A program made the translations under genes and the position numbers. A stretch of 45,900 nt of DNA from Firmicutes bacterium HGW-Firmicutes-21 (GTDB lineage Bacteria; Bacillota; Clostridia; Oscillospirales; CAG-382), in contig PGZT01000004.1 in assembly GCA_002841455.1 (NCBI GenBank), positions 1-45,900 on the forward strand, read 5' to 3'. The notes beneath the pieces were generated by a model. It searched no databases, had not been told where the DNA came from, and worked only from the letters and a program-made list of their open reading frames with translations. Positions 1 through 45,900 of this stretch are shown in pieces (within the stretch, counting starts at the first letter, position 1; every line of letters begins with the position of its first letter).

Positions 1-1605
1 ATGCCGGAGGACAGTTTGTTTGAACAGAACCCTTCCTGGGCAGGCTTTGATATGCTTCAGGCGTTTATAAATGCTTGCCACGCAAGGGATATGGAGCTGC
101 ATATATGGATGCCGATCTATTATGTCGGTCACGGAAACAGCAGTAACTACAGCAAAAGCGTGGGAGCGAAAAAGCCGGAATGGCTGTCGCTCACCAATAC
201 CGGCAGCTATTACGAAGCAAACGACACGGACAAATTTATGTTTTTAAGTCCGGCTAACCCCGAGGTTAAGGAGTTCCTTTTAAATACCTACGAGTATATC
301 CTGACCAATTACGATATTGACGGGTTTCAACTCGATTACATAAGATATGCCGCAAGGGGAACAACCGATTTCGGTTATGACAGCACAACCGTAAACGCCT
401 TTAAGGCTAAGTACGGGATAACGCCTGAATTCAACACAAAAGCAAGCTATTGGAGCAATTGGGTTGCGTTCAGAGCCAGCTATGTTACAGATATGGTTAA
501 ATCCGCCCGAGAGCTGATAAACCGTGTAAGCCCGCAGGTAGTGCTCAGCGCGGATGTCTCGCCCGATTTCTCTCACGCTTATAACTATATTTATCAGGAC
601 AGCGCTAAATGGCTGGAGGAGGGGTATCTCGATATGATACACCCGATGGCATACGGAGAGGGCTATGTTGATTTAATGAAGCAGTATATATCCTTAGCGG
701 GAGACTGCTATGTAGGTGTCGGTCTCGGTGTCTTTATGAGCGAATTTCAAGCGGAGGATATGCTAAGACAGGCAACCGAGGTTTCCTCGATTAAAGCGGC
801 GGGCTCGGTGTTTTTTGAAGCGAGCACATATTTAAACAAGGGCTGCGGCAGTCTTCTCACCTCAACGCTTTACAGAAACCGTGCGTTATCCCCTACATAT
901 GACGAGCGTCGCTCGGTGCTACTGCTGACCGAACAAGCTGTAACCAGAATAGAAGAGGTAATTCTACCAAAGGGAGCGATAACCTCCGCAAAGGCAGCAG
1001 AGGTAAAGTCAAAGTTGAATGTGATAAAAACCTCCGCTGACGCAGGACTGACCGAACAGGTTATTCTGAATATAAATTCTGCGATTACGACCGTAAACAC
1101 AATTACGAACAACGCCGTAAAACAGGCTCTTTTGGATGACTTGAATTATTCCAAAACAATAGCTGTAAAAGCACTTGAGGTTTATAATAATGTAAACAAT
1201 TTCTTCAGGACCGAGAGTATAAACGGAAACAGTGTTATTATCGGATTTGATGGAGGCACGGTTGACAGCATGAGAGTCTCCGATGCAAAATTATTGTTAG
1301 GCGGAATAGTTACGGTAACCGATAAAAACGGAAGCAGCCTTTCCGACAACGCAAGGTTGGGTACGGGACAGGTGCTCTCCAACGGCAAGTATAAATATAC
1401 TATCGTAATCATGGGTGATGTAAACGGCGACGGAGCGATAGGCAGTGTCGATTATCTTCTGACAAAGCGTATCTTCCTGGGAACCTATACACCCGACGAC
1501 TACCAGATAAGAGCCGCCGCCATAACCGACGGAGTCGCTCCAAGAGCATCGGACTATCTGAAAATAAAACGACATTTTTTAGGCAGCTATAATTTATTTT
1601 CGTAA
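1..1605 (+). CDS. GHL10-type glycoside hydrolase with C-terminal dockerin, 5' end outside the window
   Basis: 534 codons are visible and the reading frame is open from base 1, so the N-terminus (signal peptide and first strands of the barrel) is most likely outside the window. Residues 1-290 resemble the GHL10/DUF187 family of TIM-barrel glycosidases: the segments LHIWMPIYY, GFQLDYIRY and DMIHPMAYG are typical barrel strands with acidic or aromatic residues. A helical spacer (about 295-400) follows, then a small beta domain, then a C-terminal dockerin module (about 465-534) with one canonical calcium loop, DVNGDGAIGSVD, and a second degenerate half ending DYLKIKRHFLGSY. The last 110 residues match those of the protein encoded at 4853-7054. 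Expected to be secreted and docked to a cohesin. Family call is confident; substrate unknown. Confidence 0.85.
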   Translation: MPEDSLFEQNPSWAGFDMLQAFINACHARDMELHIWMPIYYVGHGNSSNYSKSVGAKKPEWLSLTNTGSYYEANDTDKFMFLSPANPEVKEFLLNTYEYILTNYDIDGFQLDYIRYAARGTTDFGYDSTTVNAFKAKYGITPEFNTKASYWSNWVAFRASYVTDMVKSARELINRVSPQVVLSADVSPDFSHAYNYIYQDSAKWLEEGYLDMIHPMAYGEGYVDLMKQYISLAGDCYVGVGLGVFMSEFQAEDMLRQATEVSSIKAAGSVFFEASTYLNKGCGSLLTSTLYRNRALSPTYDERRSVLLLTEQAVTRIEEVILPKGAITSAKAAEVKSKLNVIKTSADAGLTEQVILNINSAITTVNTITNNAVKQALLDDLNYSKTIAVKALEVYNNVNNFFRTESINGNSVIIGFDGGTVDSMRVSDAKLLLGGIVTVTDKNGSSLSDNARLGTGQVLSNGKYKYTIVIMGDVNGDGAIGSVDYLLTKRIFLGTYTPDDYQIRAAAITDGVAPRASDYLKIKRHFLGSYNLFS

Positions 1606-1618
1606 AACAGCATAGAAT

Positions 1619-1664
1619 AAAGGCTGCGGATAGGCATTTTGCCAATTCCGCAGCTTTGTTTTTC
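1619..1664 (+). terminator. Rho-independent terminator after the GHL10-dockerin gene
   Basis: A GC-rich stem (AAAGGCTGCGGA pairing with TCCGCAGCTTT, one bulged G) encloses an inner GGCA/TGCC hairpin and is followed by GTTTTT. It begins 14 bases after the stop codon. Confidence 0.8.
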
Positions 1665-1678
1665 GCCAACGAATTATA

Positions 1679-2428
1679 CTATTTTTCGGCTAAATAATTG
1701 ATGTTTCCGTTTTCCGTATATGTGATATTTTTGAATCCCACTTTATGAACAAGGGATATAAATTTGTCTTTTTTTATGGGATTGTAATCAACAGATTCGC
1801 TTTCCATGTGTTTTAATCCGGTTTCGAGGTCCTCTATTAAGTAAATAATATTGAAGCATATTTTACTTTTATGGTAATCGAAAACATATACAATGCTGTA
1901 TCTTTTGTTATCCTTAATATCATTTATACGCATGGGGTGAAAGCGTTTTTTGTCTTTAATCATTAAATCATAATTACGCATGGAAAACATTGCAATTCCA
2001 CCCTTTTTTGTCAGAGCATAAATCTCGGTTAAGGCTTTTTCTATATCCGTATCGCTCATTAGATGCGGAATGGAGTTCCCCCATGATATAACAGCATCGT
2101 ATTCACCTTTATAATATTTTCCAAGCTCCCTAAAATCAGCTTGGCGAAATTTTATATCAACTTTTTCCTTCTCCGCAAGACGAGTTGCTTCGTCAATCAT
2201 TACGCCGGAAATATCACTCGCTTCTACCTTGTATCCCCGCTTCGCAAGACCTATCGCCTGTAGACCGCTGCCGCAGGAACAGTCAAGCACTGTTTTAACA
2301 CCATGCTTTTCAAAAACAGGGCATATTAACCCCATATCGTTGTTTGTTGCATTTTCCCATGAGGAAAAAAACCAGTGATATTTATCAGCTATTGTATCGT
2401 AAAAGGGTTCGGGTTGATTAATAGGCAT
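1679..2428 (-). CDS. Class I SAM-dependent methyltransferase
   Basis: About 249 residues. The SAM-binding motif I is VLDCSCGSGLQAIGLA, followed by the acidic strand VEASDIS and motif IV-like YDAVISWGNSIPHL; the overall order matches small-molecule methyltransferases of the Methyltransf_11/25 type, glycine/sarcosine methyltransferase-like. I prefer the ATG at 2428 (MPINQPEPFYD) because an AGAGGA site lies about 10 bases upstream; an upstream ATG at 2470 sits in the terminator hairpin and has no ribosome site. It follows the acyl-CoA synthetase fusion on the same strand but a strong hairpin separates them. Substrate cannot be told. Confidence 0.85.
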   Translation of the reverse strand: MPINQPEPFYDTIADKYHWFFSSWENATNNDMGLICPVFEKHGVKTVLDCSCGSGLQAIGLAKRGYKVEASDISGVMIDEATRLAEKEKVDIKFRQADFRELGKYYKGEYDAVISWGNSIPHLMSDTDIEKALTEIYALTKKGGIAMFSMRNYDLMIKDKKRFHPMRINDIKDNKRYSIVYVFDYHKSKICFNIIYLIEDLETGLKHMESESVDYNPIKKDKFISLVHKVGFKNITYTENGNINYLAEK

Positions 2429-2458
2429 TTTAAGTAAGTCCTCTCGGTGTTTTATATT

Positions 2459-2501
2459 TTTGTAAAACAAATCCCATCAATCATATCTACTGATGGGATT
2501 T
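2459..2501 (-). terminator. Intrinsic terminator between the synthetase fusion and the methyltransferase
   Basis: A perfect 11-bp stem (AAATCCCATCA / TGATGGGATTT) with an 11-base loop is followed on the minus strand by TGTTTTA and on the plus strand by TATTTTAATT, so it could work in both directions. It lies just after the stop codon of the gene at 2510-4786. Confidence 0.75.
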
Positions 2502-2509
2502 TATTTTAA

Positions 2510-4786
2510 TTAGGTTTTTAGCTCGACACGCCTGATTTTACCGCTTATTGTCTTGGGCAGGCTGGTTACAAACTCCACCCTTCTCGGATATTTGTAGGGT
2601 GCGGTATGCTTTTTAACATATTCCTGAATCTCTTTTTTAAGCTCCTCGCTCGGCTCCCTGTCCTTGGTCAGAACAACCGTCGCTTTTACTACCTGTCCTC
2701 TCGTCTCATCGGGAACACCCGTAATCGCACATTCCAACACATAAGGAAGCTCCATTATAACGCTCTCAATTTCAAACGGACCGATACGATAACCGCTCGA
2801 CTTGATTACATCGTCGGTTCTGCCGACATACCAGTAATAGCCGTCCTCGTCACGCCATGCGGTGTCTCCGGTATAATAGATATTATCCTTCCATACCTCG
2901 TTGGTTTTCTCCTCGTTCATGTAATAACCCATGAACATACCGCAGACATCCTTTTCGGTACGGAGAACAATCTCGCCGACCTCGCCTATATCAGCCGGAG
3001 TCCCGTCCTCCCTCAAAATATCCATATTATACGCAGGGATGGGAACACCCATAGAGCCTATTTTAGGCTTGGTACCGTAAAGGTTGCCGACTGTCAGAGT
3101 TGTCTCGGTCTGCCCGAAGCCCTCCATAATCACAAGCCCCGTAGCCTCCTTAAAGCGGTTGAACACCTCGGGGTTCAACGCCTCGCCCGCGGTTGTGGCA
3201 TATTTTATCGACGACAGGTCGTATTTGGACAAGTCCTCTTTTATTAGAATTCTGTACATTGTGGGGGGCGCACAGAAGGTGGTTATATTGTGCTTTGCAA
3301 ATAAGGGAAGCAAATCATCGGCTACGAACTTCTCCATATCATATACAAAAACAGCGCACTCGCAGAACCATTGACCGTATAATTTTCCCCATAGCGCCTT
3401 GCCCCAGCCTGTATCGGATATTGTCAGATGCAGTCCGTCGGGGTCGACATAATGCCACCAACGGGCGGTAATGATGTGTCCGAGCGGATAGGTTGCGGAA
3501 TGAGTGGCTATTTTAGGGTAGCCTGTCGTTCCCGAGGTGAAGAACATTATCGACGGGTCATCCTTGCTTGTTTCGACACGCTCGAATATCTCGCTCTGAG
3601 CCTCAACTCCGCTGTCGAAGTCCGACCAGCCCTCTCTTGTACCCTTTGCAAGGGATTTTATCTCCAGAGTGGGACATTGCGGAGCCGCTTTATCCACCTC
3701 GTCGGCGCATATTCCGTCCGCCGTACATATAATCGCCCTTACCTTTCCTGCGTTGAAGCGGTAGATATAATCCTTTTCCACCAAAAGGTTTGTCGCAGGT
3801 ATTGCAACCGCACCCAGCTTGTGCAGAGCGAGGATAGCCATCCAGAACTGATAATGCCTCTTCAGCACCAGCATAACCCTGTCGCCCCGTTTAATACCGA
3901 GCGAGCGGAGGTAATTAGCGGTTTTATTCGTGAGTATGCTCATCTCTGAGAAGGTGAAAATCCGCTCCTCTTTTTGTGCCGATACCCATACAAGCGCAGG
4001 CTTGTCGGGGGATTTTTTTGCCAGAGCATCAAGAACATCATATGAGAAGTTAAAGTCGGAGGTGGGGAAGGTCTCAAAGCTTACAAGCGTTCCATCCTCA
4101 GCAACGGTCTCCTTGACGAATTTCTTGTAAATCAAATTGTCGTATTTGGCGTCGGTAACACCCGTTTTGTTCTCTGCTTGAGCAACAGGCGTAGGCTCTA
4201 TGTCCTCGGCAGCGCCTTCCGTGGGCTTAAATACTATCGCAAGGAAGGTGCAATCCTCTCCTCCTGCGGCAATCATACCATGGCGGTGCGCCGAATCGTA
4301 ATAAACCGTGTCCCCCTCGTTCAGAATGACAACATGGTCGTCAAGCTGTATTTTAAGCGAACCACTGAGCACCATATTAAATTCCTGACCCGTGTGTGTG
4401 GAGAGCGGAATAGGATTGTCAAGCGCCGCCGAATCAAATTTAGCAGTAACGATAAAGGGCTCGGACATCCTGTTCTTCAAAAGCGGTGCAATATGCCTGT
4501 AATTGAAGCCCTCTCTGCGTTTTATCGGCATACCCTCTCCGGCACGGGTAATATTATAGAACCCCAGCTTTGGGTTAACACCCAAGACCAGCTCGGATAT
4601 ATCCATACCGAGAGCAATGGCGCATTTATACAGGAAGGTAAAGGAAAAATCATCGTTGCCCTCCTCAAGAATCAGATATTTCTCCTCGTCAATGCCGCAT
4701 GAGGCGGCCAATTGTGCGGCAGAAAGCTCGGCATTAATTCTTGCAAACTTCAATCTCTCCGCTATAAGCTTTGTTTGATTCTCCAT
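2510..4786 (-). CDS. XRE-cupin-acyl-CoA synthetase fusion protein
   Basis: 758 residues in three parts. Residues 8-70 are an XRE-type helix-turn-helix (ERLKFARINAELSAAQLAASCGIDEEKY). Residues 105-188 are a cupin with possible metal ligands in HTGQEF (131-135) and HRH (167-169). Residues 215-758 are a complete AMP-forming acyl-CoA synthetase: TSGTTGYPK (417-425), GFGQTETT, YYTGDTAWRDEDGYYWYVGR, the hinge KSSGYRIGPFEIES and the catalytic lysine in SGKIRR (about 750). All adenylation motifs are present, so activity on a short or medium-chain acid is likely (closest in feel to ACSM/acetyl-CoA synthetases). A perfect GGAGG site precedes the ATG. The N-terminal half is the layout of stand-alone XRE-cupin regulators, so the enzyme may be ligand-gated or bind DNA; that is inference. 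Confidence 0.88.
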   Translation of the reverse strand: MENQTKLIAERLKFARINAELSAAQLAASCGIDEEKYLILEEGNDDFSFTFLYKCAIALGMDISELVLGVNPKLGFYNITRAGEGMPIKRREGFNYRHIAPLLKNRMSEPFIVTAKFDSAALDNPIPLSTHTGQEFNMVLSGSLKIQLDDHVVILNEGDTVYYDSAHRHGMIAAGGEDCTFLAIVFKPTEGAAEDIEPTPVAQAENKTGVTDAKYDNLIYKKFVKETVAEDGTLVSFETFPTSDFNFSYDVLDALAKKSPDKPALVWVSAQKEERIFTFSEMSILTNKTANYLRSLGIKRGDRVMLVLKRHYQFWMAILALHKLGAVAIPATNLLVEKDYIYRFNAGKVRAIICTADGICADEVDKAAPQCPTLEIKSLAKGTREGWSDFDSGVEAQSEIFERVETSKDDPSIMFFTSGTTGYPKIATHSATYPLGHIITARWWHYVDPDGLHLTISDTGWGKALWGKLYGQWFCECAVFVYDMEKFVADDLLPLFAKHNITTFCAPPTMYRILIKEDLSKYDLSSIKYATTAGEALNPEVFNRFKEATGLVIMEGFGQTETTLTVGNLYGTKPKIGSMGVPIPAYNMDILREDGTPADIGEVGEIVLRTEKDVCGMFMGYYMNEEKTNEVWKDNIYYTGDTAWRDEDGYYWYVGRTDDVIKSSGYRIGPFEIESVIMELPYVLECAITGVPDETRGQVVKATVVLTKDREPSEELKKEIQEYVKKHTAPYKYPRRVEFVTSLPKTISGKIRRVELKT

Positions 4787-4852
4787 TATATTCCTCCGTT
4801 TATATGCTTTTATTTATAATTTTTACAAGGGATTTTATATTTGGTATAAATG

Positions 4853-7054
4853 TTAAGAATAAATATTATATGTTCCGAGGAAATGGCGTTTTATCTTAAG
4901 ATAATCCTTTGTCGTCGGAGAGCTTCCGCCGTCGAGGCAGAGTGCCGCAAGCATAGCTCCGTCAAGCGAATATGTGCCTAAGAACACCCTCTTTGCCAAC
5001 AGATAATCCTTTGTGTCGACAACACCGTCGCCGTTTGCGTCGCCAAGGATAACAACAATTATCTCCTGTATACCGTCTGTTATTATAAAGCCTGTTCCGA
5101 TTAAACCGTTATCTGGGACAGCCACACGATTTCTGTTTAGTATCGTTACATTCCCTTTAAACATAGACCTTAACGCCCCTGCATTGGTTCCTCCGGTTAA
5201 TCCTCTCAGAAAACCGTTTTCCTCGTCTATTATGAGCCCATTTCCTTCATTCGGTTCAATCCCACTATATTCATTAAGGTCTTTTGTAAGGATTGCTAAA
5301 CTGCCGTTTCCGTAAAATTCAATCAAATTGTAATTCAAACAAATGGTGCTTGCATGCGGCATATAAAAGATTATGCTATCCTCGACATCCGCTAAAACAG
5401 TAAATCCGATTTTTACAACGATAGAGCCGTCTTCTTTTGCTCGGGAGGCGTAATCGACTGTGGCGAGGGAAACATCGTATCTCGAACTATCCTCCTCAAG
5501 CTTGCACAAAACCTCCCATTTGGTTCTGTTTGGAGCGGTAACGAGAAAAGCTTCCATTTCGCTGTTCATATCTCCGTCATTTTTAACAATAGGTTCAACC
5601 AACGCTTTATCATAATATAAAAAGAAATGCACATAAACAAAACCATCATTACTCGTTACATTATTCAGAGTTACCGTTACCTCGATATTACCTCCCGGGA
5701 TATACTTCTCGGGTGCTGTTACCGATAAGCTATATGCAGGATTTTCCACAGGTGTCCCCAAATAATCGGTAATTTCGTATTCGGTTATAACAGCAAGCCC
5801 TGCATTTCCATAATGCTTTTTAAGGTCGTAATCTGCACAGACAGTGCTCGCGTGAGGGACCTGAAAAACAATATCCCCCTTAGCAGTCGACTTTACTGTG
5901 AAAGCAACCCTGATAACAACCGAGCCGTTCGTTTTTGCATGGGAAGCCTTTTCGATGGTAAAAAAGGAAAGATCATACCTCGAGTAAGCCTCCTCAAGCT
6001 TGCACAAGCCCTCCCATTTTGTTTTATTCGGAGCCGTTATAAGAAAGTCGTCCATCGAACTGTTCATATCATCGTCATTTTTAACAACAGGCTCAACCTT
6101 ACTGCTGTCATAAAAGAGGAGCAACTGAATCAGACCGAACCCGTCCTCGGATATTATATCGTTAAGGGTAAGGGTAACATTAACCGTGTCACCCGGTATA
6201 TATTCGGAGGGAGCGGCAACCGAAATATTATATTTAGGATTTTCCACCGGTTTACCGAGTATATTGCCGTCAATAGTCTCGGAGGACAGGGTTATAACCG
6301 CACCTTTATCCATATTCTTTCCGCCGAGTATGGCGTCCTGCCATTCGCACATATTCGGTGCAATATTAAAATTCTCCTGATCTCCTATCGCATATGTAAG
6401 CCCAAACTGTGTGCCAGAGCCGATATTTGTCATACCGAGAGCCGCAAATGGAATTCTGACCTCATAGGTGGTGGTTTTAGCGGAGTTGTTTCGTTTTCCC
6501 ATAAAATCCCACGAATCCACCGTAAGACCTTCACCGCCGACGGGCTTGCTCCACGCTACCTTGTAGCTTGAGCCGTCCGACATAACCGAGAGTCCCGCTT
6601 CAAGATAATTTCCCGACCATGCACCCGTCTGATAAACAACCTTTGATGCGTCCGGTGCTCCGGTACAGAGCATAAACTGCACGCAGGAGAACAGATACAT
6701 ATAGCCGAGGTCGGGTATACCATCGCCGTTGTGGTCGTAATTTATCGGAATCGGCCAATGACCGTCGGTATATACAACCCATGCCATATAAAGGCTGTCA
6801 TTTGTCCAGGTCATATAAAAATCAGCATTTATACTCTTATCCATGTCAAAGCTCGAAATAAACTCGCTGTTGCTGTAATCAACGGAATGTATCTTTTCTC
6901 CGTATTCGCCGGCTTCTACAACACCGTTAATTACGGGAGCTGTAGTTGTTGTTTTTACGGTTACCCTCGCATTTGCGGGCGACGCGGCGGAGGGAACGGT
7001 AAATAACCCCGTAAACAGAATTAAGCATAAAAAAACAGAAACGATTTTTTTCAT
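4853..7054 (-). CDS. Secreted protein with carbohydrate-binding-like, two cohesin-like and one dockerin domain
   Basis: 733 residues. A signal peptide is clear (MKKIVSVFLCLILFTGLFTV, cut near SAASPANA). Residues 35-265 resemble the CBM9/DOMON-like sugar-binding fold (APVINGVVEAGEYGE, YEVRIPFAALG). Two repeats of about 150 residues follow, each beginning NPxYxxSVxAP and containing YxPGxxxxVTxTLN and LFYD, which look like cohesin-like beta sandwiches. The last 110 residues are a small beta domain plus dockerin, with loop DANGDGVVDTKD and a degenerate second half. A consensus promoter lies 58 bases upstream of the ATG and an AAGGAG site precedes it. A protein carrying both cohesin-like and dockerin modules could be an adaptor of a small cellulosome-like complex; catalytic activity is not evident. 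The cohesin call is by pattern only. Confidence 0.8.
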   Translation of the reverse strand: MKKIVSVFLCLILFTGLFTVPSAASPANARVTVKTTTTAPVINGVVEAGEYGEKIHSVDYSNSEFISSFDMDKSINADFYMTWTNDSLYMAWVVYTDGHWPIPINYDHNGDGIPDLGYMYLFSCVQFMLCTGAPDASKVVYQTGAWSGNYLEAGLSVMSDGSSYKVAWSKPVGGEGLTVDSWDFMGKRNNSAKTTTYEVRIPFAALGMTNIGSGTQFGLTYAIGDQENFNIAPNMCEWQDAILGGKNMDKGAVITLSSETIDGNILGKPVENPKYNISVAAPSEYIPGDTVNVTLTLNDIISEDGFGLIQLLLFYDSSKVEPVVKNDDDMNSSMDDFLITAPNKTKWEGLCKLEEAYSRYDLSFFTIEKASHAKTNGSVVIRVAFTVKSTAKGDIVFQVPHASTVCADYDLKKHYGNAGLAVITEYEITDYLGTPVENPAYSLSVTAPEKYIPGGNIEVTVTLNNVTSNDGFVYVHFFLYYDKALVEPIVKNDGDMNSEMEAFLVTAPNRTKWEVLCKLEEDSSRYDVSLATVDYASRAKEDGSIVVKIGFTVLADVEDSIIFYMPHASTICLNYNLIEFYGNGSLAILTKDLNEYSGIEPNEGNGLIIDEENGFLRGLTGGTNAGALRSMFKGNVTILNRNRVAVPDNGLIGTGFIITDGIQEIIVVILGDANGDGVVDTKDYLLAKRVFLGTYSLDGAMLAALCLDGGSSPTTKDYLKIKRHFLGTYNIYS

Positions 7055-7111
7055 GAAGATAACTCCTTTGTAGGCTTTTTTAATGCTTGCAATTATTATA
7101 ATTACCTTATA

Positions 7112-7140
7112 ATCATAACACGCTTAAAACATATTGTCAA
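7112..7140 (-). promoter_or_regulatory. Sigma-A-type promoter of the cohesin-like/dockerin gene
   Basis: TTGACA, 17 bases, TATGAT on the minus strand, 58 bases upstream of the start at 7054. Confidence 0.75.
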
Positions 7141-7171
7141 TCATATTGTATACCGCAATATGAATAACAAG

Positions 7172-7230
7172 GAAAAAAACCCCGTATATATCCTCCGCCG
7201 AACAGAATGTTTACGGCGGTGGAAACGGGA
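7172..7230 (-). terminator. Intrinsic terminator downstream of the CotF-like gene
   Basis: On the minus strand the outer stem CCCGT/ACGGG encloses CCGCCG/CGGCGG and is followed by a run of seven T. It lies 34 bases after the stop at 7264. Confidence 0.75.
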
Positions 7231-7263
7231 TTTTTCGGTCGAAATCTATAAAGTCGTTATTAA

Positions 7264-7512
7264 CTAACGCATTTGGGAGAACTTTTGTGCCGTCTGCGTT
7301 ATCTTCTGCTGCTCAACGGGCGTTGTCTGATACCAGCCCTTGTCGTTCATTTTTGTGAATATTTCATTTTGCATCTGCAAGGATTTGTTAAGTGCGCTGT
7401 CAAAAACATTACGCACATTGGTTGTCGTGGATTCGACCGTACCGTTATAAAACAATCCGCTCGTTGTCTTTACCGTAAAGAGAAGATTTTCCATCAAATT
7501 TTTATCATCCAT
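7264..7512 (-). CDS. CotF-like spore coat protein
   Basis: 82 residues from the ATG at 7512, which has an excellent GGAGGAAAGG site; a longer frame upstream lacks one. The body (MENLLFTVKTTSGLFYNGTV, then ALNKSLQMQNEIFTKMNDKGWY) matches the small CotF/spore coat family found in clostridia, where it typically sits next to a 58-60 residue partner, as here. It is a structural protein of the spore coat by family knowledge. Its presence suggests the organism sporulates or descends from a spore former. Confidence 0.8.
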   Translation of the reverse strand: MDDKNLMENLLFTVKTTSGLFYNGTVESTTTNVRNVFDSALNKSLQMQNEIFTKMNDKGWYQTTPVEQQKITQTAQKFSQMR

Positions 7513-7586
7513 AATAAAACCCCTTTCCTCCGAAACATAATTCGAACATTTCGGAAATATTGATACCACCCGACTTTTACTTAGCA

Positions 7587-7760
7587 TTAGAGAGTGCGGT
7601 AGATTTCGTCAAAGATCTGAGTATGCCTTTGCTCGAGCTGACTTACAAAGTTCTTAAGAACGGGGTCCTGCAGCTTGTTTGCACAATCGGCACATTGGAT
7701 CTTCATAAATTGCTCGTGATTTAGGGCATCCTCGATATAAAGTAATTCCTTTGGACTCAT
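7587..7760 (-). CDS. Small spore-coat-associated partner protein
   Basis: 57 residues beginning MSPKELLYIEDALNHEQFMK. The ATG at 7760 is chosen because AAGGAGGTGATAAAT precedes it directly; the GTG nine bases upstream is part of that ribosome site. The sequence has CADC and a helical C-terminus (FVSQLEQRHTQIFDEIY), as in the short rubrerythrin/CotF-like helical proteins commonly encoded just upstream of clostridial CotF genes. It lies 74 bases upstream of the CotF-like gene on the same strand and is probably co-transcribed with it. Confidence 0.75.
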   Translation of the reverse strand: MSPKELLYIEDALNHEQFMKIQCADCANKLQDPVLKNFVSQLEQRHTQIFDEIYRTL

Positions 7761-7797
7761 ATTTATCACCTCCTTATTTTTATATGTTCAATATCTC

Positions 7798-7827
7798 TTT
7801 ACAGCCAACCGTACATTATGATATAAT
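7798..7827 (+). promoter_or_regulatory. Promoter of the solute-binding protein gene
   Basis: TTTACA, 18 bases, TATAAT, ending 28 bases before the ATG at 7856. Confidence 0.65.
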
Positions 7828-7855
7828 ATTATAAGAAGTTTTTCGGAGGAATTAT

Positions 7856-9154
7856 ATGAGTTCAAAAATGAAAACATTTATAGCATTATTGCTCGCCGCA
7901 TTGATGATAGTACCCATATTGCTTGGCTTAATATTTTCAGGCAATAATGAACAGGCAGTAGCGCAGGATAATATTTTACAGGTTTATTTAAACGAAACCG
8001 ATTACATGATGGAACAGTTTATAATAAAAAAGCTTAAACAGAAATATCCGAACACAAAGATTACTCTTACAATGAAACGCAACGGTGATAATGAGTCTTA
8101 TTACAACAGCGTCAAGGAAGGTGTATATGATGTATTTTCCTCACCTGTAGGGTACTTTGATGCGATTGTGGAAGCGGGCGGGATCACTGCGATTGAGAGC
8201 TATTTAAATGCAGAAAAGTTCCAAAATATAGTTTGCGGCGGAGCTATTCAGGACTATGAGGATGGACATATATATACTATACCCTATGAACCCGCCAACT
8301 ATACGGTAATTTATTACAACCGACAAATATTTGCCAAATACGGACTATCTGTTCCAAAGACCTCCGAGCAGTTCCTTGAGGTCTGCGAAACTCTCAAGAG
8401 CAACGGAATACCTGCACTTGCAACCAGCGCTTCCGAGTCATGGCAGAGTTGTATGCTTCTCGAAGCGTTCGCACTTACAGTAAACCCCGAGATAACCAAG
8501 GAAATTATGAGGGGCAAAGCGAGCTTCGGAGACGCTCCGTATGCGTGGGCGGCTCAGTTTATGGAAACGCTTGTAAAGAGCGTCTATATAGAACCAAAGT
8601 TCTTAAATCAAGGCTATGCCGCAAACAGCACCTCATTTGTAAAGGGTGAGGTCGCCATGCTTGCGGACGGCTCATGGTCGGTTGCCGACAAAGCGGCAAA
8701 AAGTGTAAACAAATCCGGTTGGTTCTTTGCTCCTGTTAAGGATGAATCCTATCTTAAAAATTATGGAATCTCGTCAGGTTCAAGCATGAAGATAGGCAAT
8801 GGTCTCTTAATCTCGCATAAATGCAGCGATAAATCAACCGCTGTAAAGGTTGCTATTTGTATAGCCGCCGCTTATGCCGAATACAGGTATCAATACGGCG
8901 ATACCACAGCTACTGTTTATAAAGCGGACGAATTGGGTTGGGAGATACAATCGGTAACCCCTTATTTTGGAATAAAGGAATATATGAGCGAAACGCAGAA
9001 AATTGAATATATGTACCCTTATTTACAAGACCTGTCCAACGCCGGGAATGACATTTGCGTTGCTTTATCTCAGCTGTTAAAAGGGCAGATCGGTGCGGCG
9101 GCCTTCACCGAAAAAGCATCGGCGTTCGACGGTAGCGGTAGAAAAGTTTATTAA
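7856..9154 (+). CDS. Extracellular solute-binding protein (family 1, sugar type), membrane-anchored
   Basis: 432 residues. The N-terminus is a single hydrophobic segment (about 7-28, TFIALLLAALMIVPILLGLI) with no lipobox cysteine, so the protein is probably anchored by an uncleaved signal rather than a lipid. The remainder follows the family 1 solute-binding fold: YPNTKITLTMKRNGD, DVFSSPVGYFDAIVEAGG, the hinge-region motif YTIPYEPANYTVIYYNRQIFAKYGLSVP (split here for its parts) and FVKGEVAMLADGSWSV, a hallmark of sugar-binding ABC receptors. A GGAGG site precedes the ATG. No ABC permease or ATPase gene is next to it; the following gene is a GH26-like lipoprotein, which hints at a mannan or other glycan ligand. 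It may serve an ABC importer encoded elsewhere or act as a sensor. Confidence 0.85.
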   Translation: MSSKMKTFIALLLAALMIVPILLGLIFSGNNEQAVAQDNILQVYLNETDYMMEQFIIKKLKQKYPNTKITLTMKRNGDNESYYNSVKEGVYDVFSSPVGYFDAIVEAGGITAIESYLNAEKFQNIVCGGAIQDYEDGHIYTIPYEPANYTVIYYNRQIFAKYGLSVPKTSEQFLEVCETLKSNGIPALATSASESWQSCMLLEAFALTVNPEITKEIMRGKASFGDAPYAWAAQFMETLVKSVYIEPKFLNQGYAANSTSFVKGEVAMLADGSWSVADKAAKSVNKSGWFFAPVKDESYLKNYGISSGSSMKIGNGLLISHKCSDKSTAVKVAICIAAAYAEYRYQYGDTTATVYKADELGWEIQSVTPYFGIKEYMSETQKIEYMYPYLQDLSNAGNDICVALSQLLKGQIGAAAFTEKASAFDGSGRKVY

Positions 9155-9165
9155 GGGGGCAGTGG

Positions 9166-9188
9166 GAAGTTTATGAAGTAAACTTTTT
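9166..9188 (+). terminator. Weak hairpin terminator after the solute-binding protein gene
   Basis: AAGTTTA / TAAACTT (7 bp, 5-base loop) followed by TTT. AT-rich, so termination may be partial and the GH26 gene may also receive read-through. Confidence 0.5.
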
Positions 9189-9240
9189 AATGCAATATGC
9201 GGTTTATGACTGCATTTTGTAAGGTGTTCTCAGACACCGC

Positions 9241-9291
9241 AGCCATTTATCCGGCGACAAATGGCTATATTATTGTATTTTGTATCGCCGG
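9241..9291 (+). promoter_or_regulatory. Mutually exclusive hairpins in the leader of the GH26 gene
   Basis: AGCCATTT (9241-9248) can pair with AAATGGCT (9259-9266), and CCGGCGA (9251-9257), which lies in the loop of that hairpin, can pair with TCGCCGG (9285-9291). The second helix ends in the G-rich stretch just before the start codon at 9296, so it could mask the ribosome site. No known riboswitch family was recognised. Confidence 0.4.
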
Positions 9292-9295
9292 GGAA

Positions 9296-11056
9296 ATGGG
9301 AATTAATTTGAAAAATAGAGTGTTTTTAATTATATTATTGGTGATTATATTTATAAGTATAACCGCTTGTTTTAATACTCCTGATGATAACATAGAAATA
9401 ACATCCGACGAGAGTGAGGAGCCTATTGTACTCGGCCCTTACGAGCCTTATGGAACCTATCAGAACGGCGTCATAACAACAAAAGAACTATTTTACAGTC
9501 AGGATGTTAAGTTAATCGAGGATAGCGGAGATGGGAATGTGCTGTATACCGATTACCCTAACGGATTTAAAATAACTCTACCTGCAGAGGCACGCCTTGA
9601 ACCGGATTTTTCTATTTCACAGGCATCGGTCAGCTTTAAGAGCGATGAAGTAAAAATACGCATTTCCAAGGAATATACGGGATATAACTTTGTAGAGTTT
9701 ATGGAGGATTATAATTGCAAATACCTTGAGAGTGATGATTATCTTCAAAATAACAATATGAGAGAGCTTAGAGATATCTATTGCAAGAAATATAACCTGA
9801 CACAGCATACCTATAATAATATTAAATATGACGGTTACGGCAGAGTGGGTACTTATTTTTCAAAGTTTAATTTTATAAAACGCACAATAACTTTGGGAAG
9901 CACAGAGACCATGGGCTGTTATGGTCATGTAAATATTTCTATTGGCAACGGTACTTTTTTCTCTATTTTATTTAATGTAACCGATTTTGATAAATATAAT
10001 TTACTTATCCAAAGCGTACTTGACAGCTTTTGTGTTATCAGTGTAAAAGGCATTAACATCGGTAATGGCGTTTACTCTCCAACTCTTCCTGAATGGAATA
10101 CGGAAACAGCGGCTCTGTATGAAAGGCTGCGTAAACAGGAGGGCATTGCATGGGGGTTGTTTTCGCCATACTCGGAGCAGGATTATTTTCATGTGAATGA
10201 AATAGAGGAGAATGTTGATTACAGATTTCCCGTTATTATGTTCTACCGTGAGATGACTGCCGATTTTCCGATGGAGGAATTAAAAAGAGCATATGAGGAG
10301 AGAGGGCAGATAGCGGAGCTCACCCTCCATCTGCTATCTGGCGGAAACGGTGATGATGATAATAGGAACAATACATATGGTATTCTCGACGGTAAATATG
10401 ACAGTAATATCAAGAAGTGGGCTAAAGGATTAAAGGATTTCGATCATCCTGTACTGCTTCGATGTTCTAACGAGATGAATACCACCTGGTGCAAATATTC
10501 CGGAATACTTCTTATGAACGACCCCGACCTGTATGTCAGGTTATGGCGGCATGTTTACGATATATTTGAGCAGGAGGGTGTAAAGAATGCGATTTGGGTC
10601 TTTAATCCGTTTGATAACGATTTCCCGCCTGTTAATTGGAATAATATGATAGCATATTATCCGGGAGACAAGTATGTGCAGATGATTGGGCTGACCGCTT
10701 ATTCAGCGGGAGATTATTATCAGTACGAGGATTTCCGAACCTTTTTGGGTTGTTATGAGCCTCTTGTGGAAAAGAACAGAAAATACTTCTCGGAGTTTCC
10801 ATGGGTTATCGGTGAATTTGGCTGCAGCTCGGTTGGCGGTGATAAGGAGCAATGGATAAAGGATATGTTCACCTACCTGCCGAATTATCCGGAAATTAAG
10901 GTTGCCGTGTGGTACAGCTATGCTGATTATGATACTCGTTATGACCGCACCAAAATTCCCGCCCGACCATTATGGCTGGAGGAACGGGAGGAATATTTAC
11001 AAGCGTTTGCCAATGGAGTTAAGCGAGGGTGGGCAATAAACAGCTTGTTAAAATAG
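9296..11056 (+). CDS. GH26-like glycoside hydrolase lipoprotein (mannanase family)
   Basis: About 586 residues. The N-terminus is a lipoprotein signal (KNRVFLIILLVIIFISITAC with lipobox ITAC). The start is uncertain: ATG at 9296 (MGINLKNR) or TTG at 9308; both give the same mature protein, and the in-frame ATG at 9197 adds an implausible leader. Residues after about 265 form the catalytic barrel: WGLFSPYSEQDYFHVNEIEE, LRCSNEMNTTWCKYSG (acid/base glutamate in NEMN), AIWVFNP, MIGLTAYSAGDYYQY and WVIGEFGCSSVGGDKEQW (nucleophile glutamate in GEFG). These are the landmarks of clan GH-A family 26. The middle region (90-260) is an unknown beta-rich domain. It follows a sugar-type solute-binding protein, which fits glycan degradation at the cell surface. 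Confidence 0.82.
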   Translation: MGINLKNRVFLIILLVIIFISITACFNTPDDNIEITSDESEEPIVLGPYEPYGTYQNGVITTKELFYSQDVKLIEDSGDGNVLYTDYPNGFKITLPAEARLEPDFSISQASVSFKSDEVKIRISKEYTGYNFVEFMEDYNCKYLESDDYLQNNNMRELRDIYCKKYNLTQHTYNNIKYDGYGRVGTYFSKFNFIKRTITLGSTETMGCYGHVNISIGNGTFFSILFNVTDFDKYNLLIQSVLDSFCVISVKGINIGNGVYSPTLPEWNTETAALYERLRKQEGIAWGLFSPYSEQDYFHVNEIEENVDYRFPVIMFYREMTADFPMEELKRAYEERGQIAELTLHLLSGGNGDDDNRNNTYGILDGKYDSNIKKWAKGLKDFDHPVLLRCSNEMNTTWCKYSGILLMNDPDLYVRLWRHVYDIFEQEGVKNAIWVFNPFDNDFPPVNWNNMIAYYPGDKYVQMIGLTAYSAGDYYQYEDFRTFLGCYEPLVEKNRKYFSEFPWVIGEFGCSSVGGDKEQWIKDMFTYLPNYPEIKVAVWYSYADYDTRYDRTKIPARPLWLEEREEYLQAFANGVKRGWAINSLLK

Positions 11057-11090
11057 TGAGTTGTTTGAATAAATCGGAGGGAAGATAAGC

Positions 11091-11726
11091 ATGGGTGAAT
11101 ATAAAATCGAAAGGGTTGTTGTAGGACAGCTGCATACAAATTGTTATATTATAAAGGATATGGACAGCCGTGACGCTGTCGTTATCGATCCGGGCGGTGA
11201 GATGACGGTTATAAAGGATGCGCTGCACAGGATGAATGCGACCTGTCGTGTAATATTGCTCACTCATGGGCATTTTGACCACATACTTGCGGTCGGCGAT
11301 TTAAAGACGGCACGGACGGTTGTATGTATACACAAGGATGACGCTCATTATTTAACCGAGCGGGATATGTTTTCGGCTATAATTTCGTACGACCCAAGAC
11401 CTTTTGAGCCGGCGGACTTTCTGTTTGAAAAAGAGGGGAAATACAAGGTCGACAGCTTTCAATTTTATGTAATCCCCACTCCGGGGCATACGAAGGGCAG
11501 TGTATGCTATGTTTTTGACGATATAATGTTCAGCGGCGATACTCTTTTCAGAGGAAGCGTAGGGACCATCGATTTTGACGGAGACGGCGCCGATATGGAA
11601 AACACGCTTAGGATGCTCTATAACCTTCCGGGCGATTATGCGGTATATCCCGGACATGAGGGAAAAACAACATTATCCGATGAAAAAGCGCACAATCCGT
11701 TCTTTTCTAAGTATCGCAACAGGTAA
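11091..11726 (+). CDS. MBL-fold hydrolase, glyoxalase II-like
   Basis: 211 residues. Metal ligands are visible in LTHGHFDHI, the PTPGHTKGSVCY histidine, the FSGDTLF aspartate and the C-terminal YPGHEG histidine, the complete set for the glyoxalase II-type metallo-beta-lactamase fold. The N-terminus GQLHTNCYII and DPGG are also typical. It probably hydrolyses a thioester or related small substrate in the cytoplasm; the precise substrate of these bacterial YcbL-like proteins is usually unknown. A GGAGGGAAG site precedes the ATG. It lies 34 bases after the GH26 gene, which may be chance. Confidence 0.88.
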   Translation: MGEYKIERVVVGQLHTNCYIIKDMDSRDAVVIDPGGEMTVIKDALHRMNATCRVILLTHGHFDHILAVGDLKTARTVVCIHKDDAHYLTERDMFSAIISYDPRPFEPADFLFEKEGKYKVDSFQFYVIPTPGHTKGSVCYVFDDIMFSGDTLFRGSVGTIDFDGDGADMENTLRMLYNLPGDYAVYPGHEGKTTLSDEKAHNPFFSKYRNR

Positions 11727-11818
11727 ATATTGCAGGTTAAATAAAAAAATTAAATATTTGTATTGCTTTGCACCAAAAGTCCGCTTTCAATCGAGTTATG
11801 AGTTAAGGGAGAAAGTCA

Positions 11819-12319
11819 ATGGAAAGAGAAACTGTCAGCATAGAACCTTCAAATGAGCTTTTCAGACAGCGGGTACAAAGTTTCGGGGATACCGTATTTA
11901 AGGTTGCGTTTAACCGCTTGCAGAACTTCTCGGATGCCGAGGATATTACGCAGGAGGTCTTTATTGCTCTCTACACAACAAAAAGTGTTTTTGAGAGCGA
12001 TGAGCATTTAAAAGCGTGGCTTATCAGGGTTGCGATAAACAAGTGCAAGGACCTGAGGAAATCCTTCTGGAACACCCGTACCGAGTCTCTTACCGATCAG
12101 GTGGCCTATTCCCTTGATCAGACGGACAACACCGTTTTGTCTGAGCTTAAGAAGCTCTCACCAGTTTACAGGGATTCGATTTATCTTTACTACTATGAGG
12201 GTTATAAGATAAACGAAATTGCCGAAATAACAGGGGTTAGCATAAACACAGCTTCCTCCCGCTTAAAAAGAGCAAGGAAGAAGCTGGGACTTATTTTGGA
12301 AGGAGCAAAAGCAATATGA
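11819..12319 (+). CDS. ECF-type RNA polymerase sigma factor
   Basis: 166 residues. Region 2 spans about 20-90 (VFKVAFNRLQNFSDAEDITQ, LKAWLIRVAINKCKDLRKSFW) and region 4 about 110-160 (LSPVYRDSIYLYYYEGYKIN, EIAEITGVSINTASSRLKRA). There is no region 1 or 3, the size and layout of ECF sigma factors such as SigW/SigV. GGGAGAAAG precedes the ATG. Its stop codon overlaps the start of the next gene (ATGA), which encodes a membrane protein with a short cytoplasmic N-terminus; this is the standard arrangement of an ECF sigma factor with its anti-sigma factor. It probably responds to an extracellular signal. Confidence 0.9.
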   Translation: MERETVSIEPSNELFRQRVQSFGDTVFKVAFNRLQNFSDAEDITQEVFIALYTTKSVFESDEHLKAWLIRVAINKCKDLRKSFWNTRTESLTDQVAYSLDQTDNTVLSELKKLSPVYRDSIYLYYYEGYKINEIAEITGVSINTASSRLKRARKKLGLILEGAKAI

Positions 12320-13845
12320 ACGAAAATGATTACAAAAACACCCTAAGCAAAATATCCATATCAAATGGAAAAAAGAACGATATTGCAAACAATATTATTA
12401 TATCAAACAGTTCTTTGCAAACAAATAAATACCGTCCGAGGGGAAAGCAGGCCGCTATTCTGGTTATGTCGATGCTTGCGGTTTACGCTGTTGTGTTTAC
12501 CTCAGTATTTATGTTTACAAATAATAACGAGCAGCCCATTCCTCCAAACAGCATTGATACAACATCAAAAACTCCGGGGCAGGCACAAAGCGACAGCTCA
12601 TATATCGACGAAACCTCGGATATTTTATCCGCCGAAAGTGAAGATAACAGCTCAGAACCGGAGGTTTTACTGACTCTTCGGGATTTATATGATACTTCAG
12701 TTTATCATTCTCCCAAGACTTATGTCGTTACCTCACTTGAGCAGCTTGAGGCACTTGATCGGGACAACTTAAATAAAAACGCATCAGGCAGCTTTTCCGA
12801 AGCAGATTTATCTGTCTATGATGACGAGTATTTCACCTCCGGCAAATATCTGATTATCACATATTTCAAAACCACCAGCATTTCTTTTCGTTATGAGTTG
12901 AAGTCGAAGCTGAGAGGCAATGAATTGGTGCTTGTTATGATACCTGAATATACAAGTCATTATTTATGGGCGCTTGGTTTTAATTGCTATATCACTGAGG
13001 TGGACGGAGTTTATAACGGACAGGAAATAATATATGTAGGTGCATTTAATCTATTGTATTTATATGATTCTTCTACTTTTTCCCCTGCGACTTATGTCAT
13101 AACCTCACCCATTCAGCTTGAGGTACTTGATCGGGACAACTTAAATTATGGGGGCGTATCCGGCAGCTTTTTCGATGCGGATTTATCTGTATACGATGAC
13201 GAGTATTTCGCCTCCGGAAAATATTTGATTATAACTCATTTTTTAAGCAGCAGCAGTTCCTACCGTTATAAGGTGGAAGCCGAGATTGCAGAACAACTGA
13301 CTCTATCCGTAATAAATATTAAGCATATCTATGCTGCACATACCGCCGAAGAAGGTTTTAATTGTTATATCACAGAAGTAGACGGTGTATACAGCGGGCA
13401 GGAAATTAACTACAAAAGCTCGGAATTAGGAGTAATGCGCCTTCGGGCTTTATATGACAACTCAACTTTTTCCCCTGCGGCTTATGTCATAACCTCACCC
13501 ATTCAGCTTGAGGAGCTTGGTCGGGATAATTTCAATTATGCGAGCGTATCCGGCAGCTTTTTCGAAGCGGATTTATCTGTTTATGACGACGAGTATTTTG
13601 CCTCCAGCAAATATCTGATTATCACACATTTTACCAGCAGAAGCGGTTCCTTCCGTTATGAGGTGGACGGGGAGTTAAAGTCGACCGACGGGCTGTTAAT
13701 TTCAGTTAGGCGTACATCACCGACTCTTGAGGAACTTAAAAGCGGACTTGCATATACCGATGACATAGGATTTAATTGTTTTATTACCGAGGTTGAGGGC
13801 AGCTACACGGGACAGGAAATTACATACCATTACACGGAGAATTAA
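12316..13845 (+). CDS. Single-pass membrane protein with three extracellular repeats, probable anti-sigma factor/sensor
   Basis: 509 residues. About 45 cytoplasmic residues precede one transmembrane helix (46-68, AAILVMSMLAVYAVVFTSVF). A Ser/Thr/Glu-rich linker (70-118) leads to three repeats of about 125 residues. Each has the order YDxSxxxxxxYVITS, QLExLxRDN, SGSFxxADLSVYDDEYFxS, KYLIITxF, FNCYITEVDGVYxGQEI. Translation is coupled to the sigma gene by an ATGA overlap, so an anti-sigma role is likely. The cytoplasmic part is short and lacks an obvious zinc-finger anti-sigma motif (no HxxxCxxC), so the sigma-binding mode is unclear. The repeats were not recognised as any named domain; they could bind a ligand or interact with the cell wall. 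Confidence 0.75.
   Translation: MNENDYKNTLSKISISNGKKNDIANNIIISNSSLQTNKYRPRGKQAAILVMSMLAVYAVVFTSVFMFTNNNEQPIPPNSIDTTSKTPGQAQSDSSYIDETSDILSAESEDNSSEPEVLLTLRDLYDTSVYHSPKTYVVTSLEQLEALDRDNLNKNASGSFSEADLSVYDDEYFTSGKYLIITYFKTTSISFRYELKSKLRGNELVLVMIPEYTSHYLWALGFNCYITEVDGVYNGQEIIYVGAFNLLYLYDSSTFSPATYVITSPIQLEVLDRDNLNYGGVSGSFFDADLSVYDDEYFASGKYLIITHFLSSSSSYRYKVEAEIAEQLTLSVINIKHIYAAHTAEEGFNCYITEVDGVYSGQEINYKSSELGVMRLRALYDNSTFSPAAYVITSPIQLEELGRDNFNYASVSGSFFEADLSVYDDEYFASSKYLIITHFTSRSGSFRYEVDGELKSTDGLLISVRRTSPTLEELKSGLAYTDDIGFNCFITEVEGSYTGQEITYHYTEN
12676..13842 (+). repeat. Three in-frame tandem repeats within the membrane sensor gene
   Basis: Units run at about 12676-13050, 13051-13437 and 13438-13842. 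Units 2 and 3 are nearly identical at DNA level over roughly 48 bases starting near 13075 and 13467 (shared run CTTATGTCATAACCTCACCC), while unit 1 is more divergent, so the last duplication is recent. Confidence 0.85.
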
Positions 13846-13853
13846 AAATGATG

Positions 13854-13873
13854 CCCGCCTTAACCAAGGCGGG
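13854..13873. terminator. Shared terminator between convergent genes
   Basis: An 8-bp perfect GC-rich stem, CCCGCCTT / AAGGCGGG, with a 4-base loop. On the minus strand it is followed by CATCATTTTTAAT, and on the plus strand only by a weak TTCTCACATT, so it should serve the minus-strand acetyltransferase best. Confidence 0.7.
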
Positions 13874-13881
13874 TTCTCACA

Positions 13882-14358
13882 TTAAAGAAGTAATTCAAGC
13901 GTGCGTTTCTGCTCCCGCATACCCAATTTTTCGTAAAAGAACCGGGCGTTATCATTACCCGTCCACACATTTAAGGTAATGTTATAGCAGCCCTGCGTTT
14001 TGGCGAATTCACGGGCATGGTGAAACAAAACCCTGCCTATGTTCAGACCTCTTTTATCGGCATCAACGCACAGGTCGTCAATATACAGCGTTCTGTTGTC
14101 CTGCATAATGTTATGATTTTTATATTCGTTCAGCATACAGAATATGTACCCAAGAACCGTGTCATTTCCGTCCGTAGCGACAAAAATGACCGTTTTTTTA
14201 TCCCTCAACAACTTGCATAAATCCGCTTTGTCATACTTTTTTGAGCCTGCTCTGAACAAGTCGGGGCGGGCATTATTGTGTATCTCTGCGACCTGCTCAA
14301 GCAGAGTAATTATTCGAGGAATATCCTTTTCTACAGCAAATCTTACCTCAATATCCAT
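13882..14358 (-). CDS. GNAT family N-acetyltransferase
   Basis: 158 residues from the ATG at 14358 (MDIEVRFAVEKD), which has GAGGAG eight bases upstream. The acetyl-CoA binding segment is LYIDDLCVDADKRGLNIGRVL (V-x-x-x-x-RGxxIG), followed by NITLNVWTGNDNARFFYEKLGM, the usual C-terminal strand and helix. The catalytic substrate is unknown. It ends a possible minus-strand set with the membrane XRE regulator (24-base gap) and the Ham1-like gene. Confidence 0.88.
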   Translation of the reverse strand: MDIEVRFAVEKDIPRIITLLEQVAEIHNNARPDLFRAGSKKYDKADLCKLLRDKKTVIFVATDGNDTVLGYIFCMLNEYKNHNIMQDNRTLYIDDLCVDADKRGLNIGRVLFHHAREFAKTQGCYNITLNVWTGNDNARFFYEKLGMREQKRTLELLL

Positions 14359-14382
14359 TTTTCGGCTCCTCATATTATATTA

Positions 14383-15015
14383 TTACTTTGAATAACTGTA
14401 TTTATTAAAGGACCACAAACCGGCACATATTGCGGTTATACACATATGTAAGTTATAGGGAACATACTCGCCGACACTTAACGCAAATTGTAAAAGCATT
14501 ATAAAAATCAAAATGGATAAGATGGTTGCAAATAAAACTATATAATAAGACATTTTTAAATATAAAATATTCTTGTGGATTAATTTATAAAAAATAGGGA
14601 TTAGAACCGCTGCCGCTATACTCCGGACAAATGCGGAGCTTAATACCCATAATTTATCTGCAGACGGCAAAGGGTTATTTAAATAATATAATAAACTTAC
14701 CAAAATTAAAACAGAGACGGATAAAAAGTAAATCAAACACCTTTTTTTAATTAGGTAATCTATGTAAAACGCTTTCTTAAACCGAAACTCATCGCTTGCT
14801 TTGTTATCAATAAGCACATTATAGGCATCCTCAAAATCAACATCCAATAGATCGCAGAGCTTATAGATATTTATTATGCTCGGTTTTTTTGTACCGTTTT
14901 CCCATTTAGCAACAACCCTTTTCGGCACACCCATTAACTTAGCGAGGTCGCTTTGCTTGATTTTTTTATTTGCCCTATGTTCCGATAAATACTTGCCGAA
15001 ATCATTATTTTTCAT
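14383..15015 (-). CDS. XRE-family regulator with C-terminal membrane segments
   Basis: 210 residues from the ATG at 15015, which has GGAGGC just upstream. Residues 5-60 are a helix-turn-helix (YLSEHRANKKIKQSDLAKLM, VAKWENGTKKPS). Residues from about 95 on form four hydrophobic helices (CLIYFLSVSVLILVSLLYYL, then three more), so the regulator is membrane-tethered. Such one-protein sensors are common in Firmicutes. The next gene downstream is an acetyltransferase and the one upstream a Ham1-like protein; no operator was identified. Target genes are unknown. Confidence 0.8.
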   Translation of the reverse strand: MKNNDFGKYLSEHRANKKIKQSDLAKLMGVPKRVVAKWENGTKKPSIINIYKLCDLLDVDFEDAYNVLIDNKASDEFRFKKAFYIDYLIKKRCLIYFLSVSVLILVSLLYYLNNPLPSADKLWVLSSAFVRSIAAAVLIPIFYKLIHKNILYLKMSYYIVLFATILSILIFIMLLQFALSVGEYVPYNLHMCITAICAGLWSFNKYSYSK

Positions 15016-15044
15016 AACGCCTCCGTGTAGATTATACAATTTAC

Positions 15045-15662
15045 TTATAATATACCTTTACATTGCATAAACGCTTTAGCGAAGAAATTTCTAAAGCCTT
15101 CAGCCATAACGGAGGAGCGGTTTTCTTCCATATCATAATAATATTTCCCGCTCTCTATGTGTACCGTGAGACTGTCTAAAGGGAAACCTACCCGTCTTTT
15201 TGGATGAGGTTTTGCGGTGATGATAAACCTATTACCCGATATATCGTCACCCATATGCTTGAAAATTAAGCTCTCGTTAAAAATCAGGCAAATTGCGTTT
15301 TTATATTGCGCAAAGCACTGACCACCCATATTTTGAGCAAGAGAAGAATAATATGTAATCATTCCATCGTCATTAAGATAATTACCGCCGATATTTCTGA
15401 CATGAACACCCGGCTGCAAGGAATCCTCCAACCCCTCGATATATAAACCCGAATCACAGGAAAATACAGGGACTTTAAACGAATTATAATATGCCATTGC
15501 TTTAATGTATGCGTTTTCCAGAGGGTCATTGCCCGTTTCGTCAACCTTTGGAACGACCGTGTTTAGGTCATCAAGCCCGATAATTTTTATGTCCGTATTT
15601 TCCAGCATACTATTCATATGTTCCACTTTTGCTTGGTTTCCTGTGCCGTATAATAAGGTCAT
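15045..15662 (-). CDS. Divergent Ham1/RdgB-like non-canonical purine NTP pyrophosphatase
   Basis: 205 residues. The N-terminal half fits the Ham1 family: the start LLYGTGNQAKVEHM (T-G-N-x-x-K), DPLENAYIKAMAYY, and VFSCDSGLYIEGL (usual DDSGL). The C-terminal half lacks the usual GFGYDPIF segment and SHRG motif; in their place is HPKRRVGFPLDSLTVHIESG. So the fold is likely but the substrate may differ from dITP/XTP. AAGGAGTGG precedes the ATG. It sits upstream of the membrane XRE regulator with a 29-base gap. Confidence 0.65.
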   Translation of the reverse strand: MTLLYGTGNQAKVEHMNSMLENTDIKIIGLDDLNTVVPKVDETGNDPLENAYIKAMAYYNSFKVPVFSCDSGLYIEGLEDSLQPGVHVRNIGGNYLNDDGMITYYSSLAQNMGGQCFAQYKNAICLIFNESLIFKHMGDDISGNRFIITAKPHPKRRVGFPLDSLTVHIESGKYYYDMEENRSSVMAEGFRNFFAKAFMQCKGIL

Positions 15663-15691
15663 TTTGCCACTCCTTAGACGAAAAACAATAA

Positions 15692-16102
15692 TTATTCAAT
15701 ATATGTTGACTTGCACACTTGACAAGCATTTTTGTGTACACAAATAACATTACCGCATTTTAAACAAATCCAACGCTTTTCTTCTTGATTCAAAAGCGAA
15801 TTAATGCCGTGGTTCTTAATAATTTCAAGATTTTCAAGCATGCTCATATGATATTTTGTTCGATATCGCTTATCTAAATCCTTAAGCCTGCGGCAAGGAT
15901 ATTTTTCGCATTCATAACAGAATCCGGAAACATTATTTTTAATTACAGGACAATTTCTTATAATGCATCGAATACAACTATTGGGAACGAACTCGTTATT
16001 GCTGCGGCAACCCTTGCACTTGTTCTTCTCTCTTTGGTATGCATAACAAAGTTTGCAATTCATACCACAAGGGGCGATAAGATTTTCTGTCATTTCTTGC
16101 AT
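15692..16102 (-). CDS. Cysteine-rich DUF3795-like protein
   Basis: 136 residues with 18 cysteines. The N-terminus IAPCGMNCKLCYAYQREKNK followed by CKGCR is the DUF3795 signature; further clusters CIRCIIRNC, FCYECEKYPC and the C-terminal CLKCGNVICVHKNACQVC suggest bound zinc or an iron-sulfur centre. Start ATG at 16102 has GGAGAT six bases upstream. The family has no assigned reaction. Cytoplasmic, no signal peptide. Confidence 0.75.
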   Translation of the reverse strand: MQEMTENLIAPCGMNCKLCYAYQREKNKCKGCRSNNEFVPNSCIRCIIRNCPVIKNNVSGFCYECEKYPCRRLKDLDKRYRTKYHMSMLENLEIIKNHGINSLLNQEEKRWICLKCGNVICVHKNACQVCKSTYIE

Positions 16103-16113
16103 CTTTTTATCTC

Positions 16114-16437
16114 CTATCCGTAATTAGAAAGACCTAAAAATTCACGCAGATAAATTTTCATTACATTAGCATGTGTCAGCCATATAAAATGAGCCGCACC
16201 CTCAATGATAACCAGCTTGGCACGGGGCATTAAGGAATGTATTTGCAAAGAGGGCCAATTAGGGCGTATATCATTTGAAGCGCACATTGTTTAAAATTTC
16301 GAATGATTTATCATAGTTCAGCTTACAGTATGCGATTTCGGCAGCAGTAAACATGATGATTGTTAATGTATTAGGGTGAAAAAGAGCAGGGTGTACAAAA
16401 ATTACAATGTTGGGTGCTTTGTATATAAGAAGATTTT
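16114..16437 (-). pseudogene. Decayed 3' part of an alpha/beta hydrolase gene
   Basis: Reading the minus strand upward from the stop at 16114, one frame gives IRPNWPSLQIHSLMPRAKLV followed by IIEGAAHFIWLTHANVMK and YLREFLGLSN, the classic C-terminus of an alpha/beta hydrolase (catalytic histidine in GAAHF). A neighbouring frame further 5' gives FTAAEIAYCKLNYDKSFEIL and NNVRF, which would normally run into a PxLxLxGxxD segment. That segment is missing, with a frame change near 16287. The 5' part of the gene is absent; the next gene on that strand stops at 16443. A dead remnant of a prolyl-iminopeptidase-like hydrolase is the simplest reading. Confidence 0.75.
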
Positions 16438-16442
16438 TAATT

Positions 16443-16895
16443 TTACTTCATAAGCTTATGAAGTGAATTATTCTTAACCACATTGAATTTTAAATAAAAG
16501 ATTCGTATAAGCAGTGATATTAGAGTGGATATCGAGCCGAATATAAGCAATAAATCTAATCTCAATCTATTTTCAAAGCTAAACCGATATCTAACTCCTT
16601 CTGAAATTTGCGAAACATCAATTGAAGAAAACAAAGTGCCGTCTTTATACATCCAAAATAAAACTGCAAATAAAGCCAATATTAAAACAATAACAATTGC
16701 AAATATTATGTCTATTTTAATGTTATTTTTAGGAATTAGTATAGATAGCGCGGGTGAAAGGATTATGGCTGCGAAAAAAATATCAGAATATCCTTCCTTT
16801 ACCCCAGAGTAAAATGTAATATATAACCATAACACAGCCAATATCACTACAATAAAAATAATATTACCCTTATACATCAATATTTTCTTGCCCAT
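16443..16895 (-). CDS. Small hydrophobic membrane protein of unknown function
   Basis: 150 residues with four hydrophobic helices (about 11-30, 40-57, 62-84 and 112-133) and a basic, soluble C-terminus. Start ATG at 16895 has an AGAAAGAAGGA-type purine stretch upstream. No family was recognised. Base composition is AT-rich compared with the flanking core genes. It lies between a decayed hydrolase and an orphan promoter, so this may be part of an older accessory insertion. Confidence 0.6.
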   Translation of the reverse strand: MGKKILMYKGNIIFIVVILAVLWLYITFYSGVKEGYSDIFFAAIILSPALSILIPKNNIKIDIIFAIVIVLILALFAVLFWMYKDGTLFSSIDVSQISEGVRYRFSFENRLRLDLLLIFGSISTLISLLIRIFYLKFNVVKNNSLHKLMK

Positions 16896-17203
16896 AATAA
16901 ATCCTTCTTTCTATCAAATATAATTTTATACATATAACATCATGATTATAGAATCATGTCATGAAGATTTTGTTCGAGAATGATTAAAATTGCAATAAAT
17001 TTTTAGATATACGATTATATCACATATCAGTTTGCAAAATCAAGTTTATTTATATAAATATATTTCTGTTGGTTGTTATGGTACAATAGATGGGTGACAG
17101 ATAAAAAAGAAAAATAGCTACCGAAATGATATAATGTTGATAACTACAACAACAAAGTATCAAAAAGGAGCTATTTTCAATGAACAGTATATTATTCGCT
17201 TCA
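16896..17203 (+). promoter_or_regulatory. Orphan promoter, hairpin-masked ribosome site and start codon with no gene behind
   Basis: This 308-base gap has no gene. Its right half carries a TATAAT at about 17130, then AAAATAGCT (17111-17119) and AGCTATTTT (17169-17177) as a 9-bp inverted repeat, an AAAAAGGAG ribosome site inside the second arm, and an ATG at 17181. The frame from that ATG runs six codons before entering the 3' end of the ABC permease on the opposite strand and stops after 19 codons. It looks like the cut-off front end of a regulated gene, left at a recombination junction. The left half is AT-rich with nothing recognisable. Confidence 0.55.
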
Positions 17204-17947
17204 CTATTCCCACTTGAACAATCTGATTGCAACAAATGAACAGATTAACGCAATTGCAACCATTGCGAGGATAGACAGCAGGACATTATCCATCGGCAAG
17301 CCCAAGGTAGCGGATTTTAGTATTTTGATTCCTTGTGTCAGCGGCAAGATATCCACAACATTCTGCATGGCTTTCGGCATGATCTCATAAGGAACGGTTG
17401 CTCCTGAAAAAATCAGCATTGGAAAATACAATACGCTTGCGAGAATGCCTGCGATCTTCGAATTTTTTGCAATACCGCCCACCATCATGCCAATGCTGAA
17501 CATTGAAACCATTACCAAAATCCAGCCTAAGATAAATTGCAAGATACTTCCCTGCATTTTAAAACCGAAGAACAGCACTGCCACCGCAAGAAGTGTCAAA
17601 AGAGAAATTAAAGCATACAGAAAATAGATTGTCACTTCAACAATTAGAATTGTAACAGGGCTTATCGGGGTAACCTTGAACCTTTTTAGAATCTGCTTGC
17701 TTCTATAATCTGACACAACAAGTGGCAGTCCCATCACTCCGCCTGCGCAAATCGCAATGCTTGCCAACGCACCAAAGGATTGCTGAATAAAAGTATAGCT
17801 TGCGCCCTCAAATGCAGGCTTGATTCCATAAATAATGCCGAGCACAACAAGAACGATGATAGGCATAATAACTGCAAAAATTAACATATCCATTCCGCGC
17901 AGGGAGAGCTTCAGTTCCGTTTTAAGTATAGTTCTATATGACTTCAT
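17204..17947 (-). CDS. ABC-2 type exporter permease
   Basis: 247 residues with six predicted membrane helices; the first follows the N-terminal ILKTELKLSLRGMDMLIFAV. The segment GVMGLPLVVSDYRSKQILKR and FPMLIFSGATVPYEIMP are typical of ABC-2 membrane proteins of the DrrB type. The start overlaps the ATPase gene stop by 14 bases, so translation is coupled. With the ATPase it should form a homodimeric-permease exporter, often for antibiotics, lipids or peptides. The gene is complete although it borders a rearrangement junction. Confidence 0.87.
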   Translation of the reverse strand: MKSYRTILKTELKLSLRGMDMLIFAVIMPIIVLVVLGIIYGIKPAFEGASYTFIQQSFGALASIAICAGGVMGLPLVVSDYRSKQILKRFKVTPISPVTILIVEVTIYFLYALISLLTLLAVAVLFFGFKMQGSILQFILGWILVMVSMFSIGMMVGGIAKNSKIAGILASVLYFPMLIFSGATVPYEIMPKAMQNVVDILPLTQGIKILKSATLGLPMDNVLLSILAMVAIALICSFVAIRLFKWE

Positions 17948-18668
17948 TTTGTGTTACCTCCTCATCCGTATACCAAAGATACGCGTCCTCAAATTTGTCG
18001 TGAGGACTTTTGCTGATTGCCTCAGGCACCGTTCCATAAAATACCGATTTGCCCATTTTTAAAATGCAAATCTCATCGCACAAGATTTCCACCTCGTCCA
18101 TGTAATGCGAAGTGAGCAGAATGGTAAGCCCGTTCGCCTTGAGTTTTGAGAGTATCTGCCAGACATCCCGTCTGGCTCTTGCATCAAGACCTGTAGTAAG
18201 TTCATCTAAAAACACCACTTGCGGGCTTGGTATTAAGGCAAGTACAATAAACAGGCGCTGTTTTTGTCCACAGGAAAGCTCCTTCACATGGGTATTTATC
18301 TTGTCTGCAACACCAAATTTTTTTAGAAGACTTTTGTAATCCACCGGTTTTTTGTAAAGAGAGGCGGTTACCTCACACAGTTCACCGACTTTGATATTTT
18401 CTTGATAATGCGTTTCCTGGAACTGTACGCCCACTTGCCCAAAAAGCTCCTTGCGATTGGTAGTCGGGTTCATTCCTAATACAGAAACGACTCCACTGTC
18501 TGCTTTTTTTGTGCCTAAAACACAGTCAATGGTTGTGCTCTTTCCTGCGCCGTTTGCCCCAAGCAATCCGAATACTTTGCCTCTCTTTACAGAAAAACTG
18601 AAATCATCAACTGCTTTTAGATTTCCGTAAGATTTAGACAGATGTTCTACCTTGATTACATCTTCCAT
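17934..18668 (-). CDS. ABC exporter ATP-binding protein
   Basis: 244 residues. Walker A is GLLGANGAGKST, the Q-loop VQFQETHY, the signature LSCGQKQR (cysteine in place of the usual second glycine), Walker B VVFLDELTTGLD and the switch histidine TSHYMDE. The order and the C-terminal extension match the CcmA/DrrA class. The ATG at 18668 is preceded by AGGAGG; a TTG two codons upstream is possible. The upstream MerR regulator on the same strand probably controls this exporter. Confidence 0.9.
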   Translation of the reverse strand: MEDVIKVEHLSKSYGNLKAVDDFSFSVKRGKVFGLLGANGAGKSTTIDCVLGTKKADSGVVSVLGMNPTTNRKELFGQVGVQFQETHYQENIKVGELCEVTASLYKKPVDYKSLLKKFGVADKINTHVKELSCGQKQRLFIVLALIPSPQVVFLDELTTGLDARARRDVWQILSKLKANGLTILLTSHYMDEVEILCDEICILKMGKSVFYGTVPEAISKSPHDKFEDAYLWYTDEEVTQNEVI

Positions 18669-18700
18669 TATCAATTCCTCCTTTTGTTTGATATAAAAAG

Positions 18701-18730
18701 TATAACACCAAACAAAAGTCTGGTGTTATA
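18701..18730 (-). promoter_or_regulatory. Perfect 10-bp inverted repeat between merR and the ABC genes
   Basis: TATAACACCA (18701-18710) and TGGTGTTATA (18721-18730) flank a 10-base loop. On the minus strand the second arm is followed by CTTTTTATAT, so it could be an AU-rich terminator or attenuator. It overlaps the merR stop codon. The dyad symmetry would also suit an operator. Confidence 0.55.
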
Positions 18731-19484
18731 GTGGAGGGTTTGAATATTTACTTCTCATTTCACGAAGCAAATCTATGATTATCTCGGCATTTTCTTTAGC
18801 GATATTAAGGGATACTATTAATTGATCACAAACGGATACGATATTCTCTCTTGCGTTTGGTGTATTCAACAATTGATCGATGTTGGCTTCAGGATTATGG
18901 GTTAAAGAGTTTATCATTCTCAAAATTGCGGAAAGAGAGTAATTGGCGCACCGAAGTGATTTGATGATTTTTAACTCTTGTATATCCTTATTGCTGTAAA
19001 CACGATAACTGTTTTCACTGCGTTTGACCTTAAGCAGTCCATTCATTTCCCAATTGCGAAGTGTGTCCATGGTGATACCCAAAGCGCTTGATACTTCTTT
19101 ACGTTTCAAGAACACTGTATTTTCTTGAGCAAATCTTTGCAATAATATTTTAGTTATATCAACCGCTTCATTCGCATTTGTAATTTCTCCGCTGACAGTT
19201 TGAATATACCGATGTGTTAATTTAATTGCTTCATCGTATTGCTTGTCTGCAGATAATTTTACGACATCTATAATGTTATTTCTAAGTCCGTTTTGTAATA
19301 CCTCAATTTGGAATGCGGTGCGGGCTAATCTGAATTGATCGACATGAATATCTGTAAAAATCCTATAGCCATTTGGTCTTCGTAAAGGTTTCGGAATAAG
19401 TTCCAAATCCTCATACATTCGCACTGTGTTTGGATGAATGCCGATTATCTTTGCAATTTGACTTGTTGTATATGTGTTTTCTAT
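18726..19484 (-). CDS. MerR-family regulator whose start codon appears mutated (ATA)
   Basis: About 252 residues if begun at 19484. The frame gives ENTYTTSQIAKIIGIHPNTV then RMYEDLELIPKPLRRPNGYR, a complete MerR DNA-binding domain; a second MerR-like segment lies in the middle (SALGITMDTLRNWEMNGLLK). No ATG, GTG or TTG exists in frame upstream of the first helix: the codon where the start is expected is ATA, placed after GGTGATATT exactly as the ATG of the NUDIX gene at 24438 is. Initiation at the GTG at 19424 would remove the first recognition helix. So the gene either uses a rare ATA/ATT start or has lost its start. Its neighbours suggest it regulates the ABC exporter. Confidence 0.7.
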   Translation of the reverse strand: MENTYTTSQIAKIIGIHPNTVRMYEDLELIPKPLRRPNGYRIFTDIHVDQFRLARTAFQIEVLQNGLRNNIIDVVKLSADKQYDEAIKLTHRYIQTVSGEITNANEAVDITKILLQRFAQENTVFLKRKEVSSALGITMDTLRNWEMNGLLKVKRSENSYRVYSNKDIQELKIIKSLRCANYSLSAILRMINSLTHNPEANIDQLLNTPNARENIVSVCDQLIVSLNIAKENAEIIIDLLREMRSKYSNPPL

Positions 19485-19540
19485 AATATCACCAACTTTT
19501 AAAACATAGTTTGTTTAATAATCTATATTCCAATTTACTA

Positions 19541-19874
19541 GTTAACCTATTGCACAACCAACTCAACCAAAATAATTAATTTCATCCAACCTGCCCTGTA
19601 AACCTTAGAATTTTAAAAACATTTAATTTGCTCTGTACGCAACCTCTGACATCTAATCTGCTCTGTACCGAACACCTGACATCCAATCTGCTCTGTACAC
19701 TTTAAAATTAAGCCTTTGGACCTGTTACCTTGAACCGATTTTTTTGCGATTTTAGAGCAGCCACTTTTTACATTAAAACTCCGAAAAGTCTTTATTTAAT
19801 GGATTTTTTACACACTCACTTATCAACCCTTGACATCAATACCACGCACTCAACGTGAAGTTTTTAGGCTATTT
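19541..19874 (-). repeat. Iteron/attachment module, copy 1
   Basis: Contains an outer boundary motif like TTAACCTATTGCACAA (19542-19557), four iterons starting at 19583, 19620, 19650 and 19680 (type CATCTAATCTGCTCTGTAC), a GACCTGTT block near 19719, and the 32-bp rlmD-tail core at 19826-19857, ending with TAGGCTATTT at 19865. A further iteron-like TGACATCTATCCTG is at 19921. The iteron-to-core distance is 146 bases. Copies 2 and 3 at 21866 and 24518 have the same plan. Confidence 0.85.
19826..19857 (-). repeat. rlmD-tail attachment core 1
   Basis: Read on the minus strand it encodes HVECVVLMSRV, the consensus end of RlmD proteins, and the frame stops two codons later. It matches core 2 at 30 of 32 bases and the resident rlmD core at 26 of 32. 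There is no rlmD gene upstream of it here. Confidence 0.85.
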
Positions 19875-19968
19875 CACACTTTCCTAAAAATACAATAAAA
19901 ATGCTGTGTTTATGCTGGATTGACATCTATCCTGTTCTCTCAAGAAATAATTCTCGATTAGGCTATTT
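19865..19968. repeat. Paired TAGGCTATTT motifs beside core 1
   Basis: TAGGCTATTT occurs at 19865-19874 and 19959-19968. The same pair flanks the matching interval beside core 2 at 22179-22188 and 22275-22284, with spacings of 94 and 96 bases. TTTCCTAAAAATAC follows the first motif in both. Confidence 0.75.
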
Positions 19969-19975
19969 TATGTTT

Positions 19976-20899
19976 TCACTTCTTTGAACTGTATTTTTTG
20001 TTTTTTCTACGGCTGCAATCCTCGCCCTCTATAACATTACTTCGGTGCTGTTTTTCGATCTGCACAGCTTGATACATTTCTTTGGATATGATCGCTGGAT
20101 TATTACCCTCGGCAAAATAACATAAATCATGTTTTCCATTATCCAATAACCGAACATTTCCTACGTATTTTTCATTACTGAGCATTACGTCAATTGTCCG
20201 CTTGCACCATTTGTCTCTGTCGGTAGGAGATTTTATTTCAAGTCGTTCCAGTTCTTTCACAATACCTAAAACACTCTTACCCTGAAGATAGAGGTTAAAT
20301 ATCAAGCGGACATTTTTTGCTTCTTTATCATCGATATCCAGATTACCATCTGCATCATTAAAATATCCATAGCATTTTCTTTTATATAGCTTTGAAGTAC
20401 CTTGTGCAGCACGTTGTTTTATACCCCATTTTATATTGTCGCTGCGTGATTCATTCTCTGCCTATGCAATTGACTCTATTATTGAGATCATAAGGTCATT
20501 ATCTGTATCAGCTGTATCAAGTACTTCCTGTTCAAATATAACACGAACGCCGAGAATCCTTAGCTGGTTCAATGCATCAAGAATCTCTACCGTATCTCGG
20601 CCAAACCTGCTAATACTCTTGGTTAAGATAATCTCTATATCACGTGACTTACAATCCTGCAGCATACGAGAAAACTCTTTACGAGAAGAACCTGTCTTGC
20701 TTGAAGCAATATCTATATACACATCTACTAACAACCATTTGGGGTTAGCTGCTGTTAATCTTGTTAGCGCTGATACTTGAGCGGCAAGACTTTTCAGCTG
20801 ATCAGCACTGTTTGTACTCACACGGCAGTAAATACCTACACGCTTTTCACGCTTTTGTGGCAATGGTGGTATGAAATGAATTGTTTTATTATCAGCCAC
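19976..20899 (-). pseudogene. Serine recombinase gene interrupted by one in-frame amber codon
   Basis: The frame is continuous from the GTG at 20899 (GGAGGTG upstream) to the stop at 19976, about 307 codons, except for TAG at 20462-20464. The resolvase catalytic domain is complete before it: GIYCRVSTNSADQLKSLAAQ (catalytic serine) and SISRFGRDTVEIL. After the TAG the frame continues AENESRSDNIKWGIKQRAAQ and on to the recombinase domain ending KKYSSKK. The intact paralogue at 22308-23270 has glutamine (CAG) at the matching place (AQAENESRS), so a single CAG-to-TAG change explains it. TAG ends several other genes here, so readthrough is unlikely. The catalytic fragment alone might still be made. 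Confidence 0.85.
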
Positions 20900-20928
20900 G
20901 ACAACACCTCCTTAATTACGGTTTCTTT

Positions 20929-20946
20929 GACAAATTGCAATTTGTC
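20929..20946. promoter_or_regulatory. Perfect 18-bp palindrome upstream of the broken recombinase
   Basis: GACAAATTG followed directly by CAATTTGTC, 29 bases upstream of the GTG start and just after the methyltransferase stop. It lacks a T-run, so an operator is more likely than a terminator. Confidence 0.5.
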
Positions 20947-20961
20947 TGCTTCATATGATGC

Positions 20962-21759
20962 TCATTTTGTTCCTATGAACAATAGATGGTTGCTATGTCC
21001 AAGAAGCTCAGGCTTTTCGCAACAATAGAAATGATATTTTAAATATTGATTATAACTATATTCGTCCATTGCATTGATTTTTTCAGCGAGTAATTCACTC
21101 ATACCATCAGATGCAATTTCTTTTTCAATTGTTATTTTTCCATCAACAAGCATTTGTCTACATTGCTCTACCGTGAAAAACACAAACGGAAAATCTTCTA
21201 ATTTAAATGTGTCGTGGTTATATTCATTTCCATTGAAAAAGTTTTGATTATAACAGATCTCTGTAATAATTACCATGTCGTTTGAAATAAATGCAAAGAA
21301 TATAACACCATTATCTTTACATACTCGTTTTGCTTCAGCAATACATTTTTGGCGATCAGCTTCATTATGTAAATGATATAAGGGACCAAATAATAAGACA
21401 ATATCAAAGGACTTATCGGGATATGGTGATAAATCCATTGCATTCCCTTGTTTTAGATTTATCGAATGCTTACTTGTAATCTTTTTCCTAAATGCTTGAA
21501 TATTATTATCTGCAAGTTCAATCGCACTTACTTTATATCCTTTTTCTGCAAAATAAAGACTATATTCACCCGCACCTGCACCAATATCTAAAATCCTATC
21601 ATTTGGTTTCAAATATTTTTCTATATATTTAACTGTTGTTAAAAATTCAACTCGAGCAGATTTAGAACGATTCAATCTTAAATCCTCATTGAAAATTTCA
21701 TAGGTTTTTGATATTTGTTCAATCTCGTCGTTTATTTCACGAAGTTTATTAAAATCCAT
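20962..21759 (-). CDS. Class I SAM-dependent methyltransferase (cassette cargo)
   Basis: 265 residues from the ATG at 21759, which has GGAGGG upstream. Motif I is ILDIGAGAGEYSLYFAEKGY, then VSAIELADNN, GNAMDLSPYPDKSFDIVLLFGP and LYHLHNEADRQKCIAEAKRV, the landmarks of Methyltransf_11/25 small-molecule methyltransferases. It is not an Erm-type rRNA methyltransferase by motif. Similar enzymes are frequent cargo of clostridial mobile elements, and an antibiotic or metabolite substrate is possible but not shown. It is the only cargo gene of unit 2. Confidence 0.88.
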   Translation of the reverse strand: MDFNKLREINDEIEQISKTYEIFNEDLRLNRSKSARVEFLTTVKYIEKYLKPNDRILDIGAGAGEYSLYFAEKGYKVSAIELADNNIQAFRKKITSKHSINLKQGNAMDLSPYPDKSFDIVLLFGPLYHLHNEADRQKCIAEAKRVCKDNGVIFFAFISNDMVIITEICYNQNFFNGNEYNHDTFKLEDFPFVFFTVEQCRQMLVDGKITIEKEIASDGMSELLAEKINAMDEYSYNQYLKYHFYCCEKPELLGHSNHLLFIGTK

Positions 21760-21796
21760 AATTGTTCCCTCCACAAGCTAATATAAATAATCTGCA

Positions 21797-21872
21797 TTAA
21801 CATGAGTTCATATTTCCATTTAACATCATGGCTAATAAACATGAAGACATATTTCGTCTATGTTGATTAGCC
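21797..21872 (-). promoter_or_regulatory. Hairpin and possible 17-residue leader peptide before the cassette methyltransferase
   Basis: GGCTAAT (21830-21836) pairs with ATTAGCC (21866-21872), and the inner AACAT/ATGTT and AGAC/GTCT segments extend the helix. Overlapping it, ATG at 21850 opens a short frame (MSSCLLAMMLNGNMNSC) ending at 21797, 38 bases upstream of the gene. There is no strong ribosome site for it. The layout resembles leader-peptide attenuators of resistance genes, but this is inference. Confidence 0.4.
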
Positions 21873-22188
21873 TATTTCACAAATTATTATCCAAACATCC
21901 AACCTGCTCTGTCAACCTCGGAAAATCTGAAAAACATCTAAATCGACCTCTCGTAAACCCCTGACATCTAACCTGACCACTCGTTAGACACTGACATCTA
22001 AATCGCTCTGTCACAAGGAAATTTGCTTGTTTTGACCTGTTCCCTCGAAGCAAAAATCAGGCAATTTCTAAGTGGTGGTTTTTGTGGCAAGAACCTTGAA
22101 ATGCTCTTATATCAAGCCCTTTTTCACAGCTTATTCTAGACCCTTGACATCAATACGACACACTCAACGTGTGAAACTTAGGCTATTT
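21866..22188 (-). repeat. Iteron/attachment module, copy 2
   Basis: Outer motif TTAGCCTATTTCACAA at 21867, then four iterons starting at 21896, 21935, 21965 and 21995 (for example CATCTAACCTGACCACTCG), alternating between AACCTG and AAATCG types. GACCTGTTCCCTCGAAGCAA follows near 22034, then core 2 at 22140-22171 and TAGGCTATTT at 22179. Iteron spacing 39/30/30 equals copy 3; distance from the fourth iteron to the core is 145 bases. Confidence 0.88.
22140..22171 (-). repeat. rlmD-tail attachment core 2
   Basis: On the minus strand it encodes HVECVVLMSRV followed directly by TAG. It sits between the recombinase end of unit 1 and the iteron end of unit 2, as a joint between two tandem elements would. 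In the frame of the rlmD tail a stop codon lies three codons upstream of it, so it is a stand-alone fragment. Confidence 0.85.
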
Positions 22189-22284
22189 CATTCTTTTCCT
22201 AAAAATACGCAATTGTTATTGTATATAAGCCTATCTCTGCTATATAATATACACCATCGGAAGGTAAATTTGAATAGGCTATTT
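22179..22284. repeat. Paired TAGGCTATTT motifs beside core 2
   Basis: Motifs at 22179-22188 and 22275-22284. The second lies just before the recombinase ribosome site here, but just after the recombinase stop codon in unit 2, because the recombinase gene points the other way there. Confidence 0.75.
22219..22248 (+). promoter_or_regulatory. Promoter of the intact serine recombinase
   Basis: TTGTAT, 18 bases, TATAAT, 60 bases upstream of the GTG at 22308. It lies between the two TAGGCTATTT motifs, so binding there could autoregulate the gene. Confidence 0.6.
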
Positions 22285-22307
22285 TGAAATTATCGGAGGA
22301 AATGTGT

Positions 22308-23270
22308 GTGGGAGCCAAAAGTATCAGAAAAATAGATGCTTATGAAAAAGCCATCAAAAATGCTGCCATATACTGCCGTGTCAGCAGCGGAAAGGCAAGG
22401 CAGCTCAACAGCCTAACGACACAGATATCTGCGCTGACGAGAATGGTTTATTACATACCAAGTTGTAGACTTAAGGATATTTATGTCGATATTGCTTCCG
22501 GCAAGAACGCCACAGGGCGCAAAGAATACCAGCGAATGCTGCGAGACTGCCGCCGTGGGGAAATTGATGTCATCTATGTAAAAAGTGTAAGTCGGTTTGG
22601 CAGAGATACGGTTGACGCACTATCTGCATTTAATGAAATACGTCCTTTGGGTGTTCGTATTATATTTCAGGAGGAGGGGATTGATTCCGATAACCTTGAA
22701 GCTTCTCTGATGCTATCTGTTGCTACATCTCTTGCCCAGGCAGAAAATGAATCACGCAGTGAGAATATCAATATGGGAATCCAGTTCGGAGCTATGTCGG
22801 GGACATCAAAGCTTTACTCAAAAAAGTGCTTTGGCTACGACCATGACAAAGACGGCAATCTGGTCATCAAGGAGCCAGAAGCATCAGCTGTTCGGTTGAT
22901 TTTTGAAAACTATCTGGCAGGATACAGCATTTTAGGCCTGCGTAAGCTATTATTTAAAAAAGGAATCAACTCTCCGACAAACAAAATATTATGGTGCAAA
23001 CAGTCCATCGAGATGATTCTAAATAATTATAAATATACCGGAAACTCTATAATACTTGACCCTGAGAAAACTCAAAGTGGCAGAGATGGTTATTGCGTTC
23101 ATGATCATCATCCGGCTGTTATCAGCACAGAAATGTTTGAAGCCGTACAAATAGAGAGGGTCTCCCGTAGCAACGTTATTCAAACAGAGACTGGGAAGAC
23201 CCGAAAATCCACGAAGTACAGTTCTAAAAGGAAGTATAAGGTAAAAACAAATAGGCACTCTATGGTATGA
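22308..23270 (+). CDS. Serine recombinase (resolvase/invertase catalytic domain plus recombinase domain)
   Basis: About 320 residues from the GTG at 22308, chosen because GGAGG lies seven bases upstream; a TTG at 22284 and an ATG at 22302 are also in frame but too far or too close. The catalytic domain carries AAIYCRVSSGKARQLNSLTT (catalytic serine), DIASGKNATGRKEYQRMLRD and VKSVSRFGRDTVDALSAFNE. A linker helix with AQAENESRSENINMG leads to a recombinase domain (CFGYDHDKDGNLVIKEPEAS, SPTNKILWCKQSIEMILNNY). It is short for a large serine integrase: no zinc ribbon or long coiled coil. It is close in sequence to the broken copy at 19976-20899. It presumably acts on the rlmD-tail cores. Confidence 0.9.
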   Translation: MGAKSIRKIDAYEKAIKNAAIYCRVSSGKARQLNSLTTQISALTRMVYYIPSCRLKDIYVDIASGKNATGRKEYQRMLRDCRRGEIDVIYVKSVSRFGRDTVDALSAFNEIRPLGVRIIFQEEGIDSDNLEASLMLSVATSLAQAENESRSENINMGIQFGAMSGTSKLYSKKCFGYDHDKDGNLVIKEPEASAVRLIFENYLAGYSILGLRKLLFKKGINSPTNKILWCKQSIEMILNNYKYTGNSIILDPEKTQSGRDGYCVHDHHPAVISTEMFEAVQIERVSRSNVIQTETGKTRKSTKYSSKRKYKVKTNRHSMV

Positions 23271-23320
23271 TATCTCTGGCGTAGATGCCTTACTTTTTTT
23301 GGACCTATGCTTATTTCTGA

Positions 23321-23986
23321 TCATATTGTTATAATTGCATTTTGACACCATGTAAACAATACATCAAATGCATACTTAAAATCATACTCCTTGTTGTCTT
23401 TTAGCTTTATTGCCATTTCCATTACTTCTTTGTCATTATTTTTTAGATGTTTGATGAGCTCTCTCTTCGTAGTCATGAAGATTCCGCTGTCAATATAATA
23501 CATATTTTGAATAATAAAAAATGCTGATTTATAAGTAAGCGGTAACCGAACAATATTTTTTTCTCTATCAGAATGGATATAACGATGACATAGTTCATGA
23601 AACAGGTTGCCCAAACTAAGTTTTATAAAATTCTTCTCATCTTCAACCGTATATGTAGGAACGAAATCAGCAAGTTTTCCGTATAAATCCTTTGTTGTGT
23701 GTAAAAGCTGACATACTTCAAGCGGATTCCAGTTTGCCATTTCCGATTTTCCACAAATAAATCCACATGATTTCTCAAAATATCCAATAGATATAAGAAT
23801 ATTTTTGTAATCATCCAAATCATGGACTGTCATCTTATCAATGATTACCATGATATCAATATCGCTATTTTCTTTGGCTTCGTTTCTAAAATAGCTACCC
23901 TGTAAACCGACATAAAGAAGTCTTTTACAAAATTTATCTTGTAATAATCTTAACAGATCATTTAAATACTTCTCTAATCCAAACAT
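23321..23986 (-). CDS. Nucleotidyltransferase-domain protein (cassette cargo)
   Basis: 221 residues. The polymerase-beta-type active site is GLQGSYFRNEAKENSDIDIM: glycine-serine, then the two aspartates of SDID. The alpha-helical C-terminal domain resembles aminoglycoside- and lincosamide-type nucleotidyltransferases, so drug nucleotidylation is possible, but the specific class could not be assigned. An MNT-type toxin/antitoxin role is a less likely alternative because no HEPN partner is present. Its start overlaps the upstream NUDIX gene by 13 bases, so the two are translationally coupled. Confidence 0.8.
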   Translation of the reverse strand: MFGLEKYLNDLLRLLQDKFCKRLLYVGLQGSYFRNEAKENSDIDIMVIIDKMTVHDLDDYKNILISIGYFEKSCGFICGKSEMANWNPLEVCQLLHTTKDLYGKLADFVPTYTVEDEKNFIKLSLGNLFHELCHRYIHSDREKNIVRLPLTYKSAFFIIQNMYYIDSGIFMTTKRELIKHLKNNDKEVMEMAIKLKDNKEYDFKYAFDVLFTWCQNAIITI

Positions 23987-24438
23987 TCAGGATCACCTGC
24001 CTCTTCGTTCCCCAGATAGACCCGGTATGGCTTACCTTCGTAATAGTTCATTATTTGCCGTCTGAGCTTTGATGGGTATAAAGGTTGGATATTAAGCGTT
24101 GATATGTCTAACCAGTCATAACCTATCTGGTTTGTGTCCCCGTGAAGTGTGGCATTTGGAATGTCACCTATATACTCACAAAGAAAGACCAAATCAACTC
24201 TGTGAAATTTCTCTCCATGCAATCCTTCAACTACAAAGAGCAGTTCTTTACATTCTGTTAGAATACCCATTTCCTCTGCAACTTCACGACAAGCCGCAGA
24301 TGACAACAATTCTTCAGCTTCCTGTCCTCCACCTGGCATGATATACCATTCACCATCAGAATCCTTCAATTTAATGGCTAACATTTTCCCATCTTTAATT
24401 ACAAGAGCCTTGGCAGAATTTCGTATGTTTCTTCCCAT
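23974..24438 (-). CDS. NUDIX hydrolase (cassette cargo)
   Basis: 154 residues from the ATG at 24438, which has GAGGTGAT upstream. The NUDIX box is intact (GGQEAEELLSSAACREVAEE then MGI). It should hydrolyse a nucleoside diphosphate linked to another group. It is first in unit 1, directly behind the iteron leader, and is coupled to the nucleotidyltransferase gene that follows. The pairing of the two is suggestive of a shared nucleotide-linked substrate. Confidence 0.88.
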   Translation of the reverse strand: MGRNIRNSAKALVIKDGKMLAIKLKDSDGEWYIMPGGGQEAEELLSSAACREVAEEMGILTECKELLFVVEGLHGEKFHRVDLVFLCEYIGDIPNATLHGDTNQIGYDWLDISTLNIQPLYPSKLRRQIMNYYEGKPYRVYLGNEEAGDPECLD

Positions 24439-24517
24439 AATATCACCTCGCAAAACTAATATAAATTCCATTATTAACTTAGATTTTCCACTACAAATCA
24501 ACTCGATTTTTTGTCAA

Positions 24518-24794
24518 CATCCAACCTGACCACTCAACCCCGGCAAAATCAAAAAACATCCAAATCGAACACTCGCAAACCACTGACATCTATCCTGACC
24601 ACTCGCCAAACACCAATATCTAAATCGACCACTCGCGATCAATATCAGCCTTTTGGATATGTTCCCGCAAAGCAAAAAATACGCATTTTTCATGCTCCGA
24701 TTTCCGACCCTAAAAACACACAAAAGGCTTATATACTGCCTTTCCAGACCTACTATCCCTCAACCCTTGTTATCAATACTACCGTCTCAACGTG
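24518..24794 (-). repeat. Iteron/attachment module, copy 3, fused to the end of rlmD
   Basis: Four iterons start at 24518, 24557, 24587 and 24617 (for example CATCTATCCTGACCACTCG), spacing 39/30/30, then a GATATGTTCCCGCAAAGC block near 24655 and, 146 bases from the last iteron, the core at 24763-24794 inside the rlmD reading frame. Unlike copies 1 and 2, no TAGGCTATTT follows; rlmD itself does. This is what an element-chromosome junction should look like. Confidence 0.85.
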
Positions 24795-26114
24795 TCCCGT
24801 TCGGGGGAACAGGTCAAACGGGGTAGCTTCAATAGGCGTATATCCTTTTTCCATAAAAAGAGCGGTGTCACGGGCGAGTGTAGCGGGGTTGCAGGAGATA
24901 TAGACGACTCGTTTGGGGGCCGTCGCCGTTATATCTGCAATCAACTCGGGTGTAAGCCCTTTACGGGGAGGGTCTACTACTATAACGGAAGGACTGCCGA
25001 AACGCTTTTTGCATTCCGTAATGCCGATTTTGGCGTCCCCACAGACAAAAAGAGTGTTTTTTTCGCTCCTGCCGTTGGCAAACGCATTGTTTTTTGCGTT
25101 TTCCGCCGCTTCCCTTACTATTTCTACTCCGCAGAGCTTGTTCTCATTCCCTGCTATGCACAATCCGATTGTGCCCGCGCCGCAGTACAGGTCAAGCAGA
25201 ATATCATCCTTTTCGAGAGCGGCATATTCTGCCGCCTTTTCATACAATTTCTCCGCCGCCTCGCTGTTTACCTGAAAAAATGAGGACGGAGAGAGCGAAA
25301 AATGTTTTCCGCACAGAGTGTCGGTCAAATAAGGCTCACCGCTTATTAAAATATTCCGCTCGCCTAAAATAACATTGCTTCTCTTCTTGTTTATGTTTAT
25401 GAAGAAGCTCCTTATACAAGGAAAATCATCACGAATTCTATCGGCGATACTCCTTGCATCGGGCAGCATATCGGCGTTGATAACAACGCAGACGCTAATG
25501 TCGCCGGCTCTTGTTTTCCTAAGATATATATGCTTCAGCAGACCCTTTCCGCTTTCCTCGTTATAAGCGGAAAAGATCTTTTCCGTAAAAATACCGGTAA
25601 GCCTGTCAGCGATATCGTAAAAAATACCATCCTGTAAAAGACAGCCGTTATGAGGGATCACCCTATGAGAATGACGGGCATAATAGCCGAAAACAGGAGT
25701 GCCGTCGGTGCAAGTGATTGGATACTGCACCTTGTTGCGGTAACGCTCGCTGTTTACCGAAACTAAGGGATTTACCTTTACCTGCGTACCTGCGATACGC
25801 AAAAAAGCGTTGCGTACCATATCCTCCTTGAGCTTTTTCTCCTTTTCATAGGTAATATGACCATAGGAGCAGCCGCCGCACCTGTTGTAGACGGCACAAA
25901 GCGGTTCGATGCGATCGGGTGAAGGGGTTATCAGCCGCTCCAAACGCGCGACAAGATAGCCCGAGCTCTCCTTAATAACCTTGACCTCGCAGGTGTCCCC
26001 CGGAGCGGTCAACGGAACAAAAACAACCCTGCCCGTATCCGTTCTGCCTACACCGTTGCCGTCGGGATTGAGGTCTGTTATATTTATTTGTAAAACGGAA
26101 TTTTTTTCGCTCAT
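24753..26114 (-). CDS. rlmD: 23S rRNA (uracil-5)-methyltransferase RlmD/RumA
   Basis: 453 residues. An N-terminal TRAM domain (about 8-62) precedes an iron-sulfur cysteine set (C73, C79, C82 in CAVYNRCGGCSYG plus a later cysteine in GCLLQDG). The SAM-binding motif is LLDLYCGAGTIGL, followed by VVDPPRKG and the catalytic YISCNPATLARD, and the family-typical end GHVETVVLITRV. The gene methylates a uridine in 23S rRNA, U1939 or U747 type in other species. Its last codons serve as the insertion site of the cassette array: the final codons after the 32-bp core are probably supplied by the element, leaving an intact protein. The 3' ends of rumA-type genes are a known target of integrative elements. 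Confidence 0.93.
   Translation of the reverse strand: MSEKNSVLQINITDLNPDGNGVGRTDTGRVVFVPLTAPGDTCEVKVIKESSGYLVARLERLITPSPDRIEPLCAVYNRCGGCSYGHITYEKEKKLKEDMVRNAFLRIAGTQVKVNPLVSVNSERYRNKVQYPITCTDGTPVFGYYARHSHRVIPHNGCLLQDGIFYDIADRLTGIFTEKIFSAYNEESGKGLLKHIYLRKTRAGDISVCVVINADMLPDARSIADRIRDDFPCIRSFFININKKRSNVILGERNILISGEPYLTDTLCGKHFSLSPSSFFQVNSEAAEKLYEKAAEYAALEKDDILLDLYCGAGTIGLCIAGNENKLCGVEIVREAAENAKNNAFANGRSEKNTLFVCGDAKIGITECKKRFGSPSVIVVDPPRKGLTPELIADITATAPKRVVYISCNPATLARDTALFMEKGYTPIEATPFDLFPRTGHVETVVLITRVEG
24763..24794 (-). repeat. rlmD-tail attachment core 3, in the resident gene
   Basis: This is the codon stretch HVETVVLITRV of rlmD. It matches core 1 at 26 of 32 bases. The copies downstream encode HVECVVLMSRV instead, closer to the usual RlmD end, so they may have come with incoming elements. 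Confidence 0.85.
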
Positions 26115-26165
26115 CTGTGTTCCTTTATCCGGTAAAATATGGTAGTATATGTTGGGGTGACGATA

Positions 26166-27080
26166 ATGAAAAATAAAAAAATTCTCCTATTCGCACTTGT
26201 ATCGGTGCTGATTATCTCTGTATTATCCTCCTGCGGAAGAGCGGATATTACACACGAGAGCGATTCCTACATATCATCATTTACCGTTTCCGGCAACGAT
26301 TCCTCGGAGAGCATAAAAACCGAGGGTATGTTAGAGGTATGCTTTTTGGATGTGGGGCAGGGTGACTGTATTCTCATAACCACGCATATGGGAGCAAACA
26401 TACTTATTGACAGCGGCACTCTCTCCTCAAAGAAAATAGTGATGGATTTCTTAGATAAAAGGGGAGTAACGGAACTTGAATATGTTTTTTTAACCCATCC
26501 GCATGCCGACCATATCGGAGCTGCGGACGAGATTATAAAAAATATAAGCGTAAAAAACCTGTATATGACTAACGCAGTTACAACAACGCAGGTATATAAC
26601 CGGTTGCTGGATGCGCTTGAGGAAAAGACCGATATAAATGTCGTACAGGCAATGGCGGGGCAGAGGATTATACATTACGGATTGTTGTTTGAGATACTCT
26701 CGCCAAAAAGAGACAGCTATACCAGCTTGAATCATTACAGTATTGTTATTAAAATGACATATGGCGACAAAAGCTTTTTATTTACCGGAGACGCCGAGGA
26801 TATAAACGAACAGGAGATGCTTGATGCGGGCGACAATCTTGACGCGGATGTGTTAAAGGTCGGGCACCACGGTTCGGTGAGCTCGACCTTATCAGAGTTT
26901 TTATCGGCGGTTTCACCGGAAATTGCGGTCATATGCTGCGGAGCGAATAACAGCTACGGTCATCCGCATAAGGAAACAACGGATAAGCTTGCGGATATTA
27001 CAACCTTCCGCACGGATTTAAACGGAACAATCAGCGTTTTTTGTAACGGTTATGAGCTTTTTGTAACAGCTTCAAGGTAA
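26166..27080 (+). CDS. ComEC-like MBL-fold lipoprotein
   Basis: 304 residues from the ATG at 26166, after GGGGTGACG; an ATG at 26139 is in frame but less plausible. The N-terminus is a lipoprotein signal with lipobox LSSC. The MBL domain has LDVGQGDCILI, LTHPHADHIGAADEI, FTGDAED and DVLKVGHHGSVSSTLSEFL, the pattern of the hydrolase part of ComEC/Rec2 proteins but without its membrane channel. These surface proteins may cut nucleic acid or another phosphoester outside the cell. Its 3' end overlaps the convergent rnfD gene by 50 bases. Confidence 0.86.
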   Translation: MKNKKILLFALVSVLIISVLSSCGRADITHESDSYISSFTVSGNDSSESIKTEGMLEVCFLDVGQGDCILITTHMGANILIDSGTLSSKKIVMDFLDKRGVTELEYVFLTHPHADHIGAADEIIKNISVKNLYMTNAVTTTQVYNRLLDALEEKTDINVVQAMAGQRIIHYGLLFEILSPKRDSYTSLNHYSIVIKMTYGDKSFLFTGDAEDINEQEMLDAGDNLDADVLKVGHHGSVSSTLSEFLSAVSPEIAVICCGANNSYGHPHKETTDKLADITTFRTDLNGTISVFCNGYELFVTASR

Positions 27081-28074
27081 GGGGTTCTTTTTCCTTTATC
27101 ATACCGTAAGGTGTTTTTCTTGTGAGCTTATCAATTAAAGGGGTCAGAAGATTCATTGCCAAGATCGCAACATATACACCTTCAAAGTGCGAAAAAGAAT
27201 ATCTGATAACAACGGTTAATATTCCGCAGCCTACTCCGAAGATGACCTTGCCCTTGCTCTGTCTCGGTGTTGTAGTAAAATCGTTACAGGCAAAAACGGC
27301 AAGCAGGATAACACCGCCTGACATAAGCTCGGTCATAGCAAAGTATATGGTTTCGCCGTCTCCCACCGGGAATAAAAAGGCGAGCATAAAAACCGTTGCC
27401 ACAAAGGAAAGACTTCCCTTAATATCTATTACCTTGCGATATGATAAGTATATCGCTCCCAAAATCAAAATTAAAACAGCAACCTCGCCCATGTTACCGG
27501 CGCTTGTGCCGTAAAACAAATCGGAGAAACCCTCCTCATATACATGTCCTCTGCCCAGCATCTGCAGCGGGGAGAACACCCTTACGGTTTCTATCAAGCT
27601 GCTGTCCAATTCCGCCGTTAAGGGGTTAAAGTAAGCAAACGGTTTTGTGAATATTGAAGTAAACGAAGGAAGTAAAATCTTTATAAAAGCAATTGCAAAC
27701 ACAGCGGGATTAAATATGTTCTTGCCGATACCGCCGAATAGCTGTTTTGCGATTACAACCGCAAAAAATGCTGTAAATATAGGCAGATATAACGGAACTG
27801 TTACAGGGAGCATAAAAGTTATGAGCAACCCCGTAACCACCGAGGAAAGGTCCGTGGAATGCTTTATTGCCGATTCCAAACGCCGTTTATTTAATAAATA
27901 ACGGGAACAAAACTCAAAGATTATACAAAATGATACAGTTAGAGCCGCAATTGTAAGCACTCTTGCACCGAATATAAAAACGCTCCAAACAAGAACCGGA
28001 GAAAGTGCGATAAGGATATCGACCATTATCGTATTGTATGTCTTCTCAGTGTGCAGGAACGGAGCTTTTTTCAT
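27031..28074 (-). CDS. rnfD: Rnf complex subunit D
   Basis: 347 residues and about nine membrane helices. Segments LLITFMLPVTVPLYLPIFTA, KQLFGGIGKNIFNPAVFAIA and NDFTTTPRQSKGKVIFGVGC are typical of RnfD/NqrB. The site that carries covalent FMN in the family (xGATPL or AATPL) reads VFSPLQML, with serine in place of threonine, so flavinylation may be altered. The gene lies 68 bases after rnfC on the same strand, with a hairpin between them. The remaining rnf genes (G, E, A, B) are not in this window. Confidence 0.85.
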   Translation of the reverse strand: MKKAPFLHTEKTYNTIMVDILIALSPVLVWSVFIFGARVLTIAALTVSFCIIFEFCSRYLLNKRRLESAIKHSTDLSSVVTGLLITFMLPVTVPLYLPIFTAFFAVVIAKQLFGGIGKNIFNPAVFAIAFIKILLPSFTSIFTKPFAYFNPLTAELDSSLIETVRVFSPLQMLGRGHVYEEGFSDLFYGTSAGNMGEVAVLILILGAIYLSYRKVIDIKGSLSFVATVFMLAFLFPVGDGETIYFAMTELMSGGVILLAVFACNDFTTTPRQSKGKVIFGVGCGILTVVIRYSFSHFEGVYVAILAMNLLTPLIDKLTRKTPYGMIKEKEPLTLKLLQKAHNRYKKR

Positions 28075-28085
28075 ATTATATAATC

Positions 28086-28116
28086 ATTAATTCCTCACTC
28101 GTAGTGACGAATTAAT
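28086..28116 (-). promoter_or_regulatory. Imperfect hairpin between rnfC and rnfD
   Basis: ATTAATTC / GAATTAAT (8 bp), a C-C mismatch, then TCACT / AGTGA. The GAGGAAT ribosome-site-like stretch nearest rnfD lies inside the helix, so it might modulate rnfD translation. Confidence 0.4.
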
Positions 28117-28142
28117 ACCCTTTCGTTGATGTCTTGAATGTA

Positions 28143-29585
28143 TTAGAATTGGACGAACATATCCTCGTCTAACGGGTTTATATTATCATCCTTGTCGTTT
28201 TTGTTTATATTCTCTTTTTTGTTGTTTGTAAAAGCGCTTGGGATTTTTGTATTGACAATGTCTTTTGTACGCTTTTTCAGGGAACCCAAAACGATTTTGT
28301 TCCCTCTGCGTTTGCGCTTACGCACGGTTCTTTCGCTTTTTTTACCGTTACGGATGATTTCCAGCAGCGGCACTCCCGTCGGGCATATAAACTCGCAGCA
28401 GCCGCACTCAATACACGCACTTATTCCGTAATATGTGTTGTCTGCGTTCGGCTTGTCCCTCTTTTCATAAGTGGTGGCATAATCAAGCGGAGACAGGTGC
28501 ATGGGGCATACCGTTATACAACGGCCGCATAGGATACAATTACCCCCGTATTTATCAATCCATCTTAAAAACAGGAGCTGATTAGTACCCGCCGTTACAA
28601 CACCGCCGGGAGTCTCCATATATTCGCCGTTCATAACTCCGCCGTTTACAACACATTTACAACGGTGAGATAGACCGCCGCAGTCCTCGATCAGATGTTT
28701 TATCGGTGTTCCTAACGGAACAATCAAATTCGAGGGATTAGCGATACTCTCTCCGCTGACGGTGATTGTTTTGGTGACCTGAGGAATCCCGCTCACAAAC
28801 GAATTAAACACCTGTATAACAGCCTCGGCACCGAAGAAAACATATCCCAAGCTGCCGGCATCCTTTCCGTGCGGAATTTCACTCCCATATATGGCGCTGA
28901 TTATCGTTTTGTCGTTGATCGGATATTTTTGTGCAATATACGCACTTACAAACATATCGGAATCATTAATATGCTTTTCCAGCTTTTTTATTACATTTCT
29001 CTTTATATTCTCAATTACTATTATACACTTTTTTATCGACAACGCATGCATCAATATCTTTGCTCCGCCGATAAGCTCCTTAGGTCGCTCACAGAGCAGT
29101 CGGTAGAGAGCGGTGGAATAGCTGTCGTGCTCGCAGCAGTTAATGATTATCCTTTTTAATTCCACACCATTCTGAACGGCGGCAAGCTTATCATACAACG
29201 GAATACCGTCCGAGCCGTCGAAAATAGCATATTGCTTTAGAAGAGCGGAAATCTCGCTAAGCGACAGCTCTCCAAGCGGCTTTTGTACGCCCCGCAGGGA
29301 TTCATACGGTGTGTTTTTCCTGTCGTTACCTATTGCGAGGTATCGTTTCTCACCCTCACGAGCTATGCCCTTAACAACACCGGATACGCTTGAATAAACA
29401 GGTGTCTCTCCGCTGTACGCCACTGTCTGCCCCACGGAAACGATGTCCTTAGTGGTAACCATAGGGGTTATTTCACCGTCCACGGGAATATAAATAGTCT
29501 CGGGCGGCGTAATAAAACGGAGTGGACTGATTCTGCTGTATTTTTTATTTTCAGGTGTTATCCCGCCAAAAAAGGTTAATGGCAC
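28143..29585 (-). CDS. rnfC: Rnf complex subunit C (iron-sulfur/NADH-binding)
   Basis: 480 residues from a GTG at 29585, with GGAGGAAG eight bases upstream. The first 110 residues hold the RnfC barrel-like N-domain (FFGGITPENKKYSR), the middle the Complex1_51K-like SLBB region, and the C-terminal third two 4Fe-4S clusters: CILCGRCITVCPM and CIECGCCEFICPTG. A long basic, low-complexity tail (about 425-480) is atypical. RnfC is the cytoplasmic NAD-linked subunit of the membrane ion-pumping ferredoxin:NAD oxidoreductase. Confidence 0.9.
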   Translation of the reverse strand: MPLTFFGGITPENKKYSRISPLRFITPPETIYIPVDGEITPMVTTKDIVSVGQTVAYSGETPVYSSVSGVVKGIAREGEKRYLAIGNDRKNTPYESLRGVQKPLGELSLSEISALLKQYAIFDGSDGIPLYDKLAAVQNGVELKRIIINCCEHDSYSTALYRLLCERPKELIGGAKILMHALSIKKCIIVIENIKRNVIKKLEKHINDSDMFVSAYIAQKYPINDKTIISAIYGSEIPHGKDAGSLGYVFFGAEAVIQVFNSFVSGIPQVTKTITVSGESIANPSNLIVPLGTPIKHLIEDCGGLSHRCKCVVNGGVMNGEYMETPGGVVTAGTNQLLFLRWIDKYGGNCILCGRCITVCPMHLSPLDYATTYEKRDKPNADNTYYGISACIECGCCEFICPTGVPLLEIIRNGKKSERTVRKRKRRGNKIVLGSLKKRTKDIVNTKIPSAFTNNKKENINKNDKDDNINPLDEDMFVQF

Positions 29586-29622
29586 AAGCGCTTCCTCCGT
29601 TTATTAATGCTATATCTTTAAT

Positions 29623-29650
29623 ATTATATCACATAATAAATATTTTTCAA
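29623..29650 (-). promoter_or_regulatory. Promoter of rnfCD
   Basis: TTGAAA, 16 bases, TATAAT on the minus strand, 38 bases upstream of the rnfC start. Confidence 0.65.
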
Positions 29651-29663
29651 GTAAATTTTTATG

Positions 29664-29692
29664 TTGTATTTATTGTCGTTTTATTGTACAAT
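29664..29692 (+). promoter_or_regulatory. Promoter of the DUF4364-nth operon
   Basis: TTGTAT, 17 bases, TACAAT, 20 bases upstream of the TTG start at 29713. It is divergent from the rnfCD promoter. Confidence 0.6.
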
Positions 29693-29712
29693 AAAAGCAA
29701 GGGGGCGAGCCT

Positions 29713-30249
29713 TTGGAACTACAGGACAAATTCGAAATAAAGGTCTTTATTCTTTTTCTGTTAAATAACCTTGAGGAGCCGCTTGAATTTACGACAGTAA
29801 ACGATATTGTCATTCAGGACGGTTTTGTTAATTACTTTGATTTTGCCATCTGCTTTGCCGAGCTTCTTGAGGCGGGGCAGATAACCGAAACCGCCGGGAG
29901 TAAGCCGCTTTATGCCATTTCCGATATAGGGCGGACCGCAATAGAGAGCTATGAGAGCACGCTGTATAATTCGGTAAGGGAGAAGGCTCTGCGGTCTGCA
30001 TTGCGGTTGCTTGCCTTTAATCGCAGCGGCAGTAAGATTAACAGCAGGATAACCGAGACAAAGGGCGGCTATACATTAAAATGCGTAATATCGGATAATG
30101 AGCGGATATTGTTCAATACCGAGGTTTTCCTCACCGAGAAACATTATGCGGAAAAGCTCAAGGCGAATTTTGACGAAAGAGCTGAGATAATTTACAAGGG
30201 CACGCTTGCGCTCCTGTCGGGGGATGTGAATTTTATTTTTGACGAATAA
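29713..30249 (+). CDS. DUF4364 family protein (winged-helix-like)
   Basis: 178 residues from a TTG with GGGGGCGAG upstream. The N-terminus (KVFILFLLNNLEEPLEFTTV, then AELLEAGQIT and YAISDIGRTAIE) looks like a winged helix of the PadR/DUF4364 type seen in clostridia. It overlaps nth by 11 bases, so they form one operon. A DNA-binding regulatory role is likely from the fold; the target is unknown. Confidence 0.8.
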   Translation: MELQDKFEIKVFILFLLNNLEEPLEFTTVNDIVIQDGFVNYFDFAICFAELLEAGQITETAGSKPLYAISDIGRTAIESYESTLYNSVREKALRSALRLLAFNRSGSKINSRITETKGGYTLKCVISDNERILFNTEVFLTEKHYAEKLKANFDERAEIIYKGTLALLSGDVNFIFDE

Positions 30250-30886
30250 GAAAAAAGCAGATATAATAATTAAGCTGTTAGAGGATAAATATCCGGAAGC
30301 GGTCTGCGGGCTTGTTTCGGGGAAGGACCCTCATAGAATGCTTGTGATGGCGGTTTTATCCGCACAGACAACCGATAAAATCGTAAACAAGGTGTCAAGG
30401 ACCTTGTTTATTCGCTTTCCTACTCCGGAGTCGATCGCTTACAGCGCGGCGGGGGTTCTTGAGGAGGAAATACGGACAATCGGACTTTTCAACAGCAAGG
30501 CGAAGAACCTGCGGCTTGCCTGTAAGCGTCTTGTGGAGGTCTACGGCGGTGTTCTGCCAAGCGATATGAAGGAGCTGCTAACCCTTGCCGGAGTGGGCAG
30601 GAAGGTGGCGAACCTTATTCGTGGCGACCTTTTCGGGTTGGGAGGAATAGTTACCGACACTCATTGTATACGAATCTGCGGGCGGCTCGGCTTTGTGGAA
30701 AACAAGAATCCGCTTATTGTCGAGAGGACAATGGATGCGTTAATTCCAAAGGGTGAGCAGAGCGACTTTTGCCACAGAATAGTTTTGTTCGGGCGGGAAA
30801 TTTGCAACGCAAAAAAGCCGCTGTGTGAGGGATGCTTTTTAAAAGAGTATTGCAAATATAATAAAACCAAAAATAAGAGTTCTTAA
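30239..30886 (+). CDS. nth: Endonuclease III
   Basis: 215 residues. The helix-hairpin-helix and catalytic lysine lie in LLTLAGVGRKVANLI, the catalytic aspartate in VTDTHCIRI, and the C-terminal 4Fe-4S loop is CNAKKPLCEGCFLKEYC (spacing 6, 2, 5). It removes oxidised pyrimidines and nicks DNA in base excision repair. The start is probably the TTG at 30239 overlapping the preceding gene, with GGGGGA 13 bases upstream. Confidence 0.93.
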   Translation: MTNKKKADIIIKLLEDKYPEAVCGLVSGKDPHRMLVMAVLSAQTTDKIVNKVSRTLFIRFPTPESIAYSAAGVLEEEIRTIGLFNSKAKNLRLACKRLVEVYGGVLPSDMKELLTLAGVGRKVANLIRGDLFGLGGIVTDTHCIRICGRLGFVENKNPLIVERTMDALIPKGEQSDFCHRIVLFGREICNAKKPLCEGCFLKEYCKYNKTKNKSS

Positions 30887-30901
30887 CAGGAGTATATCAT
30901 T

Positions 30902-31966
30902 TTGGAGAAGTATGATATTATCATTATCGGAGCAGGACCCGCCGGTTCAACCCTTGCACGCATTGCGGATAATTCACTTAAAATACTACTGCTTGACGGG
31001 TCGGCAGCAGGGAAGCCCTGCGGAGGACTGCTCGCTCCCGACGCACAGAAGGCATTGGCTCGCTTTGATTTGACTCTACCCAAAAATGTTATGGTTGACC
31101 CTCAGATTTTCTCTGTTAAAACGATAGACTTGGAAACAAAAAAACAACGCTGGTATCAGCGTATGTATATAAATGTGGATAGGAAAAAGTTCGACGATTG
31201 GTTACTGTCGCTCACGCCACCGAATGTAACGGTTGAAAAAGGAACCTGTTATAAGGTCGTAAAGGAAAAAGACGGTTTTCGTATTACATATTCGAACAAG
31301 AACGGAGAAACGGTCGATGCTGTCGGGAATATTTTAATAGGAGCAGACGGCGCAAATTCCATTGTCCGAAAGAGCTTTTTCCCAAAATTGAAAACAAGAA
31401 AATATGTTGCGCTGCAGCAATGGTTTAAAGAGGGAGAAACCGCCGCAAACCCTTTTTATTCCTGCATATTCGACCGGGCGACAAGCGACTGCTGCTCATG
31501 GTCAATATATAAGGACGGCTACATTATTTTCGGCGGAGCATTCGCTCCCAAAAACTGCCGCAAAGCGTTTGAGGAGCAAAAAAGCAAGCTGATTACCTTT
31601 GGTTTACCCTTGAACGATCCTGTCAGAACGGAAGCGTGTACCGTACTGCGTCCAAAATCCATGAAGAGCTTCTGCCTCGGCTCGGACAACATTTTTTTAA
31701 TAGGTGAGGCGGCCGGGTTCATCAGCCCAAGCTCGCTTGAGGGTATAAGCAGTGCAATAAACAGCGCCGTTTTATTGAACGACAGCCTGCTATCCGATAA
31801 AAAGAACAAACATAAAGCATATAAGCGGAAAACCTTGTCTCTGCGAATGAGTTTGGTTTATAAAAACCTTAAGTGTCCTTTTATGTACAATCCTTTTTTG
31901 CGGAAATTGGTTATGTGGTCAGGGCTTATGAGCATGGATATGTATCGCAAAAAAAAAGATAGATAA
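30902..31966 (+). CDS. FAD-dependent oxidoreductase, geranylgeranyl-reductase-like
   Basis: 354 residues from a TTG with AGGAG nine bases upstream. The dinucleotide-binding motif is IIIIGAGPAGSTLARIA, the middle motif IGADGANSIVRKSF, and the FAD-ribityl motif NIFLIGEAAGFISPSSLEGI. These are the three landmarks of the GR2/geranylgeranyl reductase-related flavoproteins. Clostridial members usually sit beside a small DUF2752 membrane protein, as here. The physiological substrate (a lipid or quinone-like molecule) is unknown. It is cytoplasmic with no membrane segment. Confidence 0.83.
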   Translation: MEKYDIIIIGAGPAGSTLARIADNSLKILLLDGSAAGKPCGGLLAPDAQKALARFDLTLPKNVMVDPQIFSVKTIDLETKKQRWYQRMYINVDRKKFDDWLLSLTPPNVTVEKGTCYKVVKEKDGFRITYSNKNGETVDAVGNILIGADGANSIVRKSFFPKLKTRKYVALQQWFKEGETAANPFYSCIFDRATSDCCSWSIYKDGYIIFGGAFAPKNCRKAFEEQKSKLITFGLPLNDPVRTEACTVLRPKSMKSFCLGSDNIFLIGEAAGFISPSSLEGISSAINSAVLLNDSLLSDKKNKHKAYKRKTLSLRMSLVYKNLKCPFMYNPFLRKLVMWSGLMSMDMYRKKKDR

Positions 31967-31978
31967 GGGAAGTTGTAT

Positions 31979-32353
31979 ATGAATAGAGACCCATATAAAA
32001 AAAGACTATTAAAGGCACTTTTTTTAATATTTATATTGGGTTTTTTATATTATACTGTGTTTAGTTTAATCGGCGAATTCCCAAAATGCCTGCTCCGTTC
32101 TGTCACGGGATTTTATTGTCCGGGTTGTGGAGCAACAAGTGTGTTTCTGTCTCTGTTGAAAGGAGATTTTGTATCGGCATATTTAAGCAATGCCGCTCTG
32201 ACACTGCTTATCCCTGTTTGGTTTGTTTTTTGCTTAGGTTATTATTTTAATGTTCCTAAATTTTTAAGGAGAGCAACTGTTATTTATACTCTGCTCTTTA
32301 TTTCTGTCGGTGTTTTACTTGCTTTTTTTGTTTTACGCAACTGTGTTTCATAG
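31979..32353 (+). CDS. DUF2752 membrane protein
   Basis: 124 residues from the ATG at 31979 after GGGAAG. Motif FYCPGCGATSVFLSLLKGDF is the DUF2752 signature; three membrane helices follow. It lies 12 bases after the flavoprotein and probably works with it at the membrane, though the function is unassigned. Confidence 0.85.
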   Translation: MNRDPYKKRLLKALFLIFILGFLYYTVFSLIGEFPKCLLRSVTGFYCPGCGATSVFLSLLKGDFVSAYLSNAALTLLIPVWFVFCLGYYFNVPKFLRRATVIYTLLFISVGVLLAFFVLRNCVS

Positions 32354-32400
32354 GTAATTTTGCTGTATAATATTATAAAATATATTTTTCTGTAATATAC

Positions 32401-32429
32401 TTGACAAAATTGGCGGAATAATTTATACT
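32401..32429 (+). promoter_or_regulatory. Promoter of the DUF4190 gene
   Basis: TTGACA, 17 bases, TATACT, 50 bases upstream of the start at 32480. Confidence 0.75.
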
Positions 32430-32479
32430 CATTTACAGTATAATGTCTTATTACATATTTTTTTACAGGAGGAGCATTT

Positions 32480-32908
32480 ATGAGCGAAAATAACGAAAAC
32501 AATCAAAGCAGCGAGCAGCCCAATCTTGAGCAACAGCAGAATACACAACAAAATCAACAGACGGGTCAGCAGAGCTACACCCCGCCCTCTAATCATCAAT
32601 ACATAAATCCGCAATACAATCAAGGATATGATCAATTTAATAATCCTTATATAGAACCGGCTAAAGGTATGGCTATCGCTTCTCTGGTACTTGGTATTGT
32701 ATCCTTTCTATGTTTTGCTTATATAACAGGCGTGCTGGCCATTATATTCGGAGCCGTAGCAAAAAGCAAGGGCAACAAATCGGGTAAAGCGACTGCAGGT
32801 ATTGTTTGCGGTATTCTTGGAATTGTTTCTTGGGTAGCTCTTTTAATCTTTTGGGGCAATATAATGACAGAGATGTTTTCGCAATTTATGAGTATCTTAG
32901 TTTATTAA
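32480..32908 (+). CDS. DUF4190 membrane protein with Gln/Asn-rich N-terminus
   Basis: 142 residues. The first 60 are rich in glutamine, asparagine and proline and probably disordered. Then two membrane helices surround a glycine-rich loop: GMAIASLVLGIVSFLCFAYI, AIIFGAVAKSKGNKSGKATA, GIVCGILGIVSWVALLIFW, the DUF4190 pattern. ACAGGAGGAGC precedes the ATG. Function unknown. Confidence 0.85.
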   Translation: MSENNENNQSSEQPNLEQQQNTQQNQQTGQQSYTPPSNHQYINPQYNQGYDQFNNPYIEPAKGMAIASLVLGIVSFLCFAYITGVLAIIFGAVAKSKGNKSGKATAGIVCGILGIVSWVALLIFWGNIMTEMFSQFMSILVY

Positions 32909-32925
32909 AGAATGCTTATATATAA

Positions 32926-32965
32926 AACCGTTAGTCCGGTTCACGGACTAACGGTTATTTTCTTT
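32926..32965 (+). terminator. Strong intrinsic terminator after the DUF4190 gene
   Basis: A perfect 13-bp stem (AACCGTTAGTCCG with its complement), 5-base loop, then ATTTTCTTT. The reverse strand ends in TTTTATATAT, so it may also serve nrdG. Confidence 0.9.
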
Positions 32966-33025
32966 AAAAGCATTAACCTTCTTCTTACACACAAGAGGCA
33001 AGCATTGGTTCGCTACACTCGTTTT

Positions 33026-33712
33026 CTATTCACACACTAAATTAGGTTGTATTTTCAACAGCTCGGGCAGAGCTTTTTCAACATCCTGCTGTGTCAACGC
33101 ATATTCCCGCAATCTTTCCTCGTCATACTCACGATACTTTTGCGGCATACGGAAGTAATTGAGCCGCCAAAGGGGCATCACGGGTAGGGAAGCCAGAACA
33201 AGGCTTAAGCCATCGACCGTAAGACCGGGATACAATGTTGTCCTGACCTCAAACGGCATTTCGGACTCTGTAAGAATCTCCACCGTTTCAGCCGTGTTCA
33301 TAAAACCGTCCTCCTCGCACACCGACGGGTAATCATACAGGGTTGCCTTGACATCAACCGCAACATAATCCAAATTGCTGTCTTCGCATAGCTCTTTAAT
33401 CGTATCGGGGTGCTGTCCGTTTGTGTCCAACTTTACCTTATAGCCGAGCTTTTTAAGCTCGGCTATAAATTCCTTTAAGCCCTTTTGCAATGTCGGCTCG
33501 CCGCCGCTGATAACAACACCGTCAAGCAGTCCCCGCCGCTTTTCAAGAAACTCCCGGACGCTCTCGTCGTCTAAACTCTTGCCGAAGGAATAAATCAGCT
33601 CACGGTTATGGCAGTAAAAACAGTTAAGGTCACACCCCCGACAGAAAAGCACGCAGCTCAACACTCCCGGAAAGTCGATTGTACTTGTTTTTTGTATGCC
33701 GCCGATAATCAT
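33026..33712 (-). CDS. nrdG: Anaerobic ribonucleotide reductase activating protein
   Basis: 228 residues. Radical SAM cluster CRGCDLNCFYCHN and the SAM-binding GGEPTLQKG are present. It starts at the ATG at 33712, overlapping the nrdD stop as ATGA; a TTG six bases earlier is less likely. It installs the glycyl radical of NrdD. At about 228 residues it is the longer NrdG2-like clostridial form. Confidence 0.92.
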   Translation of the reverse strand: MIIGGIQKTSTIDFPGVLSCVLFCRGCDLNCFYCHNRELIYSFGKSLDDESVREFLEKRRGLLDGVVISGGEPTLQKGLKEFIAELKKLGYKVKLDTNGQHPDTIKELCEDSNLDYVAVDVKATLYDYPSVCEEDGFMNTAETVEILTESEMPFEVRTTLYPGLTVDGLSLVLASLPVMPLWRLNYFRMPQKYREYDEERLREYALTQQDVEKALPELLKIQPNLVCE

Positions 33713-35811
33713 TTGCAAACTTCCACTTGTTTTATAACATATTTACGCCTATGAATGTATTCCTCTCGTTTGCCCTTGTTAAAGTTCTGAACAGGGCGAA
33801 GATAGCCGACAACTCTGCTCCACACCTCGGTATTACCTCCGCATTGAGGGCATTTGTACTCCTCACCGTTTATATAACCATGCTCGTTACAAACCGAAAA
33901 GGTCGGGGTAAGCGATAAATAGGGTAGGCTGTAATTTTCAAACGCCTTTTTAATGAGCTGCTTTGCAACCTCAATATCCTTTATACGCTCGCCGAGATAA
34001 AGATGCAGTACCGTTCCGCCCGTGTACTTGCATTGCAATTCGTCCTGTAGGTCGAGTGTCTCGAAAATATCATCGGTAAAGCCGACAGGGAGCTGAGAGG
34101 AGTTTGTATAATAAGGAATCTCCTCACCGGCGGTGATTATGTCGCGGTATTTTTCCTTATCAAGCCTTGCAAGGCTGTAGCTTGTGCCCTCGGCGGGTGT
34201 CGCTTCGAGATTATAAACATGCTCGGTTTCCTCCTGAAAAACGGTTATAATGTCACGCATATAATCAAGAATATCACAAGAGAACCTCTGCCCCTCGGGA
34301 GTGGTTATATCCTTATCTGTGCCGAGGAAGTTTAAGCACGCCTCGTTCATACCGATGATCCCGATTGTATTAAAATGGTTAAACCAATAGCTGCCCGTAC
34401 GCTCCTTTACATTCTCAAGATAGTGTGCTGAATAAGGGTACATACCTCTCTCGGTCTGCGTTTCAATAGTCTTGCGCTTTATCTCAAGACTATCCCTTGC
34501 AAGTTCCATAAGCCTGAGAAGCCGTTTTTTAAAATCCTCCTCGTTTTTAGCGAGATAAGCAATTCGGGGCATATTTATGGTAACAACTCCGATCGAGCCT
34601 GTCAGCGGATTAGAGCCGAACAGACCGCCGCCTCTCTTGCGGAGCTCGCTTGTGTTAAGACGAAGCCGACAGCACATAGAGAGCGCATCCTCCGGTGAAA
34701 GGTCGCTGCTTACATAGTTTGAGAAATAGGGAATACCGTATTTACAGGAAATCTCTATAAATTTATTTGCAACGGGACTGTCCCAGGCAAAATCCTTGGT
34801 AATATTTATTGTGGGTATTGGGAAGGTGAAAACCCGTCCCTTTTTATCTCCCTCCATCATAACCTCGCAGAACGCAAGGTTCAACATATCCATTTCCGCT
34901 TGAAATTCACCATAAGTCTCCTTCTGAGGCTTTCCGCCGACAATAACAGGCTGATCCTTCAGGGTGTGCGGCGGCTTTATGTCGAAGGTAAGGTTGGAAA
35001 AGGGACACTGGAAGCCAACTCTGGTCGGAACATTGAGGTTAAAGATAAATTCTTGCAACGCTTGCTTTACCGTCTTGTATTCTAATTTATCATATCGGAT
35101 AAAGGGTGCACAGTAGGTATCAAAGCTACTCCACGCCTGTGCGCCTGCGGTCTCGCCCTGTGTGGTGAAGGTTGAGTTTACAACCTGTCCGAGGAAGCTG
35201 CGTAGATGCTTTGCGGGGCTTGATTCCACCTTACCGGGCACACCGCCAAAGCCGTTTACAAGCAGCTGCCTGAGGTCCCAACCCGCACAATACGGACCGA
35301 AGAACCCTAAGTCGTGTATATACAGGTCGCCGGATGTATGCGAGTTGCGTATATCGTCGGGATATATCTCGTGCAGCCAATACTGCTTTGTAAAGGTCTC
35401 CCGAATATAATTATTCATTCCGTTTATGGATTTCTGCGTATTTGCGTTTTCATTGATACGCCAGTCGTTATCACCGAGATAATTCTTAAACATATCGATG
35501 GTAGCACCGATTAAGGCGTTTGTCTGCCTTGCACCGTGCCGCTTCTCTCTGTAAAGGATATATGCCTTTGCTGTTTTTGCGTGTCCGTTTTCGATAAGCA
35601 CCTTCTCGACCATGTCCTGTATCGTCTCAACATCGACAATTTGGTCGCGGTACATATTCTCAGCAAGCAAAACAACCTGCTCGGCAAGCTTCTCCGCTTT
35701 AATCCAATCGTTTCCGCCCACAGCCTTTGCGGCCTTAAATATCGCTCTTGTTATTTTCTCCGGATAAAACGGCATTAAGCTGCCGTCGCGCTTTCTTATT
35801 GTAGCAATCAT
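33709..35811 (-). CDS. nrdD: Anaerobic (class III) ribonucleoside-triphosphate reductase
   Basis: 700 residues from the ATG at 35811 (MIATIRKRDGSLMPFYPEKI); a TTG at 35838 with a good ribosome site would add nine residues. An ATP-cone (1-90) precedes the barrel. The C-terminus has one CPQC zinc pair, preceded by a CNEHG cysteine, and the glycyl radical site RVVGYLRPVQNFNKGKREEY. It makes deoxynucleotides without oxygen, consistent with a strict anaerobe. It is coupled to nrdG and sits behind a promoter with two NrdR-like boxes. Confidence 0.94.
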   Translation of the reverse strand: MIATIRKRDGSLMPFYPEKITRAIFKAAKAVGGNDWIKAEKLAEQVVLLAENMYRDQIVDVETIQDMVEKVLIENGHAKTAKAYILYREKRHGARQTNALIGATIDMFKNYLGDNDWRINENANTQKSINGMNNYIRETFTKQYWLHEIYPDDIRNSHTSGDLYIHDLGFFGPYCAGWDLRQLLVNGFGGVPGKVESSPAKHLRSFLGQVVNSTFTTQGETAGAQAWSSFDTYCAPFIRYDKLEYKTVKQALQEFIFNLNVPTRVGFQCPFSNLTFDIKPPHTLKDQPVIVGGKPQKETYGEFQAEMDMLNLAFCEVMMEGDKKGRVFTFPIPTINITKDFAWDSPVANKFIEISCKYGIPYFSNYVSSDLSPEDALSMCCRLRLNTSELRKRGGGLFGSNPLTGSIGVVTINMPRIAYLAKNEEDFKKRLLRLMELARDSLEIKRKTIETQTERGMYPYSAHYLENVKERTGSYWFNHFNTIGIIGMNEACLNFLGTDKDITTPEGQRFSCDILDYMRDIITVFQEETEHVYNLEATPAEGTSYSLARLDKEKYRDIITAGEEIPYYTNSSQLPVGFTDDIFETLDLQDELQCKYTGGTVLHLYLGERIKDIEVAKQLIKKAFENYSLPYLSLTPTFSVCNEHGYINGEEYKCPQCGGNTEVWSRVVGYLRPVQNFNKGKREEYIHRRKYVIKQVEVCK

Positions 35812-35868
35812 GTCTTTTCCCTCTCTCTTGTTGCCCAATGGTGTCCTCCCTCGTTAGGAAGTATTGCG

Positions 35869-35918
35869 ATTATACTATATATTGTGTTTGAATGCAATAC
35901 CTATTCTAAATATTGTTG
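35869..35918 (-). promoter_or_regulatory. nrdDG promoter with tandem NrdR-like boxes
   Basis: On the minus strand TTGCAT (35892-35897), 17 bases, TATAAT (35869-35874). Box 1, ATACTATATATTGTGT (35872-35887), overlaps the -10 region and spacer, and box 2, ATTCTAAATATTGTTG (35903-35918), starts exactly 31 bases further upstream. That is the usual NrdR geometry of three helical turns. Confidence 0.75.
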
Positions 35919-35982
35919 CACAAATAATGTAAACAATTAATGAACAAAACCAAGCCCTTATCGTATTGAAAATGTCGAAATT

Positions 35983-36006
35983 AAAAAAAGACTGTAAAAT
36001 ACAGTC
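35983..36006 (-). terminator. Intrinsic terminator after the CDF transporter gene
   Basis: GACTGTA / TACAGTC stem with a 3-base loop and seven T on the minus strand; ends the AlgX-like/SDR/CDF operon. Confidence 0.85.
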
Positions 36007-36044
36007 CTTTCATTCGTTAATATGCACAAAAAACACTTATAATA

Positions 36045-37205
36045 TTATGCGTTTTCTCTGTCTATATCAACCACAGCATATAGTGTTCTGTCAAATTCGT
36101 TAATCAGCGAAGCGGCTTCTTCCTTCAGGGCACATTCGCTCTTTTTTATGTCAAAGGGTACTACCATATCAAAAATTACATTAGTGTGGGTACGACCTGT
36201 TACCATACGGAAATCATGGAGAGTAATTCGTTTGTCTATACTTTTTACAAGCTCCTCGACAACCTTTTTTGTTGTGAGCGTTCTCTCGTCCTTGACGGAT
36301 ATAGGGTCCATATGTATGACCGCCTGGCATCCTATTTTAACACGAAGCTCTTTTTCGGCGTTGTCAACGATGTCGTGCATAGCAAGTATATCCGAGTCCT
36401 CGGGAACCTCGGCATGCAAAGAAATCATTCTTCTGCCCGGACCGTAGTCATGAACGATTAAATCGTGCAGCCCGACAATATCGGGGAAGGAGAGGACTAT
36501 TTGTTCAATCTCCTGTACCAGCTTAGGCTCGGGCGGCTGACCGAGCAGAGGGCTTACGGTTTCCCGCACCGAGTTTATTCCCGTATATATTATAAGCAGG
36601 GCGACTAAAAGACCGGACCAGCCGTCTGTATTAAAACCGGTAGCATCCATAATAATCATCGAGAGCAGCACCGCCGTCGTCGCCACACAGTCGCACAGGC
36701 TGTCCTTCGACACCGCCTTCATAGCGGAAGACTGTATTTTCTTACCTATACGGCTATTATAAAAAGCCATATACAGCTTCACGCAGACCGAGGCCGTTAG
36801 GATTGCAAGCGAAATAAAGGATAGCTTAACCTCGGCAGGGTTAATTATTTTTTCAACGGAGGACTTTAGCAGCTCAACACCGACAAGTATTATTATTAAT
36901 GAGACAATCAGCCCGGAGATATATTCGATTCTACCATGACCGTAGGGGTGGTGGATATCGGGTTTCTGCCCCGCAAGCTTAAAGCCGACTGCGGTAACAA
37001 CCGAGCTGCCGGCATCAGACAGGTTGTTGAAGGCGTCTGCGGTCGCCGCTATCGAGCCGCTGATTATACCGACAAACAGCTTACCCAAAAACAAGAACAG
37101 GTTCAAAAAAATACCCAGAATTCCGCACAGAATTCCGTACCTCTGTCTTATTGACGCCTCGTCAGAGTGGTCCTTGATAAATATTTTAGCCAGTATATAT
37201 ACCAC
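36045..37205 (-). CDS. Cation diffusion facilitator (CDF) metal exporter
   Basis: 386 residues from the GTG at 37205, which has GGAGGAG ten bases upstream; a longer frame upstream reads into the SDR gene and is spurious. Six membrane helices carry the CDF metal sites: ATADAFNNLSDAGSSVV (D and D), HHPYGHGRIEY and KDSLCDCVATTAVLL. The cytoplasmic domain continues to the end with an extra 90 residues (DDRTL... region to the C-terminus) beyond the common CDF length. It exports zinc, manganese or iron; which one cannot be read. Last gene of a minus-strand operon. Confidence 0.9.
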   Translation of the reverse strand: MVYILAKIFIKDHSDEASIRQRYGILCGILGIFLNLFLFLGKLFVGIISGSIAATADAFNNLSDAGSSVVTAVGFKLAGQKPDIHHPYGHGRIEYISGLIVSLIIILVGVELLKSSVEKIINPAEVKLSFISLAILTASVCVKLYMAFYNSRIGKKIQSSAMKAVSKDSLCDCVATTAVLLSMIIMDATGFNTDGWSGLLVALLIIYTGINSVRETVSPLLGQPPEPKLVQEIEQIVLSFPDIVGLHDLIVHDYGPGRRMISLHAEVPEDSDILAMHDIVDNAEKELRVKIGCQAVIHMDPISVKDERTLTTKKVVEELVKSIDKRITLHDFRMVTGRTHTNVIFDMVVPFDIKKSECALKEEAASLINEFDRTLYAVVDIDRENA

Positions 37206-37240
37206 AAAAACATCTCCTCCGATATAAAAAATCGAATTTC

Positions 37241-38002
37241 TTAGATACAAGGCATTACAAGTCCGCCGCAAACGGGGAGGAAGGCTCCTGTAATAAAGCC
37301 CGCAAGGTCGCTTGCCAAAAAAGCAACTGCATTCGCAATCTCCTGATCTGTTCCCCTGCGTTTTAGCGGTACCTTCTCGCAATACTCCTTATTGTATTCG
37401 GTTCCCCATTTCCTGTCGTTATCGCTGACCGTCCAGCCCGGAGCCACTTGATTCACGGTTATATTGTGCTCACCGATCTCCTTAGCCAGGACACGAAGAA
37501 CGCCGTCCATTCCTCTTTTACCGGACACATATGCAGATTGGGTGGGGGAGTTAGCCATAGAGCATTCGGTGTTTATCCCGATAAACCGACCGGCTTTTTT
37601 TGTTATCATATAAGGGATAAAAGCCTTTGCCATATATACATTCTGCATTACACAGGAACTGAACTGGCTCTCATAATCCTCGGGGGCCTGCTCCAGCACA
37701 CTCGTCCATCTGTATTGTATTACCGCATTGTTTACGATAATGTTGGGGAGAGAAAAGCTCGCTTCTATCTTTTCCTTCATTTTAGTAATCGATTCAAAAT
37801 CGGTTATATCCGCTTGTACGACAAACGCTTTCCCGCCCATTTTTTCGGTCTCTGTGTGTAATTGCACCGCTTTTTCCTCGTTATTATGGTAATGTATTAT
37901 TATGTCGGCACCGCATTCGGCAAGAGTACGCACCATCACTCTTCCAAGCTGTCCCGTTGCACCTGTTATAAGAGCGGTTTTACCCGATAAATCTATTTGC
38001 AT
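37241..38002 (-). CDS. Short-chain dehydrogenase/reductase
   Basis: 253 residues. TGATGQLGRVM is the NAD(P)-binding loop, NNAVIQY the structural motif (N-N-A-x), and YVSGKRGMDGV the catalytic tyrosine and lysine. It resembles FabG-like 3-oxoacyl reductases, but substrate specificity is not visible. AGGAGG precedes the ATG. It lies between an AlgX-like lipoprotein and the CDF gene with gaps of 18 and 35 bases. Confidence 0.9.
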   Translation of the reverse strand: MQIDLSGKTALITGATGQLGRVMVRTLAECGADIIIHYHNNEEKAVQLHTETEKMGGKAFVVQADITDFESITKMKEKIEASFSLPNIIVNNAVIQYRWTSVLEQAPEDYESQFSSCVMQNVYMAKAFIPYMITKKAGRFIGINTECSMANSPTQSAYVSGKRGMDGVLRVLAKEIGEHNITVNQVAPGWTVSDNDRKWGTEYNKEYCEKVPLKRRGTDQEIANAVAFLASDLAGFITGAFLPVCGGLVMPCI

Positions 38003-38020
38003 AATAAACCAACCTCCTAA

Positions 38021-39328
38021 CTATTTGTATAAATTCTTTAGGTTCATATCACAGATTATATAAATAACATAATCTATGTCAAGCTCGGTGAACAGCGCTT
38101 TATCAAAGCTAAAATCCCACATTGAACGCATTGTCGTTGTCGCACAGCGCTCGGCTATAAAATCGAACATCATAATAGAATAGGAATCTCTGAGGATGAT
38201 AACATTTGGCTTCCCCGTACTGTCGGGGTTTATAAAGGTATATTCCTTTGTCGGCTCTTCGTGAATAAGGGTTGAAATATCATTTTTGTATTTCGGTATT
38301 CCGACAGGGGTTTGGAAGCTAATGTTAGAAAAGGTTGAGGTCTCGTATAATATGGTTTCATCCATCGATAAATCGGTGTAAAGGTCTCCGACCTGACGGG
38401 ATTCGTTTCTGAAGCCGAAATCCTCTATCGGGCGTGGCTTGCTTGCGTCAAAGCTCCGGGAAATATAATCGAACAGCTCGGTATATGCAAAAAACGCCGC
38501 ATACTCTGTCCAATGACTGTCGGTATGGTGATAAATAGCGAACTCATCGTTTTTATGCTGCTCAAGTATCGGCTTCATATCTATAACAACCGCACCCGAT
38601 TCGTTCAGCAGACGGACGGTTTGCTCGTGCAGCGAGGTAGTCTCGAATTGCCTAACCATACCGTCGGGCATATATTCGCCGTATATCTCGTTTGGATTGG
38701 GAACGAGTATATATATCGGCTTTGCTCCAAGGTTCTCGTCCAGCCAGGTTACCCGTTCGGCAATTCTTTGCTTTGCATTTTTTTCCTGTCGGTTATCCAA
38801 AACATCGTTTCTGTAATAATTATTCTTCGTCGCGCTGAAAAACAGACGAAAATCCTTCCCCACCCACACCCATTCGGATATACCGGGGTCGTCCGTTTCG
38901 TAATATGCAACGCCGCTTACGCTCTCGCTCAACGCCTTGTTTTCCGCCTTTGCATAAACTGAGACCTCCATCGGACTGCTCTGGGGGGTAACTGAGAGCT
39001 CGAATATAAAGCTTCCGTAATGTGATTTTGTTGACATTATAACCTTTCCGTCATGTTCTATGTAAATCGTTGCACCCTCCTCGCAGGTTCCGGCAAAAAC
39101 AGCTCTGCCGTCGGCAACCGTGCGGTATTCAATTATCTCGGGCTCGTCTGTCTTGCTGCTATAATCGCTGCCCGTCATAGAGGTAAGGTCTATTAGCGGT
39201 TCGGATGTCTCTTTACTGTTTACGGATGTGTTTATCTCCTTGCCATTTATACAGGCCGAAAGGCAACAAATAATAATAAACACAATTATCGGTATAAAAA
39301 ATAAACGATTGCTAAAACCTTTTTTCAT
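38021..39328 (-). CDS. AlgX/DHHW-like SGNH-hydrolase lipoprotein
   Basis: 435 residues with a lipoprotein signal (lipobox LSAC near residue 25). A linker and a beta domain (70-130) are followed by the SGNH-like domain: WVWVGKDFRLFF, HTDSHWTEYAAFFAY (catalytic D-x-H pair) and VIILRDSYS (serine). This is the pattern of AlgX/AlgJ-type O-acetyltransferases, which acetylate polysaccharide outside the cell. No MBOAT partner is in the window. A consensus promoter lies upstream. Confidence 0.82.
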   Translation of the reverse strand: MKKGFSNRLFFIPIIVFIIICCLSACINGKEINTSVNSKETSEPLIDLTSMTGSDYSSKTDEPEIIEYRTVADGRAVFAGTCEEGATIYIEHDGKVIMSTKSHYGSFIFELSVTPQSSPMEVSVYAKAENKALSESVSGVAYYETDDPGISEWVWVGKDFRLFFSATKNNYYRNDVLDNRQEKNAKQRIAERVTWLDENLGAKPIYILVPNPNEIYGEYMPDGMVRQFETTSLHEQTVRLLNESGAVVIDMKPILEQHKNDEFAIYHHTDSHWTEYAAFFAYTELFDYISRSFDASKPRPIEDFGFRNESRQVGDLYTDLSMDETILYETSTFSNISFQTPVGIPKYKNDISTLIHEEPTKEYTFINPDSTGKPNVIILRDSYSIMMFDFIAERCATTTMRSMWDFSFDKALFTELDIDYVIYIICDMNLKNLYK

Positions 39329-39424
39329 AATTATGTCCGTTCTCCGATTATTTTATAAATTGATTAATACTTCTTTGTACCAACCGTCTTACAAACTGAT
39401 TATAGCAATATTGGCACCGGCACT

Positions 39425-39453
39425 ATTATATCACAGTAAATGTTTTTTTACAA
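39425..39453 (-). promoter_or_regulatory. Promoter of the AlgX-like/SDR/CDF operon
   Basis: TTGTAA, 17 bases, TATAAT on the minus strand, about 97 bases upstream of the start at 39328. The rest of the 39329-39560 gap has no recognisable gene. Confidence 0.7.
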
Positions 39454-39560
39454 TGCGCAATATGACAAGTGATCTCAAGGAAATTATTTTAGCTTGAAAC
39501 AATTTAAGAGATTTTTTCCACTATTATAGCATAATGATAATACGCAAAAGGAGAACATAT

Positions 39561-41255
39561 ATGAGAATTGAAAAAGCAATGCCAAGGAACTGTTTTTTAT
39601 TCGTGGTAATTATAATAATTTTCACTTTTATTTTAATGGCTGCATTAGTATCGTGTGAAAAAATCGGTATTGAAGAATCGATTGAAAGCACAGACGAGGA
39701 TTTTTCGGGAACATCCTCCGATGACATTGTTTCGGTAGCTGAATCAGAGGAATCGGTCGACGATAATTCATCGGAAGACGAAAAAACGCCCCCGCAAATG
39801 ATGAGCGCAGGGGATGTTTATATTATAAAGAGCGATTCCATAGCCTTTGAATCGGCGGTATTGCCTCTTGCGGAATGGTTTTGTAAAAATATAGAACAAT
39901 ACTACGGTATCTATAAAAACATTGACAGCTTCGTGGGATTTAGTGAGTTTAACGATTTTGAAAAGTTTACTCTATACTACCTTTGTTATGAAGTTAATTT
40001 ATCTTATAATCATTATGATATAAAGAACAACATTTCTGTTGTATGTGGTGTAATGAACGATTCGCCCGACAAGTATATATTGATAGATGGTCATATTGAT
40101 TATTATTTCTATTATTCATTAGAGGATAACTGGGAGAAGGTTAAGCAACACTCTGTATTTGGTAAATTTGCGGGGGATTATCCAAAAAAGGTTGATTCAG
40201 ACGAAATTACAGAGCTTGATATTGCCTCGCTTATCGGTAAAGACCGCAAAATATATTCAAATACAGCGATTTCCGATACTGTTGTAGCTGTTATAAGCGG
40301 ATATCCGTTAAAGGTGGATTTTATTGATATTGTGAATAAAAGTCTTATATATGACAGCCATATATTAACGGATGCCCAGGAAAAGGGGTACAGTTTATCC
40401 TCATATACCGGCTCCTGGTATCAGCCTGAGGATTATTTTATTGTTCGCTTTTATGCGCGGAAATCCGATAATGACGGAGGGTATTACTTATATTATAAAA
40501 TTATCTTTAATGATGACGGAAGTATAAGCGATATTCTTATTACCGACAGCGATAGTTATGATTATTACGGCTCAAACAGCACTTATTCAAAGGAATATAG
40601 CATGCATTCGCAATCGGGACGGTATGGTGTATTTCGTCGGAACTACGATCTTTATCTGTATGACAATGTTGCAAATAAAGAAATACTCATATATGATGCC
40701 AAGCCTGATGATGACGGAAATTACGACATTGATGAATATCATGGTGCAAGACCGGCATTCTTTATAGGAGAAGTGCTTTACTATAACATTTATGGCTGGG
40801 AGTGGTGCATAGGCTCAGCCAGCTATAACCCAAAAACAAAGAAAACAGTGCGATACATTAACAGCGTGTCAATACACAGACGCATTGATGATTATATTTA
40901 CGGGTATTTATCTATAGAGGATTATTGTGGCAATTTTGTACGCTATAATATAAACAGCCCACAGGACATTGAATTTCTAATAAAATACGGAGAGAACCTT
41001 GATTCATCTGAAGTATTATTTACGCCTGATAATAAGCATATAATAAAAATATCATCATGTAATTATGTTGACGAAATAAAATTTAAGGACAGCTCAAGCA
41101 CAGTAACGGTTTATGACGGGCTCTCGTTTGAACCAATTGAAACCTATACACTTAGTAACGATTCATTTTTGCTTTATAGAGCAATATTTGTCGGTGATTA
41201 TATATATATACCTGCTGCCGACAATAATAAAGCATATATAATTAAAATCAAATGA
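39561..41255 (+). CDS. Large lipoprotein of unknown function
   Basis: 564 residues from the ATG at 39561 after AGGAGA. The signal peptide ends in a lipobox (LVSC). An acidic Ser/Glu-rich linker (35-75) leads to a soluble region of about 480 residues rich in Tyr, Asp and Asn. The C-terminal half has repeated short strands (YGVFRRNYDLYLYDNVANKE, VLFTPDNKHIIKISSCN, FVGDYIYIPAADNNKAYIIK) reminiscent of a beta-propeller, but no blade motif was certain. No family recognised. Probably surface-anchored. Confidence 0.7.
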   Translation: MRIEKAMPRNCFLFVVIIIIFTFILMAALVSCEKIGIEESIESTDEDFSGTSSDDIVSVAESEESVDDNSSEDEKTPPQMMSAGDVYIIKSDSIAFESAVLPLAEWFCKNIEQYYGIYKNIDSFVGFSEFNDFEKFTLYYLCYEVNLSYNHYDIKNNISVVCGVMNDSPDKYILIDGHIDYYFYYSLEDNWEKVKQHSVFGKFAGDYPKKVDSDEITELDIASLIGKDRKIYSNTAISDTVVAVISGYPLKVDFIDIVNKSLIYDSHILTDAQEKGYSLSSYTGSWYQPEDYFIVRFYARKSDNDGGYYLYYKIIFNDDGSISDILITDSDSYDYYGSNSTYSKEYSMHSQSGRYGVFRRNYDLYLYDNVANKEILIYDAKPDDDGNYDIDEYHGARPAFFIGEVLYYNIYGWEWCIGSASYNPKTKKTVRYINSVSIHRRIDDYIYGYLSIEDYCGNFVRYNINSPQDIEFLIKYGENLDSSEVLFTPDNKHIIKISSCNYVDEIKFKDSSSTVTVYDGLSFEPIETYTLSNDSFLLYRAIFVGDYIYIPAADNNKAYIIKIK

Positions 41256-41269
41256 ACAGTGCAAAATAC

Positions 41270-41300
41270 AAAGAAGACACCTTTCGTGGGTGCCTTTTTT
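41270..41300. terminator. Bidirectional terminator between the lipoprotein and GNAT genes
   Basis: GACACC / GGTGCC with one A-C mismatch, extended by AAGAA against TTTTTT. A-rich and T-rich flanks fit both directions. Confidence 0.65.
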
Positions 41301-41311
41301 GCATAGTGTTA

Positions 41312-42172
41312 TTATTTTCCCGCAACCATCCTGTACTGGTCGTAATAAAACGACTCCTTATATCCGATACTGCGGTAGACCTTGTTTGAGTATTCATTGG
41401 CGCAATCCGCATATAAAGCGCAGTATTTCCAACCCTCGTTAATCAGCTTTTGGGATAACGAAGCGACGCAAGCGGTGCTGTAGCTCTTACCCCGAAGATG
41501 AGGCGGTGTATATACCTGACCGATAAAGATGCAGTCGGTAACCTGCCTTACACTTGCGGCAACCGAGACGGGCATATTATCCTCCCATATGTATAACTGT
41601 CCGCCGTTAATCAGGTTTTGAGCTGTTTTTATACCGAAATTAATGTCATACCCACCGAGGTTACAAGCGGGAACAAAATCCGCAACCCAATAAGGAAGGA
41701 AATGCATATCGGTACTTGTTGCGTTACGGAAATTACCGTTTGGAAGCGTTAATTTGTTAACCTTTTCGAGAATATACAGCACCAGACATTCATTGTTTTC
41801 AAAGCTCTTGTTTATCTTTCTTCCGTATATATCGCAAAAGCTCTTTGCAAGTGCCTTTTCGGTAAAAATAAAATCAACCTGTTTGCCGTTTTCGATAAGC
41901 GAATCGGTAAAGAACTCTAAAACCGTATCGTTTCTGATATTATCGGTTTCATACATAACCATAGGATGTGGCATACAACGAATTGCAGTCAAAAGGATTT
42001 TTCCGTCATCGTCCTTGACCGTTGCCATTATAAAATCCGAATTAATTCCTCCGGCGGCAAGGGCTATGTTTATGTTTTTTAACAGCAGATTGTTCTGTAT
42101 CTCATGCTTATTCAAAACATCAGTTACTTCATCGGCAAAAACCTTTGCTGTATTGTATAGTGTAAATATCAT
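41312..42172 (-). CDS. GNAT acetyltransferase with N-terminal extension
   Basis: 286 residues. The C-terminal half has the GNAT acetyl-CoA segment FIGQVYTPPHLRGKSYSTAC and LYADCANEYSNKVYRSIGYK. The first 140 residues are a second, degenerate GNAT-like half (as in two-domain acetyltransferases). It follows the 167-residue GNAT gene with a 3-base gap, so both are in one operon. Substrate unknown. Confidence 0.85.
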   Translation of the reverse strand: MIFTLYNTAKVFADEVTDVLNKHEIQNNLLLKNINIALAAGGINSDFIMATVKDDDGKILLTAIRCMPHPMVMYETDNIRNDTVLEFFTDSLIENGKQVDFIFTEKALAKSFCDIYGRKINKSFENNECLVLYILEKVNKLTLPNGNFRNATSTDMHFLPYWVADFVPACNLGGYDINFGIKTAQNLINGGQLYIWEDNMPVSVAASVRQVTDCIFIGQVYTPPHLRGKSYSTACVASLSQKLINEGWKYCALYADCANEYSNKVYRSIGYKESFYYDQYRMVAGK

Positions 42173-42175
42173 TAA

Positions 42176-42679
42176 TTAAACCTCCGTTTCCATAAATCCT
42201 ACCGTAAACGGCAGGTGAGGGAACAACATTGTCCCTGTATGTACAAAGCCGTTTTTTATATACCAGTTCTTCAGCTTTGTGTTTTCCTCTATTATGCCAA
42301 GGGTTATTTTCTTACCGCCAAGGTGTCTTGCAACAGTCTTACAATGCTCTATCAGAGCGCTGCCTATTCCGGAATGTCGGTATTCAGGCAGCACAGCGAG
42401 ATTATGTATTTCATATGCAACATCATCTTTTTTTGATAGTGAAACATAACCTACCAGCTCTGTACCTACAAAATAACCAAACATAGGGCATTTGCTCTCG
42501 AAAACGGCTCGCAGCCTTTCCATTTTCATAAAGCTTGTATGCTTGGAGCAGTTTTCCTCTGTCAAGCCGAATTCCTGCGCCACCGTCGCAAAGCTCTTGT
42601 GTATCACATAAAGGCAGTCCGTCAGGTCCTTTTCAGCTATTGTTTTAATTACACGGTCGGATAAATCTATCGTTTTCAT
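42176..42679 (-). CDS. GNAT family N-acetyltransferase
   Basis: 167 residues. Acetyl-CoA motif LAVLPEYRHSGIGSALIEHC and LGIIEENTKLKNWYIKNGFV. GGAGCTGCATA precedes the ATG at 42679. It lies 22 bases downstream of a terminator that ends a small upstream gene, so expression may depend on read-through from the promoter at 42969. Confidence 0.88.
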   Translation of the reverse strand: MKTIDLSDRVIKTIAEKDLTDCLYVIHKSFATVAQEFGLTEENCSKHTSFMKMERLRAVFESKCPMFGYFVGTELVGYVSLSKKDDVAYEIHNLAVLPEYRHSGIGSALIEHCKTVARHLGGKKITLGIIEENTKLKNWYIKNGFVHTGTMLFPHLPFTVGFMETEV

Positions 42680-42701
42680 TATGCAGCTCCATTTTTAAAA
42701 A

Positions 42702-42763
42702 CAAAAAAAGCGGTGTAAGCTTTTCATATGCGAACATTATTCGCACCGAACACCAAAACCGCT
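42702..42763 (-). terminator. Terminator/attenuator between the small gene and the GNAT operon
   Basis: AGCGGT (42758-42763) pairs with ACCGCT (42709-42714), enclosing TGCGAA/TTCGCA, followed by seven T on the minus strand. GGTGT/ACACC can pair alternatively, so two folds compete. Confidence 0.65.
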
Positions 42764-42795
42764 ATAGCATATTCAATAATAATGTTATATTATAC

Positions 42796-42936
42796 TCAAA
42801 ACATATTATCCTTGAAATATAGAGGTCTCAGCCCGTCACCTGTTTGCACAACTCTTTTTGTAAAGAAAATAGTTCTGTATTGAGATACGGACATATGGGC
42901 GGTATTATTTGTTCTGTAAAGTTTTGAGAAATACAT
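42796..42936 (-). CDS. Putative 46-residue small protein with its own promoter and terminator
   Basis: The frame begins with ATG at 42936, with GGGAGG nine bases upstream, and encodes MYFSKLYRTNNTAHMSVSQY, then RTIFFTKRVVQTGDGLRPLY, then FKDNMF. It is bounded by a consensus promoter (42969-42997) and a terminator (42702-42763), so it looks like a self-contained transcription unit of about 260 bases. It is basic and has no signal peptide or membrane helix. No family was recognised. It could be a real small protein or a leader frame that regulates the GNAT genes behind the terminator. Confidence 0.6.
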   Translation of the reverse strand: MYFSKLYRTNNTAHMSVSQYRTIFFTKRVVQTGDGLRPLYFKDNMF

Positions 42937-42968
42937 CGCTGTAGCCTCCCGAAAAGTAAATTTTACAA

Positions 42969-42997
42969 ATTATATCACGAGATTTATATTTTGTCAA
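42969..42997 (-). promoter_or_regulatory. Perfect consensus promoter of the small gene and GNAT operon
   Basis: TTGACA (42992-42997), 17 bases, TATAAT (42969-42974) on the minus strand; both hexamers match the sigma-A consensus exactly. Confidence 0.85.
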
Positions 42998-43027
42998 CAT
43001 ATTTATAACGTGATGTATATATCTGTA

Positions 43028-43056
43028 TTGCAACTCATTCTTCTGTATGGTATAAT
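43028..43056 (+). promoter_or_regulatory. Promoter of the DUF1848/ANT(6) genes
   Basis: TTGCAA, 17 bases, TATAAT, 46 bases before the ATG at 43102. Divergent from the promoter at 42969. Confidence 0.75.
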
Positions 43057-43101
43057 TAAGTTAATAAAATTTGGTATACTCGACTTATAAGGAGTAGCAA
43101 T

Positions 43102-44028
43102 ATGATTCTCTCCGCTTCCCGACGTACAGATATACCCTGCTATTATTCCGAATGGTTTATAAACCGTCTGAATGCGGGATATGTCCTGACACGGAACCCG
43201 TTCAACCATGCGCAACTGAGCAAAATACCTCTTTCACCCGAGGTTGTGGATTGTATTGTGTTCTGGACAAAGGATGCCAAAAACATTCTGCCGCACCTGA
43301 GAACCATTGACGAAATGGACTATAATTATTATTTTCAATTCACGCTGACACCATATGACCATATAATTGAGAAAAACCTGCGTGATAAAGCGGATATTGA
43401 AAAAACCTTTATAGTTCTAAGTGAACAGATTGGTAAGGAGCGTGTGATATGGCGATATGACCCCATTATTTTTAATGATACGCTGACTGTAGCCTACCAC
43501 AAAGCGCAGTTTAAGCGGTTGTGCGAAAAGCTCTCGCCATATACCGAGGGTGTTATAATCAGCTTTGTTGATGTTTACGAAAAACTAAAAACCAATCTTA
43601 TCCGTGAGATAACAGGTGATGAAATAGAGGAGCTTGGCTCTTTTATCGGAAAAACAGCAAGAGAATACGGATTAGCCGCAAAGGCGTGCTGCGAAAGTAC
43701 AGACCTGACAGTCTTTGGAATCGAACGGGCGAGCTGCATAGATAAAGCGGCAATTGAGAAGGTTTGCGGCTCTTCGCTCGCCATATCCTCCGACAAAAAT
43801 CAACGAGATGGCTGCGGTTGTATGGAGAGCATTGACATCGGCGTATATAACACCTGTCTTAATGGTTGTGTGTATTGTTACGCCAACGATAACCCTGCAA
43901 CCACTTTGCGGCGGTATAATTCCCACAACCCGAACAGCGAACTGCTCATCGGCACGGCTACAGACGGCGAAAGGATAACAGACCGCAAAGTAAAAGCGCA
44001 TAGACAAGGACAAATTAATTTATTTTAG
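43102..44028 (+). CDS. DUF1848 protein with C-terminal cysteine cluster
   Basis: 308 residues. The N-terminus ILSASRRTDIPCYYSEWFIN and WTKDAKNILPHL are DUF1848 landmarks. The C-terminal CGCMESIDIGVYNTCLNGCV followed by YCYAN provides a C-x3-C-x2-C-like set suited to a 4Fe-4S cluster, related to radical SAM and spore photolyase-type folds. Reaction unknown. An AAGGAG site precedes the ATG. Followed by the ANT(6)-like gene after 21 bases. Confidence 0.85.
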   Translation: MILSASRRTDIPCYYSEWFINRLNAGYVLTRNPFNHAQLSKIPLSPEVVDCIVFWTKDAKNILPHLRTIDEMDYNYYFQFTLTPYDHIIEKNLRDKADIEKTFIVLSEQIGKERVIWRYDPIIFNDTLTVAYHKAQFKRLCEKLSPYTEGVIISFVDVYEKLKTNLIREITGDEIEELGSFIGKTAREYGLAAKACCESTDLTVFGIERASCIDKAAIEKVCGSSLAISSDKNQRDGCGCMESIDIGVYNTCLNGCVYCYANDNPATTLRRYNSHNPNSELLIGTATDGERITDRKVKAHRQGQINLF

Positions 44029-44049
44029 GGATGATTAGGAGGTAAACAA

Positions 44050-44907
44050 ATGCGTACGGAAAAAGAGATGTTCGATTTAATACTTGGTATTGCAAAAGCG
44101 GACGAGCGTGTTAAGGCAGTCCTTATGGTTGGTTCTCGTGCTAACCCCAACGCCCCCAAAGATATATATCAAGATTATGATATTACTTATTTTGTTAGGG
44201 ATGTATCGCCTTTTTATAATAATTTGGATTGGATTGAACAAAATTTTGGAAAACCTATGATTATGCAGTTACCGGAAAATATGTCGCATCCTCTGCTTGC
44301 ACCGGAAGGAGACGGTCATTTTATTTATTTAATGATTTTTGAGGACGGAAACAGAATAGATTTAAGTATTGAATATACACCTTACTTTGATGACGGAGAG
44401 CCTGCAATCGTACTTTTAGACAAGGATGGTTTCCTGCCAAATATACCCATACCAACAGATAAACACTGGTATATCAAACCTCCGACAAAGGAGTTATTTT
44501 CGGACTGTTGTAACGAATTTTGGTGGAGCTTAAATAATGTCGGAAAAGGTATTGCAAGAGATGAGTTACCATATGTTATGGAAATGTTCAACCATTATAT
44601 CCGGGATATGCTTAACCAAATGGTTGACTGGTATATCGGAATCAAAACGAATTTTTCCGTTTCCTCCGGAAAAATGGGTAAGTATTATAAGAGACATCTT
44701 TCGTCACATCTTTACGATATGTATGCAAAAACCTATTCAGACAGTGATTACGACAATCTTTGGGCGGCGGTATTCACCGCTTGCGAGCTGTTCAGAGTAA
44801 TTGCGACATCTGTTGCGGAACACTTTTCTTTTACATACAACAAGGATGAAGAAATCGGTATAATGAAATATTTGAATTGGGTAAAAGTACAACAAACATC
44901 TCCGTAA
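44050..44907 (+). CDS. Aminoglycoside 6-adenylyltransferase-like protein (ANT(6)/AadE family)
   Basis: 285 residues, the usual length of the family. Active-site motif GSRANPNAPKDIYQDYDITY holds the two aspartates of the nucleotidyl-transfer site, and RIDLSIEY the third. The C-terminal helical domain (YIRDMLNQMVDWYIGIKTNF, KYYKRHLSSHLYDMYAKTYS) matches AadE-like proteins. It would adenylate streptomycin if a true resistance enzyme, but many chromosomal homologues lack proof of activity. AGGAGGTAAACAA precedes the ATG. Confidence 0.85.
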   Translation: MRTEKEMFDLILGIAKADERVKAVLMVGSRANPNAPKDIYQDYDITYFVRDVSPFYNNLDWIEQNFGKPMIMQLPENMSHPLLAPEGDGHFIYLMIFEDGNRIDLSIEYTPYFDDGEPAIVLLDKDGFLPNIPIPTDKHWYIKPPTKELFSDCCNEFWWSLNNVGKGIARDELPYVMEMFNHYIRDMLNQMVDWYIGIKTNFSVSSGKMGKYYKRHLSSHLYDMYAKTYSDSDYDNLWAAVFTACELFRVIATSVAEHFSFTYNKDEEIGIMKYLNWVKVQQTSP

Positions 44908-44965
44908 GACGCTGCAAAGGATTATATATCTGTGTGTATAGTATTTCCCTACAAAAAACAGGCGA

Positions 44966-44995
44966 AAAACACTAAATTAATATAGAAAACACTAA
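44966..44995 (+). repeat. Direct repeat AAAACACTAA upstream of pflB
   Basis: Two identical 10-mers at 44966-44975 and 44986-44995, exactly 20 bases apart, about 70 bases before the pflB start. Candidate binding sites for a regulator. The rest of the 44908-45064 gap is AT-rich with nothing else recognised. Confidence 0.4.
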
Positions 44996-45064
44996 TTGAA
45001 AAAAGCGACGGAAAGATGTAAACTATGTGCAGGCAGAGGATATAGGAAACGGAGGTCAAGCTAT

Positions 45065-45900
45065 ATGCAATTTATTACAGGAAAGTGGCAGCGGCAAATT
45101 GATGTTCGGGATTTTATTGTACGGAACTACAGACCATATGACGGAGATGACGGCTTTCTCGCTCCGCCCACCGAACGCACAGCGGCATTATGGGAAAAGG
45201 TTAAAAAGCTGCTGGAGGACGAGCGCAAAAACGGCGGTGTCCTTGATATTGACGAGCATACCATCTCGACAATAACGGCGCACAAGCCGGGCTATATCGA
45301 TAAAAAGCTGGAGATTATAGTCGGTTTGCAAACGGATGCGCCGCTCAAGCGAGCGATAATGCCGTTTGGCGGTATTAGAATGGTCAAGACCTCTTTGGAG
45401 TCCTACGGCAGGGAAATGGACCCCGAGGTAGAGAAGATTTTTGAATACAGAAAAACACACAACGACGGTGTTTTCGACGCATATACAGAGGATATGAAAA
45501 AAGCCCGCCGCAGCGGAATTATAACGGGATTACCCGATTCCTACGGCAGGGGAAGGATAATAGGCGATTATCGCAGGGTTGCGCTCTACGGAGTCGATTA
45601 TCTGATAAAACAAAAGAGTCGTGCTAAGGATGATTTTGTTTTCGACCTTATTAACGAGGATATTATCCGTCAACGGGAGGAGATTTCCGAGCAGATTCGC
45701 TCACTCGAGGAGCTGAAGGCGATGGCAAGTGCTTACGGATACGATATTTCTATGCCCGCAACCGATGTAAAAGAGGCTATACAATGGCTCTACTTCGGTT
45801 ATCTCGCCGCAATAAAGGACCAAAACGGAGCGGCAATGTCGCTCGGAAGGGTATCCACCTTTTTGGATATTTATGCCGAGAGGGATATTGACGAGGGCAG
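45065..45900 (+). CDS. pflB: Pyruvate formate-lyase, 3' end outside the window
   Basis: About 278 codons are visible and the frame is open at the window edge. The ATG at 45065 follows GGAGG. The N-terminus reads RDFIVRNYRPYDGDDGFLAP, then KPGYIDKKLEIIVGLQTDAP, LKRAIMPFGGIRMV and GIITGLPDSYGRGRIIGDYR, all characteristic PflB segments. The enzyme cleaves pyruvate with CoA to acetyl-CoA and formate and needs a glycyl radical near the C-terminus, which is beyond the window together with any activating enzyme gene. Confidence 0.93.
   Translation, partial: MQFITGKWQRQIDVRDFIVRNYRPYDGDDGFLAPPTERTAALWEKVKKLLEDERKNGGVLDIDEHTISTITAHKPGYIDKKLEIIVGLQTDAPLKRAIMPFGGIRMVKTSLESYGREMDPEVEKIFEYRKTHNDGVFDAYTEDMKKARRSGIITGLPDSYGRGRIIGDYRRVALYGVDYLIKQKSRAKDDFVFDLINEDIIRQREEISEQIRSLEELKAMASAYGYDISMPATDVKEAIQWLYFGYLAAIKDQNGAAMSLGRVSTFLDIYAERDIDEG

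Follow-up and report, generated by a model that had tools for sequence, protein, structure and literature searches.

In the window, i.e., the whole stretch of 45,900 nucleotides analysed here from Firmicutes bacterium HGW-Firmicutes-21, positions 42997-42703 of the minus strand very probably constitute a ribosome-mediated transcription attenuator of an operon of two GNAT acetyltransferases, with a 46-codon open reading frame (ORF) as its translated sensor. By comparison, the architecture of this leader is conserved and helices 1:2, 2:3 and 3:4 covary in relatives. An earlier note on this DNA had hesitated between an independent small gene and a regulatory leader governing the two acetyltransferases through competing hairpins, and it is with the latter that the comparative evidence agrees.

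The transcription unit and its predicted switch

The succession of promoter, GGGAGG site, 46-codon frame and terminator, previously proposed as a full transcription unit, is confirmed on the minus strand, where three further segments (regions 1 to 3) are predicted to pair alternatively:

42969..42997 (-), promoter, with TTGACA (42997-42992), a 17-nt spacer and TATAAT (42974-42969), 12/12 match
42945..42950 (-), Shine-Dalgarno sequence (SD) GGGAGG of the leader ORF, 8 nt 5' of the ATG
42938..42949 (-), region 1, GGAGGCUACAGC in the SD/start region, with region 2 as predicted partner (GAGG..CAGC with GCUG..CCUC)
42796..42936 (-), leader ORF, 46 codons, stop included (ATG at 42936, stop at 42798-42796)
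42818..42837 (-), region 2, late codons GACGGGCTGAGACCTCTATA (D34-Y40), predicted to pair with region 1 or, via ACCUCUAUA (42826-42818), with region 3
42758..42766 (-), region 3, UAUAGCGGU, overlapping the terminator 5' arm and pairing with region 2 over 8/9 bp as predicted antiterminator
42703..42763 (-), intrinsic terminator, with outer stem AGCGGU/ACCGCU, inner hairpin TGCGAA..TTCGCA and U-run 42709-42703
42176..42679 (-), GNAT acetyltransferase 1, 167 aa, Pfam Acetyltransf_1 at 1.1e-16, the presumed controlled gene
41312..42172 (-), GNAT acetyltransferase 2, 286 aa, same operon, GNAT_acetyltran at 1.6e-6, over the curated cut-off

The promoter, which also carries a TG immediately 5' of its -10 element, is the sole 12/12 site within 4.4 kb, about 0.1 such exact sites being expected per window by chance (arithmetic assuming ~62% A+T). 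The terminator, whose outer stem extends from 42763 to 42709, has a folding energy of -22.1 kcal/mol (z -2.6, equalled by 3/200 shuffles) and was overlooked by a simple terminator scan because its loop is long and branched. From the U-run to the first GNAT start codon there are only 23 nt, leaving therefore no room for a separate GNAT promoter there; the SD of GNAT 1 is GGAG at 42690-42687, and GNAT 2 starts 3 nt past the GNAT 1 stop. The window thus presents a layout of promoter, SD-preceded short ORF, intrinsic terminator and then a gene devoid of its own promoter. Pfam identifies both downstream genes as GNAT acetyltransferases, in keeping with the earlier note, and GNAT 1 falls short of the curated cut-offs of all NCBIfam resistance families. 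On the other strand, a divergent gene for a DUF1848 protein (43102-44028, +) adjoins the leader, and a divergent homologue of ANT(6)-type streptomycin adenylyltransferases lies nearby (44050-44907, +; Adenyl_transf 5.8e-106), under the curated NCBIfam cut-offs.

The leader peptide is, as had been remarked, basic (about +5 when K/R are counted against D/E) and unfamiliar, being without relatives in Pfam, NCBIfam, PHROGs, plasmid or phage records and matching only itself in its own genome. In the proposed mechanism, the ORF is presumably translated in the window leader and stalling would be the trigger of the attenuator. With normal translation, ribosomes would pass over region 2, the 2:3 pairing would not form, the terminator would, and transcription would end short of the GNAT genes. 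In the absence of ribosomes, region 2 would pair with region 1, the start site of the leader itself, and once more the terminator would form. With an early stall, e.g., of a ribosome bound by a translation inhibitor, region 1 would be covered and region 2 free to pair with region 3, thereby disrupting the terminator and allowing expression of the acetyltransferases. Such a switch would most probably permit a gut bacterium to make two enzymes of a drug-modifying type during ribosome stalling alone.

A family of leaders with competing pairings

The entry point to a leader family was a weak peptide match (E 0.046) in a different genus of the host's family, at a locus (L065/L221/L242) comprising promoter, SD, 39-codon ORF with a GDGL motif, terminator, methyltransferase gene and then a GNAT 1 homologue. 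An unbiased scan for the order SD-ORF, terminator and gene upstream of GNAT 1 homologues gave further leaders of the same layout in other genomes, with GLYCRT, GDGLLP and the like as end motifs, to which the wider family adds GLALSYP. Operons with GNAT 1 homologues are often headed by such an attenuator unit in other genomes, and in one case (L249) it stands directly ahead of the GNAT 1 homologue. A first covariance model, built from four members, detected the leader family in 20/63 genomes belonging to the host's family; a second one, built from 26 members, detected it in 31/245 genomes of the order; in a class-wide sample, it was present in only 2/111 genomes, one of the two from the same order. 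The order SD-ORF-terminator is kept in 47 relatives, where class I methyltransferases and GNATs predominate among the first genes under the leader, with kinase-like proteins, phosphorylases and one S51 peptidase besides. In an unusual instance (L273, G023:C13:58841-59019), a 22-codon leader (GDGLLLLYS) precedes a methionyl-tRNA-synthetase-like gene, identified by eye.

Other searches were less productive. With the DNA of the whole leader, 197 relatives returned only promoter-like or terminator-like fragments, one of which (L012) was later recognised as a family member; viral contigs gave no match; a two-sequence peptide profile recovered its own two members and weak unrelated matches only; and the pattern GGAGG-gap-GGYGACGGGCT returned the two loci already known, its other matches being mostly GC-rich and due to chance. 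A candidate in the window's own genome (G000:C10, L321) has only a terminator in common with the family and was left out of the counts. The idea that the leader simply travels with GNAT 1 was also discarded, as GNAT 1 homologues in L020-L024 carry a different conserved leader. The latter, found in rumen Clostridia MAGs (L020:340-470, L021:610-735, L022:955-1080 and L024:1037-1160), consists of GGCAGGTGGACAAAATGACAATG...TTTTGTCC, an ORF of 18-21 codons (MTMNLNFRNRRAVLSVCD) and a terminator AGGCATCTCC..GGAGGTGCCT. Its conservation is strong in spite of a different first downstream gene in each case, and Rfam has no match for it.

In family alignments, the start region (e.g., UACGACAAUG) pairs with the late codons CAUUGUCGUA, while late codons GGCUUGUAUUGUC alternatively pair with the terminator 5' arm GACGGUGCAAGUC, which is why the leaders would end in motifs of the GLYCRT and GDGLLP types. 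In the 26-member alignment, helix 1:2 and the terminator covary, 23 of 31 pairs being changed on both sides, in an alignment fitted to these helices, which favours them. The antiterminator 2:3, unused in the fitting, is paired in 90.4% of cells, whereas sliding it along gives no more than 47%; both partners have changed in 16 cells, and 0/500 shuffles reach this level of pairing, bearing in mind that cells are sequences and not independent events and that, the rows being related, this shuffle count is not a probability. When masking by a ribosome was simulated for 24 members, the mean pairing of region 3 with the ORF was 0.69 with region 1 covered, 0.51 with no ribosome and 0.45 with a ribosome at the stop codon.

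Conserved competing helices and a conserved terminator would also be found in a ligand-binding riboswitch, or in any other untranslated RNA leader where the ORF is incidental. However, neither the window nor its relatives match Rfam at the gathering score, even divergent members retain the SD, the start codon and an ORF that runs through region 2 as far as its stop, and helix 1:2 is formed with the start site itself, all of which renders an untranslated leader extremely unlikely. A TPP riboswitch, considered for a CTGAGA resemblance, was dropped for want of Rfam support, and the Rfam near-misses are chance matches. Given the conserved SD-preceded short ORF, the window unit is, as far as sequence comparison can tell, a translated RNA leader and not an untranslated one. 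The earlier expectation that an RNA leader would keep its hairpins but not its frame consequently holds in part, i.e., for the late segment, which is read in two frames, but not for the SD-preceded short ORF, which is itself conserved.

These two frames are the main ones in which region 2 is read among 47 leaders of 22-46 codons. The identical RNA GGGCTTACATTGTCGTACC encodes GLHCRT in L263 and GLTLSYP in L277, and likewise GGGCTTGTATTGTCGTACC encodes GLYCRT in L246 and GLVLSYP in L262; since the same RNA is read in two frames, it is, from these alignments, the RNA and not the peptide that the family keeps in region 2. Elsewhere, the leader peptides diverge strongly while the pairings covary, with the exception of a mid-ORF motif, N-[TN]-x-x-[MQ], found in 18/47 leaders, where third codon positions vary freely; its counterpart in the window is NNTAHM (codons 10-15). 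This motif may be selected as a peptide and be a possible stall site.

Such variation mainly at third codon positions is also what peptide selection would give in an independent small-protein gene equipped with a promoter and terminator of its own, in which case only leaky read-through would serve the GNATs, and the complete unit, the SD, the basic product and the strong terminator would suit that reading as well. Nonetheless, the lack of homologues in protein-family libraries, plasmids and phages, the strong divergence of the peptides alongside covarying pairings, and the identical late RNA read in two frames in relatives, where a conserved small protein would keep its peptide in one, make it very unlikely. 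The claim of an independent 46-residue protein gene is therefore not upheld, all the more so as a profile of 46 family leader peptides misses the window peptide, and the attenuator remains the preferred reading.

The window leader as a divergent member

Direct alignment supports the window leader as a divergent member of the family, though the models do not prove it. Among seven direct local alignments in all, the one with L278 scored 71 (shuffle maximum 55) and the one with L316 scored 57 (shuffle maximum 56), each with 0/1000 dinucleotide shuffles as good; those with L241 and L242 were equalled by 3/1000 and 28/1000, respectively, and the one with L246 was not significant. With model R2, the best match in the window is exactly this leader, at a score that is not significant (13.2 bits, E 1.2); with model R3, built from leaders nearer to that of the window, it comes third, behind two spurious AT-rich matches, and again without significance (19.9 bits, E 0.13). 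L316 (G000:C57:4625-4885) is a second family leader in the window's own genome, ahead of a class I methyltransferase (R3 E 0.001), and its terminator has in common with that of the window the inner TGCGA...TCGCA hairpin and the 3' arm GCTTACACCG. In a genome of the same genus, L317 (G001:C11:76334-76567) is a candidate member (R3 E 0.06) also ahead of a methyltransferase, with the leader MKLFFGMIDNGYKPADASVVFWGLSRLLSFRGR; PADAS and SFRGR are common to L317 and L316.

The mutually exclusive terminator and antiterminator, which covary in the family, are present in the window only modestly above chance. Helix 1:2, whose homologue covaries in relatives and which in the window contains the SD rather than the AUG, reaches -16.6 kcal/mol with 98/2000 shuffles equally good (~0.05), and the extended duplex of ACCUCUAUA with UAUAGCGGU reaches -21.7 kcal/mol with 50/2000 (~0.025). 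The masking simulation gave 0.62, 0.61 and 0.61 for the window, i.e., no change.

Inducing signal, novelty and known attenuators

As regards the signal, a drug would be the usual cause of stalling, and drug induction is favoured because the published leader attenuators of this layout, namely those of cplR, hflXr and tlrB, are all induced by ribosome-targeting drugs (PMC10201436, PMC6310831, PMC6851288). The GNATs might then detoxify the inducing drug; the downstream genes of the family fit the modification of harmful compounds and prove no resistance. The same attenuator could instead sense a shortage of an amino acid or charged tRNA, as its layout is that of classical attenuation, Asn codons are rather frequent in its leaders and L273 precedes its methionyl-tRNA-synthetase-like gene. 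Yet the leaders lack a common run of one regulatory codon, and methyltransferases, GNATs, kinase-like proteins and phosphorylases are no biosynthetic pathway, so that such a shortage is an unlikely signal in comparison with a drug.

None of Rfam, Pfam and NCBIfam contains the leader family, which is widespread. No description of it was found in an open-access library, nor did a keyword search of two large structured-RNA surveys that include uORF candidates show it. While the leader-ORF attenuator is a kind already known, this family, with a long ORF that pairs with the site where it starts and a switch strand read in two frames, appears new within the literature consulted. We give a little better than an even chance to the broader proposal of an undescribed, order-wide class of attenuator RNA in gut and rumen Clostridia, where the ORF would act as a sensor of ribosome traffic, with a switch strand read in two frames, and would place scattered modifying enzymes (methyltransferases, acetyltransferases, kinase-like proteins and phosphorylases) under one signal, blocked translation. 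If true, a computable RNA signature would flag the genes that gut Clostridia induce when ribosomes are blocked, the unannotated methyltransferases and acetyltransferases beneath it would become candidate inducible resistance genes, and the reading of one conserved strand in two frames would offer a clean test of leader ORFs as peptides vs sensors of ribosome position.

Among known systems, the bmrB leader of Bacillus subtilis bmrCD, with an ORF of about 54 codons, controls its downstream operon by ribosome-mediated transcription attenuation; it is likened to the GNAT leader for its layout, and heads an ABC exporter, unlike the latter. The cplR leader of Clostridioides difficile (uORF MRI), likewise comparable in layout, is transcribed constitutively with premature termination and induced by ribosome stalling; it resembles the present family in its 5' hairpin sequestering the uORF, its alternative terminator and antiterminator and its occurrence in Clostridia, but its uORF has 3 codons vs 22-46, it heads an ABCF gene, and its SD lies inside the terminator whereas the GNAT SD comes after it (PMC10201436). 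In Listeria monocytogenes, rli80, the leader of hflXr (lmo0762), similarly combines a small ORF, an alternative terminator/antiterminator and ribosome-dependent attenuation with a resistance gene downstream, but its ORF of 14 aa bears an RLR stall motif, whereas no such motif is common to the family leaders, and the downstream gene is another one (PMC6310831). The tlrB (yxjB) leader of B. subtilis also places a leader peptide and a terminator ahead of a gene for a modifying enzyme, stalling relieving termination, and differs in that its leader, of 9 aa, carries an RYR motif at the C-terminus, and that NusG pausing and a further hairpin sequestering the SD come into play (PMC6851288). In both cplR and tlrB, mutation of the start codon is reported to abolish regulation (PMC10201436, PMC6851288). 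Unlike tlrB, the family leaders would build their 2:3 antiterminator from the late codons of the ORF itself.
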